From: Vallitalea sp.
GTDB lineage: Bacteria; Bacillota; Clostridia; Lachnospirales; Vallitaleaceae
Direction: 5' to 3'
Assembly (NCBI GenBank): GCA_025210235.1
Contig: JAOASG010000071.1
Location: 1 to 64,000, forward strand
Length of the DNA: 64,000 bases
Positions 1 to 64,000 of the stretch are shown here, one piece after another. Position numbers and translations under genes: made by a program. The notes beneath the pieces are model-generated. The model worked only from the letters and a program-made list of their open reading frames with translations, made no database searches and had not been told where the DNA came from. Within the stretch, counting starts at the first letter, position 1. Each line of letters begins with the position of its first letter.

Positions 1-136
1 GACGGAGCATGTTTGCTCAATCCTTTACAATATTATCTAAGAAGTGTTGGAATATAAGTTGTAGAGCCGTATACGAGACCCGTATGTACGGTTCAATGAG
101 AGGGAAGTAATACTAGCTATTATTTCTCTACTCTAT
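1..136 (+). mobile_element. 3' end of a group II intron (domains V and VI)
   Basis: Positions 64-94 fold as a group II domain V. The lower stem GAGCCGTA/TACGGTTC carries the AGC triad, a TG bulge lies on the 3' side, and the upper stem is TACG/CGTA with a short loop. It is followed at about 99-134 by a domain VI-like hairpin (AGAGGGAAGTAATA against TATTATTTCTCTACTCT), and the intron should end near the AT at 135-136. The intron runs on the plus strand. Its ribozyme body and any reverse transcriptase would lie upstream, outside the window. The fold is characteristic, but the exact splice site is inferred. Confidence 0.85.
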
Positions 137-268
137 TGTTTGGTGCACCTAGTATCTGTGAAATAGGCGAAAGTCGATAGAAAAAATTTAATTGAGATAG
201 ACAATTAAAAGTATTATAATATATATTGCCATAAAGTATAAAATTTTTTATTAATGAGGAGATTTATC

Positions 269-1321
269 ATGAATTTAGATGAGATGCAAGTTGTTATACT
301 TATTTTATCCGCATTATTTACTTTATTTCAAGCAGTATATAGATTCATAGGCAGAAGAGTTGAAATTGAATCAAGTTCTATGTTGAATTTTATTAAAATG
401 GTAATTTTCATATATGTAGCTTCTGAGGTTCTTAAGGTAGGCTTATTACCCTATAAAATATATACTATACTAGGAATAATATTGATATATATAATAAATA
501 ACTATTTTATAGGTTCTACATACAAAATAAATACTCAGAGAAAAGAATTATTGATTAAAAGTATTAATAATGCTGTATCATCTTCGCTATCTATTAGCGC
601 TGTACAAGAAGAAAAAGATGATGAAATTATTTTTCGTATCAATAATACTAGAAGTAGGATACAGTTGAAAGAGGATGTTAAAGTTTCAGGTAAAAGCACA
701 TATTCAATTAAATTTAAAGAATGGAAATCAAGAGATTTAAAAAGGCAAATACTTAAGCAGATAAATGATGAACTTGATAATTTTGAGGATTATAAGACCA
801 ATAAGATTAAAATTATTACTCAATTAGCACTCTCATTAGGACTAGTTTTACTTACAATAGGATTATTGAGTAATAATATAATGAGAAAACATAAGATTGA
901 TTTCACTAAAGAAAAGATACCTAAGGAGCTTCATTTTATTGAAAAAGATTATAATTATACAGATAAAGAAGTAATAGAAGAATTACATAATTATCTTATA
1001 AAAACGCCAAATTCTAAAGTTAATGACATAAATGAAAAAAATTTTTTCCAGCATTGCCAATTAATGTTTGAATATGGGGCTGGGGGAAATATTATATGTA
1101 TGAATGAAAAAGGTATTCACATTTTTGTTAAAGATATAGTAGTTAAAGATAAGTCAACAATTCATTGGATTTGTTGGAAAATACATAAAATCTATGATAA
1201 GACAGATGGAACTTTTTATAGTATATGGATGCTGGATAAAGAAGAATATAATAAAATAAAATATCTGCTTACAAAGAATGACTTATATAATAATATGTAT
1301 AATCGACATAGTAGTCATTAA
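269..1321 (+). CDS. Multi-pass membrane protein of unknown function
   Basis: This 350-residue protein matches no family I recognise. Three hydrophobic segments lie in the first 90 residues, followed by a charged cytoplasmic-looking region and a fourth membrane segment near residues 180-205 (ITQLALSLGLVLLTIGLL). A C-terminal domain of about 140 residues is rich in aromatic residues. An in-frame ATG at 254 exists, but the GAGGAG ribosome binding site lies inside that extension, so 269 is the better start. The gene lies just downstream of the intron end and upstream of the zinc-ribbon/ABC-2 group. A 180-base gap separates it from the next gene, so it may be a separate unit. Confidence 0.6.
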   Translation: MNLDEMQVVILILSALFTLFQAVYRFIGRRVEIESSSMLNFIKMVIFIYVASEVLKVGLLPYKIYTILGIILIYIINNYFIGSTYKINTQRKELLIKSINNAVSSSLSISAVQEEKDDEIIFRINNTRSRIQLKEDVKVSGKSTYSIKFKEWKSRDLKRQILKQINDELDNFEDYKTNKIKIITQLALSLGLVLLTIGLLSNNIMRKHKIDFTKEKIPKELHFIEKDYNYTDKEVIEELHNYLIKTPNSKVNDINEKNFFQHCQLMFEYGAGGNIICMNEKGIHIFVKDIVVKDKSTIHWICWKIHKIYDKTDGTFYSIWMLDKEEYNKIKYLLTKNDLYNNMYNRHSSH

Positions 1322-1502
1322 CAAAAATTTATATTGAAATTCAACTCGATTTATGTCATAATAGTTTATCGACAGAGGTAATTTTCTATAACATAATGTT
1401 TATTTAATAGTTAAGTTCTTTGTTTTACAAATGAGATATAAAACACTCGTTTGCATATAATTAATAGTGGTAACAATAAAATTAAAAATAGGGGAGGATA
1501 AC

Positions 1503-2945
1503 ATGAGGAAGTGTCCTAATTGTCAAGGGGAATGTCAAGAAGATTCAAAAGTTTGTGGTATCTGTGGATACAAATTTGAAGATAATTTTTCAGAAATAGA
1601 AATACATAACGAGGAGAGTGGACAGATGAATAACGAGCTTAACAATAGTAATGAAGAAGTTATGATAAATGGAAATACGCCAGAAGGAAATAAAGGGAAT
1701 AAGCGTATTAAAACAATAGCAATAACAGCGATTGTAGCTTTAATTGCAATAGCTTCAGTTTTAGTATTTGGTAAGGGATCATTTGATAAAAGAAAACCAG
1801 AAGAAAAAGTTGTTGATGCTTTCAAAAAATATTATCAAGCAAATACAATGGATGTAACAACTAAAGTAAGTTTTACAGAATTTAATATACCTGTTACAAA
1901 CGGTCAATTAGATGATCAACAAGCAAAACTTTTAACGAAGGTTATCAAAGAAATTAGTTGTGATGTTAATATGAAATATGATAAAAAAGAAAGAATTTTA
2001 GAAGGTGTAATGAATTTCAATGTAAAGGATAATCAATTGTTATCAGCTGATTTTCATATTGATGAAGAATTAATTGGATTTTCTATACCGTTTTTATATG
2101 AAAAACCATTATTTGTTACTTGGGAAAGTGTAGTAAACAAATTAAACGAAGAAGCAAATATTAAATTTAACTATAAGAGTTATTTAGAACTACTTGATAA
2201 TGATAAATATCCATCTCTTAAAAACATTGATGAAGACAAATATGTTAGTTTATTTGAACAGTTCGTTACAGATATTTTAGGAGAAGTTACAAAAGAAGAA
2301 GTGAAAATTGGTGATGATAATCTCAATTTAGATAAGTATTCTCTAGATTTTGACATGGCTAAGACTATGGAATTCTATATAAAACTATTAGATGAAATAG
2401 TTAAGGATAAAGAAGCTAAAGCATTTATTTATGAACTTATTGATAATGTTTCTGAGATAGTTATTAAAAATGAAGATTATAAACTTATGAACATCACTAA
2501 AGAAGAATTTACTACTAGTATTGAAGAAATTAAAAATCAATTAGAAGATATGGTAACTGAATTAGATGGTAAATCCATATTAGAAAAAATATCAGAAGAA
2601 CAAGGAGTAGATTTTGCTAATTTACCTGATATGGAAGAAATGGGAATTGCTATTAAATATAATGTATTTATTGATAAAAAAGATAACATAAGAAAAATGG
2701 ATATAATTGAAGATATTGATAATGCTGAAATTGGTATGAAAATGGGAGTTAATGGAGAAATGATTATTAATTCTATAAACAAAAAAATCGAGTTTAAGGG
2801 AATTAATCAAGATGAAGGAGTTAATTTGCTTGAACTTAACGAAGAAGAATTAAACCAATTAATGCTTGATATTCAAAACAATGTAATGAGTAAAATAATG
2901 TTAAATCCAATTTTTAGCACATTATTTGGAGGCCTAAATAATTAA
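1503..2945 (+). CDS. Zinc-ribbon membrane protein with large extracytoplasmic domain
   Basis: The protein is 480 residues. An N-terminal zinc ribbon uses C4, C7, C18 and C21 (CPNC and CGIC), followed by an acidic linker and one membrane segment near residues 69-88. About 390 residues then probably lie outside the cell. The start at 1503 follows a GGGGAGG site; the ORF extends upstream to 1467 without a comparable site. The stop overlaps the ATG of the next permease by one base, so the two genes are very likely co-translated. Zinc-ribbon plus single-TM proteins of this build are common in Clostridia and of unknown role. Here it may be a partner of the ABC-2 permeases. Confidence 0.65.
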   Translation: MRKCPNCQGECQEDSKVCGICGYKFEDNFSEIEIHNEESGQMNNELNNSNEEVMINGNTPEGNKGNKRIKTIAITAIVALIAIASVLVFGKGSFDKRKPEEKVVDAFKKYYQANTMDVTTKVSFTEFNIPVTNGQLDDQQAKLLTKVIKEISCDVNMKYDKKERILEGVMNFNVKDNQLLSADFHIDEELIGFSIPFLYEKPLFVTWESVVNKLNEEANIKFNYKSYLELLDNDKYPSLKNIDEDKYVSLFEQFVTDILGEVTKEEVKIGDDNLNLDKYSLDFDMAKTMEFYIKLLDEIVKDKEAKAFIYELIDNVSEIVIKNEDYKLMNITKEEFTTSIEEIKNQLEDMVTELDGKSILEKISEEQGVDFANLPDMEEMGIAIKYNVFIDKKDNIRKMDIIEDIDNAEIGMKMGVNGEMIINSINKKIEFKGINQDEGVNLLELNEEELNQLMLDIQNNVMSKIMLNPIFSTLFGGLNN

Positions 2946-4159
2946 TGAAAAAAACTTTTTGGGGATTGTTTTTTAAAAATTTGAAAGAACTAATAAGAGA
3001 AAAGAAAAGAAATATTTTACTTTTCACTTTACCATTAGCTATATTTTTATTTATATTTTTGTTTTTCAAAAGCAGTCAAGTAGAGAAATCATTTATACAA
3101 CCTATTAATATAGGTGTAATTGATAATGATAATAGTTTGTATAGCTCTGCATTAATTGAAGCATATAAAGGTAATAAATCTTTTACAGATTTTATAAATA
3201 TATGTATTGGAAGAGAATTACAAATAAAAAAGGCTTTTGCTGACGGTAAGTATGATGCAATAATTGAAATCCCCAAAGATTTCGCAGATAATTTAATGCG
3301 ATTTGAACATAGACCTGTAGAAGTAATGGTGAATTATAATGATCCCATAAAAGGGTTATTGTTTAAAAATGTTATGGAAAGCTATGAAAATTACATCACT
3401 TCTGTTCAAGTAGCAGTTGAAGTTCTATATGATAAGATGGTAGAACTATCTATGACTAATAAGGAGATTTCATTATATAATAATGAAATCTCCTATGAAT
3501 TAGTAATGACTTCTGTAGGTAGAAATAGTTTTTTTAAATATAATGAATTAGTAAATATTCCTTCAACTACATCAGTTAATTATTTTTTTATTGCAATAAT
3601 AATGATGTTTCTTATGTATATATCAATCTTTACTGCAATAGACTTAATTAGAGAAAAAGAGCTGATGTGTTTTAAAAGGTTAGAAGTATCAAGAATATCA
3701 ATATTTAAATATTTAATTAGTAAACTACTTAGTTCAACATTTTTTATTTTTATAATTGTTTTAATTTGGTTCTTAATAATCTCTATAACTACAAATCTAA
3801 ATATACACAATAATTTTGGGTATATTGTCTTATATATCATAAGTTGCATACTACTTGCAGTTAGTTTTGCTATGTTTTTCTCTAGCTTGTTCAAAAAAGA
3901 TGAAAGTATTATTTTGGTAAGCAATATATTTATTTTTATGAATGCAATTATTGGTGGAAGCATAATACCAATACATTATATGCCTAACGCTTTACGAAAA
4001 ATTGCAGTGGTTACTCCTAACTATTGGATGATAAAAGGTATGTTATATCTCGATAGTGATTATAATCGTATCTATGGTATAATATTTATTGGAATATTTA
4101 TTGTTGGTAGTATACTATTAACATATTTATCTTATTTACGGTACAAGAAGGTTGGGTAA
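2945..4159 (+). CDS. ABC-2-type transporter permease
   Basis: This 404-residue protein has the layout of ABC-2 permeases (the broad ABC2_membrane_3/YhgE type). One TM lies near residues 24-42, a long extracytoplasmic segment spans about 45-205, and five closely spaced TMs fill the C-terminal half. The motif RKIAVVTPNYWMIKGM near the end is typical of the last loop before the final TM. The start ATG overlaps the stop of the zinc-ribbon gene. It is followed after 28 bases by a second permease of the same type, so the two probably form a heterodimeric exporter. No ATP-binding subunit is encoded nearby. The substrate is unknown. Confidence 0.8.
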   Translation: MKKTFWGLFFKNLKELIREKKRNILLFTLPLAIFLFIFLFFKSSQVEKSFIQPINIGVIDNDNSLYSSALIEAYKGNKSFTDFINICIGRELQIKKAFADGKYDAIIEIPKDFADNLMRFEHRPVEVMVNYNDPIKGLLFKNVMESYENYITSVQVAVEVLYDKMVELSMTNKEISLYNNEISYELVMTSVGRNSFFKYNELVNIPSTTSVNYFFIAIIMMFLMYISIFTAIDLIREKELMCFKRLEVSRISIFKYLISKLLSSTFFIFIIVLIWFLIISITTNLNIHNNFGYIVLYIISCILLAVSFAMFFSSLFKKDESIILVSNIFIFMNAIIGGSIIPIHYMPNALRKIAVVTPNYWMIKGMLYLDSDYNRIYGIIFIGIFIVGSILLTYLSYLRYKKVG

Positions 4160-4187
4160 ATAAATCTTTAGGAATTTTGGTGACAAT

Positions 4188-5420
4188 ATGAATAAATTAT
4201 TAAATATTTTAGAAAATAGACTAAAAATATTATTTAAGACTAAAATGATTATTATATTAGTTGTAATTATGTTAAGTTTATTTATCTTACTTGTTAATAC
4301 GCTATATAAGAGTGTAGATAATAGTAGTAGAGTACCTGTTGCTGTTGTTGATAATGATTTAACTGATTTATCGAAAAAGGTAGTAAAGAATTTAAAAGAT
4401 GATAAGATGTTAAGAATTGTTGAATATAATAAAAATAAAGCTGTTAAGGAATTAAAAAATGGTAAAGTAGAAGCTGTTTATATTTTAAAAAAAGGGCTAA
4501 AAGATAATATTAATGAAGAACGGTATAAAGAAATTATTGATGTTTATTTTTTGAAAGGAAGTACTATTGCAAAATTTATAGGCGATATTTTTGCAGAAAA
4601 AGTTCTAAGAGATTTATGCCTGATAAAAAGTATTAATTTACTTGAAAGAGCTTTAGATACTAATAATATAGAAAATAAAGAATATATTCTTGCTGATGCA
4701 TATGATTATGGAATATCTATACAAGATTATAGTAATCATCAATATTACGTAAAAGTGAATCTTGTTAAAAATATGAAGGAAAGTATTGATATAAAAAAAT
4801 TTGATAATAGTTTGATTTATAAAAAAATGATATTTGGAATTATTATTTCTTTTATTTCTTTCTTTCTACTATTTGCTTCAGTCAGTATAATTAAAGATAA
4901 AGAAACTAAATTATCAAGTAGGATTAAGATATCAAGTACAAATTATTTAACAGTTTTTTTAGGCGATTTTCTGAGCCTAATTATTTCCGGGGGAATGGTT
5001 AGCCTTTTGTTTTCATTAATTAATGGCATTTATGTTGATGAAGATAATTTGATATTATTTATTGCTACATTTATTATTCTAATTATGTATGTAATTAGCA
5101 TCTCATCTTTGATTATGCTATTTACTTCAATAATGGATAAAGTCGCTGTACATGCTATGATTTTCACAATTCTCATACTTATTATGGGTATAGTAAGTGG
5201 TAGCTTTTTTAGTGTTGATTTGCTATCAAATAGTTTTAAAACAATTGCTTATCTGATACCCAATTATTGGACATTAAATGCTTTAGTTGATATAATTACA
5301 GTAGGGATTAATAAAAATAACATGATATCTTATGTAAATATTATGCTGATTTACACTGCGATAATGACATTTGCCGCATATGTATTAATGAGAGTTTTTC
5401 ACCAGAAATATAATCATTGA
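4188..5420 (+). CDS. ABC-2-type transporter permease (second subunit)
   Basis: This 410-residue protein has the same architecture as its upstream neighbour: an N-terminal TM (about residues 20-37), an extracytoplasmic domain to about residue 210, then five to six TMs. Near the C-terminus it has FKTIAYLIPNYWTLNAL, equivalent to the TPNYW loop of the first permease, which argues that the two are paralogues. The ribosome binding site is weak (TTTTGGTGAC). With the preceding gene it probably forms the membrane part of an exporter. The missing ATPase must come from elsewhere if the system is active. Confidence 0.78.
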   Translation: MNKLLNILENRLKILFKTKMIIILVVIMLSLFILLVNTLYKSVDNSSRVPVAVVDNDLTDLSKKVVKNLKDDKMLRIVEYNKNKAVKELKNGKVEAVYILKKGLKDNINEERYKEIIDVYFLKGSTIAKFIGDIFAEKVLRDLCLIKSINLLERALDTNNIENKEYILADAYDYGISIQDYSNHQYYVKVNLVKNMKESIDIKKFDNSLIYKKMIFGIIISFISFFLLFASVSIIKDKETKLSSRIKISSTNYLTVFLGDFLSLIISGGMVSLLFSLINGIYVDEDNLILFIATFIILIMYVISISSLIMLFTSIMDKVAVHAMIFTILILIMGIVSGSFFSVDLLSNSFKTIAYLIPNYWTLNALVDIITVGINKNNMISYVNIMLIYTAIMTFAAYVLMRVFHQKYNH

Positions 5421-5453
5421 ATTTAACAAATATTATTAAAGGTGGCACGATGA

Positions 5454-6866
5454 ATGGAAATGATGAGATTTGAAACAATTAAAGACAATATCAATAATAA
5501 TAAAGATTTAGAAAAAACTCTAGGGGAATTAGCTATAATACAGCAACATAACCATTATAAATATTCACTATATAATTTTATATTTAATTACATTACTTTC
5601 CTTGAAATGATTAATGAAGAAGACAACAAAATTATTGAAATTGATAATAAGGGAGAAGATATTATTAATTATATGACTTCATTATTATCGGATTATAAAT
5701 GTTTGGAGAGTATTCAACTAAGTACTGAAGAATTAATAAGATTTAGAGATTTATTAGAGGCTAAGATAGATACCCTTTCATCTTATACTGACGAAACTCT
5801 ATTATATGAATATAAGTTAAATAGAATAGAAGGTAAATTTAAAAATAATTATTATGATATAGAAGAAGATGAAAGCTTTGCAGGGCGACTTATTAAGTTT
5901 ATATTTGAGAATGAAGATAATATTGTTATAAATGAAAAGATTAAAATGATACTAAGCCAATTACCAGTAAGAATAACTAAAACTAAGTTTTTTGAGTATG
6001 TAGATAATTCACTTGAGATATACAAAGGAGCATACGTTTCAGACTTAAATAATTTTATAAAAATGATAGGAGATTCAATAAGCTTTTATCCACAGTCAGA
6101 TGATTCTTTTAAGAATATAAGAGATGATATAAGTACTCTTAAGAATGTAGATTATAATACTATTAATAATAAAGAATTCCAAGAGATATCAGATTTAAAA
6201 ATACAAATAGCAATGAAAATAGGTTTAGTACATACGGTGTATACAATGGCTGTAGAAACTATTAATAATTTAATTGAAATATCTTTTTGCGATAAACTTA
6301 GCAATTTTGTTGAGGATAAAGATTTGACAACGGCTAATTCATTACTTAAAATGATTTCCAATTATATGGAAGAAGTGGAGCATAATGTTGATTTTATTAC
6401 ATCACTTGAAAATGTCGAAGGAATTATTGAAAACGGAATGAATGTAATACAAAAATATAGTAGATTGATAGAGGTAGTATTTAATAAATATAAAAAACAA
6501 CTTGAAGCATATAATTTGTTAAAAACTTATGAAAACATACAAAAGATTGATTATTTATCGAGTTCATCTAGTTATTTTGTAAATCCTGATAATATATATA
6601 AAGAAATAGAAGATTATAGAGTAGATGATTTTACATTAGAAAAGGCTAAAAAGGAACTAATTACAAATATTGATAAATGTTTAGAACAATCAAAAGAATA
6701 TAAACGAGCAGTAATGTCTAGATTATTTTATCTATTGCCTGTAGCGTTTAAATCTCCACAACAAATTCATGGCTATATCCTTAATTCATTACATCAGTGT
6801 TCTAATAAAAATGAAAAAAATGCAAGTAAAGAATTAATAAAAGAGATCATGGAAGAATTTCATTGA
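5454..6866 (+). CDS. Hypothetical helical protein linked to the ABC-2 genes
   Basis: This 470-residue, mostly charged protein has no membrane segment and no signal peptide, and it looks predominantly alpha-helical. I see no Walker A motif or other nucleotide-binding signature, so it does not supply the missing ABC ATPase. An AAAGGTGG site at 5438-5445 precedes the ATG at 5454; the ATG at 5450 is out of frame and closes at once. It lies 33 bases after the second permease and is probably part of the same operon. I do not recognise the family. It could be a cytoplasmic accessory or structural factor. Confidence 0.55.
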   Translation: MEMMRFETIKDNINNNKDLEKTLGELAIIQQHNHYKYSLYNFIFNYITFLEMINEEDNKIIEIDNKGEDIINYMTSLLSDYKCLESIQLSTEELIRFRDLLEAKIDTLSSYTDETLLYEYKLNRIEGKFKNNYYDIEEDESFAGRLIKFIFENEDNIVINEKIKMILSQLPVRITKTKFFEYVDNSLEIYKGAYVSDLNNFIKMIGDSISFYPQSDDSFKNIRDDISTLKNVDYNTINNKEFQEISDLKIQIAMKIGLVHTVYTMAVETINNLIEISFCDKLSNFVEDKDLTTANSLLKMISNYMEEVEHNVDFITSLENVEGIIENGMNVIQKYSRLIEVVFNKYKKQLEAYNLLKTYENIQKIDYLSSSSSYFVNPDNIYKEIEDYRVDDFTLEKAKKELITNIDKCLEQSKEYKRAVMSRLFYLLPVAFKSPQQIHGYILNSLHQCSNKNEKNASKELIKEIMEEFH

Positions 6867-6981
6867 TTTTAACTTGATGAAATATTAAATGGTCTGCAAT
6901 AGAATTATATTTTATGGGTATAATAATACTGTGGTGTAAGAGTTTATGCTATTTATAATTCTATAAGAAAGGTAGACTGCT

Positions 6982-7152
6982 ATGGAACAAAATCAATTTA
7001 ACAAGTTTTTTCAAAGCTATAAAAATGCTGATGTAGATAGGAAAATTGAACTATATTGTTCTACTCAAGGTTTATCAGAAAATCAATATATGCAACTTCT
7101 TAGAGCTTTTCCAGTCAATAAAATACCACAGCTAGAAAAGGCTCTTAGATGA
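6982..7152 (+). CDS. Small 56-residue protein, unknown
   Basis: A short ORF starting MEQNQFNKFFQSYKN and ending QLEKALR, preceded by an AAAGG site at a workable distance. The composition is normal for a soluble helical protein. A terminator-like hairpin follows 13 bases after the stop, which fits the last gene of a transcript. It sits about 115 bases after the helical protein and could belong to the same operon or have its own promoter. No function is assigned. Confidence 0.5.
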   Translation: MEQNQFNKFFQSYKNADVDRKIELYCSTQGLSENQYMQLLRAFPVNKIPQLEKALR

Positions 7153-7164
7153 TAATATGCTTAG

Positions 7165-7192
7165 AATCCTTCCATCTAATGGAGGGATTTTA
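7165..7192 (+). terminator. Weak intrinsic terminator hairpin
   Basis: AATCCTTCCAT pairs with ATGGAGGGATT across a 3-base loop, with one G-T pair, and is followed by TTTT. The T-run is short, so termination may be partial. Confidence 0.5.
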
Positions 7193-7287
7193 ATGTTTAC
7201 AATGAATGATTTCAAAAAGATATTGTATTATCATTTTTTTTTGCTATACTATTAATATATAATTTAACTTTTTAACTTAATAATATT

Positions 7288-7322
7288 TAAGAATCAACTG
7301 AATGAAGTTTTACAATTACTTA
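7288..7322. repeat. Half copy of the ~120-bp MITE-like repeat
   Basis: The minus strand reads AAGTAATTGTAAAACT followed by TCATTCAGTTGATTCTTAA, matching one arm of the full copies at 23307 and 29020. The other arm is not present. It ends about three bases before the ribosome binding site of the 101-residue gene at 7337. Confidence 0.65.
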
Positions 7323-7336
7323 TTGAAGGTGTTTAT

Positions 7337-7642
7337 ATGGAATATGCTAATAATTTATATAAGAGTAAAGAAATAAGTGAAAAAAAATATAAAAAGATTG
7401 TTAAAAAAGTAAGAAGAAGAAAAAGAGTAAGAGGTATTTATTTTTTAACATGCATAGAAGAATCCAAAAATCCTTTGGAAATATTAACATCAGCAGAATT
7501 ATACAAAACAATAAATAAAAATAATAAAATTTTAATAATTGGTATTGCTGATAGTAAAGAGCATTCTTTTGAACTAGTTAGAATGATATATGATGATGTT
7601 TACAAAAAAACATCAGATGTAGACCTAAGCATACTAAGCTAA
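7337..7642 (+). CDS. Small basic protein, unknown
   Basis: The protein is 101 residues. Its N-terminal third is strongly basic (KKYKKIVKKVRRRKRVRG), followed by a mixed alpha/beta-looking part. GAAGGTG at 7325-7331 precedes the ATG. It has no TM segment, signal peptide or cysteine motif. A hairpin (CACTCTA/TAGAGTG, 7655-7684) without a T-run lies downstream. The basic stretch could bind nucleic acid, but that is only a guess. Confidence 0.5.
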   Translation: MEYANNLYKSKEISEKKYKKIVKKVRRRKRVRGIYFLTCIEESKNPLEILTSAELYKTINKNNKILIIGIADSKEHSFELVRMIYDDVYKKTSDVDLSILS

Positions 7643-7723
7643 TAATTCAACATCTACACTCTATGACTATATTTCGGTTAGAGTGGGAAAGATGAGCTAA
7701 TAAATATGAAGATGGTGATATTA

Positions 7724-8422
7724 ATGAAAGTAATAAATATATTTATAAGTGGTATCATAGGAATTTTACTATTTTTTTTATTACTACATACATCTTTAGA
7801 ATTAGTTGCTTATAATGTAGAATATTATAGTTGGCAGTACGATATACATAATATACCTGAAAAAACGGGTACTAGTTTAAATGAACTTACTAGAATAACT
7901 AAGAATATGATTTACTATTTAAAAGGGAATAAAGAAACTCTTGATATGACAGCTATTATTCAAGGGAAAAAACAAGAAGTTTTTAATGAACGTGAGAAAG
8001 AACATATGGTTGATGTGAAAAGAATATTTCAATTAGGTAAACTTAGTAGAAATATATGCGGTATTACATTAATGTTGGTATTTATTTATATTTATTTTAA
8101 GAATAAAAAATTATTAACTATTATACTTTCTTTAATTAAATATGTATTTGCAGTAATATTTATGTTAATATTAATACTAAGTGGATTACTATTAATTGAT
8201 TTTAATAAATATTTTACTATTTTTCATGAGATATTTTTTACTAATGATTTGTGGTTATTAAATCCAAAAACTGATATTTTAATAAATATGGTACCTGAAA
8301 TATTTTTCTTTCAAACAGCAATGATAATATTAGGAATTTTTGTACTTAGCGCTATCCTTTTACTTGTTTTATTAGAAAGGGTTAGGAGAAATATAAAAGT
8401 TAGGTTTAAGTATAACGATTAA
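7724..8422 (+). CDS. DUF1461 (TIGR01906-type) integral membrane protein
   Basis: This 232-residue membrane protein has an N-terminal TM, two central TMs (about residues 108-122 and 135-158) and a C-terminal TM. It carries the family hallmark HEIFFTNDLWLLNP followed by DILINMVPEIFF. DUF1461 proteins are common in Firmicutes; their function is unknown to me beyond membrane location. The start at 7724 is chosen because GATGGTGAT sits about 8 bases upstream; ATGs at 7706 and 7712 are in frame but lack such a site. It may be co-transcribed with the DUF2953 gene 17 bases downstream. Confidence 0.8.
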   Translation: MKVINIFISGIIGILLFFLLLHTSLELVAYNVEYYSWQYDIHNIPEKTGTSLNELTRITKNMIYYLKGNKETLDMTAIIQGKKQEVFNEREKEHMVDVKRIFQLGKLSRNICGITLMLVFIYIYFKNKKLLTIILSLIKYVFAVIFMLILILSGLLLIDFNKYFTIFHEIFFTNDLWLLNPKTDILINMVPEIFFFQTAMIILGIFVLSAILLLVLLERVRRNIKVRFKYND

Positions 8423-8439
8423 GAAAACGGGTGGATAAT

Positions 8440-9342
8440 ATGTTAGCTATAATTTTAGGAATATTAAAAGTTATTTTATATATAATATTAGGGATAATAG
8501 CTATTATATTATTATTGTTATGTGTTATCTTATTTGTACCAATTAAATATAGAGTATATGGAGAAAAATATGATATTATTAAGTTAGATGTAAGAATAAA
8601 TTGGTTATTTCATATATTTTCTTTTACGTATCATCTAGAAGATACAACAGTTACTAGTATTAAAATTTTTGGTAAAAATATTTTAGGTGAAAAAAAACGA
8701 CATAAAGAAAAAAGAAGTAAACATAAAAAAACTAAGAAAAATAAAGAGGATAATGTTGACGAAAAACAGCTAGTTAAGGATGATGAAAATACAATATCCG
8801 AAGTTGAACTAGATAGTAGTAACCAATATAATAAAGATATAGATTCAAGTATACCGTTAGAAACTAATCAGAACATTAAAGATAATAAAATAAAAAACAC
8901 AAAAATTAAGGTGAAAAAAAACAAGAAAAAGAATAAAGAGAAGAATAAAGCAAAGAATAAAACAAGTGGTAATAATAAATGGAAAGACATATTTATTAAG
9001 ATTAAAGATTTTATTAAAAACGAAGATAATAAAGCTGTTATTAAAATGCTAAAAGATAAAATACTAAAAATCATAAAACACATATTGCCCAAGAAATTTA
9101 AAGCAGATATAGTTATTGGAACAGGTGATCCCGCATCTACAGGATATGTAGTAGGTGCAGTTAGTATATTATATACAGTTACAGGTGATAAACTAAAAGT
9201 TATACCTAATTTTAATGAAAAAATTATTCAAGGAAGTTTAAACGCAAAAGGGAAAATTTATTTAATTGTATTGCTAAAAAATACTCTAAGTATTATTTTA
9301 GATAAAAGAGTAAGAAAAATTTATAAAACATATAAGGCTTAA
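8440..9342 (+). CDS. ytfI: DUF2953 membrane-anchored protein (YtfI-like)
   Basis: This 300-residue protein has an N-terminal TM (about residues 4-28), a short beta-rich part, a long lysine-rich low-complexity middle (about residues 85-190) and a C-terminal domain including DIVIGTGDPASTGYVVGAVS. That motif and the next gene (YtfJ/GerW) match the DUF2953/YtfI arrangement of spore formers. The start at ATG 8440 is preferred because GGGTGG lies just upstream; a GTG at 8431 falls inside that site. It probably acts at the forespore membrane together with GerW; this is inferred from the family and context. Confidence 0.78.
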   Translation: MLAIILGILKVILYIILGIIAIILLLLCVILFVPIKYRVYGEKYDIIKLDVRINWLFHIFSFTYHLEDTTVTSIKIFGKNILGEKKRHKEKRSKHKKTKKNKEDNVDEKQLVKDDENTISEVELDSSNQYNKDIDSSIPLETNQNIKDNKIKNTKIKVKKNKKKNKEKNKAKNKTSGNNKWKDIFIKIKDFIKNEDNKAVIKMLKDKILKIIKHILPKKFKADIVIGTGDPASTGYVVGAVSILYTVTGDKLKVIPNFNEKIIQGSLNAKGKIYLIVLLKNTLSIILDKRVRKIYKTYKA

Positions 9343-9390
9343 ATAGCTATACTAATGTTAAAATGATGAAGAACTTAAGGAGGAAAATAA

Positions 9391-9777
9391 ATGGAATCAA
9401 ATTTCAAAAAAACAGTAGAGTCATTATTTAATGGGATGGAAAATTTTGTTTCAACTAAAACAGTTGTAGGTGAAGCTATTAATATTGGAGAGACTATCAT
9501 ATTACCACTAGTAGATGTTTCATTTGGAGTTGGAGCAGGTGCTTCTGAAGAGGGAAAAGAAAAAGCCAAAGATAAAGGCGTCGGAGGAGGAGCATTAGGA
9601 GCTAAAATAAGCCCAAGTGCTGTTCTCGTAATACAAGATGGTCAAACAAAATTAGTTAATGTAAAGAATCAAGATAGTTTAACAAAGATTATTGATATGG
9701 TTCCTAACATTATGGATAAATTCAGTGCAAAAAAGAAAAATAATAAAGAAGAAGAACAATTACAAGAGGAAGAATAG
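9391..9777 (+). CDS. gerW: Sporulation/germination protein GerW (YtfJ)
   Basis: The 128-residue length matches the family. The sequence contains the characteristic stretch GEAINIGETIILPLVDVSFG, then a glycine-rich segment with GAKISPSAVLVI, and a charged C-terminal tail. YtfJ/GerW is a spore protein needed for normal response to some germinants in Bacillus and is widely conserved in endospore formers. A strong AAGGAGG site precedes the ATG. It follows the DUF2953 gene by 48 bases, the same order as ytfI-ytfJ. Confidence 0.92.
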   Translation: MESNFKKTVESLFNGMENFVSTKTVVGEAINIGETIILPLVDVSFGVGAGASEEGKEKAKDKGVGGGALGAKISPSAVLVIQDGQTKLVNVKNQDSLTKIIDMVPNIMDKFSAKKKNNKEEEQLQEEE

Positions 9778-9814
9778 ATTAATTTAGATACCCACAAATA
9801 GGAGGGGAATTTTA

Positions 9815-10648
9815 GTGAAAAAAATAGTTAAAGTCTTAGTATGTTGCTTATGTATGTGTTCAGTGTTTTCATTGAGTTTGCCAGTTTTTGCTATAGATAA
9901 AGTTCCACCTATATCTGTTAAGATTAATGAAAATTATATTTTGATGGATACTAAACCAGTTCTTATGGAAAAGACTGTATATGTACCACTTAGGTTTGTA
10001 GCGAATGCCCTTAATGCTGAAGTTATTTGGGATGGAGATAATAGAAAGATAACAATTAATGATGATGAAAAATGTATAGAGATGACACTTGATTCAAAAA
10101 TTGTTCTTGTTAATGGTGAGCAGTATGAGTTACAATCTCCACCACCAGTAATTGATAATCGTACAATGGTACCTATCAGATTTATAACAGAAAATATGAA
10201 TTGTAAAGTGGAATGGAAGCAAGCAACATATACTGTTGAAGTTGTTAGAGAGGATATAGCTGTACCAGCTACAAGTATATTTAAAAGAAGTTATACAGAT
10301 GAAGACTTGAATTTATTAGCTAAAATTGTAACTGTTGAGGCAAACTATATTGGGTTTGATGCAAAATTAGCTGTAGCTAATGTAGTAGTAAATAGAAAAG
10401 AAAGCTCTAGATTTCCTAATACTATTAAAGATGTAATTTATGATAAAGGTTATTGTGTTCAATTCCCACCAGCTCATAAGAAAAGTTTTGCAGAGAAGGT
10501 TCCATCGACTGATAGTATTATTGCAGCGAAAATGGCGTTAGAAGGGGTTAATAACATCGATAAATGCTTGTTTTTTAATAATGTACCCTTTAAGTCGAAG
10601 AAAAATGATTTTTATAAAAAAATAGATACTGAATATTTTTATTATTAG
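9815..10648 (+). CDS. Secreted cell-wall hydrolase: stalk domain plus SleB-type hydrolase domain
   Basis: The protein is 277 residues. A signal peptide covers about residues 1-27, followed by a copper-amine-oxidase N-terminal-like stalk domain (VPLRFVANALNAEVIWDG, then VPIRFITENMNCKVEW). From about residue 158 there is a Hydrolase_2/SleB domain with LLAKIVTVEAN, AVANVVVNRK and a final CLFFNN. SleB-type enzymes are lytic transglycosylases acting on spore cortex or cell-wall peptidoglycan. The start is GTG with a GGAGGGG site 7 bases upstream. Linkage to GerW suggests a spore role, though vegetative wall remodelling is possible. Confidence 0.88.
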   Translation: MKKIVKVLVCCLCMCSVFSLSLPVFAIDKVPPISVKINENYILMDTKPVLMEKTVYVPLRFVANALNAEVIWDGDNRKITINDDEKCIEMTLDSKIVLVNGEQYELQSPPPVIDNRTMVPIRFITENMNCKVEWKQATYTVEVVREDIAVPATSIFKRSYTDEDLNLLAKIVTVEANYIGFDAKLAVANVVVNRKESSRFPNTIKDVIYDKGYCVQFPPAHKKSFAEKVPSTDSIIAAKMALEGVNNIDKCLFFNNVPFKSKKNDFYKKIDTEYFYY

Positions 10649-10671
10649 ACACTTTATTTGAGGTGAGAACA

Positions 10672-10905
10672 TTGAATAAGAAATTTGCACCTATTTTTAT
10701 TACTGTATTGATTTGTTTATTTGAGTTATTGGTGTTATATACTGTTTCATATAATACAATTAAATCTGGTGTTTTGATGGTACAAATAATTGGAGTAATA
10801 TTTGCTATAGGTATGTTATTTGTTATTATTGCACTTATAGTGAATTTATTACATAGACTTAAAGAATTGAAGGAGGAAGATCAAGATGATCTTAGTAAAT
10901 ACTGA
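10672..10905 (+). CDS. Small two-TM membrane protein
   Basis: This 77-residue protein has two hydrophobic segments (ITVLICLFELLVLYTV and VQIIGVIFAIGMLFVII) and an acidic C-terminus. TTG at 10672 is favoured as the start because GAGGTG lies at about 6 bases; a GTG at 10663 falls within that site. Its 3' end overlaps the next gene by 20 bases and contains that gene's AAGGAGG site, so translation of the two is probably coupled. It may act as a membrane partner of the UPF0145 protein. Confidence 0.65.
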   Translation: MNKKFAPIFITVLICLFELLVLYTVSYNTIKSGVLMVQIIGVIFAIGMLFVIIALIVNLLHRLKELKEEDQDDLSKY

Positions 10906-11197
10906 TTATATTTCTGGAAAAAATATTGAAACAATATCTATTGTAAAAGGATCAACTATTCAATCAAAACATGTTGGTAAAGATATTATGAGTTCTTTCA
11001 AAACAATAGTTGGTGGAGAACTAGGTTCTTATAATGAAATGATGAATCAAGCAAGAGCGTTAGCAACAAAACGTATGGTAAAAGAAGCAGAAGAATTAAA
11101 TGCTGATGGAATTATCAATATAAGATATGCTTCAAGTGCAATTATGCAAGGTGCTGCTGAAGTTATTGTATATGGTACAGCTGTAAAATTCGTATAA
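10886..11197 (+). CDS. YbjQ/UPF0145 family heavy-metal-binding-domain protein
   Basis: This 103-residue protein has the full UPF0145 layout: an N-terminal strand and KGSTIQSKHVGKDIMSSFKTIVGGE, then MNQARALATKRMVKEAEELNADGIINIRY, and a final strand ending in AEVIVYGTAVKF. The family forms pentamers; its biochemical role is unsettled despite the heavy-metal-binding label. The ATG is embedded in the preceding ORF. An intrinsic terminator follows directly. Confidence 0.9.
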   Translation: MILVNTDYISGKNIETISIVKGSTIQSKHVGKDIMSSFKTIVGGELGSYNEMMNQARALATKRMVKEAEELNADGIINIRYASSAIMQGAAEVIVYGTAVKFV

Positions 11198-11202
11198 TTA
11201 TG

Positions 11203-11250
11203 AAATCTAGGTTTTTGAGATCGTTGATCTTTTAAAGCCTAGATTTTTTA
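11203..11250 (+). terminator. Intrinsic terminator after the UPF0145 gene
   Basis: AAATCTAGG pairs with CCTAGATTT, enclosing a second small GATC-containing hairpin, and runs into a T-tract. It separates the upstream spore/envelope genes from the metal region. Confidence 0.85.
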
Positions 11251-11272
11251 GTATTAATGGAGGTGTTATAAT

Positions 11273-12160
11273 ATGAATTCACATGTAGATTGTATTGCAT
11301 GTATTATTAACAAGGCTGATCAATTAGCAGATAAATATATTAAAGATAAGAAGGAAAAGTATAATTTTATGAATAAAGTTTTATTAGAGGTTGCTGATAC
11401 AGATTTTTCTAAAACAGCTCCTTACATAAGTACAAAAGTGATGAGATTATTACATAATGCTACAGGAGTGGATGATTTTTATAAGGAAGAAAAGATGCTG
11501 TTTAATGAAAAATTATTAGGAATGGAAGAAAATATTACAAGTATGTTAGATGATTCTAATAACCGATTAATGGATGCATTAAGAATAGCTATGGCAGGCA
11601 ATATAGTAGATTTCGGTGCACTTGATAATATTACAATAGAATTGGTAAAAGATATTATTACAAAAACAATGGATAGTAATATTAATAGTAGTGTTTATAA
11701 AAGGTTTAATATAGAGTTAGAAAATGCAAAAGATATTCTTTATCTTGGTGACAATACAGGTGAAATTGTATTTGATAAAATATTATTATGTGAAATAAAA
11801 AGACAATATCCTAATCTAACTATTTATTTTGCAACTAGAGGTAAGCCAGCTCTTAATGATGCTAATGAAGAAGATGCATATTATGTAGGAATTGATAAAT
11901 ATGCAAAAATAATCAATAATGGTACAGATATACCAGGAACGGATTTAGATGAAGTTTCACAAGAATTTAAAGAGGTTTTTAATAAAGCAGATATGATTAT
12001 TTCAAAAGGACAAGGTAACTTTGAAACATTATCAGGAACTGGATATAATATTTTCTATTTATTTCTTTGTAAATGTGATATGTTAACTAAACGGTTAAAT
12101 ATTGAAAAATTATCAGCTATGTTTCTTTATGAGAAGGAGTTAAATACTGAAATATTGTAA
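11273..12160 (+). CDS. DUF89/ARMT1-like damage-control phosphatase
   Basis: The 295-residue protein starts with the cysteine motif VDCIACI typical of the bacterial/archaeal DUF89 subfamily. It carries the metal and active-site motifs ILYLGDNTGEIVFDK, the asparagine in FATRGKPALNDANEEDA, and ISKGQGNFETLSG. DUF89 proteins are metal-dependent phosphatases (Co, Ni or Mn in studied members), proposed to remove damaged phosphometabolites; the substrate here is unknown. GGAGGTG precedes the ATG. It lies just upstream of the promoter of the metal/Lar operon, which may reflect a shared metal theme. Confidence 0.88.
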   Translation: MNSHVDCIACIINKADQLADKYIKDKKEKYNFMNKVLLEVADTDFSKTAPYISTKVMRLLHNATGVDDFYKEEKMLFNEKLLGMEENITSMLDDSNNRLMDALRIAMAGNIVDFGALDNITIELVKDIITKTMDSNINSSVYKRFNIELENAKDILYLGDNTGEIVFDKILLCEIKRQYPNLTIYFATRGKPALNDANEEDAYYVGIDKYAKIINNGTDIPGTDLDEVSQEFKEVFNKADMIISKGQGNFETLSGTGYNIFYLFLCKCDMLTKRLNIEKLSAMFLYEKELNTEIL

Positions 12161-12171
12161 AAATTCAAGGA

Positions 12172-12200
12172 TTGACTTTTGATACTACGTGTGGTAATAT
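12172..12200 (+). promoter_or_regulatory. Sigma-A promoter of the FmdE-ABC-Lar operon
   Basis: TTGACT (12172-12177) and TAATAT (12195-12200) are separated by exactly 17 bases, a near-consensus vegetative promoter. Transcription should start around 12206, giving a leader of about 135 bases before the FmdE start codon. Confidence 0.85.
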
Positions 12201-12205
12201 CTTTA

Positions 12206-12311
12206 TAGAAATGAGTCACGAAGGCTCAATAAATAACTTATAGAAATTAAAGTTGATAATTAACAGCCCATGAAGGGTACTAGGCAACTAGTATTTTTTA
12301 TGGGCTTTTTT
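12206..12311 (+). promoter_or_regulatory. Structured leader with nested terminator: candidate riboswitch or attenuator
   Basis: A first hairpin, TGAGTC/GGCTCA with loop ACGAA, lies at 12212-12228. A terminator follows: AGCCCAT (12265-12271) pairs with ATGGGCT (12300-12306) and runs into a T-tract to 12311. It encloses an inner hairpin ACTAG-GCAA-CTAGT. The bases CCC (12267-12269) could instead pair with GGG (12275-12277), which would block the terminator stem. A terminator between a strong promoter and a long metal/cofactor operon implies regulated read-through. I could not match it to a riboswitch class I know; a protein- or translation-controlled attenuator is also possible. Confidence 0.7.
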
Positions 12312-12342
12312 GATTTTTGGATAATTTGAGGAGGACTAGTAA

Positions 12343-12867
12343 ATGGATAAAGAATTATGGAATAAATGTATAGAATTTCATGGACATGAATGTCCAGGTC
12401 TTGCTATTGGTTTTAGAGCATGCGAAATAGCAATAAAAAAGATTAATCTTACATTTTCTAAAGATGAAGAATTAGTATGTATTACAGAAAATGATGCTTG
12501 TGGAGTAGATGCAGTTCAAGTTATTACAGGTTGTACAATGGGTAAAGGAAATCTTATATATAGAGATACTGGTAAGATGGCATTTTCATTTTTTAATCGT
12601 ACAAATGGAGATAGTATAAGATTAATAATGAATAACTTTCAGTCAGAAATGAGTAGAGATGAAAAAAAACTACATATATTAAATGCACCTGAAGAAGAAG
12701 TATTTACTATTAAAAAACCTGATTATGAAGTGCCATCACGTGCGAGAATATTTAATACTATTATTTGTCAAAAATGTGGAGAAGGTGTAAAAGAAACTAA
12801 TATTAGATTAAGTAACGGAGAAAAACTATGTCTTGATTGTTATGAAGAATATTCAAGAGGCTGGTAA
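12343..12867 (+). CDS. FmdE family protein with C-terminal zinc finger
   Basis: This 174-residue protein has the N-terminal FmdE motif EFHGHECPGLAIGFRA and ENDACGVDAVQVITGCTMGKGN, giving conserved His and Cys ligands. A C-terminal zinc finger of two CxxC pairs (CQKCGEG and CLDCYEEY) follows. FmdE-type proteins are linked to metal or metallo-cofactor handling and often sit beside metal transporters. It is the first gene of the operon behind the structured leader, with a GAGGAGG site. A role as a metal-delivery or sensing protein for the adjoining ABC importer and Lar enzymes is inferred. Confidence 0.88.
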   Translation: MDKELWNKCIEFHGHECPGLAIGFRACEIAIKKINLTFSKDEELVCITENDACGVDAVQVITGCTMGKGNLIYRDTGKMAFSFFNRTNGDSIRLIMNNFQSEMSRDEKKLHILNAPEEEVFTIKKPDYEVPSRARIFNTIICQKCGEGVKETNIRLSNGEKLCLDCYEEYSRGW

Positions 12868-12878
12868 TACATAATAAA

Positions 12879-13970
12879 ATGAAAGATGTGATAAAAATTA
12901 AATATGAAGTAGCTAATGAAAAAGATGGAATAGAAGCATATAAAAGTTATACAGGGAAAAAAGTAGGTATACTAATATCATCTATTATATTAATGTTTAT
13001 ATTATCAGTTATTGCAATAAATGCTGGTTCTACTAATTTAAAATTTTCAGAAATATTTAAGTCTATTATTGGCCATGGAACAGTAAGCTCAAATGTTGTT
13101 GTTTTAAGTATTCGCTTACCAAGAGTAATAGCTGCTATTATTGCAGGTGCAGGTTTATCGGTTTCAGGTTGTGTTATGCAAAATAACTTACGAAACCCAT
13201 TAGCTTCTCCAGCAACATTGGGAATATCTAATGCGGCTGCTTTTGGAGCTAATTTAGCTATTATTATATTTGGAGCAGGCAGTTTTAGGAGTTTAAGTGC
13301 TGATGCGGTTATTATTAATAATCCATATATTGTTACTTTGTCAGCTTTTGTTTTATCCATGTTAGCAACTATTGTTATATTGTTATTGGCTAAACTAAAG
13401 AGTTTTGCACCTCAATCTATTATATTAGCTGGAGTTGCGTTAGGATCTCTTTTCTCTGCAGGTATTACTTTAATACAATATTTTGCTGATGATGTACAGG
13501 TAGCAGCAGCTGTTTTTTGGACCTTCGGGGATTTGGGTAGAGTATCATGGAATGAAGTTTTTATAATGTTTATTATAATAGGTATAGCATTAATCTATTT
13601 TATGTTTAAAAGATGGGATTATAATGCTCTAGATAGTGGGCAAGAAGTAGCTAAAAGTCTCGGTGTTAATGTAGAAAGAGTACGTTTTGGAGGAATGTTT
13701 GTATCTTCATTAATTACAGCAGTATCTGTTTCATTTTTAGGAATTATTGGATTTATTGGGTTAATATCTCCGCAAATAGTAAGAAGGATTATTGGAGGAG
13801 ATCACCGTTTTTTGATACCAATATCAGCTATATGTGGTTCAATAATTTTATTATTTGCAGATACATTGGCAAGAACAATAATTGCGCCTGTTATACTACC
13901 AGTAGGAGCAATAACATCTTTTTTAGGTGCACCATTATTTTTATATTTACTTATAAGGGGGCAAAAATAA
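12879..13970 (+). CDS. FecCD-family ABC importer permease
   Basis: This 363-residue permease of the BtuC/FhuB/FecCD family has about ten TMs. Motifs include RLPRVIAAIIAGAGLSVSG near residue 80, NPLASPATLGIS, and the C-terminal FIGLISPQIVRRIIGGDHR that contacts the ATPase. The family imports metal chelates (siderophores, cobalamin, haem, Ni or Co complexes). The N-terminal ~20 residues before the first TM are unusually polar and the ribosome binding site is poor, so the exact start is uncertain. Context suggests nickel or another metal chelate as substrate. Confidence 0.9.
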   Translation: MKDVIKIKYEVANEKDGIEAYKSYTGKKVGILISSIILMFILSVIAINAGSTNLKFSEIFKSIIGHGTVSSNVVVLSIRLPRVIAAIIAGAGLSVSGCVMQNNLRNPLASPATLGISNAAAFGANLAIIIFGAGSFRSLSADAVIINNPYIVTLSAFVLSMLATIVILLLAKLKSFAPQSIILAGVALGSLFSAGITLIQYFADDVQVAAAVFWTFGDLGRVSWNEVFIMFIIIGIALIYFMFKRWDYNALDSGQEVAKSLGVNVERVRFGGMFVSSLITAVSVSFLGIIGFIGLISPQIVRRIIGGDHRFLIPISAICGSIILLFADTLARTIIAPVILPVGAITSFLGAPLFLYLLIRGQK

Positions 13971-13971
13971 G

Positions 13972-14724
13972 ATGATTCTTTCAGTTCAAGGATTGGACTT
14001 TAAATATCCTAGTCATAAAGTCTTAAAAGATGTTTCATTTAGTTTAGAAAAAGGCGAATGTCTTGCAATATTAGGAACTAATGGTACAGGGAAATCTACT
14101 CTTTTAAAATGTATAAACAGAATTTTAAAGCCTCAAAAGGGCTCGGTTTTAATTGATGAATTAGATATTTCGAAATTAAATCAAATAGAATTAGCTAAAA
14201 GAATAGGGTATGTTTCTCAAAGTAATAGTACTATTAGAACGACTGTATTTGATGCTGTTCTTATTGGAAGAAAACCTTATATTAAATGGGATGTTACAAA
14301 AAAAGATCTAGATATTGTAAATAATGCAATAAAAATGCTTGGGTTAGAAAAATATGCATTAAGATATATAGATGAACTAAGTGGAGGAGAACTTCAAAAA
14401 GTAATTATAGCTAGAGCGTTAGCACAAGAACCAAAGGTTTTGATGCTAGATGAACCTACAAGTAGTCTTGATCTTAAGAATCAGCTAGAAGTGATTAATA
14501 TTATTAAAAATGTAGTTAATAATAATAAAATCTCTGCGTTAGTTACAATACATGATTTAAACTTAGCATTAAGATTTGCAGATAAATTCATATTATTAAA
14601 AGATGGGAAAATATTTGCAGCCGGTGGTCAAGAAGTTATGACTTCAAAAAATATTGAGCGTGTTTACTCAGTTCCCGTAAAAGTTGAAAAAATATGTAGC
14701 AAAATGATTGTAGTACCTGTTTAA
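13972..14724 (+). CDS. ABC importer ATP-binding protein (FecE/BtuD type)
   Basis: This 250-residue ATPase has Walker A GTNGTGKST (about residues 36-44), signature LSGGELQK, Walker B VLMLDEPTSSLD and the switch histidine in TIHDLNLAL. It begins one base after the permease stop, with GGGGGC in the permease's 3' end as ribosome binding site. Together with the permease and the lipoprotein it makes a complete FecBCDE/BtuCDF-like importer. Confidence 0.93.
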   Translation: MILSVQGLDFKYPSHKVLKDVSFSLEKGECLAILGTNGTGKSTLLKCINRILKPQKGSVLIDELDISKLNQIELAKRIGYVSQSNSTIRTTVFDAVLIGRKPYIKWDVTKKDLDIVNNAIKMLGLEKYALRYIDELSGGELQKVIIARALAQEPKVLMLDEPTSSLDLKNQLEVINIIKNVVNNNKISALVTIHDLNLALRFADKFILLKDGKIFAAGGQEVMTSKNIERVYSVPVKVEKICSKMIVVPV

Positions 14725-14786
14725 TACAAGAATTGTTGTATAAAATAATTTACTACATTATTATAAAAGATAGGAGCATACTATTA

Positions 14787-15914
14787 ATGAAAAAAAATAT
14801 ATTATTTATTATAATTTTAGTAATAACATTAAGTTTTTTTGTTGGATGTACTACAAGTCAAACTACAGTTAATAAGGACTCAAATGAAGAAGATTCATAT
14901 GATAATAAGATAATTATAACTGATATGTTAAATAGAACTGTTACAATAGATAACAATGCAAAAAAAATAGTTGCTATTGGACCTGGAGCATTAAGATTAT
15001 TTTGTTATGTAGATAGTATTGATAAAGTAGCTGGAATAGAACAAATCGAAAAAAAATATTCTATGGGAAGACCTTATGCACTAGCAAATCCATCTATAAA
15101 AGATTTAGATGTAATAGGACCAGGAGGACCAAATAATTCTCCTGATGTTGAAAAGCTATTCTCAGTTAAACCAGACGTAATATTTTCTATGTATGGAAAT
15201 GATAAATCTGCTGTAGATAAATTGCAAACTAAAATTGGAATACCAGTTATAGCATTAAGTTATGGGAAAGTGGCAACTTTTGATCCTGCGGTATATGAAT
15301 CTATTAAAATTATTGGAGAAGTTATGGGGCAAGAAGAAAGAGCTGAAGAAGTTATAAATTATATGAAAGAGTGTTATAATGATTTAAGTAGAAGAACAAA
15401 AGATATAGATGATAGTAAAAAAATAAGTACATATATCGGTGCGCTATCTTATAAAGGTAGTCATGGTATAGAAAGTACTTATGGAGAATATTCATTATTT
15501 AAAGCCATTAATGCGAAAAATGTTGTTGATGAAGTAGATAAGACAGGTTCTATCATGATAGATAAAGAAAAGATTATAGAATGGAATCCAGATAAAATTT
15601 TTATTGACTATGGAGGATTAAATCTTGTAAAACAGGATTATGAAAAGAATCCAGATTTTTATAATTCTTTATCTGCATTTAAAAATGGTGAAATATATTC
15701 TCAGTTACCATATAATTTTTATCATACCAATATAGGAACTTCCATAGCAGATGCATATTATTTGGGAAAAGTTCTATACCCGGAACAATTTCAAGATATT
15801 GAACCTGATAAGAAAGCAGATGAGATTTATAAATTCCTTGTTGGAAAAGAAGTTTATTCACAAATGGTTGAAGATTTTGGTTCATTTAGTAAAATATCAA
15901 TTATAAATAAATAG
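14787..15914 (+). CDS. ABC importer substrate-binding lipoprotein (BtuF/FecB type)
   Basis: The 375-residue protein has a lipoprotein signal peptide with lipobox FVGC (Cys21). A periplasmic-binding-protein fold of the TroA/BtuF group follows (DMLNRTVTIDNNAKKIVAIGPG; KPDVIFSMYGN; WNPDKIFIDYGG). The start at 14787 is chosen because TAGGAG precedes it and the signal peptide begins there; an upstream in-frame TTG at 14733 would add a hydrophobic extension. It completes the importer. The ligand is not determinable from sequence, but the Lar neighbours suggest nickel. Confidence 0.9.
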   Translation: MKKNILFIIILVITLSFFVGCTTSQTTVNKDSNEEDSYDNKIIITDMLNRTVTIDNNAKKIVAIGPGALRLFCYVDSIDKVAGIEQIEKKYSMGRPYALANPSIKDLDVIGPGGPNNSPDVEKLFSVKPDVIFSMYGNDKSAVDKLQTKIGIPVIALSYGKVATFDPAVYESIKIIGEVMGQEERAEEVINYMKECYNDLSRRTKDIDDSKKISTYIGALSYKGSHGIESTYGEYSLFKAINAKNVVDEVDKTGSIMIDKEKIIEWNPDKIFIDYGGLNLVKQDYEKNPDFYNSLSAFKNGEIYSQLPYNFYHTNIGTSIADAYYLGKVLYPEQFQDIEPDKKADEIYKFLVGKEVYSQMVEDFGSFSKISIINK

Positions 15915-15937
15915 AAGACTTTAAAAAGGAGCATAAA

Positions 15938-17173
15938 ATGAAAGTATTATATTATGATTGTTTCGCAGGTATAAGTGGAGATATGAACTTAGGTGCTTTA
16001 ATAGACCTTGGGGTTGACAAAAGTTACCTTATAAAAGAATTAGATAAATTATCTATATCAAAGGAATTTAAGCTGAAAATAGAAACAAAGCAAAAAATGG
16101 GTATTACAGGAACAAAAGTTGATGTAATATTAACAAATAATATACATCATGAACATCACCATCATGAAGAGCACAATGAACATCACGAACATCACCATCA
16201 TGAAGAACATCATGAACATAGAAATTTAAGAAGTATATATAATATTATTGATAGTAGTAGTTTAAATGATAATATAAAACAATTAAGTAAAGATATATTT
16301 AATGTTGTAGCTAAAGCAGAAGCTAAAGTACATGGAAAATCAATTGATGAAGTACATTTTCATGAGGTAGGTGCTGTAGATTCTATAGTTGATATTATTG
16401 GTGCAGCAATTTGTATTGATAATCTAAAGGTAGATAAGATTATATCCTCTACAATAGAATTAGGAGGAGGATTTGTTAAATGTGCTCATGGAATTATTCC
16501 AGTACCAGCGCCTGCGACTTCAGAAATTTTAAATAATGTTCCAATTCATTTAGGGAAAGTAAATTTTGAAACGACTACACCAACAGGAGCTGCAATATTA
16601 AAAACAGTAGTTAATGACTTTACTAGTTCAATGGATTTTAAAATATTAAAAACGGGGTATGGACTTGGGACTAGAGATTTTGAAATACCAAATGTACTAA
16701 GAGTTTATTTAGGGGAAGAAAAAAATAAATCAAAAAAAATACAAACGATTATAGAAGTAAATATAGATGATATGAATTCAGAATTATATAGTTATGTCGA
16801 AGAGAAGCTTTTTGAAAATGGTGCATTAGATGTTTATAAAACACCTATAATAATGAAAAAAGGTAGACCTGCAATTAAACTAAGTGTATTAACTGAACTT
16901 GATAATACACAGGTTATAGAAAAAATATTGTTAATGGATACAACTACCTTAGGTCTTAGAAAATACAATGTTGAAAAATTAGAGTTAGATAGAGAGTTTT
17001 CAGTAGTTTCAACAAAGTATGGAGATATTCCTTTGAAAATGGGATTATTAGATGGTACAGTTATAAAAATGAAACCTGAATATGAGGTATGTGAAAAATT
17101 AGCAAATAAATATGGAGTTCCAATAAGAGTTATTTATGATGAAATATCAAAAATAAACATAAATGGAGAATGA
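15938..17173 (+). CDS. larC: Nickel-pincer cofactor nickel insertase LarC
   Basis: This 411-residue protein starts with the LarC signature YYDCFAGISGDMNLGALIDLG. A histidine-rich loop (16 His between about residues 67 and 95) would bind nickel. Other motifs include DEVHFHEVGAVDSIVDIIG, PVPAPATSEIL and ETTTPTGAAILK. LarC is the CTP-dependent cyclometallase that inserts Ni into the pincer nucleotide. In Lactobacillus plantarum it is made by a ribosomal frameshift between larC1 and larC2; here it is one uninterrupted ORF. AAAAAGGAG precedes the ATG. It is flanked by the metal importer and LarE. Confidence 0.95.
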   Translation: MKVLYYDCFAGISGDMNLGALIDLGVDKSYLIKELDKLSISKEFKLKIETKQKMGITGTKVDVILTNNIHHEHHHHEEHNEHHEHHHHEEHHEHRNLRSIYNIIDSSSLNDNIKQLSKDIFNVVAKAEAKVHGKSIDEVHFHEVGAVDSIVDIIGAAICIDNLKVDKIISSTIELGGGFVKCAHGIIPVPAPATSEILNNVPIHLGKVNFETTTPTGAAILKTVVNDFTSSMDFKILKTGYGLGTRDFEIPNVLRVYLGEEKNKSKKIQTIIEVNIDDMNSELYSYVEEKLFENGALDVYKTPIIMKKGRPAIKLSVLTELDNTQVIEKILLMDTTTLGLRKYNVEKLELDREFSVVSTKYGDIPLKMGLLDGTVIKMKPEYEVCEKLANKYGVPIRVIYDEISKININGE

Positions 17174-17175
17174 TT

Positions 17176-17988
17176 ATGGACAAATATTTTACTTTAATAC
17201 AATACTTAAAAAAATTAGAGAAAGTAATAATAGCTTTTTCAGGAGGAGTAGATAGTACTTTTTTATTATATGCAGCGAAAGAGGCATTAGGTGATAATGT
17301 AAAAGCTGTAACAATAAACTCACCTTATATAGCTAAGTGGGAAATTAAAGAAGCTAAAGAATTCACTAAAAAACTTGGGATTAAGCATGATTTTATAAAC
17401 GTCGAAATCGCATCACATATAAAAAATAATCCCATAAATAGATGTTATCTATGCAAAAAATATATATTCCAAAAAATTAATGAGAAAGCAGTAAATGAAG
17501 ATTTTAAATATGTTATTGATGGAACAAATTATGATGATACTAAAGATTACAGGCCAGGTATGAAGGCATTGAGAGAACTAAAGATAATTAGTCCATTATT
17601 AGAATGCGAGATTACTAAATCTGATATTAGATTAATGGCAAAGAAGAGAGAACTAGAAGTATGGGATAAACCTTCTTATGCCTGCCTATTAACAAGAATA
17701 GAACATGATACAATCATTGAGTCTGATATGTTAGAGAGAATTGAAAAAGCAGAAAAATTTTTAATGAATAAAGGAATGAAAGCGTGTAGGGTAAGAGTGC
17801 ATGGAAACTTAGCTCGAATAGAACTAAATAGAAATAATTTTATTAATATTATCAATGAAAAAGTTATCAATGAAATTACAAGTTATTTTTCAGAGATAGG
17901 GTTTAAATATGCAACATTAGATTTGCAAGGGTATAAAATGGGTGATTTTAGTATAAAAACATTAGAGGCAGGTGGCTTGAATGAATGA
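17176..17988 (+). CDS. larE: Pincer-cofactor sulfur transferase LarE
   Basis: This 270-residue PP-loop enzyme has the ATP-binding motif FSGGVDSTF (residues 21-29) and WDKPSYACLLTR near residue 170. LarE adenylates the biosynthetic intermediate and supplies sulfur. Besides Cys170, the position of the sacrificial cysteine in the L. plantarum enzyme, it has a CxxC pair (C90, C93 in NRCYLCKK). This three-cysteine pattern fits LarE proteins that use an iron-sulfur cluster instead of sacrificing a cysteine; that is an inference. ATG 17176 is favoured over 17170 because GGAGA lies 6 bases upstream. Confidence 0.93.
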   Translation: MDKYFTLIQYLKKLEKVIIAFSGGVDSTFLLYAAKEALGDNVKAVTINSPYIAKWEIKEAKEFTKKLGIKHDFINVEIASHIKNNPINRCYLCKKYIFQKINEKAVNEDFKYVIDGTNYDDTKDYRPGMKALRELKIISPLLECEITKSDIRLMAKKRELEVWDKPSYACLLTRIEHDTIIESDMLERIEKAEKFLMNKGMKACRVRVHGNLARIELNRNNFINIINEKVINEITSYFSEIGFKYATLDLQGYKMGDFSIKTLEAGGLNE

Positions 17989-18727
17989 ACAAGAAATAAT
18001 TCAATTATTAAAGCAATTGCAAAATAATAATGTATCAGTAGACGAAGCATATGAAGTAATTAAAGATTTGCCATTTAAGGATTTAGGTTTCGCAAAAATC
18101 GATAATCATAGAGAAATAAGAGTGGGGTATCCAGAGGTAATATATTGTGAAAATAAAACGATATCTCAAGTAAGAGAAATAATTAAATTCATGTTAACCA
18201 AAAACAATAATATTTTAGCAACTAGAGCTTCTAAAGAAATGTTTGAAAATGTTAAGGATTTGAATAGTGATTTAAAATATAATGAATTAGGAAGAACAAT
18301 TACTTATGAGGTTAATAAAATTCAAAAAACAGATTCTTATATTGCTATAGTTTCAGCAGGAACATCTGATTTAGCAGTAGTTGAAGAAGCTAAAGAGACT
18401 GCATTAATATTAGGAAATCAAGTAGAGGTTATTACTGATGTTGGAGTAGCAGGAATTCATCGATTATATGCTAGATTAGATTTAATTAGAGGCGCAAAAG
18501 TAATTATAGTAATAGCTGGTATGGAAGGTGCACTGGCTAGTGTAGTAGGTGGTCTTGTAGATAAGCCAATTATTGCAGTACCAACAAGTGTTGGATATGG
18601 TGCTAATTTCAACGGTCTATCAGCATTACTTTCTATGTTAAATAGTTGTGCTTCTGGTGTATCAGTAGTTAATATTGATAATGGATTTGGAGCAGCATAT
18701 AATGCAAGTATGATAAATCAAATATAA
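17981..18727 (+). CDS. larB: Pincer-cofactor biosynthesis carboxylase LarB
   Basis: This 248-residue protein has a variable N-terminal half and a C-terminal AIR-carboxylase-like domain (IAIVSAGTSDLAVVEEA, DVGVAGIHRLYARLD, VIAGMEGALASVVGGLVDKP, VPTSVGYGANF). LarB carboxylates and hydrolyses nicotinic acid adenine dinucleotide, the first step to the pincer nucleotide. Its ATG overlaps the end of larE by 8 bases and has an internal AGGTGG site. It is the last gene of the operon before a strong terminator. No larA follows. Confidence 0.95.
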   Translation: MNEQEIIQLLKQLQNNNVSVDEAYEVIKDLPFKDLGFAKIDNHREIRVGYPEVIYCENKTISQVREIIKFMLTKNNNILATRASKEMFENVKDLNSDLKYNELGRTITYEVNKIQKTDSYIAIVSAGTSDLAVVEEAKETALILGNQVEVITDVGVAGIHRLYARLDLIRGAKVIIVIAGMEGALASVVGGLVDKPIIAVPTSVGYGANFNGLSALLSMLNSCASGVSVVNIDNGFGAAYNASMINQI

Positions 18728-18744
18728 TGGTGTAAATAATAAAT

Positions 18745-18787
18745 AAATGAGTCTTATTTAACTATAAGAGTTAAATAAGACTCATTT
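18745..18787. terminator. Bidirectional terminator between larB and panD
   Basis: AAATGAGTCTTATTTAAC pairs perfectly with its complement across a 7-base loop, flanked by A-rich and T-rich ends. It can serve larB on the plus strand and panD on the minus strand. Confidence 0.88.
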
Positions 18788-18862
18788 TATATCTTCTAAA
18801 AACTGCCATTAAATATATACACAAAATAAATGAAAAGATGTTATATATTTAATATAAAAATT

Positions 18863-19213
18863 TTATTTTACAATATTATTATCACTATCTAATAATACAA
18901 CTTTTGGTGTAAAATTTTTAGCTTCTTCTTTTTCCATTAATGCATATGCAATAATAATAACTACATCTTCTGGTTGAACCAATCTAGCGGCAGCTCCATT
19001 TAGACATATTGTTCCACTATTTCTTTCTCCTTTAATTACATAAGTTTCTAGTCTTGCTCCATTATTATTATTTACTATCTGAACTTTTTGTCCAGGGAGT
19101 ATATCAGCAGCTTCCATTAATTTTTCATCAATTGTAATACTACCTACATAATTTAAATTAGCATCAGTTACAACTGCCTTATGAAGCTTTCCAGTCATCA
19201 TTTCTATTAACAT
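18863..19213 (-). CDS. panD: Aspartate 1-decarboxylase PanD
   Basis: This 116-residue proenzyme has the self-cleavage site Gly24-Ser25 (NYVGSITID), which yields the catalytic pyruvoyl group. Further motifs are [29 protein letters not shown] and the glycine/alanine-rich [17 protein letters not shown]. It makes beta-alanine from aspartate for pantothenate synthesis. It starts one base after the panC stop and is last in the panG-panB-panC-panD transcript. Confidence 0.96.
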
Positions 19214-19214
19214 A

Positions 19215-20063
19215 TTAATTAACCTCCATTCTTAAGTTATCGATTAGTCGTGTATTTCCAAATCTTACAGCAAGTGCAATAAGAGTATTTCCTTCAATTT
19301 TATCTATATCTTCAAGAGTATTTTCACTAACTATGCTTATATAATCAATTTTTGCTAATGATTTAGAATTAATACTTTGTTGTATACTAGATTTAACAAT
19401 GTCTGCTGAACGTTCACCATCTATAATAATATTTTTTGCCATTTGAAGAGATTGAAAGAGAATCGTTGCTTGGCCTCGTTCTTCTTGATTAAGATATTTA
19501 TTTCTTGAGCTCATAGCTAAGCCATCTTTTTCTCTAATAATTGGACAAGTAATAATTTCTACAGGTATATTTAAATCTTTTACCATTCTATTAATAACAA
19601 GTGCTTGTTGAGCATCTTTTTGACCAAAATAAGCTTTTTTTGGTTGAATAATATTGAATAATTTAGTAACAATTGTTGTAACACCTTGAAAATGTGTTGG
19701 TCTAGAGCTACCACATAAATTCGCTGTTAGATTATTAACATTAACATAGGTAAAATGATTTTCTAAATACATTATAGAATCAGAAGGTATAAATACAATA
19801 TCTACCCCTGCATTTTCTGCAAGTCTTTTGTCATTTTCAATATCTCTTGGATAACTATCTAAATCTTCTGTTGGTCCAAACTGAGTTGGATTAACATATA
19901 TACTAAGTACAGTTATGTCATTTTCACTAACAGATTTATTTAGAAGAGATATATGCCCTTCATGCAAATATCCCATTGTAGGTACAAGTCCAATGCTTTT
20001 TCCATTACTACGATGTGTATCTAATAATTCACGCATTTCTTTAATAGTATTAAAAACTTTCAT
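19215..20063 (-). CDS. panC: Pantothenate synthetase PanC
   Basis: This 282-residue enzyme has the nucleotidyltransferase motif [14 protein letters not shown] with its HxGH-type element, then [20 protein letters not shown] and the second ATP motif [10 protein letters not shown]. It joins pantoate and beta-alanine with ATP. The panB stop and panC ATG share a base at 20063, so translation is coupled. Confidence 0.96.
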
Positions 20064-20908
20064 TAATTATTTCCTCCATAAATAATCAAATTCATTACGC
20101 TTTCATCAATGTGAAAAACATGTTCTGAACTTGGAAATGTTTTGCTTTTAACGTCTTCAATATAATTTTTAGTTGCTTCTGTAATTATTTCTTGTATATT
20201 TGCATATTCTTTAACGAATTTTGGTGATTTATTGGAATATAGGTTTAGAATATCATGGGTTACTAATACTTGACCGTCACAATTTGCACCAGCACCTATT
20301 CCTATAGTAGGTACGTTAACATTCTTTGTTATTAGTTCAGCTAATTCAGTAGGTATACACTCTAGTACTATTGCAAATACACCTGCTTCTTCTAAAGCTT
20401 TTGCATCTTCTATTAATTTTTTAGCTTTTTCTTCTGATTTTCCTTGAATGTAATATCCACCAAGTTGATTAATTGATTGAGGAGTAAGACCTAAATGTCC
20501 CATAACTGGAATTCCAGCATTAACCATTGCTTTAGTTTGGTCTACTACTTCTATACCACCTTCTAGTTTTACAGCGTTAGCTTTTCCTTCTTGAATTAGA
20601 CGACCAGCATTTTTTACAGCTTCATGTACTCCTAAATGGTATGATAAAAATGGTAGATCAGCTACTATTAATGATCTCTTACTTCCACGAGTAACTGCTT
20701 TTACATGATGAAGCATATCTTCCATAGTTACTTGGGTAGTATCTTCATATCCTAAAACTACCATTCCAACAGAATCTCCTACTAATAAAATATCAATTCC
20801 AGCTTCATCTAAAATCATTGCTGTTGGGTAATCATATGCTGTTAACATAGTTATAGGTTCATCTGAATTTTTTTTTCTTCTAATAGTTTCAGTCGTTATT
20901 TTTTTCAT
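20063..20908 (-). CDS. panB: 3-methyl-2-oxobutanoate hydroxymethyltransferase PanB
   Basis: This 281-residue enzyme has ITMLTAYDYPTAMILDEAG, LLVGDSVGMVVLGY (metal-binding Asp), NAVKLEGG, PVMGHLGLTPQSI and IGIGAGANCDGQVLV. It adds a hydroxymethyl group from methylene-tetrahydrofolate to ketoisovalerate to make ketopantoate. Its start lies 20 bases inside the preceding DUF2520 gene, so the reductase and PanB are translationally linked. Confidence 0.97.
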   Translation of the reverse strand: MKKITTETIRRKKNSDEPITMLTAYDYPTAMILDEAGIDILLVGDSVGMVVLGYEDTTQVTMEDMLHHVKAVTRGSKRSLIVADLPFLSYHLGVHEAVKNAGRLIQEGKANAVKLEGGIEVVDQTKAMVNAGIPVMGHLGLTPQSINQLGGYYIQGKSEEKAKKLIEDAKALEEAGVFAIVLECIPTELAELITKNVNVPTIGIGAGANCDGQVLVTHDILNLYSNKSPKFVKEYANIQEIITEATKNYIEDVKSKTFPSSEHVFHIDESVMNLIIYGGNN

Positions 20909-21764
20909 TTTTTAATATCTCCCTTAAATTATTAACAGTATTTTCATCTAAAGTATTTTTTCTCATTACAATATCTAACGTTTTATTACCTAATACAGAA
21001 TATATATTGTTAATATCTTTATTTTGTTTTGATAATACTTCTATATGTTTTTGTATAGTACTAATATCACCTCTAGCTATTGGACCGGAAAGGGCACTTT
21101 CTGGACCTTTTTCAAAAATATTATTTAAAGTACCTTTTACTAATGGTTCAATAAGCTCTAAAGAAGTTTTTGAATCAAATCCTATCATATTTAGCATTTG
21201 AACGCCCGTATCCATTAGTGTAACAAGATAATTAGATACTATACAAGCTGATGCATGATATAAAGTTTTTTGCTTTGTTTTTATATTATATATTTTAAGT
21301 TTATTATCTTCTAGTAATTGTATAAATTCGTTAATTATATTTCCTTTTCCTTCTAATGTAAATGGTGTATGGTGTAACAAGCTAAGTGCGTGTTCAATAT
21401 CTGCAAATGATAATATTGGGTGTAGTGATGCTATAGTAGCTCCTTTTTGATATAAAGGTTCTAATACAGAAGAAGGATGAGCACCACTAGTATGACATAT
21501 TACTTTGTTATTTAGGTTTATATTTGTCATAATTATATCCGCAACAACATCTTCTATTGCATCGTCTGGTGTTGTAATCATAACGTATTTTGATGAAATA
21601 ATTAAATTTTCAATGTTTTCAAAAGTTTTACTATTGGTTTTGCTGGCACTTTTTTTTGCAGAAATATATGTTCTACTAGTATATCCACTAATAGACATAT
21701 TCATTTTATGAAAATACATACCTAGAGTAGTACCAACATTCCCAGCACCTATAAATCCAATCAT
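20889..21764 (-). CDS. panG: Probable ketopantoate reductase PanG (Rossmann + DUF2520)
   Basis: This 291-residue protein has an N-terminal Rossmann motif IGFIGAGNVGTTLG, strands ending in YVMITTPDDAIEDVV, then the DUF2520 half (TSGAHPSSVLEPLY, ASLHPILSF, HASACIVSNYLVTLMD, GPIARGD). Proteins with this build have been described as an alternative ketopantoate reductase, PanG. Overlap with panB supports that role here, as no PanE is visible. The start is set at 21764 because GGAGG lies between it and the upstream in-frame ATG at 21776. Confidence 0.82.
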   Translation of the reverse strand: MIGFIGAGNVGTTLGMYFHKMNMSISGYTSRTYISAKKSASKTNSKTFENIENLIISSKYVMITTPDDAIEDVVADIIMTNINLNNKVICHTSGAHPSSVLEPLYQKGATIASLHPILSFADIEHALSLLHHTPFTLEGKGNIINEFIQLLEDNKLKIYNIKTKQKTLYHASACIVSNYLVTLMDTGVQMLNMIGFDSKTSLELIEPLVKGTLNNIFEKGPESALSGPIARGDISTIQKHIEVLSKQNKDINNIYSVLGNKTLDIVMRKNTLDENTVNNLREILKNEKNND

Positions 21765-21824
21765 ATAAACCTCCATACCTAGCTCATTTTCTATATTAGT
21801 AGGTCTTTACTATAACATAAAAAA

Positions 21825-21850
21825 CCTTCTTTAGGCAGTACCAAAGAAGG
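21825..21850 (-). terminator. Intrinsic terminator between coaBC and the pan operon
   Basis: On the minus strand AACCTTCTTT pairs with AAAGAAGGTT and is followed by TTTTT. It should end the coaBC transcript. Only about 60 bases remain before panG, so the pan operon either uses a promoter overlapping the T-tract or is expressed by read-through. Confidence 0.82.
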
Positions 21851-21856
21851 TTAAAA

Positions 21857-21926
21857 TATAACTCAAACTTCGAATTTATTTTAGTTTGCTTCACACGTAT
21901 TTATGAAGTGTGAAGTTTGAGTTACA
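21857..21926. repeat. Inverted-repeat element, family 2, copy 1
   Basis: Outer arms TAACTCAAACTTC and GAAGTTTGAGTTA enclose an inner hairpin CTTCACA/TGTGAAG. The right side ends AGTTACATAA, closely matching the element at 38393-38465. Confidence 0.65.
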
Positions 21927-21991
21927 TAACTTATTCAACTTGATACTGTCTTTGTTCTATATAGAATCAAAGCAGATTTTTATTTATTATT

Positions 21992-23194
21992 TTATTTGCT
22001 AATTTGTTTAGTAATATAATCAAGGATTACATATGCTAATTCTTTTTTTGGCATAACTGCATGATTTTGTTTTAAACCGTTTTTATCAATTAATGTCACA
22101 CAGTTAGTATCTGATTCAAATCCAGCATTTACACTTGTAATATCATTAACTATTATTAAATCAACATTTTTATTATGAAGCTTTTTAATCCCATTTTCCA
22201 TGACATCATTGGTTTCAGCTGCGAATCCCACAATATATTGTTGAGGGTTTTTATGCATGCCGATCCATTTAAGTATGTCTGTATTACGGGTTAGTGTAAG
22301 ATTAATATCGCCGTCGGATTTTTTGATTTTTTGATTTTCATATATCTTTGGACGATAGTCAGCTACAGCAGCAGTTTTAATAACTATATCTTGTTGTGAC
22401 AAATTTTCTTTTACAGCTTCAAACATTTCAGTAGCTGTTTTAATTGGTATATATTTTTTTATGTTACTTGGTTTTGGGATGTTTACAGGACCAGATATTA
22501 AAGTAACTTCTGCTCCTTGCATTGCGGCTGCTTCTGCAATTGCATATCCCATTTTACCAGAAGAATAATTTGTCATAAAACGAACTGGATCAAGAGGTTC
22601 TCTTGTTGGACCAGCTGTTATTAATATTTTTTTTTCATCTAAAGGTTTATTATTTATTAATGTATTAGTGATTGATTCAATTATAGTAGTTACATTTGCA
22701 AGTTTTCCAATGCCTAAATCACCACATGCTAGTCTTCCTTGTTCTGGATCAATAAAATTATAACCAAATTCTTTTAATTTAGTTATATTATTTTGAACAA
22801 TAGGATTATTATACATATTAGTATTCATAGCTGGTGCAATAATTACAGGTGCTTTTGTTGCCATTACAGTTGTTGATAACATATCATCTGCAATTCCGTT
22901 TACTATTTTTCCTATTATATTAGCGGTAGCAGGTGAAACCAAAAATAAATCTGCTGATTTAGCTAAAGAAATATGTTCAATATCCCATTTTTGTATTTTT
23001 TCAAACATATCTACAACAACAGGATTCATACTTAGTGATTGAAATGTTAGGGGTGATACAAATTCTGTTGCTGATTTTGTCATAATTACATGAACATTAG
23101 CATTTAATTTTTTTAATCTACTTACTACATCGCACATCTTATATACAGCTATTCCACCACTTACACCTATTACGATAGTTTTTCCTTTTAACAT
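21992..23194 (-). CDS. coaBC: Bifunctional phosphopantothenoylcysteine decarboxylase/synthetase CoaBC
   Basis: The 400-residue protein has an N-terminal flavin-dependent CoaC domain: GKTIVIGVSGGIAVYK, the His motif HISLAKSAD and APAMNTNMYNNP. The C-terminal CoaB domain has ILITAGPTREPLDPVRFMTN-type and SSGKMGYAIAEAA motifs. It converts phosphopantothenate plus cysteine to phosphopantetheine. The start at 23194 follows AAAGGAG; the ORF extends 20 codons further but through the promoter region. It precedes the pan genes on the same strand, separated by a terminator. Confidence 0.96.
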   Translation of the reverse strand: MLKGKTIVIGVSGGIAVYKMCDVVSRLKKLNANVHVIMTKSATEFVSPLTFQSLSMNPVVVDMFEKIQKWDIEHISLAKSADLFLVSPATANIIGKIVNGIADDMLSTTVMATKAPVIIAPAMNTNMYNNPIVQNNITKLKEFGYNFIDPEQGRLACGDLGIGKLANVTTIIESITNTLINNKPLDEKKILITAGPTREPLDPVRFMTNYSSGKMGYAIAEAAAMQGAEVTLISGPVNIPKPSNIKKYIPIKTATEMFEAVKENLSQQDIVIKTAAVADYRPKIYENQKIKKSDGDINLTLTRNTDILKWIGMHKNPQQYIVGFAAETNDVMENGIKKLHNKNVDLIIVNDITSVNAGFESDTNCVTLIDKNGLKQNHAVMPKKELAYVILDYITKQISK

Positions 23195-23225
23195 ATGGAA
23201 ATCTCCTTTCGGTGTTAGTAGCTTA

Positions 23226-23254
23226 AATATAACATAGTAGAAAATAAAAATCAA
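23226..23254 (-). promoter_or_regulatory. Sigma-A promoter of coaBC
   Basis: On the minus strand TTGATT and TATATT are separated by 17 bases, with the -10 element about 30 bases before the coaBC ATG. Confidence 0.65.
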
Positions 23255-23306
23255 TAGATAGCAGCTTCATAACTTTTTCATATTGTTATTTTATAATATC
23301 AATATA

Positions 23307-23424
23307 AAGTAATTGCAAAACTTCAATTTGTTAATTATTTAATACAATATGTTGGGTTACTGCTTTTAATAATAACTATATATTGTATGTAAAGAATTAT
23401 AATTCCTAGTTTTGCAATTACCTA
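23307..23424. repeat. Full copy of the ~120-bp MITE-like palindrome
   Basis: The left end AAGTAATTGCAAAACT is matched by the right end AGTTTTGCAATTACCT in inverted orientation. An inner pair, TTTAATACAATATG on the left and ATATTGTATGTAAAG on the right, gives a near-complete imperfect hairpin. The element occupies most of the gap between the divergent coaBC and DUF2680 genes and probably carries or displaces the promoter of the latter. Confidence 0.8.
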
Positions 23425-23455
23425 AATAAACAACAATTATGAAGGAGGAATTACA

Positions 23456-23911
23456 ATGAAAGCAAGAAGACTAATTACATTAGGTTTATCAGGATCATTA
23501 TTATTAGGAATGGTAGCATATGCAGCATCGCCAGCACAAGTATATTCAGAGCTTACAGGTAAGACTGAGGAACAAGCTTATGAGTTACGTCAAGAGGGTA
23601 AAACTTATGGACAACTAGCTACTGAAGAAGGTGTTTATGAAGATTTTGTAGCAAAAATGTTAGAAGAAAAAATAAAAGTAATTGAAGAAAAAGTTAAAGA
23701 TGGACAGTTAACTAGAGAAGAAGCTGATGAATTTATAGCTAAATTAAAAGATAACGTAGGAAACTGTGATCCAAGTAACCCTCAAAGGTTAGGACAAAAA
23801 ATGGGTATAAGATTAGGTATGGGTCAAGGTCAAGGTATGGGTTGTGGAAAAGGTATTGGAAATGGTGGTAGAAAAGGTAGAGGACAAGGATTTGGTAGAA
23901 GAGTAAATTAA
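23456..23911 (+). CDS. Secreted DUF2680 protein with Met/Gly-rich tail
   Basis: This 151-residue protein has a signal peptide (about residues 1-24, ending AYAAS). A helical DUF2680 (YckD-like) core contains EEQAYELRQEGKTYGQLA and KDGQLTREEADEFIAKLKD. The low-complexity C-terminus is rich in Gly, Met, Lys and Arg (IRLGMGQGQGMGCGKGIG). AAGGAGG precedes the ATG. The family's function is unknown. It lies directly upstream of a two-component system whose sensor has a similar Met/Gly motif, suggesting it could be a target or partner of that system. Confidence 0.82.
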   Translation: MKARRLITLGLSGSLLLGMVAYAASPAQVYSELTGKTEEQAYELRQEGKTYGQLATEEGVYEDFVAKMLEEKIKVIEEKVKDGQLTREEADEFIAKLKDNVGNCDPSNPQRLGQKMGIRLGMGQGQGMGCGKGIGNGGRKGRGQGFGRRVN

Positions 23912-23960
23912 ATTTAGTAGTAAGTAATTATTTGTTAAAAATAGGGAAAATAGAACAAAA

Positions 23961-24000
23961 GGCTGTAGATAGTAATAGGCTATCTATAGCCATTAATTTT
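23961..24000 (+). terminator. Intrinsic terminator after the DUF2680 gene
   Basis: GGCTGTAGATAG pairs with CTATCTATAGCC across a short loop, followed by a T-rich stretch. The remaining ~240 bases before the response regulator hold no gene that I can see. Confidence 0.72.
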
Positions 24001-24239
24001 AATTACCAAAATAATGGATTTTATATAAATTTATGATATTATTTTATTAATATGTGTAATATAAATTTATAATTGTAACGCGTAGAATATTAATTCTTTA
24101 CATACACGATTAGTAGATAATTTTAGTAAGAGGGGTATATATAATTAACGAATTTATTTATAGGTAGTTTTTTATTACTTAATAATGCAGATTAGAATAT
24201 AATATAAATTAACGATATATTGAAAGAGGGCATGAAAGA

Positions 24240-24938
24240 ATGAAAGAAAAAATTCTTGTAATTGATGATGAACATGGATTATTAGAAGTGGTTGAGGCTT
24301 ATCTTAATAAAGAAGATTATGAGGTATTTACTGCTGATAATGGTAGGGAAGGCTTTTTAATGTATAAACAACTAAAACCTGATTTTATAGTTTTAGATTT
24401 AATGTTACCTGATTTATCAGGGGAACAAATATGTGAGAAAATTAGAAAAGAATCTAATGTACCTATATTAATGCTTACAGCTAAAAATATGGAAGATGAT
24501 AAGATAAATGGCTTATCACTTGGTGCAGATGATTATTTAACAAAGCCTTTTAGCCCAAGAGAATTAGTTATGAGGGTTAAGGCTATACTTAGGAGAGTTA
24601 ATAATAGTAACGTGGTTAATAATACAATTATATCACTTAATAACCATGATGTTATAATTGATAAGGAAGAGCGAACTGTTAAAAAAGCAGGGGAGATACT
24701 TAATATAACTCCTAATGAGTATGAAATTTTACTAGTTTTTGCAAGAAATCCAAATAAAGTTTTTACTAGGGCTCAGATTATTGATAGTGCATTAGGATAT
24801 GAATTTGTAGGCTATGATAGAACCATTGATGCACATATAAAAAATCTTCGTAAAAAGATTGAAGATGATATTAAAAATCCACAATATATTATAACTGTGT
24901 ACGGAGTAGGGTATAAGTTTAAAGGCAAACAAGATTAA
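24240..24938 (+). CDS. OmpR/PhoB-family response regulator
   Basis: This 232-residue protein has a receiver domain (acidic pocket D9, D10; phosphoacceptor D53; conserved Lys in DYLTKPFSPREL) and a C-terminal winged helix ending HIKNLRKKIEDD and YGVGYKF. It should be phosphorylated by the kinase 18 bases downstream and bind DNA as a dimer. The upstream DUF2680 gene is an obvious possible target. The start follows AAAGAGGG. Confidence 0.95.
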   Translation: MKEKILVIDDEHGLLEVVEAYLNKEDYEVFTADNGREGFLMYKQLKPDFIVLDLMLPDLSGEQICEKIRKESNVPILMLTAKNMEDDKINGLSLGADDYLTKPFSPRELVMRVKAILRRVNNSNVVNNTIISLNNHDVIIDKEERTVKKAGEILNITPNEYEILLVFARNPNKVFTRAQIIDSALGYEFVGYDRTIDAHIKNLRKKIEDDIKNPQYIITVYGVGYKFKGKQD

Positions 24939-24956
24939 GGATGGATGTGAATTACA

Positions 24957-26330
24957 ATGATAAGTTTAAGCAAAAGAATCACAAAAAATTCAATCGTTAT
25001 ATCATTGATTACAGTTATAGTTATAATAATAATATCTAATATAGGCATACATTATTATTTTGTTGATTATGTAATGAAGCAGAATAAACTTAATGATAAA
25101 GAAATAATAACTTATGTTAATAATAGTATTGAAAATGATGGAGTATTAGATAGTAGAGAATTAATGTATCTTAAACAACAAGCACATTTTAAAGACGTGG
25201 AGCTTGTTTTACTAAATAAAGATAGAGAAGTTATATTTATAAGTAGTATGGGTATGGGAAAAGGAAAGGGAATGGGTGTAAATATAATCCATGAGAATCC
25301 ATATAAAGAGGATTATACGTATATAGAAGAATCAATTAGTTACAAAAAGCAAGTAGTAGCTTATCTAAATATCGGTCATTATAAAAATATTATTACAGCT
25401 AAAGAAGATAATGATTTTATTTACACAATTAATATTTTGTATGCTATTTCTTTTATTATTGCAGTATTACTTGCAATAATTTTAAGCTCATACCTATCAA
25501 AGAGATTAACTAAACCTATTATTGAGATAAATAATAGTACACATAATATATCAAAGGGTAATTATAAACAAGTTAAATTAATTAAAACAGATACAAAAGA
25601 ATTAAGTGAATTAGCAAACTCAATTAAAGAATTAGCAAGACAACTTAGTGAACAAGAAGAATTGAGAAAAAGATTAAGTAATGATATATCTCATGAACTT
25701 AGAAGTCCATTAGCTGTTCTTAGAAGCCAGATAGAAGCATTAATGGATGGAGTCTTAGAACCTTCACCAGAAAGACTTGCTAAATTGAATGATGAAATAG
25801 TTAGGATGACAAAACTTATTAATGATCTTAATGAGCTATCCGTAGTAGAAAGTGAATATCTAAGACTTAATATGGCGAAAGTAGATATAAAAGAGGAATT
25901 ATCTGCTGTTATTGATAGTTTTATACCTCTTATGGAGAGTAAAAATATTAAGATGGAGAAGAAATTAGATTCCCATGTATTTATACAAGGTGATAAAGAT
26001 AGATTAAAACAAATATTCGTCAACTTACTAACTAATGCATATAAATACACTAACGAGGGTGGAGAAATAATTATTTCCTTACGTAAAAAAGATGATAAAG
26101 CAATAATTAGTTTTAAGGATTCTGGAATTGGTATTAAAGAAGAGGATTTATCCTATATATTTCAAAGGTTCTATAGAGGAGATGAATCTAGGAGTAGAAA
26201 AACAGGTGGAGCAGGAATAGGGTTATCTATTGTTAAAGAATTAGTAAAAGCACATAACGGAATTATAACTGTTGACAGCGAGTTAGGAAAAGGGTCGGTA
26301 TTTAATATCGTTTTTGAAACGATGAAATGA
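24957..26330 (+). CDS. Membrane sensor histidine kinase
   Basis: This 457-residue kinase has a TM at about residues 12-35, an extracytoplasmic sensor loop to about 157, a second TM, a HAMP domain, a DHp domain with phospho-His246 (NDISHELRSPLAVL), and a HATPase with N, G1 and G2 boxes (FVNLLTNAYKYT; FKDSGIGI; GGAGIGLSIVKELV). The sensor loop contains GMGKGKGMG, resembling the tail of the DUF2680 protein encoded upstream. Met/Gly-rich sequences can bind copper or silver, so metal or envelope stress is a possible signal; this is inference. Confidence 0.94.
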   Translation: MISLSKRITKNSIVISLITVIVIIIISNIGIHYYFVDYVMKQNKLNDKEIITYVNNSIENDGVLDSRELMYLKQQAHFKDVELVLLNKDREVIFISSMGMGKGKGMGVNIIHENPYKEDYTYIEESISYKKQVVAYLNIGHYKNIITAKEDNDFIYTINILYAISFIIAVLLAIILSSYLSKRLTKPIIEINNSTHNISKGNYKQVKLIKTDTKELSELANSIKELARQLSEQEELRKRLSNDISHELRSPLAVLRSQIEALMDGVLEPSPERLAKLNDEIVRMTKLINDLNELSVVESEYLRLNMAKVDIKEELSAVIDSFIPLMESKNIKMEKKLDSHVFIQGDKDRLKQIFVNLLTNAYKYTNEGGEIIISLRKKDDKAIISFKDSGIGIKEEDLSYIFQRFYRGDESRSRKTGGAGIGLSIVKELVKAHNGIITVDSELGKGSVFNIVFETMK

Positions 26331-26356
26331 AGGTATTAATATCAATGGTTAAAATA

Positions 26357-26405
26357 AGATAGATACAATATTTGGGAAAACATACTCAAACATTGTATCT
26401 ATCTA
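26357..26405. terminator. Bidirectional terminator between the kinase and the glycan cluster
   Basis: AGATAGATACAAT and ATTGTATCTATCT form a long stem across an 18-24 base loop between two converging genes. The flanks lack a strong T-run, so efficiency is uncertain. Confidence 0.65.
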
Positions 26406-26424
26406 AGGGATTTTTAGAACTCTG

Positions 26425-27153
26425 TTATAGTGTATTAGCTTCGCACTTAAATTTCTCAACTTCTTCTGGCGTGCCTAAAACATGTACAGATTTGTTATCA
26501 ATACAACTTATGAACACATCATCTTTTGTACTAATAAGTAAATTATATAGAGGAGCAATATATTTTTCTCCGTTTACTAAATTATTATTATCTTTATAGA
26601 ATTCATCATATAGCTCTTTATATAAACTTGCAGTTTTAAAATAATAAGCACCTATTGAACAATTATCTGATATTCTTGTCTTTTCTTTAACTTCAATAGC
26701 TTTATTAGATTCATCGACTTTTACAAAACTCCAATGTTCTCCAGGAGCTATAAAACATGGAATAAATCCATTTCCTTTAAATTCCTCACCATTAATGTTA
26801 GGTGGTTCTACATATGTGTCAATGTTATATATAAACAAAGGTTCATCTTCATTCCAATATTCTTCAGCCAATAAAGCTGTAGTAGCTTGTCCATCTGTTC
26901 TATAATTAATTGTAATAATGTTAACTTTTTCTAAACCTAAATTATCACATTGGTTTTTTATAAAGTTTTCTGATTCATCTTGTTCTCTTACGATAAATAT
27001 ATAATTAGGGCTATAACTATTAAGTTGTTGTAAACTTAACATGGACCATTCAAATAAAGTTTTTCCTTTTACTTCAATCATATATTTTGGCTTAGTATAT
27101 CCAGCATCAATAAATCTTTTGCCTATTCCTGCCATTGTAATAACTATGTTCAT
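26425..27153 (-). CDS. Sugar-phosphate nucleotidyltransferase
   Basis: The 242-residue protein begins with the nucleotidyltransferase motif ITMAGIGKRFIDAGYTKPKYM, a variant of GxGxR...PKP. FIYNIDTYV supplies the metal-binding Asp. It has GAYYFK further on but lacks the long C-terminal domain of GlmU-type enzymes. It should activate a phosphorylated sugar or alcohol as an NDP derivative. Its start overlaps the end of the HAD gene, and with the kinase-like gene it forms a three-gene module. The exact substrate is unknown. Confidence 0.82.
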   Translation of the reverse strand: MNIVITMAGIGKRFIDAGYTKPKYMIEVKGKTLFEWSMLSLQQLNSYSPNYIFIVREQDESENFIKNQCDNLGLEKVNIITINYRTDGQATTALLAEEYWNEDEPLFIYNIDTYVEPPNINGEEFKGNGFIPCFIAPGEHWSFVKVDESNKAIEVKEKTRISDNCSIGAYYFKTASLYKELYDEFYKDNNNLVNGEKYIAPLYNLLISTKDDVFISCIDNKSVHVLGTPEEVEKFKCEANTL

Positions 27154-27548
27154 TTAAGCTCACTCCTAGCATCTGTACAAATTTCTTCAAGTTCATCTGG
27201 TGTATGTTTAAGAAATTCATCTACTCTAACAGAACGGTCGTCTACGTAAAAACCTCTTTTACCTGGCCAAGGTTTTCCATAATGGATTTCATCATATGGT
27301 ATATTCCATTTTTCTAACCATTGTAATAGAATTTTTGCAGTATTTGCGTTAATAAGGCCAATATTATTTTTGTATGTATTAACATTTCTGGAAGTATATA
27401 GAACAATTGTCGCACCTAATTCTTTGTATTCTTTTAATCTATTTACAACATTTTCAAAAGGAATTAAATCTTCATATCTCTCATCTTGTTTTCTGACAGG
27501 ACATATACTACCATCAATGTCCATAACTATTGTTAAATCTTCAAACAT
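27150..27548 (-). CDS. HAD-type phosphatase, capsule-biosynthesis type
   Basis: This 132-residue HAD-superfamily protein has IVMDIDGSICPV (motif I, catalytic Asp pair), VLYTSRNVNTYKNN (motif II) and YVDDRSVRVDEF (motif IV acidic pair). Small HADs of this type occur next to nucleotidyltransferases in surface-polysaccharide loci and probably remove a phosphate from a sugar intermediate. It overlaps both neighbours by a few bases, indicating one transcript. Confidence 0.82.
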   Translation of the reverse strand: MFEDLTIVMDIDGSICPVRKQDERYEDLIPFENVVNRLKEYKELGATIVLYTSRNVNTYKNNIGLINANTAKILLQWLEKWNIPYDEIHYGKPWPGKRGFYVDDRSVRVDEFLKHTPDELEEICTDARSELK

Positions 27549-28996
27549 TCTTTCACCTCATTCATAATATTAATTGCATTTAATATAAAACCTAAAACTT
27601 TCTTGTCATTTTCAGCATGCAAAGGTAACATGGATAAAAACAAAGAAGCTTCATAAATTCTAATCATATTATAATCTATATTATTTTTATTTAAATATTT
27701 CTTAAATATATTTTTATATAAAATCATATCCTGATCAATAACTAATTTTAGTTGGAGCTTATCATCTAATTGTATGTCAAATAGTCCATTATTGATAAAA
27801 TCATAAAGCCCACATATGGAGTGAGATAATTTTGCGATATCATAAAATGGATTTGTCCATAATTCTTGTTCTGTCTTAGCACCTTTAGGGTCTATAAGTC
27901 TAAGCATATCTACTTGTTTGTTATACAACATATTAGAAAAACATAAATCTCCATGACCTATAACCATAATTTTATCTTTTGCTTTATTTTTATTTATTTT
28001 ATTAAATAAGTTCTTATACTCAATAATAATATCATCGATAGAATTATAACAAGTTCCATTTTTTATGTAATGATCCATTTTAGTATAAAATTCTAGTTGC
28101 TTGAAATCATTAATACGTTCATCTAATTTATTAATGTATAAGTCTTGTTCTAGTTGTTTATATAGAGTAGAATCAATTGTTTTTTTACAACGTTCATCTA
28201 TAAATTTAAATGATTTATTTAAAATTTGTTCAAATTCTTGTTCTTCTATAGCTTTATGAATCCACCTTATACCAATGTCTACCATGTGTAGTCTTTCCAT
28301 CTCATAAGAGGATATTTTTTCTTCTTCCTTATAATTAAAAGGCATTACAAACCAATATTTCATACTTTCAGGTAATAAGTTATAAAACTTGTACTCTTTA
28401 TATATCTTCTCCTTATTAGTAGAAGTTTTTAATACAGTAAACTCATTACTTTTTACTGAATTAAAAAAACGTGATTCAAAGGTATTAGAATGAAATTTAA
28501 TAAATTGTGACTCTGTAGATATATCAAATAAAGCATTAGAATCAATTCCAGTTATGTTAATACTACTAGGCATTATTTGATTTGTTTTCTTTTGCTTGCA
28601 ATATCTTAGAAATTTCATATATTCTTCATAACTATAAAACATTAAAAAAGCTAACTTATTTTGTTTTATAAAATAATTTTGTTTTATATACTTATATTTA
28701 CTTATTAGTATACTAAATTCATCTTTGTCTTTAATAATAAAACTAGAATAAATATGAATAAATAATTGGCTTTCTTCATGCTTTTTCAAACTGTCCATAA
28801 ATTCATCTATTTGATCAATATGATTTAACTCGCAATAGTAAAAATCATTTATAGTATTTTTTATATTTTCAAGATATATTTCTTTAAGAGTGTGTTTTTT
28901 ATAAATAATTTGACCAAATGACTTGTTTCCTATTATATTCTTTACATCTTGATTAGCATTATATGAATCATCATATATAATTACAGGTTTACTCAT
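27533..28996 (-). CDS. Aminoglycoside-phosphotransferase-like kinase, glycan locus
   Basis: The 487-residue protein's C-terminal half carries an APH/choline-kinase-type catalytic site: MVIGHGDLCFSNML (HGD catalytic loop) and RLIDPKGAK (metal-binding DxxG-like). The N-terminal ~200 residues match nothing I recognise. In context it likely phosphorylates a small alcohol or sugar which the HAD and nucleotidyltransferase then process. It is the first gene of the three-gene module. A MITE-like repeat (29020-29138) separates it from the upstream membrane gene, which may alter its expression. Confidence 0.75.
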   Translation of the reverse strand: MSKPVIIYDDSYNANQDVKNIIGNKSFGQIIYKKHTLKEIYLENIKNTINDFYYCELNHIDQIDEFMDSLKKHEESQLFIHIYSSFIIKDKDEFSILISKYKYIKQNYFIKQNKLAFLMFYSYEEYMKFLRYCKQKKTNQIMPSSINITGIDSNALFDISTESQFIKFHSNTFESRFFNSVKSNEFTVLKTSTNKEKIYKEYKFYNLLPESMKYWFVMPFNYKEEEKISSYEMERLHMVDIGIRWIHKAIEEQEFEQILNKSFKFIDERCKKTIDSTLYKQLEQDLYINKLDERINDFKQLEFYTKMDHYIKNGTCYNSIDDIIIEYKNLFNKINKNKAKDKIMVIGHGDLCFSNMLYNKQVDMLRLIDPKGAKTEQELWTNPFYDIAKLSHSICGLYDFINNGLFDIQLDDKLQLKLVIDQDMILYKNIFKKYLNKNNIDYNMIRIYEASLFLSMLPLHAENDKKVLGFILNAINIMNEVKECLKI

Positions 28997-29019
28997 TTTA
29001 TTCTCCTTGTTCTAATTAA

Positions 29020-29138
29020 TAGGTAATTTCAAAACTAAAGATTTCATTTCTTTGCATACAATATGTAGTTCTTATAACAAACAGGAATCTAACATATTGT
29101 ATTAAAGAATCAACTGAATGTAGTTTTGCAATTACTTA
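29020..29138. repeat. Full copy of the ~120-bp MITE-like palindrome
   Basis: The minus strand reads AAGTAATTGCAAAACT, then CATTCAGTTGATTCTTTA, ATACAATATG, a centre, CATATTGTATGCAAAG, and ends AGTTTTGAAATTACCT, closely matching the copy at 23307. Its first bases (AAGTAA) provide the stop codon of the gene ending at 29132. Confidence 0.82.
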
Positions 29139-29992
29139 ATAAAAGATTTAAAATATAAATATATAGTTACAAATATAATAATTATACTACTCAAACAAAA
29201 ATAAAAAATGTTTAATTGGCTAGAGGTACCAAAAAATGAATACTCAAGATATTTACCAAAACCAATTAAATCAAATGTTTTATTAAACAAAATCATAACA
29301 CATTTTAATATTAAAAACTCTATGCCCCATACTGAAAATGATAAAAGTATTATAAGGGAAGTACGGCCTTTTATCATTTCTAATATGCTTATTTGCATAT
29401 TTTTTATTTGTTCCAAATATTCTAAAGCTACTAATGATTTTTTTGATGAACCATGGATAATTAAAAAATGATTTAAATATGGGTAAGTTATGTATAATAC
29501 TACATTGATAATACATATCATAACTAAAAAAGTTATTATAATGATAGTTATGTATAATTTATTGCTATTGTTTATCGTTTGGTATTGGTATATCATTAGT
29601 AAAAATAATAATACAATAGTATCAAAAAAACGGTCAATTAGTACAGCAATAAAACCAGTTTTATAACTTTTTACTTCTTTTGAAAAACAAACAAATCTAA
29701 AAAAATCTCCTATTTTAAAAGGAATTAAGATTGTTACAAAAGTGGTTTTAAAATATTGCTTAAACAATTGAATTATTGGAATTTTAGTTTCTAACAAAAT
29801 TAAATACATTCTTATAGCTTTTATTGTATGGACTACTAAAAACAATAAAATTGCTATAACTAAATAATAGATAGATTTAAACTCTATACTTGTTAACGTA
29901 TCAAAAAAAACGGGTAAATTATTAAATAACCATATAAAAGCTAAACCCAACATAATTGCATTAATAAAATAGTATAATTTTTTATTTATCAT
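29132..29992 (-). CDS. UPF0104/YbhN-type membrane flippase-like protein
   Basis: This 286-residue membrane protein has about seven TMs and a layout typical of the UPF0104 (LPG synthase TM region) family. It has FVTILIPFKIGDFFRFVCF and AVLIDRFFDTIVLLFLL, equivalent to the PxRxGE and E/DR motifs. Such proteins are thought to move lipid-linked substrates. The start at 29992 suits the GAGAAG site; upstream ATGs at 29998 and 30016 are possible. The stop codon comes from the MITE-like repeat, so the natural C-terminus may be altered. Confidence 0.75.
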   Translation of the reverse strand: MINKKLYYFINAIMLGLAFIWLFNNLPVFFDTLTSIEFKSIYYLVIAILLFLVVHTIKAIRMYLILLETKIPIIQLFKQYFKTTFVTILIPFKIGDFFRFVCFSKEVKSYKTGFIAVLIDRFFDTIVLLFLLMIYQYQTINNSNKLYITIIIITFLVMICIINVVLYITYPYLNHFLIIHGSSKKSLVALEYLEQIKNMQISILEMIKGRTSLIILLSFSVWGIEFLILKCVMILFNKTFDLIGFGKYLEYSFFGTSSQLNIFYFCLSSIIIIFVTIYLYFKSFIK

Positions 29993-30788
29993 ATACATCT
30001 TCTCTTTCGTATACAATTTTATAAGTATAGTCGTGATGGTTCTTATCGTTATTAATATTTGATTTTATAAACTTACCTTTATAAAGAATATATTTACCCA
30101 ACATACCTAAAACTTTAAAGGCTTGATTTATCATTTTAACATTCGATATTTGGTCTTCTTCTCTCCAAGATATAGGGAAGAAACAAACTCTATGTTTGTA
30201 ATAATTTGAAGCTAAAATCATACAATAATTAAATGTCAAATCATTAGGAAAACGCATGTAGAACTTATTTTTTAGCATCCTTGTTGAATACATATTAAGT
30301 CCAGAACCTAAGTCTTTTACTTTATATCTAACTACTAACGAAAATAAAGAATTATAAACTTTATTACCAAAAGTTCTAAAAGTCGAATAACCTTCTATTC
30401 TAGATTGTTTATGAAATCTAGCACCTAAACAACAATCATATTCTTTATATTTTTCAGATTTTAATACTTTCAGAATATCTTTTATATTACCTTGATCATC
30501 ACCATGCAATACTATTATATAATCAAATTTATTTTTTAAAGCGTACTTAAATGCTACTTTATGAGAACCACCTAACCCGTAATTATCATTATTTCGAAGT
30601 ATTTTAATTGGAAGTTCTTTATGGCTTCTTGCATAGTCAATAGCATTTTTTTCAGTTTTATCTGTACTTCTATTATTAACTAATATTATTTCATCAATAT
30701 AATTAAGTACTTCACTATTAAATTGTTTTAAAACTCTTGTAATTTGTTTTTCACAATTATAACTTGGTATAAAGACTAGAGTTTTCAT
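29982..30788 (-). CDS. Family 2 glycosyltransferase (DPM1-like)
   Basis: The 268-residue protein begins with a GT-A fold: LVFIPSYNCEKQITRVLKQF, IILVNNRSTDKTEKNA, NDNYGLGGSHKVAFKYAL, then the DxD-type metal site in IVLHGDDQGNI. The length and lack of C-terminal TMs resemble polyprenyl-phosphate mannose synthases. With GtrA it may load a sugar on undecaprenyl phosphate. AAGGAG precedes the ATG, which lies 32 bases inside the gtrA-like gene. Confidence 0.88.
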   Translation of the reverse strand: MKTLVFIPSYNCEKQITRVLKQFNSEVLNYIDEIILVNNRSTDKTEKNAIDYARSHKELPIKILRNNDNYGLGGSHKVAFKYALKNKFDYIIVLHGDDQGNIKDILKVLKSEKYKEYDCCLGARFHKQSRIEGYSTFRTFGNKVYNSLFSLVVRYKVKDLGSGLNMYSTRMLKNKFYMRFPNDLTFNYCMILASNYYKHRVCFFPISWREEDQISNVKMINQAFKVLGMLGKYILYKGKFIKSNINNDKNHHDYTYKIVYEREDVYDK

Positions 30789-31221
30789 TTTGTTTCTCCT
30801 TACTTAAAAATTCAACTATAACTTTCATGAATATAAAATTAATTGTCATTGTTATAGGAGTTATACATAACTTAACTAATATTTTTTTAACTTGTTTATT
30901 CATATGAACCAAAAATGATATTTCTTCATAGTCGTATATCATCTGTGATAATTTTGATACACAGTATAGTAAAACTATTTGATATAAAACATAAATTATA
31001 TATCTAACTAATTTTTCGGTTGTTTTTAGATTGTTACCAAAAACATATCTAGTTGATACAAAAAAAACAAAAGTTACAGCAGGTATAGCACTTAAAAAAT
31101 TAGAAGCAAATACATTCATGTTAAATACATTTGTTAAAATAGTATAACATGTAAAATCTATAATGAATCCTATACCTGATACTGAAATAAAACCAATAAA
31201 TTGTTTAATTAATTTATACAT
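30757..31221 (-). CDS. GtrA-like family membrane protein
   Basis: This 154-residue protein has four TMs and the GtrA pattern FIGFISVSGIGFIIDFTCY at the N-terminus, then FVFFVSTRYVFG. GtrA proteins are proposed to flip or assist undecaprenyl-phosphate-linked sugars. It overlaps the genes on both sides, so it is part of one operon with the GT2 and the large membrane protein. Confidence 0.87.
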   Translation of the reverse strand: MYKLIKQFIGFISVSGIGFIIDFTCYTILTNVFNMNVFASNFLSAIPAVTFVFFVSTRYVFGNNLKTTEKLVRYIIYVLYQIVLLYCVSKLSQMIYDYEEISFLVHMNKQVKKILVKLCITPITMTINFIFMKVIVEFLSKEKQNENSSLYTKL

Positions 31222-32792
31222 AAATTATTTTCTCTTTTCTTAATAAAAATTACTATTATAGTAAATGGTAATAAAAATACGGCTGATAAATATATAGGGA
31301 AATAGTACATAAATATTTTTGAAGGACTAGTTATGAAAATTAGTCCAAACTTCATTAGAAGTCCAAGTATATATAAAATAAAAATCTTAGATTTTAGTAT
31401 CACCATAAAAGCTAATAATAATAACAATATAAAGAATATTATTATAACATTATAAAATATTCCATATGTCTTAGTTGCTTTTTGTATATTATTTATATCT
31501 CTTGATTCAAGCCATCTAATTGTGTTTTTTCTTAAATCTTTAAAAATAGGATTAGTCAAAGGTAACTTATTAAAGTTTTTATAGGGTACCTTTAAATATT
31601 CTCCATTTTCATTTAAATCAAAGATACTAGAAGAATCGAAGATATTTATCCTTATTTCTGGATACAGACCTGAAGTAGCTTTTAAAGTTTCTATTCTATA
31701 CTTTAAAAAAAGATCAATATTTTTTGTAATAAGTTTAATATAACTCTTTATTAAATTATTATAATCTTCTTTTGTAGCATCTTCTCTAATCAATCCACTA
31801 ACATAATAAGCATTTATACCATATGGAGAAGGATTGTTTTTTAATACTTCAACAGACAATACCTTATCAATATCGTTTAATAGGTCTTCATCTAAATCAT
31901 GTTGAACCATCATTGATAAAGGATTAATTAATGATGTCAACATATATTTTTTACCACTTTCTTTTTTTGTTCCTGTTGACTGTATTTGCATTATTGATAA
32001 TGAAAATATAAGAATAAGTACTAAATAGCAAATTTTATTTTTTATCTTCAGTTGATCTTTAAAAGCTACTAAAATTATAATTGGAGCCAAAATAATATAA
32101 TAAATACATTCACTTCTCCAATTAACTAATAGGGTAATTATTATAGAAGAAAAAAATATATCACTTAAACTTATATCTTTCTTACTTAATTTTTTATTAA
32201 TAATCCAAAAAACAAAAAACAATTCTATGTATGCATACAAAGATGTTCTTATTGGATAAAAGTTATTATCAATAACAGGTGGGATAAGAAAAGGTATAAA
32301 TAGTAAATACACAACCTTTGATTTATTAAACATAATATGACATGTAGATAATATATATCCTACAATAAATGACATGATAATAATTTGCATCAGTATAATA
32401 CTAACTGGTGCTGGATAAATCATTAAAGAAAATATATAGAATAAAGATGTCAAAAAATGTTGCCAATAATTTAGTTGAAAGTCTAAAGCTTTATTAAGTA
32501 CAAAAAACTCGTCCCATCTCCAAATGCCAGGCCATACAATAATAAGTATGGCTAACATTACTGTTAAATATATACATGTAAAATGAATTTGCTTTCTAAC
32601 AAATTCATTTTTTCTATAAGATTCTATCATTTTAAAAATCCAATGCCAAATTACAATCAATATAATGAAGAATATGGCTTTGTATATTAAATATGTATTT
32701 AAATTACTAGTATCATTAAATATTTCATTATCAATAATAAAAAAAGATATTAAAAATTGAATTATTGATATTATAATAGCCTTATAATTCAT
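31209..32792 (-). CDS. Large multi-TM protein, DUF6020/GT-C-like
   Basis: This 527-residue protein has about eleven TMs and an extracytoplasmic segment around residues 285-410. The pattern (WPGIWRWDEFFVLNKALD early, many TMs, a soluble loop, then a final TM cluster) resembles DUF6020-type membrane proteins and GT-C glycosyltransferases that use lipid-linked sugars outside the membrane. The Asp-Glu of RWDE after the first helices is a plausible catalytic acid site. GGAGG precedes the start. Its place before gtrA and GT2 fits a sugar transfer step. Confidence 0.65.
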   Translation of the reverse strand: MNYKAIIISIIQFLISFFIIDNEIFNDTSNLNTYLIYKAIFFIILIVIWHWIFKMIESYRKNEFVRKQIHFTCIYLTVMLAILIIVWPGIWRWDEFFVLNKALDFQLNYWQHFLTSLFYIFSLMIYPAPVSIILMQIIIMSFIVGYILSTCHIMFNKSKVVYLLFIPFLIPPVIDNNFYPIRTSLYAYIELFFVFWIINKKLSKKDISLSDIFFSSIIITLLVNWRSECIYYIILAPIIILVAFKDQLKIKNKICYLVLILIFSLSIMQIQSTGTKKESGKKYMLTSLINPLSMMVQHDLDEDLLNDIDKVLSVEVLKNNPSPYGINAYYVSGLIREDATKEDYNNLIKSYIKLITKNIDLFLKYRIETLKATSGLYPEIRINIFDSSSIFDLNENGEYLKVPYKNFNKLPLTNPIFKDLRKNTIRWLESRDINNIQKATKTYGIFYNVIIIFFILLLLLAFMVILKSKIFILYILGLLMKFGLIFITSPSKIFMYYFPIYLSAVFLLPFTIIVIFIKKRENNLCIN

Positions 32793-32947
32793 TTTTTGCC
32801 TCCGTTATATGCACCATATTAAATTTATATGGAATAAATTATTCTTACAATTGCAGTCATTTTAATGATAACATCAATATATAACTAACGTCAATAAATT
32901 TTATTTGATTTAAGATAAACTTATGAATGTTATACTTGACTATCTTA

Positions 32948-33778
32948 TTAAATATTTACAGTGCTTCCACTGGGTAGCTCAATGGTTTTATCACCAGAGC
33001 ATATCCAAACAGATATAGCAGATGGATTATGAATTATTCTATCATTTGAACTATATATTAAATTCTTATAGGCATCTATATAATTATAAATCTCAATATT
33101 AGTAGCATACCAAACATCTTCTTTATATGAGGTATACTTTAATAATTGCTCAATTACTTCCCAATTATTATTTCGATCAAATTCATAACTATGACCCCAT
33201 ATATAAAACATAAATGGGTCTTCCTTATCAGTCGGATTTTCATCTAAAAATTTATGAGCAAGGGGCATAAGCATATCATCGTTATGATGACAAGTTGCTC
33301 CTAACTTCAACCAATCTGTAGGTAGTATAAAACTATGATGTGATTGAACAGTTCTAGAATATACAATACCACAATCTTGCAATACTTTAATAGTATCATC
33401 ATTATAGTGTCCATATGGATATGCCATTCCTTTTAGTGGCATTTCAAAAATTTGTTCTAAATTATTACGGTCATTTATTACTTCTAATATCTTATTTGAA
33501 TTAGAGACAGAGGGTAGAGAACAATGGGATACAGTATGAATTCCAATTTCTATATTTGGGTGTTTATATATTTGTTTTAATTTTTCATGTGATAATCTTT
33601 TACATTCTTTATTACCAAAAACACTATGAATAGTATTAAATAATCCTGAATTTAAATTAAATGTACCTTTTATTCCATACTCTTTAAATAAATTAATTAA
33701 TCTAATATCTTGTTCTACACCATCATCATAACTAAAAGTAATTACTTTTTTCTTTCCATTAGGGAAACGTATACGCAT
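32948..33778 (-). CDS. Polysaccharide deacetylase (NodB-type)
   Basis: This 276-residue enzyme has the catalytic ITFSYDDGVEQD motif (first Asp base, second Asp metal ligand), zinc ligands in GIHTVSHCSLP, MAYPYGHYND and a late WGHSYEFD. No signal peptide or TM is seen, so it may act in the cytoplasm on a glycan precursor or substrate. TAGGAGA precedes the ATG. It is the first gene of the minus-strand glycan cluster. Confidence 0.88.
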   Translation of the reverse strand: MRIRFPNGKKKVITFSYDDGVEQDIRLINLFKEYGIKGTFNLNSGLFNTIHSVFGNKECKRLSHEKLKQIYKHPNIEIGIHTVSHCSLPSVSNSNKILEVINDRNNLEQIFEMPLKGMAYPYGHYNDDTIKVLQDCGIVYSRTVQSHHSFILPTDWLKLGATCHHNDDMLMPLAHKFLDENPTDKEDPFMFYIWGHSYEFDRNNNWEVIEQLLKYTSYKEDVWYATNIEIYNYIDAYKNLIYSSNDRIIHNPSAISVWICSGDKTIELPSGSTVNI

Positions 33779-33910
33779 AATTCAACTCTCCTATACTAAA
33801 TCATTTATTAAATATGTCTGATTATACTATATTAATTTTTATTAGTAAATATTTTTAAATGTATTATAACTATTGAAAATTTAGTATCTATTATAATTAA
33901 GAGAAAGCAT

Positions 33911-34147
33911 ATGATAATACCCGTATCAATAGATGAATTTATTGATTCTTGTAGAAAAAATAAAGATGTAAAACATATATTAAGTATCATGAGTAATAAA
34001 AAACACAAGGAGGGTAGTAAAATAGAAGTTGTTAATAAAAGTACTACAAATTATTTAATGCAATTAGGATTTATATGGAGTGATATAGATGAAGATTATT
34101 TGACAAAACTTATAAATGAAGTAGAATTAATATATAAATCTAGGTAA
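33911..34147 (+). CDS. Small 78-residue protein, unknown
   Basis: A soluble, charged protein (starts MIIPVSIDEFIDSCRKNKD, contains QLGFIWSDIDEDYLTKLINEV). AGAGAAAG precedes the ATG. It sits 39 bases upstream of tldD on the same strand and may be co-transcribed with it. No family recognised. Confidence 0.5.
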   Translation: MIIPVSIDEFIDSCRKNKDVKHILSIMSNKKHKEGSKIEVVNKSTTNYLMQLGFIWSDIDEDYLTKLINEVELIYKSR

Positions 34148-34186
34148 TAACAACCTAAATTTAATTAAATTTTAGGAGGGATAGAA

Positions 34187-35578
34187 GTGCTAAGTAAACA
34201 TGTAATTGAAAATGTTTTGATGGCAGCAATGTCTACAGGTGGAGACTTTGCTGAAATTTTTGTAGAAGAAAAAGATAACAACAATATAACATTAGTTGGA
34301 GGAAGCATTGAATCAAGTATTTCTGGAAAAGATTATGGTGTAGGTATTAGAATATTCCAAGGATTTAATAGCGTCTATGCATATACTAATAACACATCTT
34401 ATGATAATTTAATAAAAGTTGCTAAAGAAGCTTCATTAGCGTTAAAAGGTAAAAAACAAGATACTGTATTAAATTTAATGCAAAAAACTAATGACAACTT
34501 ACATTTTATTAAAACAATGCCTAATACTGTTTCAAAAGAAAAAAAAGTTGAATTAATGAAAAGAGCATATGAAGCTGCTAAATCATATGATTCTGTTATT
34601 TCACAAGTAAAGGTAATTTATCTTGATAATATTCAGAATATACTTGTTGCTAATACTGATGGAGTTTTTGTTGAAGATAAAAGAGTTTTAACAAGAACTA
34701 TGGTTAATGCCGTTGCATCTAGAAATGGTGAAATGCAAACAGGTTCATCAGGAAAAGGAGCACATATTGGATTTGAATTATATGACAACATTGATATAGA
34801 GGCACATGCTAGAGAAGCAGCAAGAATTGCAAAAACAATGATTTATGCAGATTTTTGTCCAAGTGGTAAAATACCTGTAATTATTGATAATGAGTTTGGT
34901 GGAGTATTATTCCACGAAGCTTGTGGTCATGGACTTGAAGCTACAAGTGTAGCCAAAAAAACATCAGTATTCTCTGATAAAATAGGAGAACAAGTAGCAT
35001 CTAGTTGTGTAACTGCAATAGATGATGGAACAATTCCTAATGCTTGGGGTTCTATTAACATTGATGATGAGGGAACAAAAGCTAGAAAAAATGTACTTAT
35101 TGAAGATGGAATTTTAAAAGGTTATTTAATAGATAAATTAAATGGTAGAAGAATGGGAATGGAATCTACGGGGTCTGGTAGAAGAGAATCCTATAAATTT
35201 GCACCAACATCTAGAATGACTAATACATATATTGCTGCTGGAGATTCTACGAAAGAAGAAATTATCGAAAATACTGAATATGGATTATATGCAAAATGCT
35301 TAGGTGGAGGATCTGTTAATACATCTACAGGAGATTTTAACTTTGCTGTAAGAGAGGGTTATATTATTAAAAACGGTAAAATTGATAAACCAGTTAGAGG
35401 AGCTACACTTATTGGTACTGGACTTGATGTTTTATCAAAAATTGACATGGTGGGTAATAATCTTGACCATGGTCAAGGTATGTGTGGTTCACTTAGTGGT
35501 AGTGTACCTGTTAACGTAGGGCAACCAACTATTAGAGTAAAAGAAATGACTGTAGGTGGAAGGGAAGGTGAAAAATAA
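34187..35578 (+). CDS. tldD: TldD metalloprotease subunit
   Basis: This 463-residue protein contains the TldD zinc-protease motif VLFHEACGHGLEATS near residue 243 (HExxxH) and the family C-terminal glycine-rich region (AGDSTKEEII, LGGGSVNTSTGDFNF). TldD and TldE form a heterodimeric peptidase that trims peptides such as modified natural-product precursors. The start is GTG 34187 with AGGAGGG at 7-8 bases. The stop overlaps the tldE ATG by one base. Confidence 0.95.
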   Translation: MLSKHVIENVLMAAMSTGGDFAEIFVEEKDNNNITLVGGSIESSISGKDYGVGIRIFQGFNSVYAYTNNTSYDNLIKVAKEASLALKGKKQDTVLNLMQKTNDNLHFIKTMPNTVSKEKKVELMKRAYEAAKSYDSVISQVKVIYLDNIQNILVANTDGVFVEDKRVLTRTMVNAVASRNGEMQTGSSGKGAHIGFELYDNIDIEAHAREAARIAKTMIYADFCPSGKIPVIIDNEFGGVLFHEACGHGLEATSVAKKTSVFSDKIGEQVASSCVTAIDDGTIPNAWGSINIDDEGTKARKNVLIEDGILKGYLIDKLNGRRMGMESTGSGRRESYKFAPTSRMTNTYIAAGDSTKEEIIENTEYGLYAKCLGGGSVNTSTGDFNFAVREGYIIKNGKIDKPVRGATLIGTGLDVLSKIDMVGNNLDHGQGMCGSLSGSVPVNVGQPTIRVKEMTVGGREGEK

Positions 35579-36930
35579 TGGATAGAAAGAAATTTATTGA
35601 TATTTTATTTAATAAAGGAAAAGATGCTGGTTTTGAAGAAATGGAAGTATATATAAGTGGAAATAAAGAACTAGAGATAATGGCTTTTAAAGGGGAAGTA
35701 GATAATTATACTATTGCAGAAAAAGAAGGGCTTTCTTTTAGAGGAATATACAATGGTAAAATGGGATATTCTTATACAGAAAAAATTGATGAGAGTTCTA
35801 TAGATTTACTTATTAATGAAGCTATAGAAAATTCAAAGATAGTAGATTTAAAGAAAAAAGAGTATATATTTGAAGGTTCAAATGAATATGAAGATATAGT
35901 TACTTATAATAAACAATCAGAAAAAATAAGCACAGAAGAAAAAATTGATTTTGCTATAAATTTAGAAAATGAAGGACGACAAATAGATAATAGAGTTGAT
36001 AATATTAATTATTGCTTGTTTAATGATAGCAGTAGTAGTACTATGATTGCTAATACTAAAGGACTTAATCTAGAGAGTAAGTCAAATATGTACGTGTCTT
36101 ATGTATCTGCCCTAGTTAAAGAAGGGGATGATGTTAAGACAGGCGATAAATTCATAGTGAGTAATGATTTTAGTGACTTTAACTATAAAGAAATGGCAAG
36201 TGAAGCTGTTTCAGAAGGGTTATCTATGTTAGGAGCAAAATCGATTGAATCAGGAGATTATCCTGTTATTCTTAGATCAGATGTTTCTGCTAATATATTA
36301 AAAGCTTTTGCTGAAATTTTTTCTGCAGATAATGTTCAGAAAGATTTATCATTATTAAAAGATAAAATTGGAGAAAAAATTGCTACGTCTTCAGTCTCAA
36401 TTATTGATGATCCTTTTATGAAAAACGGAGCATATACAAGTTCTTTTGATGCTGAGGGAGTTGCTACAACGTACAAAAAGATTGTTGATAAAGGGGTATT
36501 AACAACATATCTTTATAATCTAAAAACTGCTAAAAAAGATAATACTGAATCAACAGGGAATGCTTTTAAAGCTTCATATAAATCACCTATTGAAATTGCA
36601 CCAACAAATATGTACATAGAAAATGGGGATATTAGTTTTGATGAAATGGTTAGCGGTATTGATAGAGGAGTAATAATAATTGATGTGCAAGGATTACATT
36701 CTGGATTAAATACTATTTCAGGTGATTTCTCCTTATCAGCCTATGGTTACGAGATTTTAAATGGGAAAATTAATAGACCAATTAATCAAATTACTGTATC
36801 TGGTAATTACTATGATGTTCTTAAAAACGTTGAACAAATAGGAAATGATTTAACATTCGCGTTACCAGGTAAAGGTTATATTGGTTCACCATCTATTAAA
36901 GTAAAGACTTTATCTATAGCGGGAGAATAA
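35578..36930 (+). CDS. tldE: TldE/PmbA partner subunit
   Basis: This 450-residue PmbA/TldE protein lacks the HExxxH zinc site, as expected for the non-catalytic partner. It keeps the shared fold (ELEIMAFKGEVDNYTIAEKEGLSFRG-type start; TFALPGKGYIGSPSIKVKTLSIAGE end). Overlap with tldD by one base indicates coupled translation. An intrinsic terminator follows. No peptide precursor gene is evident nearby. Confidence 0.94.
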   Translation: MDRKKFIDILFNKGKDAGFEEMEVYISGNKELEIMAFKGEVDNYTIAEKEGLSFRGIYNGKMGYSYTEKIDESSIDLLINEAIENSKIVDLKKKEYIFEGSNEYEDIVTYNKQSEKISTEEKIDFAINLENEGRQIDNRVDNINYCLFNDSSSSTMIANTKGLNLESKSNMYVSYVSALVKEGDDVKTGDKFIVSNDFSDFNYKEMASEAVSEGLSMLGAKSIESGDYPVILRSDVSANILKAFAEIFSADNVQKDLSLLKDKIGEKIATSSVSIIDDPFMKNGAYTSSFDAEGVATTYKKIVDKGVLTTYLYNLKTAKKDNTESTGNAFKASYKSPIEIAPTNMYIENGDISFDEMVSGIDRGVIIIDVQGLHSGLNTISGDFSLSAYGYEILNGKINRPINQITVSGNYYDVLKNVEQIGNDLTFALPGKGYIGSPSIKVKTLSIAGE

Positions 36931-36951
36931 TGAAATAAGAAGTATTATGAG

Positions 36952-36994
36952 AAAACACCTCTATGAGTATATTTAATTCATAGAGGTGTTTTAA
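36952..36994 (+). terminator. Intrinsic terminator after tldE
   Basis: AAACACCTCTATGA pairs with TCATAGAGGTGTTT and ends in TTTT. Confidence 0.88.
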
Positions 36995-37071
36995 TGTTAT
37001 ATAGATAGAATTAGGTGTAAATATGTATATGAATGATATTGGTTTATATTTAGAGTTTTTTAAGTATTTAA

Positions 37072-37419
37072 TTAGCCAAAACTTAAAACTAATCCAAGTA
37101 TGGCAGATATAAGTATAATAATAAAAATTAGTTTGACATATTTTTCAATGTTGGTTAGTTTTATATTGTTGTCAATGTTAGAAAATAATATTAGATCTTC
37201 TTCAGTCAGGTCCCAATATTTAACAGTATAATATCTTTCGTAATTATTATTAGTACTTTCTAAATCTACATAAATATTATGCTGTTCTTTATATCTTTGT
37301 TTTTCTTTGTATTTCATTTTATTAATCTTATTACTTTCTTCTTCACAGATATAAATTCTATCATAATAACCTTTATCATAAAAATATTGATGTTTTTTAT
37401 TTATACTTTTTTGATTCAA
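37072..37419 (-). CDS. Small C-tail membrane protein, unknown
   Basis: This 115-residue protein has a highly charged N-terminal part rich in Tyr, Lys and Glu, ending in one TM segment (LIFIIILISAILGLVLSFG) at the extreme C-terminus, which suggests a tail-anchored protein facing the cytoplasm. AAGGGGAG precedes the ATG on the minus strand. It converges on tldE. No function assigned. Confidence 0.55.
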   Translation of the reverse strand: MNQKSINKKHQYFYDKGYYDRIYICEEESNKINKMKYKEKQRYKEQHNIYVDLESTNNNYERYYTVKYWDLTEEDLILFSNIDNNIKLTNIEKYVKLIFIIILISAILGLVLSFG

Positions 37420-37581
37420 TGAAATCTCCCCTTTATTTCTTTATCGTGTTTACTATATACAATTCATTCGATTAATTATATCATATATTAGTAGTTTCAG
37501 AAGAGCAATGTTTGACATTTAAAAAGATTAGCTGTAAAATTCATAGGGAATGTGGCGAATATTTAAAAAGGGGAGATATAA

Positions 37582-38328
37582 TTGCTAGAAAATATGATGA
37601 AGTGGAGTTTGAAAAAGAAATTAATAACATTATTAATATTTATTATTTCAATATTTTATTTTAAAGCTTTTTTTACAAAAGGAGTATTTTTTGAAGATAC
37701 TTTTTTAAAAAAACACGTTATAGGTAATGAATGTCATTATAAAGGTGAACATATAGAAGGAAATATTGATATAGCTGTTAAAGGTAAAGTTGAAGAAGGT
37801 AACAGTGTTGATGTTATTTATAAATTGCCAAATAATATAAATAAGAAGTATGAAGTTGTTTTCAATAAAGTAGATAAATTAGATGAATCCTATGAATTTG
37901 AAATTTATGAAGAATCCAAAAGAGTTTATAAAGGAAGTTATAATAACGCCTTACCTTTTTTATTAAATGAATATAATGAACCATTAGTATGTATTTCAGT
38001 TGGTTTTCATAATACTAATCAATTTAATCAAGATTATAAAATATATTTCACAAACGTATTAGCATTTGCAATGCGTACTAATGAAAGAATACGAGGTGAA
38101 TTTAAACTTTTACTTATTTCATTTATAATGTTTTTGGGTACATTAATTGACTATAAATTCCCTTTATTTAGTTTTAAATTAAAATATATATTATCTGTAG
38201 ATGATCCTGAGCCATCTGATTTTTATTTATTCATGCAAAGATTATCTTGGTATGTCGTGCCTATAATAGGTGTAATTATTATGATAATAGCATTATTCTT
38301 TGAAAAATTTGAAGATATGTTTGTATAA
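37582..38328 (+). CDS. Membrane protein with extracytoplasmic domain, unknown
   Basis: This 248-residue protein has a TM at about residues 9-27, an outward domain of about 140 residues and two further TMs (about 170-190 and 220-242). The start is probably TTG 37582, supported by GGGGAG 7 bases upstream; ATGs at 37594 and 37597 are alternatives. It precedes the MoxR/Bat operon by about 155 bases with a separate promoter between. I do not recognise the family. Confidence 0.55.
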   Translation: MLENMMKWSLKKKLITLLIFIISIFYFKAFFTKGVFFEDTFLKKHVIGNECHYKGEHIEGNIDIAVKGKVEEGNSVDVIYKLPNNINKKYEVVFNKVDKLDESYEFEIYEESKRVYKGSYNNALPFLLNEYNEPLVCISVGFHNTNQFNQDYKIYFTNVLAFAMRTNERIRGEFKLLLISFIMFLGTLIDYKFPLFSFKLKYILSVDDPEPSDFYLFMQRLSWYVVPIIGVIIMIIALFFEKFEDMFV

Positions 38329-38392
38329 ATTTACAATTTGTTCATATTAAATTCAAAAATTAAATATAAAATAGTATCTAGTAAAAATTACA

Positions 38393-38465
38393 TTATTTAA
38401 ACTTTGTAAATTGTAAAAATCTTACTTATAATAGTATATTTAAGTTCGAAGTTTAAGTTACATAA
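38393..38465. repeat. Inverted-repeat element, family 2, copy 2
   Basis: Arms TTTAAACTTTG (about 38396-38406) and CGAAGTTTAAG (about 38447-38457) are imperfect inverted repeats. The right end, TTCGAAGTTTAAGTTACATAA, resembles the copy at 21857-21926 at all but a few bases. The element encloses the promoter of the moxR gene. Confidence 0.5.
38404..38432 (+). promoter_or_regulatory. Sigma-A promoter of the MoxR/Bat operon
   Basis: TTGTAA (38404-38409) and TATAAT (38427-38432) are separated by 17 bases, about 55 bases before the moxR start. The promoter lies between the arms of the inverted repeat, so the repeat could act as an operator. Confidence 0.68.
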
Positions 38466-38485
38466 GAGACAAGGAGGATTAACAA

Positions 38486-39439
38486 ATGGAAGCAATAACT
38501 TTATCAGATAAGCAACATCTAGTAAGTTTAATAAAAAAAGAAATTAACAAAGTCATTATTGGTCAAGATTATATGATTGATAGAATATTAATAGGGCTTA
38601 TGACTGGAGGACATATTCTATTAGAAGGTGTTCCAGGACTTGCAAAATCATTAACTGCAAGCACAATAGCACAGGTAAGCGGAGTAGATTATAAAAGGAT
38701 ACAATTTACACCAGATCTTTTACCAGCAGATATTCTTGGTACAGAAATATATAATCAAAAAACAGGTGAATTTATTATAAAAAAAGGGCCTATCTTTAGT
38801 AATCTAATATTAGCTGATGAAGTAAATCGTGCTCCTGCTAAGGTTCAGTCAGCTTTACTTGAAGCTATGCAGGAAAAACAAGTTACAATTGGTGATACAA
38901 CTTATCAGCTTGAAAAACCTTTCCTAGTTATAGCTACTCAAAATCCATTAGAACAACAAGGTACTTATCAGTTACCCGAAGCACAACAAGATAGATTTAT
39001 GATGAAATTAAAAGTTGAATATCCAGATAGAAATGAAGAGAGACAAATTATTGAACGTTTTTCTATAGAACAATCAGATAATACAACACTAAACAAGATT
39101 TTATCATGTGAAAATATTTTAGAATTAAGAAAGCAAATCAATGGCATTTATATAGACGATAATATTAAAAATTATGTTTTAGATATTATTTTAATGACAA
39201 GAGATAAATCAGAGTATATTTCTTGTGGAGCATCTCCTCGTGCAAGTATTAACCTTATAAAGGTAGCAAAATGTAAAGCTTTTATAGAAGGAAGAGATTA
39301 TGTTGTACCAGATGATATTAAAGCTATGGTATATGATGTTTTAAGACATAGAATTGCACTTTCATATGAAGCGGAAGCAGAGGATATAACTTCTGAAGAC
39401 ATAATAACTGGAATTTTGGAAAAAGTTAATTTACCATAA
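38486..39439 (+). CDS. MoxR-family AAA+ ATPase
   Basis: This 317-residue AAA+ ATPase has Walker A LEGVPGLAKS, Walker B ILADEVNRAPAKVQ, sensor 1 IATQNPLEQQG and the MoxR-typical LPEAQQDRFMMKL. MoxR proteins act as chaperones for VWA-domain partners. AAGGAGG precedes the ATG. It heads the operon with DUF58, two VWA proteins, a TPR protein and BatD. Confidence 0.95.
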   Translation: MEAITLSDKQHLVSLIKKEINKVIIGQDYMIDRILIGLMTGGHILLEGVPGLAKSLTASTIAQVSGVDYKRIQFTPDLLPADILGTEIYNQKTGEFIIKKGPIFSNLILADEVNRAPAKVQSALLEAMQEKQVTIGDTTYQLEKPFLVIATQNPLEQQGTYQLPEAQQDRFMMKLKVEYPDRNEERQIIERFSIEQSDNTTLNKILSCENILELRKQINGIYIDDNIKNYVLDIILMTRDKSEYISCGASPRASINLIKVAKCKAFIEGRDYVVPDDIKAMVYDVLRHRIALSYEAEAEDITSEDIITGILEKVNLP

Positions 39440-39454
39440 TTAAAGGAGTTTATT

Positions 39455-40276
39455 ATGATATCCAAGGAAATGATTAAAAAAATAAGGAAAATTGAAATAA
39501 AATCAAATAAAATAGTTGAAGAAATATTTTCTGGAGAATATCGTTCTGGATTCAAAGGTAAAGGAATGGAATTCGAGGATATTAGACAATATTATCATGG
39601 TGATGATGTAAGAAATATTGACTGGAATGTTACCGCTAGACATAATAATGCATTCGTAAAACAATTTTGTGAAGAACGTGAATTAAATGTTTTTCTATTA
39701 ATTGATATGTCAAAATCCAATAGTTTTGGAAATAAGAAAGACTTAATTGCAGAAATAGGCGCAACTCTAGCTTTTTCAGCTTGTAAAAATAATGATAGGG
39801 TTGGTATGATTCTTTTTACAGAAAAAGTAGAGAAGTATATTCCTTCAAAAAAAGGGAAAAAACATGTTTTATCAATGATAGAAAATATCTTAACTTTCCA
39901 ACCTAAATTAGGTGGAACTAATTTAACAAATGCATTTGAGTATTTTAATAGAGTTGAAAAAAAACGAAGTGTAGTTATTATAATATCCGATTTTCTTGAT
40001 GAAGGTTATGAAAAAGATTTGAAAATAATATCTAAAAAACATGATGTTGTTATGATACGTGTAATAGATAGGGCAGAAGAATTAATCCCAAAAGGTGCTA
40101 TTTTTACTTTTGAAGACCTAGAAACAGGAAAGACAATTGCACTAGATAATCTTAAAAATGAGTATAAATTAGAAAATAACTTTAATATGTATAAAAGAAA
40201 TATGATTAATATTTATACTGATGAAGATTATTATATACCATTAAAACAATTTCTAAGAAGAAGGGGTAGAAGATGA
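39455..40276 (+). CDS. DUF58 domain protein
   Basis: This 273-residue protein has the DUF58 signature YRSGFKGKGMEFEDIRQYYHGDDVRNIDW followed by a VWA-like core whose metal site reads LLIDMSKSNSFG. No TM segments are seen, unlike many longer DUF58 proteins. It is normally encoded directly after MoxR. It overlaps the next gene by 4 bases (ATGA). Confidence 0.92.
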   Translation: MISKEMIKKIRKIEIKSNKIVEEIFSGEYRSGFKGKGMEFEDIRQYYHGDDVRNIDWNVTARHNNAFVKQFCEERELNVFLLIDMSKSNSFGNKKDLIAEIGATLAFSACKNNDRVGMILFTEKVEKYIPSKKGKKHVLSMIENILTFQPKLGGTNLTNAFEYFNRVEKKRSVVIIISDFLDEGYEKDLKIISKKHDVVMIRVIDRAEELIPKGAIFTFEDLETGKTIALDNLKNEYKLENNFNMYKRNMINIYTDEDYYIPLKQFLRRRGRR

Positions 40277-41064
40277 AAAAAGGAAAAATAAAACTTATAA
40301 CTTTATGTATATCCTTGTTATTACTTATTTCATCTTCACATGTCTTAGCAGAGCAAAGAAGCATCTTTGTTGGAGATTTAATTAATATTAAAGTTATAAC
40401 TAATGAATATACGGAAGATGAACTAAAAGATAAGTTTAATGATTTTGAAGTAGTTGATATTAAAACTGAGACAGATGGATATACAGTTACTATTCGTACC
40501 TTTGAAGTAGGTAAAAAAACTATTAAGATTGATAATAAAGAGATTGAAATTGAAGTTAAGTCAACTCTTAAAGAAATTCAGGAAGATGGTGTATATGATG
40601 GAGATTTAAATATAAAGGAGAACAAATTTTCTTTTGAATTTAAATATGTATTATATATATTAATATGCATTTTCATTATATCTATTATAATTCTTTTATA
40701 CAGAATTATAAAAAGAAGAAGAAAAAAAGAGTTAACTGCTTATAAATATTTTATTAATCAAACAAAAAATATAATATTAAATAATCATGAGTGTTTTGTC
40801 GAGATGACTAGATTGTTTAAACAGTATTTAGAATCAACTTATTCATGTAGTATAAAAGGTAAAACCTGTAATGAAATAATTGTAGAAATATCTCAGATAC
40901 AACCTTTGCAAATTATATTATCAGAAGTTGAAGAATGGCTTAGAAAAAGTGATTACTATAAATTTACAGGTATAAAAGCATTAATGGAGCAAAAACAGGA
41001 ATTATTAGAAGAATTAATAGTTATAGTAAATAAAATTGAAGAAATAAAAGAGGTAAAAAAATGA
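40273..41064 (+). CDS. Membrane protein of Bat operon, DUF4381-like position
   Basis: This 263-residue protein has a signal peptide (about 1-26), a beta-rich outward domain of about 100 residues, one TM near 130-152 followed by a basic stop-transfer stretch, and a helical cytoplasmic part of about 110 residues. Its place between DUF58 and the first VWA protein, and its TM-plus-helical C-terminus, match the DUF4381-type component of such operons; sequence identity to that family could not be checked. It overlaps genes on both sides by 4 bases. Confidence 0.6.
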   Translation: MKKGKIKLITLCISLLLLISSSHVLAEQRSIFVGDLINIKVITNEYTEDELKDKFNDFEVVDIKTETDGYTVTIRTFEVGKKTIKIDNKEIEIEVKSTLKEIQEDGVYDGDLNIKENKFSFEFKYVLYILICIFIISIIILLYRIIKRRRKKELTAYKYFINQTKNIILNNHECFVEMTRLFKQYLESTYSCSIKGKTCNEIIVEISQIQPLQIILSEVEEWLRKSDYYKFTGIKALMEQKQELLEELIVIVNKIEEIKEVKK

Positions 41065-42032
41065 TAAGATTAGCAAATTGGTATTTTTTATTATTAATAC
41101 CCTTTACTATTTATGTTTTTTTTATAAAGAAAAAAAATACTGCAATGAAATTCTCTAGTGTGAAAATTCTTCAAAGTTCTGGAATGAAAAAAACTATAAA
41201 ACATAGAATCGGAAGATATATTATTGGTTTAGGTATCATTTTATTAATTGTAGGTATGGCAAGACCACAATTAATAAATCGTTCAAATCTCAGTTCAAAA
41301 AAAGGAATTGACATTGCTATGGTATTAGACGTATCTGGTTCAATGGAATCAGTAGATTTTAAACCAAACCGTCTCGAAGTAGCAAAAGATACTATAGAGA
41401 ATTTTGTTGAGGAGAGACCATCAGATAGGACTGCTTTAATTATTTTTGGTGGTACTGCTTATACTAGAATTCCATTAACACTAGATCATAACATTTTAAA
41501 GGAGTCACTAGATGATATAAGTACAAAGTCAGTTAATCAAGATGGTACAGCCATTGGAATGGCTCTATCTGTAGGGCTTAATAGATTAAAAAAGAGTGAT
41601 TCTGAGTCTAAAATAATGATATTGGTTACTGATGGTGATAACAATGCTGGAGCTATTAATCCAAATACTGCAGCAAATTTAGCCAAAGAATTAGGTATAA
41701 AAGTATATACAATTGGTGTGGGAACGGATAAAGACATCTTTCCAGTAAAAGACATTTTTGGAAATGTCAGATACCAACAATTTGAAGGTGGTCTTAATGA
41801 AGAATTACTAAAGGAAATAGCAGAAACAACTGGTGGTCAGTATTATCGAGCAAAAGATTCCAAAACTTTGTCAAATATCTTTTCTAACATAAATGAATTA
41901 GAAAAAACTAAATTTAATAAAGATGATTTTACTCAATATAATGAACTTGCCTTTAATCTGATAAAACTTGCTCTGGTTTTATTACTTGTAGGTATTTTTC
42001 TTGAGCGATATTATTTTATTCAGATTCCTTAA
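41061..42032 (+). CDS. batA: VWA-domain membrane protein BatA-like
   Basis: This 323-residue protein has two N-terminal TMs (about 8-24 and 52-67), a VWA domain with an intact MIDAS motif (MVLDVSGSMESVDF, then a Thr in NQDGTAIG and VTDGDNN), and a C-terminal TM. This is the BatA/YfbK-type architecture, which displays the VWA domain outside the membrane. It overlaps the previous gene by 4 bases (ATGA). Confidence 0.88.
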   Translation: MIRLANWYFLLLIPFTIYVFFIKKKNTAMKFSSVKILQSSGMKKTIKHRIGRYIIGLGIILLIVGMARPQLINRSNLSSKKGIDIAMVLDVSGSMESVDFKPNRLEVAKDTIENFVEERPSDRTALIIFGGTAYTRIPLTLDHNILKESLDDISTKSVNQDGTAIGMALSVGLNRLKKSDSESKIMILVTDGDNNAGAINPNTAANLAKELGIKVYTIGVGTDKDIFPVKDIFGNVRYQQFEGGLNEELLKEIAETTGGQYYRAKDSKTLSNIFSNINELEKTKFNKDDFTQYNELAFNLIKLALVLLLVGIFLERYYFIQIP

Positions 42033-42070
42033 GAAAGGTTAGTAGAAATTTAGTTTTAAAGGAGGGCATT

Positions 42071-43078
42071 ATGAGTAATTTAGAATTTAGATATCCTTTT
42101 AATGGAATATATTTCGTGATTCTTGTAGTATGTGTTGTTATATTTATATTAGGTTATTATAAAAAGAAAAAAATAATGGATTTATTAAAGATTCATACAA
42201 AATCAAAATTCGTTGTCATAAAGATTATATCAATGTGTTTAGGAATAGGATTGATAGTTTTTTCACTTATTGGGCCACAAAAATTTAATGGGGTTACAGA
42301 AGTTGATAGAGTAGGATTAGATATTTATGTACTGATTGATACGTCTAAAAGTATGTTGGTAGAAGATATTAAACCAAATAGAATTAGTAGAGCTCAAAAA
42401 ATAGTAGAAGAAATCGTTGATAATCTTCAAGGAGATAGAATTGGATTTATTCCTTTTTCATCATCATCATATATACAAATGCCTTTGACCGATGACTATG
42501 ATTTAGCTAAGTTGTTTTTAAAGGTAATTGATACAGATATGATTGGAGGGGGAGGAAGTAACGTTGGTAACGCAATAAAATTAGCATATGGTTCTTTTGA
42601 GGAGACGTCAAGTTCAGATAAAGTTATAATAGTTTTAAGTGATGGTGAAGAACATGATTCTAAGAGTTTAGATGTACTAAAGAAAATTAACGATAAGAAT
42701 ATGAAAATATTTTGTATCGGTATTGGATCAGAAAAAGGTGGTTTAATACCTATTTATGATAAAGTGACAAATAAAGCAATCGACTATAAGAAAGATAAAA
42801 ATGGACAATTTGTTATGTCTAAGTTAAATCCCAAGACACTAGAAAATCTTGCTCAAAAAAGTAAAGGTTCTTATTATAAGTCATCAATTAAAGGAGAAGA
42901 GATTAATTTACTTATTAACGATATTAATAAATTGAAAAGAGATACTATAAAAATAGAAAAAGTAAAGAGGTATAAACAATTATATCAATACTTTTTAGGG
43001 GTTGGGTTATTATTATTTATCTTAGGGTATTTAAGTAATTGCAAAACTACTACATCCAGAAAGGAGAAATTAGATTGA
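42071..43078 (+). CDS. batB: VWA-domain membrane protein BatB-like
   Basis: This 335-residue protein has the same architecture as BatA. The MIDAS motif is LIDTSKSMLVEDIKPNR, keeping DxSxS although Lys replaces the usual Gly. VLSDGEEHD supplies the late Asp. A C-terminal TM is followed by a short tail (SNCKTTTSRKEKLD) encoded by a fragment of the MITE-like repeat. It overlaps the TTG start of the TPR gene. GGAGGGC precedes its ATG. Confidence 0.88.
   Translation: MSNLEFRYPFNGIYFVILVVCVVIFILGYYKKKKIMDLLKIHTKSKFVVIKIISMCLGIGLIVFSLIGPQKFNGVTEVDRVGLDIYVLIDTSKSMLVEDIKPNRISRAQKIVEEIVDNLQGDRIGFIPFSSSSYIQMPLTDDYDLAKLFLKVIDTDMIGGGGSNVGNAIKLAYGSFEETSSSDKVIIVLSDGEEHDSKSLDVLKKINDKNMKIFCIGIGSEKGGLIPIYDKVTNKAIDYKKDKNGQFVMSKLNPKTLENLAQKSKGSYYKSSIKGEEINLLINDINKLKRDTIKIEKVKRYKQLYQYFLGVGLLLFILGYLSNCKTTTSRKEKLD
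43033..43050. repeat. Terminal fragment of the MITE-like repeat
   Basis: AAGTAATTGCAAAACTAC matches the left end of the full copies exactly over 18 bases. It lies inside the 3' end of batB and encodes part of its cytoplasmic tail. Confidence 0.6.
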
Positions 43079-44064
43079 AAAAGATTTCTTTTACTACGGG
43101 AATTTTAATAGTTTGTTTAGCTATATTATTTTTAACTGGGTTTTTAGATTTTGATAATAGGGTAAATAATTCTATTATTGAAGGCAATAAATATTATAAA
43201 TCTGGAGATTATGATAAAGCTTTAGAAGTATATCAAAAAAGCTTGGTTAATTATCCTGATAATGAATTACTTAATTATAATTCAGGACAAGCTTCATATA
43301 GACTAAGTAAATTTCAAGAAGCAATTGATTATTATAATAAAGCTAATGAGACTGTAGATAGATATCTAAACTCAGGAAATTGTAGTCTAAAAATTGGAGA
43401 TAGCATAGAAGAAAATAATATTAATGAGAAATTACAGTATTATAATAATGCGCTAGAAACATATAAAAATGGTATTATTGAGTTTCCTCAAAATGTAAAA
43501 CTAAAGTATAATTATGAATTTGTAAAACAAAAGATAGATGAGTTAAATAAGAAACAAAAGCAACAAGAAAATGATAAGCAACAACAAGATAATAAAAACC
43601 AAGAAAATAAAGAAGACCAAAAAAACAATAATAATCAGCAAAATAAAGATAATAGTCAGCAAAAAGATAATAATCAAGATAAAGATAATAAGAATGATAG
43701 TAAGGAAAATAAAAACAATAAAGAAAACCAAGAAAATGAAGATGACCAAAATAACCAAACAGATAAAGAAGATAAAGAAGGTCAAGATAATTTAGATTCT
43801 AAGGAAGACCACAAAGATCAAAATAAAGATGAGGAACAAAAGAAATCTAATACTAATAAAAGCGAAGAAAAAAATGAAGATCAAAAGGACATTATAGAAA
43901 ATAAAGAGAATAAATCTGTAGATGACAATAATCCATCAGAATTTAATCAAAATAATGAAGAGATTATGCAAATATTAAAGATGCTAGAAAAGCAAGAAGA
44001 AGATAGTCTAAAGAATAATCATGAAGTACAAAATGGCGGTAAGGAGGATAAATATGATTGGTAA
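43075..44064 (+). CDS. batC: TPR membrane protein BatC-like with long charged Q/N/K tail
   Basis: This 329-residue protein has an N-terminal TM (about 5-22), then TPR repeats (IIEGNKYYKSGDYDKALEVY; NYNSGQASYRLSKFQEAIDYY). From about residue 160 a low-complexity tail of some 150 residues is dominated by Gln, Asn, Lys, Asp and Glu. The start is TTG 43075 with AAGGAG at 9 bases; it overlaps the batB stop. TPR proteins in Bat operons are presumed scaffolds for the VWA partners. The tail encodes no visible domain. Confidence 0.85.
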   Translation: MKKISFTTGILIVCLAILFLTGFLDFDNRVNNSIIEGNKYYKSGDYDKALEVYQKSLVNYPDNELLNYNSGQASYRLSKFQEAIDYYNKANETVDRYLNSGNCSLKIGDSIEENNINEKLQYYNNALETYKNGIIEFPQNVKLKYNYEFVKQKIDELNKKQKQQENDKQQQDNKNQENKEDQKNNNNQQNKDNSQQKDNNQDKDNKNDSKENKNNKENQENEDDQNNQTDKEDKEGQDNLDSKEDHKDQNKDEEQKKSNTNKSEEKNEDQKDIIENKENKSVDDNNPSEFNQNNEEIMQILKMLEKQEEDSLKNNHEVQNGGKEDKYDW

Positions 44065-45724
44065 AAACTATAAATTTAAAATTCCCTTTCTAATTTTAAT
44101 AATAGCTGTAGTTGTTCTATTTACAAGTGGAACTGTATTAGCAAAAGAAGCAGAATTTCGTCTTGATATTGATAGTTTAAATATGCAAAAAGGAGTAAGT
44201 GCTAATCTAACATTCTCAATAATTAATGCTAATGGTAATAAATGTACAGATTTAGAAATTAAAGGATTAGAAAACTTTGAGGTGTTATCTAGGAGTCAAT
44301 CTAATTCTACACAAATAATTAACAATGATAGAACTACAACAATAAATATTAATTACATTATAATGCCAAAAAGTACAGGTAGTTATTCCCTTGAGGGTAG
44401 TCTGAAATATCAAGGGGATATTTATAAAACAAATGTTCTTAATATAAATGTTAGTGAAGGTACTAATGAATCAAATGAAGAAGCTGAAGATTTATTTCTT
44501 AAAACAACACTTTCATCTAAAGAAATATATTTTGGACAAAAAGTTGCTCTTACATATGAACTATATTCTAGATATAAAATTGAAGATTATGGTTTTTTAG
44601 ATGAGATAAATATTGATCAATTTATATTAAATGATGTTTCTAAAGATAAATTAAATGCAAATTATGCTTTTATTAATAATAATAAATATGTTAAATATGA
44701 AGCTAGAAAAATGTATTTATCACCTATAAAAACAGGTGATTTTACGATTCCTGAATATAATTTTCAAGCAAATGTAGGTACTGGAGATTTTTTTAGTTCT
44801 TCAAAACCTATGTATTTAAAAACTGATTCTAAAGAGTTAACGGTAAAACCGTTACCAATGCATAATAAACCAGTAGATTTTGACGGTATAGTTGGGGAGT
44901 TAAATATTGAAGCAACTTATGATAAAAATAAGATGAATTATGGAGATTCTTTAACACTTAAAGTAACAGCTTCAGGTAATTGCAATTTAGATAATTTAAG
45001 TAAGATAATAAAAGATGATATTCCAGGTTTTTCAGTTTATGAAACAGAAAAAGGTCTTGAGGAAAGTATTGATAATAATCAATATAATGCTAAAAAAGAA
45101 TTTGAAATTATATTAGTTCCAGAAAAAAATGGTGAACTAAATATAGATCCTATTTATATATCTTATTTTGATACAAAATCTGAAAGTTATAAAAAGGCAG
45201 AAATACCTGGTACAACAATTACTGTGACAGGTGATGTTCCAAAAGATCAACAACAAGGTCAAAAGCAATATAATAATCAAGAGACAGTTGCAATCGAAAA
45301 AGTAAAAATTGAACAGGTAAATTATGAAACAGATGATATAGATTATGTTAATTTAAGAATTAAAAAGAAGAATCTTATTGCTTTTTTAGTTATATTAATT
45401 ATTATTGTATTAGGAATTATAGTATTTTTATATACTAAGAAAAATAGACAAAAAGAAGATAGTGAACTAAAAGAAATATATAAGCAATTTAGAAATACAG
45501 ATGATATTAATGAGATATATAATATATTTAATAGTATGATTAAATATCGGTACAATATTAGTCTAAAAGCAAGTTCAAGAAGTACTATAAGGGATATTCT
45601 TGAAGAATATAATATTGCAAATGAAGTGCTAGATATTATGCATTATTTTGAAGTTGAAAAAGATAATAGGGATAGTAAATATTTAAAAGAAAAGATTAAT
45701 GAGGTGTATAAGATAATTAAATAA
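44054..45724 (+). CDS. batD: BatD-like oxygen-tolerance family protein
   Basis: This 556-residue protein has a signal peptide (about 1-30), several beta-sandwich repeats (EAEFRLDIDSLNMQKGVSANLTF; TLSSKEIYFGQKVALTYELY; ATYDKNKMNYGDSLTLKVTA), a TM near residues 444-462 and a short cytoplasmic helical C-terminus. This is the BatD layout. AAGGAGG precedes ATG 44054, which lies inside the end of batC. It is the last gene before a terminator. The biochemical role of Bat proteins is not settled. Confidence 0.86.
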   Translation: MIGKNYKFKIPFLILIIAVVVLFTSGTVLAKEAEFRLDIDSLNMQKGVSANLTFSIINANGNKCTDLEIKGLENFEVLSRSQSNSTQIINNDRTTTININYIIMPKSTGSYSLEGSLKYQGDIYKTNVLNINVSEGTNESNEEAEDLFLKTTLSSKEIYFGQKVALTYELYSRYKIEDYGFLDEINIDQFILNDVSKDKLNANYAFINNNKYVKYEARKMYLSPIKTGDFTIPEYNFQANVGTGDFFSSSKPMYLKTDSKELTVKPLPMHNKPVDFDGIVGELNIEATYDKNKMNYGDSLTLKVTASGNCNLDNLSKIIKDDIPGFSVYETEKGLEESIDNNQYNAKKEFEIILVPEKNGELNIDPIYISYFDTKSESYKKAEIPGTTITVTGDVPKDQQQGQKQYNNQETVAIEKVKIEQVNYETDDIDYVNLRIKKKNLIAFLVILIIIVLGIIVFLYTKKNRQKEDSELKEIYKQFRNTDDINEIYNIFNSMIKYRYNISLKASSRSTIRDILEEYNIANEVLDIMHYFEVEKDNRDSKYLKEKINEVYKIIK

Positions 45725-45744
45725 AACGTAGTACTTTGTTCACA

Positions 45745-45786
45745 TAAATCCTCATCCTATTAATTTATTTAGGATAAGGATTTTAT
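45745..45786 (+). terminator. Intrinsic terminator after batD
   Basis: AAATCCTCATCCTA pairs with TAGGATAAGGATTT with one mismatch and leads into TTTTATT. Confidence 0.8.
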
Positions 45787-45888
45787 TAAATACAAAAAAT
45801 TAAATAATATTATTTTGATAATTATTAGCTATATTAATGATATAATTGTATTGTGATTGTTAAAAATATTATTGAGGAGATGATGTGC

Positions 45889-46791
45889 TTGAAAATACAT
45901 AGATTAATTGGAATATTAAACGTATTATTACAAAAGGAGAAGGTTACAGCACCTTATCTTGCAGATAAATTTGAAGTTTCTAGAAGAACCATAAATAGAG
46001 ATATTGAAGATTTATGTATGGCTGGATTTCCTATTGTAACAATACAAGGGGTTAATGGTGGTATTACTATACAAGAAGGGTTTAAAATAGATAAAACTCT
46101 ATTTACAAGTGAAGAACTTAAGTCTATATTTGCAGGTCTTAATAGCCTAGATAGTATTTCTGAGACTCCACATTATAAACAAATTATTAATAAATTTTCT
46201 TGTTATAACGATAATTTTATTAATGGAAATGATATTCTTATTGATCTGTCTTCACATTATAAAAATTCTCTTTCCCCCAAAATATCTTTAATTAGACATG
46301 CAATTAAAAGTTCAAGAGTCATAGAATTTGATTATTTTAATCATTTAGGTGAGCAGAAACGATTAATTGAACCTTATATGGTTGTATTTCAATGGAAATC
46401 TTGGTATGTGTTTGGGTTTTGTTTAAAGAGTAAAGATTTTCGATTATTTAAGTTAAATCGTTTGTGGAATTTATCAGATACTAATGAAGAGTTTATTTCC
46501 CGAGATATATCTCCTAAAAAGCTAGAATTTAATAATTATTTTTCTGATGAAATAAAACTAGTAGCTATTTTTGATAAAAGTGAAAAATATCGTCTTATTG
46601 AAGAATACGGAGTTGATTGTTTTTCATATACAGTAGATAAAAAATTATATTTTGAGTTTCCATTTACTAATATGGACTATTTATTAAGATGGATACTAAG
46701 CTTTGGTGATAAAGTGGAAGTGATTGAACCTAAAGAGTTAATAGAAGAACTAAAATGTCAAGCTGAAAAAATTTTAAAGTATTATAAATAA
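45889..46791 (+). CDS. DeoR/HTH_11-WYL domain transcriptional regulator
   Basis: This 300-residue regulator has an N-terminal winged HTH (ADKFEVSRRTINRDIEDL; IVTIQGVNGGITI) and a C-terminal WYL domain (RVIEFDYFNHLGEQKRLIEPYMVVF; KSWYVFGFC; FRLFKLNRL). WYL domains are presumed ligand sensors. The start is uncertain: TTG 45889 has GAGGAG at 9 bases, while ATGs at 45880/45883 are too close to that site and the ORF opens further up. It stands alone between terminators and probably regulates a neighbour. Confidence 0.88.
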   Translation: MKIHRLIGILNVLLQKEKVTAPYLADKFEVSRRTINRDIEDLCMAGFPIVTIQGVNGGITIQEGFKIDKTLFTSEELKSIFAGLNSLDSISETPHYKQIINKFSCYNDNFINGNDILIDLSSHYKNSLSPKISLIRHAIKSSRVIEFDYFNHLGEQKRLIEPYMVVFQWKSWYVFGFCLKSKDFRLFKLNRLWNLSDTNEEFISRDISPKKLEFNNYFSDEIKLVAIFDKSEKYRLIEEYGVDCFSYTVDKKLYFEFPFTNMDYLLRWILSFGDKVEVIEPKELIEELKCQAEKILKYYK

Positions 46792-46860
46792 AACATGACA
46801 TACTTATGTCGTGTATACTATGATATTGTTTTCATATCAAATATATAGGATGGTGATCAT

Positions 46861-46977
46861 ATAGATAATATTGAATCAGAAATAATTATTGAGATGGTTA
46901 GAAATTCTGTAACTAAATACTGTAATGATATTACAGAAGAAAAAATGTATGGTGGTAATTTATATGTAGCTGTTTAA
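46861..46977 (+). pseudogene. Short ORF remnant lacking a start codon
   Basis: An open frame of 38 codons (IDNIESEIIIEMVRNSV ... GGNLYVAV, stop 46975) follows a ribosome-binding-like AGGATGGTGAT, but the expected start position reads ATA. An in-frame ATG at 46894 would give only 27 residues. It may be a gene with a mutated start or chance. No family recognised. Confidence 0.3.
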
Positions 46978-47004
46978 AAATATTTTATAGGAGATGAATA
47001 TTTT

Positions 47005-47394
47005 ATGAAGCTTGATGGATTTGGATTGTTTGTTAATAATATGGAAACTATGGTAAGGTTTTATACAGATGTACTTGGATTTGAGATAGACTGGAAAAAG
47101 GGTCAGGCAGATGTATATCTTATAAAAGATGATACGTTATTTTTAATGTATGGAAGAGATGATTTTGAAAAGATGACAAGTAGAAAGTATGAATATATAA
47201 AAGGATTTAATGGACATTATGAAATTGCTTTAAGTGTACCAACATTTGATGACGTAGATAAAGAATTTGATAGAATTGTAAAAATGGGAGGAGTACCTAT
47301 TTTAGAACCTGAAGATGAACCATGGGGGCAACGTACGTGTTATATAGCAGACCCAGAAGGAAATTTAGTTGAAATCGGATCGTTTAATAAGTAG
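47005..47394 (+). CDS. VOC/glyoxalase-superfamily protein
   Basis: This 129-residue protein has the two beta-alpha-beta-beta-beta modules of the VOC superfamily: NNMETMVRFYTDVLGFEIDW at the start and WGQRTCYIADPEGNLVEIGSF at the end, with the C-terminal Glu typical of the metal site. Family members include glyoxalase I, dioxygenases and drug-binding proteins; the substrate here is unknown. AGGAGATG precedes the ATG and a terminator follows. Confidence 0.88.
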   Translation: MKLDGFGLFVNNMETMVRFYTDVLGFEIDWKKGQADVYLIKDDTLFLMYGRDDFEKMTSRKYEYIKGFNGHYEIALSVPTFDDVDKEFDRIVKMGGVPILEPEDEPWGQRTCYIADPEGNLVEIGSFNK

Positions 47395-47427
47395 ATTTTA
47401 ATTATAATTAATTTCTTATTTGTTTTA

Positions 47428-47480
47428 GTCAAAATGACCTGCTAGATATTGCAGCAGGTTATTTTGACATATTTTTTTTA
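47428..47480 (+). terminator. Intrinsic terminator after the VOC gene
   Basis: TCAAAATGACCTGCT pairs with AGCAGGTTATTTTGA around a short loop, followed shortly by an eight-T tract. Confidence 0.85.
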
Positions 47481-47512
47481 TGCATTTAGTTGCAATTTGT
47501 AGACTTCTCAGA

Positions 47513-47620
47513 TTATTTGAATTTTGGACAATACCATGTTGAAAAATTATCTATTATGTTTTTTTCATCATCTTGATAAATAGTATCACCGCCATGTGGA
47601 ATTATAAACTTCAGTTTCAT
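47513..47620 (-). CDS. Small 35-residue ORF, possibly a remnant
   Basis: A minus-strand ORF beginning MKLKFIIPHGGDTIYQDDE, with GAGG a few bases upstream. It could be a real small protein or the decayed N-terminus of a longer gene; no downstream continuation is clear. Little can be said of its role. Confidence 0.3.
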   Translation of the reverse strand: MKLKFIIPHGGDTIYQDDEKNIIDNFSTWYCPKFK

Positions 47621-47664
47621 TAACAATCCTCTTTATTTATATTTACCAATAATACACCCTGAGT

Positions 47665-48318
47665 TTAATCAATAGTATCCTTAAATAGTATTTTTGCAAC
47701 TAGAGCCCAATTTGCTTTTTTTGCAGTAGCTTCTATAGTATCTTCTTGATGATACGAATTTACACTATTATCTATCGCCATTAATCCTATAACAGAGATT
47801 TCTTCATCATCAGAAGTAGTAAAAGGTTCTTGGTATACGTAAGGACTGAATGCATAATCACTTGGATAACGTTTGATATATTTACTTGAACTGCAAAAAC
47901 CAGTTTTTTTGGATAAAGAAGTTGTTAATAGAGTGGTTTTAGATATTTTTCCATCATCTAGTATAATGTCTTTTAAAGATATACTTAGTTCTCCATCAAA
48001 TACTGAATCGTCAAGAAGGTTAGCAAAATTACCCATTTTTTCTTTTACTTCGCCATTTTCCCATATTTCTAAATAAACATGAATATATTTTTTCTCACCT
48101 TTATAATCTATTTTTACACAACTAGAGTTAAGATGTAAATGTGGTTCTAATTTTTTATTGTTCTCATCAAATAAGGAACTTTGTGAAATAGTAACTTGAG
48201 TATCATCAGAATCACTAAAATCACCAGAATTAATAATAGTATCTTTTTTTGTAGAACAACTAATAAGAACCAATAAGCTTATAACACAAATAATAAATAA
48301 TTTCTTTTTCATTTCCAT
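47665..48318 (-). CDS. Lipoprotein of unknown function
   Basis: The 217-residue protein has a lipoprotein signal peptide ending LVLISC (Cys21), then a serine/aspartate-rich stretch and a beta-rich domain. The start is 48318 or 48312; both lie just after GAGGAG. It has no recognised family. An alternative upstream extension to 48366 lacks a ribosome binding site. It is transcribed alone on the minus strand. Confidence 0.6.
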   Translation of the reverse strand: MEMKKKLFIICVISLLVLISCSTKKDTIINSGDFSDSDDTQVTISQSSLFDENNKKLEPHLHLNSSCVKIDYKGEKKYIHVYLEIWENGEVKEKMGNFANLLDDSVFDGELSISLKDIILDDGKISKTTLLTTSLSKKTGFCSSSKYIKRYPSDYAFSPYVYQEPFTTSDDEEISVIGLMAIDNSVNSYHQEDTIEATAKKANWALVAKILFKDTID

Positions 48319-48366
48319 TAATCTCCTCGTATAATTATTTTGAATACTCCGATGTTTATTATACAC

Positions 48367-48687
48367 TAATTATATTTTATTTTGAAGTTTGATTTCCAAA
48401 ATTTAATAATTTATTATATAAAAGGACCAGAAAATGGTATTCAACCTAAGGATTTTATAACAGAAATTTACTTCCTAGTGAACTCATAAAAAGTCTATTG
48501 TTAAATGTAATAGTATATATAATGATGGATGGTTTAAGTATAACTATTTATTATATATATATTTTTATATGTTATAATTAAATAATATAGATTCAACTAA
48601 TAAGAGAATTTATTCAAAAAATACGTTATTGTTGCTGGGTAATGGATATTATAAAATTAGACTATAAATATAATAGGAGGATTTTAT
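48367..48687. other. Gene-free intergenic stretch
   Basis: About 320 bases between the divergent lipoprotein and HTH-methyltransferase genes. I see no convincing ORF or RNA. TATAAT at about 48574 could be the -10 element for the methyltransferase gene, without a clear -35. Confidence 0.4.
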
Positions 48688-49812
48688 ATGAAATCAGTTA
48701 AACTTACAATATCTGAATTAAGAAGAGAAAAAGGAGTAACTCAATCTGAACTAGCAGATTATCTAGGGGTATCATTTCAAGCAGTTAGTAAATGGGAAAA
48801 TGGAATATCAATGCCTGATATAATATTATTACCATTGCTTTCAGAATATTTTCAAGTATCTGTTGATGAAATTCTTGGACTTAAGCCATTAAGTAATAGA
48901 GAGTACATAGAAAGAGGAACTGATAAAAAAGAACATTGGGATAAAAAATTAGGTTATTTAAAAGATTCTAGAATAGGTTTTTGGAATGAAGATTATTTAG
49001 AATTTTTAGTTAATAAGGTTTGGAATATAACTAAACCTATTGACATTATAGATTTTGGTTGCGGATATGGATATTTAGGGATCATGCTACTAAAAATTTT
49101 GCCAACTGGGAGTACGTATACAGGAGTTGATATAAGTGATAAATTACTTGATGAAGCAAGAATCATTTTTAAAGATAGTGCATATAAAACAAAATTCATT
49201 AAAAGCGATTTAAATTCATTAAAAGTTAAAGAAAAATATGATATCGCGATTTGTCAAGCATTACTAAGGCATTTACCTAATCCAAAAGAAATATTAAAGA
49301 AAATGACAGATTCAGTAAAAATCGGAGGAATGGTAATTTGTGCTGAAATTAATAGAGAATTTGAGAATGTAGGATTATATATTAAAGGAATAGAGTATAA
49401 CTCGCTTAATAAAACATCAGTCTTAAAAAAATTTTGGAAAACAGAACTTGAATTAGAAGGAAGAGATTATTCAGTTGGTATAAAAGTTCCTTGTTATATG
49501 CAAGAATGTGGATTACATAATATTGATGTTAGAATAAATGATAAAGTTAATCTTATTAATCCATATGAAGATAAAAGCAAGTATAGTAAATTGTTAAATT
49601 CGCTGATAACAACAAATGAGTGGAATAGAATATTATCTGAGGATGAAAAGAAAGATATAATTGCCCTTTTTATGAATAGAGGATTAACAAGAACTGAAGC
49701 AGAAATATATTTAAAATCAGAGATGGACATTTGTCAGTTTATTATGAATAACAAAGACGATGCATTTATTCTTAAAACACATTGTTTATTAATTTCTTAT
49801 GGAACTAAATAA
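48688..49812 (+). CDS. Xre-type HTH fused to an SAM-dependent methyltransferase
   Basis: This 374-residue fusion has an N-terminal HTH_3 domain (TISELRREKGVTQSELADYLGVS; SKWENGISMPDI) covering about 65 residues. A class I methyltransferase follows, with motif I IIDFGCGYGYLGIML near residue 115, GVDISDKLLDEAR and an ICQALLRHLPNP-type motif IV. The target (small molecule, protein or nucleic acid) is unknown. TAGGAGG precedes the ATG. Confidence 0.88.
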   Translation: MKSVKLTISELRREKGVTQSELADYLGVSFQAVSKWENGISMPDIILLPLLSEYFQVSVDEILGLKPLSNREYIERGTDKKEHWDKKLGYLKDSRIGFWNEDYLEFLVNKVWNITKPIDIIDFGCGYGYLGIMLLKILPTGSTYTGVDISDKLLDEARIIFKDSAYKTKFIKSDLNSLKVKEKYDIAICQALLRHLPNPKEILKKMTDSVKIGGMVICAEINREFENVGLYIKGIEYNSLNKTSVLKKFWKTELELEGRDYSVGIKVPCYMQECGLHNIDVRINDKVNLINPYEDKSKYSKLLNSLITTNEWNRILSEDEKKDIIALFMNRGLTRTEAEIYLKSEMDICQFIMNNKDDAFILKTHCLLISYGTK

Positions 49813-49860
49813 ATATAATCAATAAAATATAAAGAGACAAACCCTGAGGAGGTTACACCA

Positions 49861-50340
49861 ATGGAGAATGAAAAATATTTGCAAGATATAATTGATATGT
49901 TTTGGAAAACATTTTTAAATGAAACAAATAGAAATAAAAAGACAAAGTATTTAGAGGTATTCCATTTTGAACTAACGGAAAAATGGGCTAATGAGTTATT
50001 ACGTTTGGTGTTAATTGGGCAGAAAAAAGCTACAGCAAGCAGTTTGTTTAGCTATGAAATTGAAGGTGAACGAATACCTGAGGTTGGTGATTTAAGTATT
50101 GTTACTGATTGGGAAGGTATTCCTCGATGTGTTATTGAAACGACTGACATAACAATAATTCCATTTTCGGATGTTACCTATGACATTTGCAAGCGTGAAG
50201 GTGAGGATGATACATTAAAATCATGGGTTGAGGGACATATTAATTTTTTTAAGGAAGAGGGAAAGCAAATAGGGTATGAGTTTAATGATGATATGCCAGT
50301 TGTGTTTGAAGATTTTAAAGTAGTATTTCAAGTAAATTAA
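49861..50340 (+). CDS. ASCH domain protein
   Basis: This 159-residue protein of the ASCH superfamily carries the signature LIGQKKATASSLFSYE and VGDLSIVTDWEGIPRCVIETTDI, followed by a helical tail. ASCH domains are RNA-related (PUA-like fold), and some members hydrolyse N4-acetylcytidine. GAGGAGG precedes the ATG. It probably shares a transcript with the fructokinase gene that follows 25 bases later. Confidence 0.88.
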   Translation: MENEKYLQDIIDMFWKTFLNETNRNKKTKYLEVFHFELTEKWANELLRLVLIGQKKATASSLFSYEIEGERIPEVGDLSIVTDWEGIPRCVIETTDITIIPFSDVTYDICKREGEDDTLKSWVEGHINFFKEEGKQIGYEFNDDMPVVFEDFKVVFQVN

Positions 50341-50365
50341 TTAAATTATAGGAGGTGGTTTTGCA

Positions 50366-51340
50366 ATGTCGAAATTAATTACAATAGGCGAAGCTTTAAT
50401 TGACTTTATACCTAGCCAAAAAGGGTGTAAGTTAAAAGATGTAGATAGTTTTATAAAGTCTCCAGGAGGAGCGCCTGCTAATGTTGCAGCATGTGCATCG
50501 TGTTTAGGTGGAAAGGCAAAATTTATATCAAAATTAGGGAAGGATGCTTTTGGTGATTTTTTAATAGATGTATTGGAGTCTGTTAATGTCGATGCCACAG
50601 ATGTACTTAGAACTAATGAAGCTAATACTGGGCTAGCTTTTGTATCATTAAAGGACAATGGAGAAAGAGATTTTTCCTTTTATCGAAATCCTAGTTCGGA
50701 TATGCTTTTGGATAAAGTAGAAATTAATAAATCATGGTTTGATAATGGAGATATATTACATTTTTGTTCAGTAGATCTAGTTGAAGCACCAGTTAAATAT
50801 GCTCATTTACAAGCTATTGAGTATGCTTCTCAAGAGAACTTAATAATTAGTTTTGACCCTAATGTCAGACTTCCTTTATGGGATGATGAAGATAATTGCA
50901 GACAAACTATAAATGAGTTTATACCTTATGCTCATATAATTAAAATTAGTGATGAAGAACTAGAATTTATTACAGGTATTGAAGATGAAAATAGAGCTTT
51001 AGAAAGTCTGTTTGATGGAAATGTTAGAATGGTAATATACACGAAAGGAAAAGAAGGTGTTACTGCTATTACAAAAAATAGTAATGTAACTTCAAAAGGG
51101 TTTGTTGTAAGTCCAGTGGATACTACTGGAGCAGGAGATTCATTTATTGGCTCTTTTTTATACCAATTATTAGATAAAAAGATAAATATTGAAGAGTTAG
51201 ATAAGATAAGAGATGATGATTTGAAAGAAATGCTCACTTTTTCTAATGCTTGCGCAGCTATAGTGGTTAGTAAAAAAGGAGTTATAAATATAATACCAAG
51301 TAAAAATGATGTAATACAATTTATAAAAGATAATTCATAA
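50366..51340 (+). CDS. PfkB-family carbohydrate kinase, probable fructokinase
   Basis: This 324-residue kinase has ITIGEALIDFIPS at the start, the sugar-binding SPGGAPANVAACAS (PfkB signature 1), and the C-terminal ATP and catalytic motif VDTTGAGDSFIGSFL (signature 2). It should phosphorylate fructose or a related sugar. AGGAGGTGG precedes the ATG. A strong terminator follows. Confidence 0.92.
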   Translation: MSKLITIGEALIDFIPSQKGCKLKDVDSFIKSPGGAPANVAACASCLGGKAKFISKLGKDAFGDFLIDVLESVNVDATDVLRTNEANTGLAFVSLKDNGERDFSFYRNPSSDMLLDKVEINKSWFDNGDILHFCSVDLVEAPVKYAHLQAIEYASQENLIISFDPNVRLPLWDDEDNCRQTINEFIPYAHIIKISDEELEFITGIEDENRALESLFDGNVRMVIYTKGKEGVTAITKNSNVTSKGFVVSPVDTTGAGDSFIGSFLYQLLDKKINIEELDKIRDDDLKEMLTFSNACAAIVVSKKGVINIIPSKNDVIQFIKDNS

Positions 51341-51377
51341 TTTTGGTAATAATATATAAAAAATTAATGATATTAAT

Positions 51378-51447
51378 AAATACGTATAAGATTTTATAGT
51401 AGTAAATTTTTAAGCTACTACAAAAGATAAATACGTATTTTTTTATT
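51378..51447 (+). terminator. Intrinsic terminator after the fructokinase gene
   Basis: AAATACGTAT and ATACGTATTT form the base of a long stem with an inner TAGTAG/CTACTA hairpin, ending in seven T. Confidence 0.8.
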
Positions 51448-51573
51448 TCTTATAGAAAATTATCGAATTTATGAAATTAGATAGGAACATTCTCATTTAC
51501 ACACAGGAAATTTGCCTAACTGATAAATATGTATAAGATATGTGTTAGCTTTTCTTACATTTGTATCTCATAT

Positions 51574-51611
51574 GTTATATCATATGTTGTGTGTTATATC
51601 ATATGTTGTGT
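51574..51611. repeat. Perfect 19-bp tandem duplication
   Basis: GTTATATCATATGTTGTGT occurs twice head to tail (51574-51592 and 51593-51611), directly abutting the -35 element of the padR promoter. It could be a regulator binding site or slippage product. Confidence 0.9.
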
Positions 51612-51639
51612 TGACTTATTATAGTAATATTGTTATAAT
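51611..51639 (+). promoter_or_regulatory. Sigma-A promoter of the padR-fetAB-like operon
   Basis: TTGACT (51611-51616) and TATAAT (51634-51639) are separated by exactly 17 bases; transcription should start near 51646. Confidence 0.88.
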
Positions 51640-51649
51640 ATCAAAAATA

Positions 51650-51668
51650 GATATCGAAATACGATATC
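51650..51668. promoter_or_regulatory. Dyad operator, probable PadR binding site
   Basis: GATATCG-AAATA-CGATATC is a perfect 7-base inverted repeat starting at about +4 of the predicted transcript. PadR proteins commonly bind dyads at their own promoter, so autorepression is likely but unproven. Confidence 0.65.
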
Positions 51669-51695
51669 GGAGCACGATGCAAAGAGGAGATTTAT

Positions 51696-52022
51696 ATGAA
51701 AGAAAAAATAATACGAAAACTATTTTTAGGATTTATTGAAATACATATTTTATATCATGCAAAAAAAGAGCCAATTTATGGAACTTGGATGATAAATGAA
51801 TTAGAAGAACATGGTTATAAAATTAGTCCAGGTACTATATACCCCTTGTTAAATAGAATGCAAAGAGATGGATTATTAGTTAAGACAGAAAAAAACGTTG
51901 ATGGAAGAATAATTAAATATTATAGAACTACACAACTTGGAGAAGAAATTTTATATGAAGCAACTCAAAAAGCGTTTCAGTTAACACATGAAATTGAGGA
52001 AAAGGGTGATTCTTATGATTGA
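51696..52022 (+). CDS. PadR-family transcriptional regulator
   Basis: This 108-residue regulator has a PadR winged helix: IHILYHAKKEPIYGTWMINEL, then the hallmark ISPGTIYPLLNRMQRDGLL and RIIKYYRTTQLGEE. The C-terminal helix for dimerisation is short. AGAGGAG precedes the ATG. It overlaps the ATPase gene by 8 bases, so it very probably controls its own operon through the dyad upstream. Confidence 0.93.
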   Translation: MKEKIIRKLFLGFIEIHILYHAKKEPIYGTWMINELEEHGYKISPGTIYPLLNRMQRDGLLVKTEKNVDGRIIKYYRTTQLGEEILYEATQKAFQLTHEIEEKGDSYD

Positions 52023-52629
52023 AATAAAAAATATTCATCTAAGTTTTAATAATACGGTTATATTTAATAATTATAGTATGAAAATTGAAAAAGGAGAAAA
52101 AGTACTAATAAAAGCATCTTCAGGTAAAGGAAAATCTACATTATTTAAAACATTATTAGGTTTTCAAAAATTAGATAAAGGAGATATTTTTATTAATGGA
52201 AAGAAATTGGGCAAAAGTAATATGAATTATTATCGTAGGAATATAGGGTATGTAAGTCAAGATGTAGAACTTGCAAATAGGAATGTATGGGATTATATTA
52301 CACAAGTATTTAATTATAAATATAATAGACATATTAAAATTACAAAAGATCAAGTTATAGATATTGCTAATTATTTTATGTTGCAACCAGACATATTAGA
52401 TAAAGAAATAATTCAGCTTTCAGGAGGAGAAAGACAAAGATTAGGGTTGATTATATGTATTTTATTAGATAGAAATATATGGCTTCTTGATGAGGTTACT
52501 TCTGGATTAGATGAAGAAACAAAAAAGAGGGTAGTAGAATATGTTTTAAATTTGGATAAGACGATATTAATAATTTCGCATGATAATATTTGGTGTGAAA
52601 ATGATATTGTTAGAATTGAGGAGTGGTAA
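52015..52629 (+). CDS. ABC ATP-binding protein (FetA-like)
   Basis: This 204-residue ATPase has Walker A SSGKGKSTLF (an atypical first part), signature LSGGERQRLG, Walker B IWLLDEVTSGLD and the switch His in IISHDNIW. The short length and the FetB-type permease that follows match FetA. The E. coli FetAB pair exports iron and aids oxidative-stress resistance. The start at 52015 follows GAGGAAAAGGGTG. Confidence 0.86.
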   Translation: MIEIKNIHLSFNNTVIFNNYSMKIEKGEKVLIKASSGKGKSTLFKTLLGFQKLDKGDIFINGKKLGKSNMNYYRRNIGYVSQDVELANRNVWDYITQVFNYKYNRHIKITKDQVIDIANYFMLQPDILDKEIIQLSGGERQRLGLIICILLDRNIWLLDEVTSGLDEETKKRVVEYVLNLDKTILIISHDNIWCENDIVRIEEW

Positions 52630-52633
52630 ATAA

Positions 52634-53407
52634 ATGAATGTAAATGGAATTTCTTATTTATCAATAATTAGTTTAGGTATTTTGCTAATACCTGTAATTA
52701 TAATTAATGTGAAATTAAATATTAATATTAATAAGAAAATATTATATGCTATTGGTAGAATGGTGATACAACTTAGTTTGGTTGGTATTTTTCTTCAATA
52801 CATATTTGATACTAATAATCCTTTAATAAATATTGGGTACTTAGTATTAATGATATTAGTTGCTAGTTATTCAACAGTTAAGTCATGTAATCTAAATATA
52901 AAAAACTTTATTATACCATTATTTTTTGCTCTAATAATCCCCAATATATTCGTGTTGTTATTTTTTAATACTTTTGTTACAAGAATAGATAATCTTTTTA
53001 ATGCTCAGTATATGATTACTATAGGGGGAATGTTACTAGGGAACTGCCTTAGTGGAAATATTATTTGCATTAATAATTTCTATAAAACATTAAAACAGAA
53101 TCAAAATGAATATTTATATTCATTAAGTGTTAGCGGAAATAAAATAGAAGCATTAACGCCTTATTTTAGAAATGCAATTTTGGCTTCAGTAAATCCTACA
53201 ATTGCATCAATTGAGACAATAGGTTTAGTTGCTCTGCCTGGAATGATGACAGGACAGATTCTAGGAGGGGCAATACCATTTACTGCAATAAAATATCAAA
53301 TAGCAATTATGATAGCTATATTAATTACAAGATATTTTTGTAGTATTTTATCAATATTATTTACTAGTATTAGGGCTTTTGATGAATTTGATATATTAAA
53401 AATATAA
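52634..53407 (+). CDS. UPF0014/FetB-like ABC permease
   Basis: This 257-residue permease has seven TMs and the UPF0014 motifs GRMVIQLSLVGIFLQYIF, GGMLLGNCLSGN, and the C-terminal ASIETIGLVALPGMMTGQILGG. Together with the preceding ATPase it forms a FetAB-type transporter, probably for iron or another metal. It starts 4 bases after the ATPase stop. Confidence 0.9.
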   Translation: MNVNGISYLSIISLGILLIPVIIINVKLNININKKILYAIGRMVIQLSLVGIFLQYIFDTNNPLINIGYLVLMILVASYSTVKSCNLNIKNFIIPLFFALIIPNIFVLLFFNTFVTRIDNLFNAQYMITIGGMLLGNCLSGNIICINNFYKTLKQNQNEYLYSLSVSGNKIEALTPYFRNAILASVNPTIASIETIGLVALPGMMTGQILGGAIPFTAIKYQIAIMIAILITRYFCSILSILFTSIRAFDEFDILKI

Positions 53408-53413
53408 GATATA

Positions 53414-53459
53414 AAAATAGCTATAAAACCTTAATTGTAAGGACCTTATAGCTATTTCT
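53414..53459. terminator. Bidirectional terminator between fetB-like and cofE-like genes
   Basis: AAATAGCTATAA pairs with TTATAGCTATTT, enclosing a second stem CCTTA/TAAGG, between two converging genes. Confidence 0.85.
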
Positions 53460-53460
53460 A

Positions 53461-54177
53461 TTATTGTGCTTTTCTTTGTTGTACTTCATGGAATTTTCTA
53501 ATAATACCCATAGGGGTTTGTTCTTTAGATTGACCTAAAGGATTATCTTTAAGTATTTTACATAATAATTCTTTATCATAAGTATCATTATCGGATACTC
53601 CCAAAATATCTATTCCTAAATCATTGCAATCTATTATTGTTGCATTAATATTAAATTTATCTGATATTGTTTGGCATATCTTTTGAGGATTATTAGGTAT
53701 TAAAACAACATATTTATTATAAGGTGGTAATGTATTTTTACATGGACCATCAATTCCTCTTGCTTTTTCTCCTGCTACTTTATAGAATAAACCTCTTTTT
53801 CGAATTATTTTACCTAACATACTTACAAAACTTGCAAATAAAATTCTTGCAGTACCACATTCTCTAAAAGCCATTTCCATCGTTTCAGGCATACCTAAAC
53901 CGATGCCAGAAGGAGTTTTCATTACAAATTTAGATAAAAGAGTAGCTAATTTTCTAGGCTTGATATCTTTAATTGGAATAGCACGATTTTGTGTACAAGC
54001 TACCATTTTCTCTGAGATAAATAGCATATCTCCTTCTTCATAGTTTTTTGGCACATATTTTTGGATTACATCCATTAAATCATCTTCAGATGAAACAACA
54101 TGGGTTTTAATTGCAAATCTACTGTATTGTATATCTTCAATACTTACAATTTCTTGTTTTTTATTATTAATTTGCAT
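53461..54177 (-). CDS. CofE-like F420-0:glutamate ligase family protein
   Basis: This 238-residue protein has features of the CofE/F420 ligase fold: FAIKTHVVSSEDDLMDVIQKYV, EEGDMLFISEKMVACTQ, VAGEKARGIDGP and YVVLIPNNPQKICQTIS. CofE adds glutamate to F420 precursors in archaea and actinobacteria. No other F420 gene is seen here, so the substrate in this organism may be a different carboxylated compound. No good ribosome binding site is seen beyond AAAAAGG. Confidence 0.78.
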   Translation of the reverse strand: MQINNKKQEIVSIEDIQYSRFAIKTHVVSSEDDLMDVIQKYVPKNYEEGDMLFISEKMVACTQNRAIPIKDIKPRKLATLLSKFVMKTPSGIGLGMPETMEMAFRECGTARILFASFVSMLGKIIRKRGLFYKVAGEKARGIDGPCKNTLPPYNKYVVLIPNNPQKICQTISDKFNINATIIDCNDLGIDILGVSDNDTYDKELLCKILKDNPLGQSKEQTPMGIIRKFHEVQQRKAQ

Positions 54178-54254
54178 TTGTATTTTACCTTTTTTTTACT
54201 GATATTCATATAGGCATATGTTTATATCAATATTCCTTTCTCTAGTTTTTAAAT

Positions 54255-54395
54255 AAGTAATTGCAAAACTACATGTACCTACTATGTAATTCAAATTACA
54301 TTTAGTTGATTCTTTAATACAATAAATATATGTCCCATTAGTCTATACAATAGAACCTAAATATTGTAGGTAAAGATTAATATCAATGTTACTTA
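54255..54395. repeat. Degraded copy of the MITE-like palindrome
   Basis: The left end AAGTAATTGCAAAACTACAT, an inserted segment, then TTAGTTGATTCTTTAATACAA match the other copies. The right arm is recognisable only as ATATTGTAGGTAAAGATTA and a poor end. It lies in a gap of nearly 1 kb. Confidence 0.6.
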
Positions 54396-54408
54396 TTACA
54401 TTATAATA

Positions 54409-54448
54409 TAAAAAAATGATTAACTCAACTTTTTAGAAGAAGTTAATC
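54409..54448 (-). terminator. Intrinsic terminator of a minus-strand gene
   Basis: On the minus strand GATTAACT pairs with AGTTAATC and is followed by ATTTTTTT. The only candidate gene upstream on this strand is the decayed one at 54597-54804. Confidence 0.65.
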
Positions 54449-54596
54449 CTCTAATTCCTTATAAGTTTTAAAGGGATCTTATTAGCATTGTTGACATTTT
54501 TTTCTGTATTTAAAAGTTTTATGCGTTTATTCTATTAATAAATTATACTCTTAAGACCAAGTTCACCAAGTCAAAGATAAGTAGGTGAATATTAAA

Positions 54597-54804
54597 TTAA
54601 ATTATTATATTACAACTATTTAGAATATCTATAGTATTTATATCCTCAATAGTTAAGCAATTAAGGTGTATTTTTAGTTCTTTTCTATATCCTAAACCCA
54701 GTCTAATTTGATTACCTACTTTTTTTGCAAATTTAAGCACACCCCATATGACTTGAAACAATTAAATCTATTGGTTGTTTTGCATATTTACACTCTATAT
54801 TCAT
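54597..54804 (-). pseudogene. Small gene broken by a frameshift
   Basis: A strong ribosome binding site (AGGGGGTG) precedes an ATG at 54804, but the frame stops after 23 codons (MNIECKYAKQPIDLIV...). One base fewer in the GGGG run at the end of CATATGGGG restores a reading frame of about 68 codons, continuing FAKKVGNQIRLGLGYRKELK and ending at 54597. A terminator lies downstream. This looks like a recently inactivated gene or a sequencing error. No family recognised. Confidence 0.45.
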
Positions 54805-55159
54805 ACCAAACACCCCCTATATATTTAAGTTTTTTGGATAATTAGTCTTTTATAGATTAAAAATCATAATTATGTTTGCAGTTTGTAAAATATTTATTAA
54901 GTAGTGTTGGAGAAAAGGAGAAATTTAATAGAAAAAATATATTAAAAAAGTCTAATATGAACTTTTCAAAGGTATTGTGGTTGCTGACTTAATATTAAAC
55001 ATTATTTTATAACACTAAGGGATTGAAAAGAATTAATATAAGATTATAAATAGTACTTTTATTAGATATATATTTATGTTGATATATAATTTGAAGCAGG
55101 TTATAATATGAGTGTTATAAAAATATAGTTTTAATTCATATACATGAGGGAGAGAAAGA
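54805..55159. other. Gene-free leader region of the large lipoprotein gene
   Basis: No convincing ORF. It contains the promoter at 55079-55107 and, at about 54913-54925, a purine-rich GGAGAAAAGGAGA without a following ORF, which may be the remains of a gene start. Confidence 0.4.
55079..55107 (+). promoter_or_regulatory. Sigma-A promoter of the 998-residue lipoprotein gene
   Basis: TTGATA (55079-55084) and TATAAT (55102-55107) are 17 bases apart, about 50 bases before the start codon. Confidence 0.78.
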
Positions 55160-58156
55160 ATGAGACGATATCTATACTTAATAATAAGTATTGTATTATT
55201 AGTACTTACAATGTTTTTATTAACTAGTTGTGAAAATAAAAATATTAAACAGGAAAAAGGGAAAACGATAGATAACCCTATTAATATGAAAGAGAGTATT
55301 CCAGTTAACAATGTACAAGATAAAGAATTTGAAGTACAGGATGAAGTAGTTGAAAAAGACCAAGTAATTGCTGAAGATGAAAGTGATTCCGTAGAAAAAG
55401 AGGAGCATACAGGTTATGATAATTACTTAGTATTTCTTAATCATGGTAATAATAGACAATTATTTCTATATGTGTTGAATAAAGAAACTAAGGAATGTAA
55501 ACAGGTTTTTGACAAACCTATTGATAGTAAAATAGATTTTAGTAAATTAAAGAAAAAAAACTATTTTATATCATCTCATTCGTTATATCTGCTTGATGGA
55601 GATACTCTTGTAGTATCACTTATAAAAGATATGGATGAACAAGGAACATCCTATAATGTAGTTAAAGATTTAATTATTTATAACAAAGATAATAATGCTT
55701 ATATATATGATATAAACAAAGATAATGAAAAAGAGTTATTATTTAATAAAGAAAATATATCAGCCATGTATAAAAATGATTTTGTATATATTTATGCACA
55801 TAATCCTAATCAGGAAGTTTATAAAAAGTTCTATTATAAATACAGTTTGAAAACTGGCGAAATAGAAGAAATTTATAATGGACCAAATAATAACTTTGAA
55901 ATGCTAGGACTAATAAATAGTAATTTATACTTAGAAGAGAATTATTCACATGAACTATATTATTTAGATAATAATGAACTAATACAGTTAAAGGAATATG
56001 ATAATTCAACAATAACTAAAGATGATGAAGAGTTTACTAGTTCAACAGATCATTTATATAAAATAAATCGTGATTCTTATAGCATAAGTTCAGTTATAAA
56101 ACATTCAGAAAATATTTACATAGATGATTTTATGTTTGTACTAACACAAGATGGTAATATACTAAAATATAATATTGATACTTTGGAATTAGTTGATATT
56201 TTGTTTTGGTATAAAGACATGAATAATTTTAATAAGCAAGAAAACTACATAAAGATACAAGATGATAAGATGGCTTTTAAAAATATGCTGATGGAATACT
56301 ATACTAGAAATGAAGTTGACGGCACCAATATAGGTGATTTATATTATCATGGCTTTCAAGAATATAAGGCAAATTTTGCAAATCCATATAAAATAAAGAA
56401 TAATAAAACTTATTTAGAGTCAGAAATAAAAAGCATATTAGATGGTATTGGGGAAGAAGTAAAAGAATATGATTTTTCAGAGGATCGTATAGCTTATGTA
56501 AGAAGTAATGATAAAAAATTAGTTGTAATAGATAGAGATACTAATGATACTATATTTATAACAGACTATCAGGTTAGTAATGTCAAAGTTTATGGTGATA
56601 AAGTATATTATACAAGACACGATGAGGAATTTGGGTTTTACAATTACTATAATGGCGAGAGTCATTTATTAGATAAAATTATAGTATCTAATTATTGTGA
56701 AACAGATAAAAATATATATTATAATGATGCTTTTTTAAATAAGTCATGGATGATAGATAAAGAAACACTTAAAAAAGATCAGTTAAACAATAAAATTGAC
56801 TTTATGATAAGTGAAGGAGATACGCTGTATTTTACAGAACAAAAGCAATTATTGTATAAAAAAACTGATAAAGATAAGAAAAAACTTCTTAGTGTAATTC
56901 CGGCTGAGGGGTGGGGTACTGAGTATTTCTTTATGTATGATAATAATATATATGTTGGAAGTACAGCTGAGTGCTATACGCGGATTTTTAAGTTTAAAAA
57001 AGAATTTGAGAAGCCAAAAGAGACAATTTATGAAGATAATAAGTGTATTATATTCCCGGTATTTTTGACTGGGTATGAAGAATGCTCGGAGGCGGTTTTT
57101 GTATACGATAAATCAAATCAAACGATTAATGATATTATATACTATTATTGGACAGGCAATAAAACGGAAATTACAAATGACGCAGTTTATATTAGTGATG
57201 ATGCATTTGATTTTCCTAAAATACATCGAATTGATTTAAATTCACTTAAAACTAATGTGTTCTATGAATCTGAGTATGAACCAGAGGGACTTGGCATTTC
57301 TTTAGATTTTAATATAATAGGTGATGATTTAATAATTATACAAAATAATTCTGATTGGAGAACTGATTCAAGTACAGGTATGACATTGATGAAGTTATCT
57401 GATCCAAATGTAAAAAGAAATATTCAAGCGGATAAAATGCTATGTAAAATAGATAATTACATTTATTACAAAGATACCGATGCAAGCTTAAAGTATATTG
57501 ATTTTACTAATGGTTTTGAAGCAAATACCACTAATTTATTTAACTCTGTTACAGACTATATAGTAAGCTATGACAATTATGTGATTTTATCCAACGACAG
57601 AGAATTAATTAGCCTGAATGGTAATGATAATAGTATACAACATATATGTAATGATTTTAGGGCTTTTGTTAGGTTGGATGATGATGATATTTATTATGAA
57701 AATACAAACGAAGAGTTAGTTAAGCAAAATATATTATCACTTGAGAAGAAAATTATTGGTCAGGATTTTATGTCGCTTATTGATATTTTTAATGTGTATG
57801 GAGAAATAGTGATAATTTATAATGATAGAAATAATAGATTAGTTAGAGTAGATAAAGATACATCACTATTAATGGATAGTAGATATTATGATTATAAAAA
57901 TAAAAATAATAGGTTATTATTTACTACAGAAACAGAAGATTATAAACAAATAACGGATGTCATATATTGCTATGATGTAGTAGAGGATAATATGATTGAA
58001 ATTAAAAATGAGAAAGATATGACTAATGTTGATAATATAAACTATTATATGTCAGATGATAAAATAATATTAGAATATTTTAAGAAAAATGGAGAAAAAG
58101 AAGAGGTTAGTTACTCATTTGATGGAGAATTACTTGGTGACAATAGTATTCCTTAA
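55160..58156 (+). CDS. Very large lipoprotein, probable beta-propeller repeats
   Basis: The 998-residue protein has a lipoprotein signal peptide ending LLTSC (Cys24), a Lys/Glu/Asp-rich linker to about residue 85 and then some 900 residues of short beta-strand-like units rich in Tyr, Asn and Asp (for instance KVYGDKVYYTRHDEEFG and DTLYFTEQKQLLYKK). Spacing of these units suggests one or more beta-propellers, as in DUF5050-type proteins. The ribosome binding site is GGGAGAGAAAG. Neighbours give no hint of function; a surface binding or sensing role is plausible. Confidence 0.75.
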   Translation: MRRYLYLIISIVLLVLTMFLLTSCENKNIKQEKGKTIDNPINMKESIPVNNVQDKEFEVQDEVVEKDQVIAEDESDSVEKEEHTGYDNYLVFLNHGNNRQLFLYVLNKETKECKQVFDKPIDSKIDFSKLKKKNYFISSHSLYLLDGDTLVVSLIKDMDEQGTSYNVVKDLIIYNKDNNAYIYDINKDNEKELLFNKENISAMYKNDFVYIYAHNPNQEVYKKFYYKYSLKTGEIEEIYNGPNNNFEMLGLINSNLYLEENYSHELYYLDNNELIQLKEYDNSTITKDDEEFTSSTDHLYKINRDSYSISSVIKHSENIYIDDFMFVLTQDGNILKYNIDTLELVDILFWYKDMNNFNKQENYIKIQDDKMAFKNMLMEYYTRNEVDGTNIGDLYYHGFQEYKANFANPYKIKNNKTYLESEIKSILDGIGEEVKEYDFSEDRIAYVRSNDKKLVVIDRDTNDTIFITDYQVSNVKVYGDKVYYTRHDEEFGFYNYYNGESHLLDKIIVSNYCETDKNIYYNDAFLNKSWMIDKETLKKDQLNNKIDFMISEGDTLYFTEQKQLLYKKTDKDKKKLLSVIPAEGWGTEYFFMYDNNIYVGSTAECYTRIFKFKKEFEKPKETIYEDNKCIIFPVFLTGYEECSEAVFVYDKSNQTINDIIYYYWTGNKTEITNDAVYISDDAFDFPKIHRIDLNSLKTNVFYESEYEPEGLGISLDFNIIGDDLIIIQNNSDWRTDSSTGMTLMKLSDPNVKRNIQADKMLCKIDNYIYYKDTDASLKYIDFTNGFEANTTNLFNSVTDYIVSYDNYVILSNDRELISLNGNDNSIQHICNDFRAFVRLDDDDIYYENTNEELVKQNILSLEKKIIGQDFMSLIDIFNVYGEIVIIYNDRNNRLVRVDKDTSLLMDSRYYDYKNKNNRLLFTTETEDYKQITDVIYCYDVVEDNMIEIKNEKDMTNVDNINYYMSDDKIILEYFKKNGEKEEVSYSFDGELLGDNSIP

Positions 58157-58222
58157 TATATGATGGTTATTAGTGAGATGGAGTTAATGCAACCATAATA
58201 ATATTAAATTTAAAAAAACAAA

Positions 58223-58254
58223 AAACCCCTATAATTAACTATAGAGGTTTTTTG
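58223..58254 (+). terminator. Intrinsic terminator after the large lipoprotein gene
   Basis: AACCCCTATA pairs with TATAGAGGTT (one mismatch) around ATTAAC and ends in TTTTTT. Confidence 0.82.
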
Positions 58255-58333
58255 CTTAATGCAGTAAAAATGTATTATTTTCAAATATTTGTTTTAAAAT
58301 TAAGATATTAAATGATTTATATTTTGAGGTTAT

Positions 58334-59431
58334 CTACACATTAAACCTAAACAACATAACATCCCCATCTTTAACAACATAATCCTTACCTTCGACACCA
58401 ACTAACCCTTTTTCTTTTGCAGCAGTATAACTTCCTGCGTTCATAAGGTCTTCATACTTAACTACTTCGGCACGAATAAATCCTTTTTCAAAATCTGTAT
58501 GAATTTTTCCTGCTGCACCAGGGGCTTTTGTACCCTTTGTAATAGTCCAAGCACGTGTTTCTTTTTCACCTGCGGTTAGGAAACTGATTAAACCAAGTAA
58601 ACTATAGCTTGCTTTAATTAATTTTTCAAGACCTGCATCAGTAATGCCTAGATCTTCAAGGAACATTGCTCTTTCATCGTCATCAAGTTCGGATATTTCT
58701 TCTTCAATTTTTGCACATATTACAAAAGCTTCAGAATCCTCTTGTTTAGCAAAATCTCTAACTAGTTGAACATAAGTGTTGTCATTTCCATCATCTGCTA
58801 AATCATCTTCAGTAACATTAGTGGCGTAGATTACTGGTTTATATGTAAGAAGATTAAGAGATTCTACGAACTTAACTGTTTCGTCAGTATCAAATTCTAT
58901 ATTACGAGCGACATTACCATTTTCTAATTCTTCTTTTAATTTCTTTAATATATCAATTTCTTTTGCAAGGGATTTATCACCTTTAAGAGATTTTGTTGTT
59001 TTAGCAATTCTTCTATCTAATATTTCTATATCAGAAAAAATTAATTCCAAATTTATAGTTTCAATGTCTCTTATAGGATCGATAGAACCATCTACATGAA
59101 CTATGTTTGTATCTTCAAAGCATCGAACTACATGTACTATAGCATCAACTTCTCTAATATTTGATAAAAATTTATTTCCAAGTCCTTCTCCTTTGCTAGC
59201 ACCCTTTACAAGTCCTGCAATATCAACAAATTCAATAACTGCTGGGATCGTCTTTTTTGAATCATATAAATTAGTTAATTCATCAAGTCGTGGGTCCGGA
59301 ACTGTAACAATTCCTACATTAGGGTCAATTGTACAGAAAGGATAATTAGCAGATTCGGCACCAGCCTTAGTTAAAGAATTAAATAATGTACTCTTACCAA
59401 CGTTTGGTAATCCTACTATTCCTAATTTCAT
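58334..59431 (-). CDS. ychF: Redox-regulated ATPase/GTPase YchF
   Basis: This 365-residue Obg-family P-loop protein has G1 [15 protein letters not shown] at the extreme N-terminus, G3 [17 protein letters not shown], the altered G4 ATNVTEDD that favours ATP, and a C-terminal TGS domain ([20 protein letters not shown]). YchF/OLA1 proteins bind ribosomes and affect stress responses. The length is standard. Confidence 0.96.
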
Positions 59432-59463
59432 GGTTGTTGTCTTCCTTCCTTATAAAATAAATA

Positions 59464-59488
59464 AAAACCTAGGTTTTTAACCTAGGAA
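59464..59488 (-). terminator. Intrinsic terminator of the 56-residue gene
   Basis: On the minus strand CCTAGGTT and AACCTAGG form a tight stem followed by TTTTTAT, between the small membrane gene and ychF. Confidence 0.82.
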
Positions 59489-59500
59489 GTTTATTATAAC

Positions 59501-59671
59501 TTATCTTCTTTTCATCGCTAGACCAATTAACCAACCTTGGATAAAACAAAAAATAGCAACAATAAGAGTTGTTTTTTTAATATCAAATTCCATTAAACTT
59601 TTTTCTTCAGATTGTTGTTTGCTGTTTTTTTCACCAACACGATGATGTACTCTTGCATGAGTTCTATTCAT
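59501..59671 (-). CDS. Small single-TM protein, unknown
   Basis: This 56-residue protein has a basic, His-containing N-terminus (MNRTHARVHHRVGEK) and one TM near the C-terminus (TLIVAIFCFIQGWLIGLAM). The start at 59671 is chosen because GGAGG lies within the five-codon upstream extension. A hairpin (59723-59748) lies in its probable leader. It has its own terminator. Confidence 0.6.
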   Translation of the reverse strand: MNRTHARVHHRVGEKNSKQQSEEKSLMEFDIKKTTLIVAIFCFIQGWLIGLAMKRR

Positions 59672-59689
59672 AATTAGTTCCTCCATTTC

Positions 59690-60083
59690 AAAAAAAATAT
59701 GTCATTTATTCAACTATCCAATAACCCTTAATAAACGGTATTAAAGGTTGGAAAGTTTAATCATTTATTAGTATAACACAATCCTACAAAATTAATCAAT
59801 TATAAATGTTAAATCAATACCCATTTTTTATCTTGTAGATAACCTTTATTAAATACATGCAGATGATTAAAGAGTGTTATATAACACATTAAGTTTTTCT
59901 TTTCGCAAATAAATTCTACTAATTTAAGTAAGTGAAATAGAAGGTCGCTTTTCTTATAAAAAATATTAATGGTTATATATGTACTAAAAAGGGTAGAAAA
60001 GTGCTTTGTGTAGTAGCATGCAATAAAAATTATGTCTTATTGTGTCACATTAATAAAAGTTATGATAAATGTAGGCGAAATGT
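59690..60083. other. Gene-free intergenic stretch
   Basis: About 390 bases between the divergent small membrane gene and lgt. Apart from the imperfect hairpin AACCCTTAATA/TATTAAAGGTT at 59723-59748 I see no gene, RNA or repeat. Confidence 0.4.
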
Positions 60084-60112
60084 TTGCATTTTATATTATT
60101 TTGCTATATTAT
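60084..60112 (+). promoter_or_regulatory. Sigma-A promoter of lgt
   Basis: TTGCAT (60084-60089) and TATTAT (60107-60112) with a 17-base spacer, about 35 bases before the lgt start codon. Confidence 0.72.
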
Positions 60113-60146
60113 ATGTTTAGTATAATTTTATTTTGGAGGAATGAAT

Positions 60147-61001
60147 ATGAATGTAGCACCAGACATAGTATTTCCAAACCTGGGTATAGAAATAAATAAT
60201 ATTAGTCCTGTAGCATTTTCAATTTTTGGATTACAAGTCTACTGGTATGGAATAATAATAGGGATTGGGATACTTGCAGGTTTATATGTAGCAATGCAAT
60301 TAGCAAAAAGATATGGAGTAGATGAAACCTTATATCCTGATTTTTTAGTTTACGCACTTATTATATCAGTAATATGTGCAAGATTATATTATGTGATATT
60401 TTCTTGGGATGAATATAAAGATAATCTATGGAAAATATTCAGATTCAGAGAAGGTGGACTTGCTATTTATGGAGCGGTAATCGGAGCAGTAATTACTCTA
60501 ATCATATTTTCAAAACGTAGGAAGGTTGATTTCTGGAAATTTGCAGATACAGCAGCTCCAGGATTAATACTTGGACAAGCAATTGGTAGATGGGGTAATT
60601 TTATTAACATGGAAGCCTTTGGAGGTTATACTGAAAATATTTTTGCTATGATGCTAAAAAGAAAAGAGGCTAAATACATTCCTATCCAATTACTAGATAA
60701 AATTAAAATGTATAATGGTGTGGAGTACATACAAGTACAGCCAACATTTTTATATGAATCTGTATGGAATATAGGCGTTTTAATTTTATTATTGGTATAT
60801 TTTAAAAGGAAAAAATTTGATGGTGAAATTTTTGCTTTATATTTATTTGGGTATGGATTAGGTAGGGTCTGGATTGAAGGACTAAGAACTGATCAATTAT
60901 TAATTGGAAGTACTAGTATTCCAGTATCACAATTACTAGCAGGAGTTCTTATAGTTGTATCTTTAATATTTATTATAATAAAGAGAAAGAAACTAAGATA
61001 G
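60147..61001 (+). CDS. lgt: Prolipoprotein diacylglyceryl transferase Lgt
   Basis: This 284-residue membrane enzyme has about seven TMs and the Lgt signature GQAIGRWGNFINMEAFGG, preceded by FREGGLAIYGAVIGA and followed by QPTFLYESVWN. It transfers diacylglycerol from phosphatidylglycerol to the lipobox cysteine of prolipoproteins; several such lipoproteins are encoded in this window. The start at 60147 suits GGAGG; ATG 60141 is too close. It follows its own promoter. Confidence 0.95.
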   Translation: MNVAPDIVFPNLGIEINNISPVAFSIFGLQVYWYGIIIGIGILAGLYVAMQLAKRYGVDETLYPDFLVYALIISVICARLYYVIFSWDEYKDNLWKIFRFREGGLAIYGAVIGAVITLIIFSKRRKVDFWKFADTAAPGLILGQAIGRWGNFINMEAFGGYTENIFAMMLKRKEAKYIPIQLLDKIKMYNGVEYIQVQPTFLYESVWNIGVLILLLVYFKRKKFDGEIFALYLFGYGLGRVWIEGLRTDQLLIGSTSIPVSQLLAGVLIVVSLIFIIIKRKKLR

Positions 61002-61057
61002 TAAATTAAAACAATAAATATTAAGATTAATTAAAGCTAAGCTAAGGGGAATGGGAA

Positions 61058-61246
61058 ATGTTCAATTGTAAAATCGAGAAGCTAAGGGAAATTCTTGATG
61101 AAATGATTGCTTGTGAAGCAGATCAAGACGAAATTTATAAAGTTAGTGTAGAACTTGACAAATTAATTGAAAATTATTACGTTAATGCAAATGTAACAGA
61201 TAAACATTGTGGTTATATTAAGATTAATCCACAAAAAGTAATATAG
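61058..61246 (+). CDS. Spo0E-like aspartyl-phosphate phosphatase
   Basis: This 62-residue protein is of Spo0E-family size. It has two helices and the family signature S-x-x-L-D in VSVELDKLIENYY. Such proteins dephosphorylate Spo0A and delay sporulation. AGGGGAA precedes the ATG. It has an extra cysteine-containing C-terminal tail beyond the signature. It sits after lgt and before the division cluster. Confidence 0.85.
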   Translation: MFNCKIEKLREILDEMIACEADQDEIYKVSVELDKLIENYYVNANVTDKHCGYIKINPQKVI

Positions 61247-61254
61247 TATGACTT

Positions 61255-61300
61255 TCAATGCAAGATATTGTGATTAATAATTTTTTCTATTTTGCATTGA
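61255..61300. repeat. Perfect 9-base inverted repeat after the Spo0E-like gene
   Basis: TCAATGCAA and TTGCATTGA are exact complements separated by 28 bases, directly after the stop codon. No T-run follows, so a transcript-end or processing structure is possible but not a typical terminator. Confidence 0.5.
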
Positions 61301-61638
61301 GATTCAACTTATTAATTAAGTAATTTCTCAATATGCAAGATTTAGAATATTGATATTAATTATACAGAAATTATAATTAAATATGAAATTAGAAAAATTT
61401 TGATTAAAAAATGTATTATTACAAAAAAGTTGTTATATAGGAAAAAATGCTTATTATTAGTTAATGATGTAAGAATTAATTACCATAGTGTTATTGCAAA
61501 ATAGTCTCAAACAATTAACTGTATAATATTGACAAAAACAATATGTATTATATGTTGAAATCTACTAAAAAATGGATTGTTATGTAAATATATTATTTTT
61601 GCAATTGGGTATAATGTATAAAATGTAAATACTTATTG
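61301..61638. other. Gene-free intergenic stretch before the mra cluster
   Basis: About 340 extremely A+T-rich bases with no convincing ORF, RNA or repeat. It ends at the terminator at 61639. Confidence 0.4.
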
Positions 61639-61681
61639 CTTAATAACAGATTTGAAAATATTAAATCTGTTATTTTTTTTT
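61639..61681 (+). terminator. Intrinsic terminator upstream of mraZ
   Basis: AATAACAGATTT pairs with AAATCTGTTATT and runs into a T-tract of nine. It isolates the division cluster from upstream transcription. Confidence 0.88.
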
Positions 61682-61691
61682 GTCTAAATAC

Positions 61692-61720
61692 TTGAAAAAC
61701 TCTTTCAAATGTAATATTAT
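61692..61720 (+). promoter_or_regulatory. Sigma-A promoter of the mraZ division cluster
   Basis: TTGAAA (61692-61697) and TATTAT (61715-61720) are separated by 17 bases, so transcription should start near 61727, just before the repeat operators. Confidence 0.75.
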
Positions 61721-61727
61721 ATGAATA

Positions 61728-61767
61728 AAGGTGGTAAAAAGTGGTGCTGAGTGGTAGAAAGTGGATG
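61728..61767 (+). promoter_or_regulatory. Probable MraZ operator: four 10-bp direct repeats
   Basis: GTGGT occurs at 61731, 61741 and 61751 and GTGGA at 61761, exactly one helical turn apart; the units fit AAAGTGGTNN. MraZ is known to bind short direct repeats near its own promoter in other bacteria. The position at the transcription start suggests autorepression. Confidence 0.82.
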
Positions 61768-61802
61768 GTAGTAAAACATATAAAAATGTAGGTGATTTTA
61801 TT

Positions 61803-62234
61803 ATGTTTATTGGGGAATATAAACATTCAATTGATGATAAAGGAAGAATAATAGTCCCTGCCAAATTTAGGACTTTACTTGGTGAAACTTTTTATATTAC
61901 TAAAGGATTCGATCAATGTTTGATGGTGTATACACAAAATGAATGGAATAAATTTATTAATAAGTTAAATAATAATCCTATGAAGAAAAAAGATGCTAGG
62001 AGAATACAAAGGTTTTTTATTGCTTCCGCTAACGAGTGTACATTGGACAAGCAAGGAAGAATATTGATTCCTGTGCATCTTAGAGAATATTCTCTTTTGG
62101 AAAAAGAAGTTATTTTTATAGGCGTTTCAAATAGAGTAGAAATATGGTCAAAAGAGAACTGGGATGAATATAACGTGGACGACGATATAGATATTAGTCA
62201 ATTAGCAGAGGATATGGAAGATTTAGATATATGA
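61803..62234 (+). CDS. mraZ: Transcriptional regulator MraZ
   Basis: This 143-residue protein has two SpoVT/AbrB-type halves (DDKGRIIVPAKFR and DKQGRILIPVHLRE). MraZ forms rings and represses the division and wall cluster. The start is ATG 61803 with TAGGTGA upstream; the open frame extends to 61761 but through the operator repeats. It is the first gene of the mraZ-rsmH-ftsL-PBP operon. Confidence 0.95.
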   Translation: MFIGEYKHSIDDKGRIIVPAKFRTLLGETFYITKGFDQCLMVYTQNEWNKFINKLNNNPMKKKDARRIQRFFIASANECTLDKQGRILIPVHLREYSLLEKEVIFIGVSNRVEIWSKENWDEYNVDDDIDISQLAEDMEDLDI

Positions 62235-62256
62235 GAATTAGAAAAGAGGGAATGTA

Positions 62257-63201
62257 ATGGTATTTGAACATAAGTCAGTACTATTAAATGAATGTTTAAA
62301 TGGACTTAATATAAAATCTAATGGGATATATGTTGATGGAACTCTCGGTGGAGCTGGGCATTCATATAAAATATGTGAAAAATTAAATAATAATGGATTA
62401 TTAATAGGTATTGACCAAGATGAAAATGCTATTGAAGCTAGTAAATTAAGATTAAAGGAATATGAAAGTATTATAAAAATACATAGAGCGAATTTTTCTG
62501 AATTTGAAAGTGTATTAAATTTAGAAAATATTCAGAAAGTAGATGGTATTTTACTTGATCTTGGAGTATCATCTCATCAGTTAGATACAGCTGAAAGAGG
62601 ATTTTCTTATATGAAAGACGCACCTCTTGACATGCGTATGGATAGAAGACAGGCATTAACAGCTGCAGATATGATTAATAATTATACTCAAGAAGAATTG
62701 TATAAGATTATTAGAACATATGGTGAAGAAAAATGGGCATCAAGAATTGTTAAAAATATAGTATCAACGAGGGAAGTTTCACCTATCAAAACTACTTTTG
62801 AATTAGTTGATATTATAAGAAAATCAATTCCTCAAAAAGCAATGAATAATGGTGGACATCCTGCAAAAAGAACATTTCAAGCTATTAGAATTGAATTAAA
62901 TCAAGAATTAAATGTATTGAAAGATACAATAGATGTTATGATTGAAAGATTAAATAATGGTGGAAGATTGTGTATTATAACATTTCATTCTCTAGAAGAT
63001 AGAATTGTAAAAAGAGCTTTTAAAGATAATCAAGATCCTTGTACTTGCCCTCGTGATTTTCCAATTTGTGTTTGTAATAAAAAGTCTAAAGGTAAAATCA
63101 TAACTAGAAAACCTATAATAGCTACAGAGGAAGAATTAGATAATAATAGTAGATCAAGGAGTGCAAAACTTAGAATATTTGAGAAGGTTGAGGTGGATTA
63201 A
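62257..63201 (+). CDS. rsmH: 16S rRNA m4C1402 methyltransferase RsmH
   Basis: This 314-residue enzyme has SAM motif YVDGTLGGAGHSYKI, LLDLGVSSHQLDTAERGFSYM, HPAKRTFQAIRIELN and ITFHSLEDRIVKRAF, then a cysteine-containing CTCPRDFPICVC segment. It methylates N4 of C1402 in 16S rRNA. AAGAGGG precedes the ATG; ftsL starts directly after its stop. Confidence 0.97.
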   Translation: MVFEHKSVLLNECLNGLNIKSNGIYVDGTLGGAGHSYKICEKLNNNGLLIGIDQDENAIEASKLRLKEYESIIKIHRANFSEFESVLNLENIQKVDGILLDLGVSSHQLDTAERGFSYMKDAPLDMRMDRRQALTAADMINNYTQEELYKIIRTYGEEKWASRIVKNIVSTREVSPIKTTFELVDIIRKSIPQKAMNNGGHPAKRTFQAIRIELNQELNVLKDTIDVMIERLNNGGRLCIITFHSLEDRIVKRAFKDNQDPCTCPRDFPICVCNKKSKGKIITRKPIIATEEELDNNSRSRSAKLRIFEKVEVD

Positions 63202-63711
63202 ATGAATAAAGATTATCGCAATAATAATCCCTTTTATGTAGTTGGTAATAATGCAACAAAGTTAGAGCCAGATTATGATAATTTTAATAATGAAAATAAT
63301 AATATTCATAAAAGGGTAACTAAAAAAAGAAAAGTTAAGAAATATAAATATAAGATGAAAATTTTATTTTTATTATCATTAACTATGATGACATTTTTAG
63401 TTATGATTAAAACACAATCCATTGTTATGAGTAGATGCGATAATATTGTTCGACTAGAAAACCAACTTAATAACCTCAAGAAAAAAAATAAATTAATTGA
63501 AGAAAGTATTAATACTAATATTAATTTAGATAAAATATATGAAATTGCTACAACAAAACTTGGTATGGTAGTTCCTAATAAAAATCAAGTTAAAGAAATA
63601 AAAGTTAAAGAAAGTAGTTATACAGAACAGTTTGCAGAAATAACTGAATCTATAGAAGAAAGAGATAACATTTATAATATCTGGGGCTTTATCTTGTCAA
63701 ATGGAAGGTGA
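63202..63711 (+). CDS. ftsL: FtsL-like cell-division protein
   Basis: This 169-residue protein has an Asn-rich cytoplasmic tail, a basic stretch (KKRKVKKYKYK), one TM (about 53-70) and an outer coiled coil (NIVRLENQLNNLKKKNKLIEE) ending in YEIATTKLGMVVPNKNQV, the usual FtsL end motif. It would join DivIC/FtsB and DivIB in the divisome. The sequence is poorly conserved in this family, so the call rests on architecture and position between rsmH and a PBP. GAGGTGG precedes the ATG. Confidence 0.88.
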   Translation: MNKDYRNNNPFYVVGNNATKLEPDYDNFNNENNNIHKRVTKKRKVKKYKYKMKILFLLSLTMMTFLVMIKTQSIVMSRCDNIVRLENQLNNLKKKNKLIEESINTNINLDKIYEIATTKLGMVVPNKNQVKEIKVKESSYTEQFAEITESIEERDNIYNIWGFILSNGR

Positions 63712-63716
63712 TATAG

Positions 63717-64000
63717 TTGAATAGCAGAGAAAGTTTTACATACAAAACGAAAAGGAATTTAATTGTCCTTTTCTTTATTTTTATTTTATGTTTATTACTA
63801 TTAGGATGTAGAATATATTCTCTAGTTGATAAACAGAGTGTTAATTACAAAAAAAAAGTACTATCTCAACATGTTAATGAAACTGTAAGATATAATAATC
63901 TTATTGAGCCCAAAAGGGGTATAATATATGATAGAAATGGAAGAATTCTAGCAGAAAGTAAAAGAGTTTATAAACTTATATTTGACCCAGCCGTATTATC
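63717..64000 (+). CDS. Penicillin-binding protein, FtsI/SpoVD type, N-terminal part
   Basis: The reading frame starts at TTG 63717 with AAGGTG 6 bases upstream and runs off the window after 94 codons. It shows one TM (LIVLFFIFILCLLLLGC) and the class B PBP start IEPKRGIIYDRNGRILAES. Whether it is the division transpeptidase FtsI or its sporulation relative SpoVD cannot be told without the C-terminus. It follows ftsL by 5 bases. Confidence 0.9.
   Translation, partial: MNSRESFTYKTKRNLIVLFFIFILCLLLLGCRIYSLVDKQSVNYKKKVLSQHVNETVRYNNLIEPKRGIIYDRNGRILAESKRVYKLIFDPAVL

Follow-up and report, generated by a model that had tools for sequence, protein, structure and literature searches.

A conserved hairpin-terminator leader before nickel and cobalt genes of Clostridia: a putative transcription-antitermination element

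How is an operon for metal uptake and nickel-pincer cofactor synthesis controlled in Vallitalea sp., and to which signal does its leader respond? The window analyzed here is a stretch of 64,000 nucleotides, in which a sequence-only reading had placed an unassigned riboswitch or attenuator in front of such an operon. Pfam and NCBIfam assignments confirm the FmdE-FecCD-larCEB gene content on which that reading was based, and the parts described for the leader, i.e. a promoter, a TGAGTC/GGCTCA hairpin with an ACGAA loop, a linker and a terminator, are all present where they had been placed (Table 1). We consider it probable that the leader acts in cis as a conserved transcription-antitermination element, that it belongs to a nickel (or nickel/cobalt) regulon of Clostridia and that it is worked by a trans-acting factor.

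Table 1. Features of the leader and operon in the window, and genes behind matches of covariance model R2 in other clostridial genomes (L numbers denote loci)
Feature	Position or locus	Strand	Basis
Promoter TTGACT-17-TAATAT, TG before -10 (extended -10)	12172..12200	+	Consensus match; conserved with leader in Vallitalea relatives
Hairpin 1 (hp1), UGAGUC-ACGAA-GGCUCA, loop 12218-12222	12212..12228	+	Stem covariation across 28 leaders
Linker	12229..12264	+	Without conservation outside the genus
Hairpin 2 (hp2), putative antiterminator, GCCC-AUGAA-GGGU	12266..12278	+	Same loop type as hp1; pair statistics over 73 leaders
Intrinsic terminator with U-run (stem 12265-12306)	12265..12312	+	5' arm is hp2; folding, shuffle test
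fmdE-like gene, first under control (FmdE domain and zf-dskA_traR)	12343..12867	+	Pfam PF02663, PF01258
FecCD-type ABC permease	12879..13970	+	Pfam PF01032
ABC transporter ATPase	13972..14724	+	Pfam PF00005
Substrate-binding lipoprotein (Peripla_BP_2)	14733..15914	+	Pfam PF01497
larC	15938..17173	+	NCBIfam TIGR00299/NF052512 above cut-off
larE	17170..17988	+	NCBIfam TIGR00268 above cut-off
larB	17981..18727	+	NCBIfam NF033503 above cut-off
cbiM	L117, L122-L124, L126, L130, L136, L138, L140, L141, L143-L145, L150, L161		Strong R2 matches
SBP_bac_5/NikA-like proteins	L125, L132, L146		Strong R2 matches
DUF3842 with CooT and NikA	L127		Strong R2 match
larE-larB	L128		Strong R2 match
Methyltransferase and Nik-type transporter genes	L131, L156		Strong R2 matches
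Methyltransferase	L134		Strong R2 match
ECF-S components, some with methyltransferase	L133, L135, L137, L139, L142; also L080, L108		R2 matches
FecB-type binding proteins	L148, L149, L152; also L079 at 9560		R2 matches
Cobaltochelatase-like ATPase	L151		Strong R2 match
Radical-SAM protein	L129, L159		Strong R2 matches

The promoter match taken alone is not above chance; transcription is expected to start near 12207, and hp1 lies directly behind the promoter. The stem of hp1 comprises six base pairs including one U-G, and its loop is of the same C-G closed type, AYGAA, as that of hp2. The CCC/GGG pairing that had been put forward as a possible block to termination exists in the form of hp2, and its role as a competitor is backed by the pair statistics given below. 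In the window leader hp2 and the terminator use the same 5' arm and are mutually exclusive in base pairing. The terminator stem consists of 19 pairs around GGCAAC followed by a U-run (one found as compared to 0.1 expected in shuffled sequences), and it contributes most to the folding of the leader, which departs from shuffles with a z of -7.8. Predicted energies amount to about -5.4 kcal/mol for hp2 versus about -27.5 kcal/mol for the terminator. With so weak an hp2 facing so strong a terminator, termination would be the default, hp2 would need help, and a bound factor would correspond to the ON state. A genus-specific third hairpin (ACUUA..UAAGU) was left out of the element because it is unstable in the window and lacks an equivalent when leaders from other taxa are aligned.

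Within the genus, the leader and an fmdE gene behind it occur together in four of six Vallitalea genomes, the remaining two lacking both. The promoter is kept together with the leader in the relatives, and both hairpins are nearly identical across the four leaders, whereas the region between terminator and gene is divergent. A covariance model built from the Vallitalea leaders alone (R1) gave only weak chance matches outside the genus in the order, an example being locus L017, where the match lies on the strand opposite cbiM. In two of the genomes (L022/G003 and L024/G005) the stretch between terminator and fmdE contains an insert that resembles a MITE and has the terminal inverted repeats GTATAGGAGAATAT...ATATTCTCCTATAC, and in G005 (L032/L024) the fmdE gene ends a few codons early at a TAG stop (EEY* as compared to EEYTRGW in relatives), which is probably harmless.

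That the element extends far beyond Vallitalea emerged from a scan of fmdE relatives with one genome per species, which yielded 80 loci in numerous Clostridia and in related classes. A recurrent plan was found upstream of these genes: a hairpin with a variable stem and a C-G closed loop A[C/U/A]GAA, a linker, CCAYGAAGG as a second such hairpin, and a terminator with CUUCRUGG as its 3' arm, which pairs with the second hairpin. In the 80 regions of up to 300 nt upstream of the fmdE homologues, a C-ANGAA-G hairpin of at least 4 bp is present on the sense strand in 34 regions and never on the antisense strand, with 0.55 expected from shuffles. The loop C-A[C/U/A]GAA-G is near-invariant in both hairpins, and the stems show heavy compensatory change. 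A lack of conservation and covariation in homologous leaders, or a hit to a known Rfam class, had been named as grounds for refuting the proposed element; the proposal passed on both counts, and covariation was seen in an alignment of 28 leaders. Standard pairs occupy 93% of the structure cells in this alignment, compared to 80% with shuffled partners and 35-50% with partners slid by 1-3 columns, although the structure was partly drawn from the same sequences and is thereby favoured over its slid versions. Changes on both sides of a pair are seen in 102 cells as against 39 in shuffles; such counts are inflated by related rows, but the slid controls keep this relatedness and yet fall far below. 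Both-side changes affect 15 of the 22 pairs overall and six of seven in hp1, and the terminator is paired in 97.5% of its cells, double changes included. One might argue that all this reflects merely a terminator or processing site that is conserved upstream of the genes and devoid of regulation, the terminator being indeed the strongest feature. We regard this as extremely improbable, as hp1, which is not part of the terminator, shows covariation and retains the same loop, and as the element tracks one functional class of genes.

In a larger set of 73 leaders, all of which have hp2 and a terminator, hp1 is clear in 47. The third, fourth and fifth pairs of hp2 form in 81%, 63% and 68% of the 73 leaders, respectively, compared to 42%, 41% and 54% when partners are shuffled. 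This excess indicates that hp2 is kept as a hairpin in itself, beyond its service as a terminator arm, and such selection is, judged from the sequences, a sign of an antiterminator; in many leaders other than that of the window, hp2 consists of just two pairs. In the 47 leaders the two loops lie 18-109 nt apart, with values clustering mainly at 44-68 nt, a few long values being artefacts of the parser, which took a hairpin inside the terminator for hp2. Both hairpins of these leaders carry five-nucleotide loops of the type ANGRA. Variants are AUGGA, ACGAU, AUGUA and a four-nucleotide YGAA, the latter in hp1 of L128, L132, L133, L135 and L139; ANGGA forms a minority of the loops and occurs mainly in Desulfosporosinus, where AUGGA is found. 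The feature that is recognized is thus only partly defined. Leaders with three hairpins (L122, L123 and L145) exist alongside others that apparently possess a single hairpin directly behind the promoter (L137, L152 and L156). In L142 (from 588, reversed; G471:C2:27813-27658) the element is immediately followed by a second hp2 and terminator unit, such that tandem terminators precede the ECF-S gene.

Which genes stand behind the element was assessed with a second covariance model (R2), trained on fmdE leaders only and run over 391 genomes of the class, 71 of which contain matches at E <= 0.05. The weak end of this list includes chance matches (e.g. L153, L155, L157 and L158). About 30 sites at E <= about 1e-4, by contrast, lie nearly all before fmdE or genes of the nickel/cobalt type, the exceptions being L118, beside a recombinase gene, and L129, before a radical-SAM gene of unclear role. 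Some gene names in Table 1 come from reading translated open reading frames; 19 first genes were sampled against NCBIfam or Pfam. CbiM and NikA are nickel or cobalt importers (PMC2667541). In eight genomes (G416, G500, G531, G583, G585, G605, G624 and G741) a gene of the CooT family follows on the same strand within approximately 5 kb downstream of the element. CooT and the Lar proteins are nickel proteins, for Lar also by the NCBIfam names. The assembly of nickel/cobalt import and nickel-protein genes behind the element points to nickel, perhaps together with cobalt, as the common thread; the association is not clean with regard to the two metals, since the models for CbiM and the cobaltochelatase-like protein carry cobalt names. 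Element and regulon are well supported. The pincer nucleotide had been among the ligands considered. Genes of the lar pathway are found at only two to three of 125 loci and this pathway is an occasional member of a regulon centred on nickel and cobalt import, which renders the pincer nucleotide implausible as a general ligand. The good copy of the element at L118 (1501-1593) lies beside the gene of a site-specific recombinase, which is encoded on the opposite strand, and has no metal gene behind it; an insertion may have separated the element from its target gene. Neither the plasmid collection nor those viral contigs that fitted a simple pattern contained a match to the element or its model.

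The element has no match in Rfam 15, in line with what had been supposed: searches at gathering and permissive thresholds, which covered the leader of the window and, permissively, eight homologous loci, assigned it to no family, and at L041 and L047 faint similarity to His_leader stayed below the gathering score. No description of the element was found in the open literature. We class it, as an element not described before, with terminator-based antitermination by way of repeated recognition hairpins, and mutually exclusive conserved structures with covariation place it among the terminator-based attenuators and antiterminators. In that sense the attenuator half of the initial proposal stands, while the small repeated hairpins, the free linker, the leaders with a single hairpin and the default-off logic resemble the target of an RNA-binding antiterminator more than an aptamer. 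RNA control of nickel and cobalt homeostasis genes in Firmicutes is already exemplified by the NiCo (czcD) riboswitch (RF02683), which controls export and consists of one compact junction aptamer. The element, in contrast, has no match in Rfam and consists of small separate hairpins before import genes. In its role it resembles NikR in the control of nickel import; NikR, however, acts on DNA and the element in the leader RNA.

The following mechanism is proposed. By default the leader would fold into the terminator and the operon would be off. An active trans-acting factor would grip the identical C-ANGAA-G hairpins. It would probably be recruited or pre-loaded by hp1, the first of them to emerge, and would then hold hp2 and deprive the terminator of its 5' arm, so that RNA polymerase could read into the transporter and nickel-cofactor genes. 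This logic of mutual exclusion is read from the base pairing. The factor, for which we infer a protein with metal as its signal, should act at nickel/cobalt shortage because most targets are importers, and it would be released when metal is plentiful, as might be expected for an RNA-binding protein that is active in its metal-free form. The free linker of 18-109 nt and the leaders with one to three hairpins suit modular binding by a protein, and default-off logic would fit a protein that releases RNA upon metal binding and would not fit a simple nickel/cobalt aptamer, with which metal would switch import on.

The latter argument weighs against a true riboswitch, in which the twin ANGAA hairpins themselves would be the receptor for a metal ion or a metabolite, whose binding would stabilize hp2 and block termination: with the ligand-bound state being ON, a metal would turn on its own importers. 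In favour of a riboswitch, the loops are strongly conserved, and the guanidine-II (mini-ykkC) riboswitch sets a precedent with two small hairpins, near-identical loops and a free linker. The element differs from it in its C-G closed ANGAA loop, the overlap with the terminator, the lack of a rule of loop-loop complementarity and the genes concerned. Loop-loop kissing as in guanidine-II was rejected, given that no pairing rule connects the loops and that A occurs at loop position 2, where it cannot pair with G3; a pairing pattern between the hairpins at this position is lacking. Furthermore, the conserved core comprises only about 7 nt per hairpin, the linker varies widely, and some leaders apparently have one hairpin only. 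A riboswitch is possible, yet doubtful.

Candidate protein factors were surveyed by Pfam models, and absences were called in genomes that are 94-100% complete. The closest formal parallel is offered by ANTAR-domain proteins such as NasR, AmiR and EutV, whose target RNAs likewise contain a pair of small hairpins that have equal loops, the second of which overlaps an intrinsic terminator, and in which binding of the factor leads to read-through (PMC3369931; PMC8934654). A variant of this system, with an ANTAR protein on the two hairpins as on dual hexaloops, is quite improbable and largely refuted. ANTAR genes do occur in 22 of the 27 genomes tested, but the domain is absent from five element-bearing genomes (G531, G583, G503, G526 and G420) and present in Vallitalea without the element. 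The ANTAR hexaloop ANNGNN has A1 and G4, whereas the element has the C-G closed pentaloop ANGAA with A1 and G3; single- and triple-hairpin forms and a nickel/cobalt regulon further set it apart. In eut the linkers measure 5-12 nt, and a length of 14 nt is enough to reduce induction drastically; those of the element are much longer than the eut range.

As in HutP and LicT/SacT antitermination, binding of the factor would keep the leader terminator from forming. HutP itself was rejected as the factor, since the family is missing from all six Vallitalea genomes and nine other element-bearing genomes (22 of 31 element-bearing versus 11 of 31 element-free genomes have it). The HutP family (PF09021) occurs in 33 of the 62 clostridial genomes tested, i.e. 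about half. CooT is attractive as a sensor, being a nickel binder and a neighbour of fmdE in Desulfosporosinus, and is commoner with the element (15 of 31 genomes versus three of 31 without it, possibly by lineage only); it was discarded for its absence from all six Vallitalea genomes and its presence in no more than these 15 element-bearing genomes. FmdE was discarded likewise, since over a dozen of the element-bearing genomes that were tested lack it.

CsrA comes closest in distribution, being encoded in 28 of 31 element-bearing genomes and in all four element-bearing Vallitalea, compared to five of 23 element-free genomes of the class. Dimers of this protein can bridge two hairpins, so that CsrA or a CsrA-like dimer might be imagined to clasp both hairpins and prevent termination. 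Some loops (AUGGA, AAGGA) conform to ANGGA. CsrA binds GGA (PMC4894983), but this motif is missing from most loops (ANGAA), and the leaders do not qualify as CsrA targets. CsrA is absent from element-bearing G526, G699 and G725, the latter two with canonical leaders, and both Vallitalea genomes without the element encode it; the association may be an effect of lineage and motility. CsrA as the factor is accordingly very improbable. None of ANTAR, HutP, CooT, FmdE and CsrA is present in every element-bearing genome tested, and the lack of a universal family among those tested speaks against the protein-dependent reading and for the riboswitch alternative.

For the protein-dependent reading, there is a fair chance that the sensor belongs to a new family. 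We give somewhat better than even prospects to the broader proposition of a new metal-responsive class of antitermination, in which an undescribed family of nickel/cobalt-sensing RNA-binding proteins, distinct from ANTAR, HutP, CooT, CsrA and FmdE, or the RNA itself, recognizes repeated C-ANGAA-G hairpins and controls metal import in Clostridia. Many Clostridia, among them acetogens, sulfate reducers and cellulose degraders, rely on enzymes of nickel and cobalt. A large number of organisms with nickel transporters lack NikR, and the literature searched names no other regulator for them; if the proposition holds true, the element would fill NikR's role across Clostridia. A nickel/cobalt regulon is defined by the one RNA element that operons of the cbiM, nik, fmdE-FecCD and lar types have in common. 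The element can serve as a marker for assigning a metal to orphan transporters (FmdE-FecCD, ECF-S with methyltransferase, DUF3842) and allows a new antiterminator, or a new metal-sensing RNA, to be sought directly.

DUF3842 (PF12953), which lies inside element-led nickel transporter operons (L127 and L064), is a candidate nickel protein. Elsewhere in the window, the minus strand at 18863-23254 carries a convergent operon that looks like one for pantothenate/CoA synthesis (panD-, panC-, panB- and coaBC-like genes with a Rossmann-type reading frame between them, names being based on the reading frames only), and a group II intron domain (Rfam RF00029, 45 bits) is located at the left edge (62-136).
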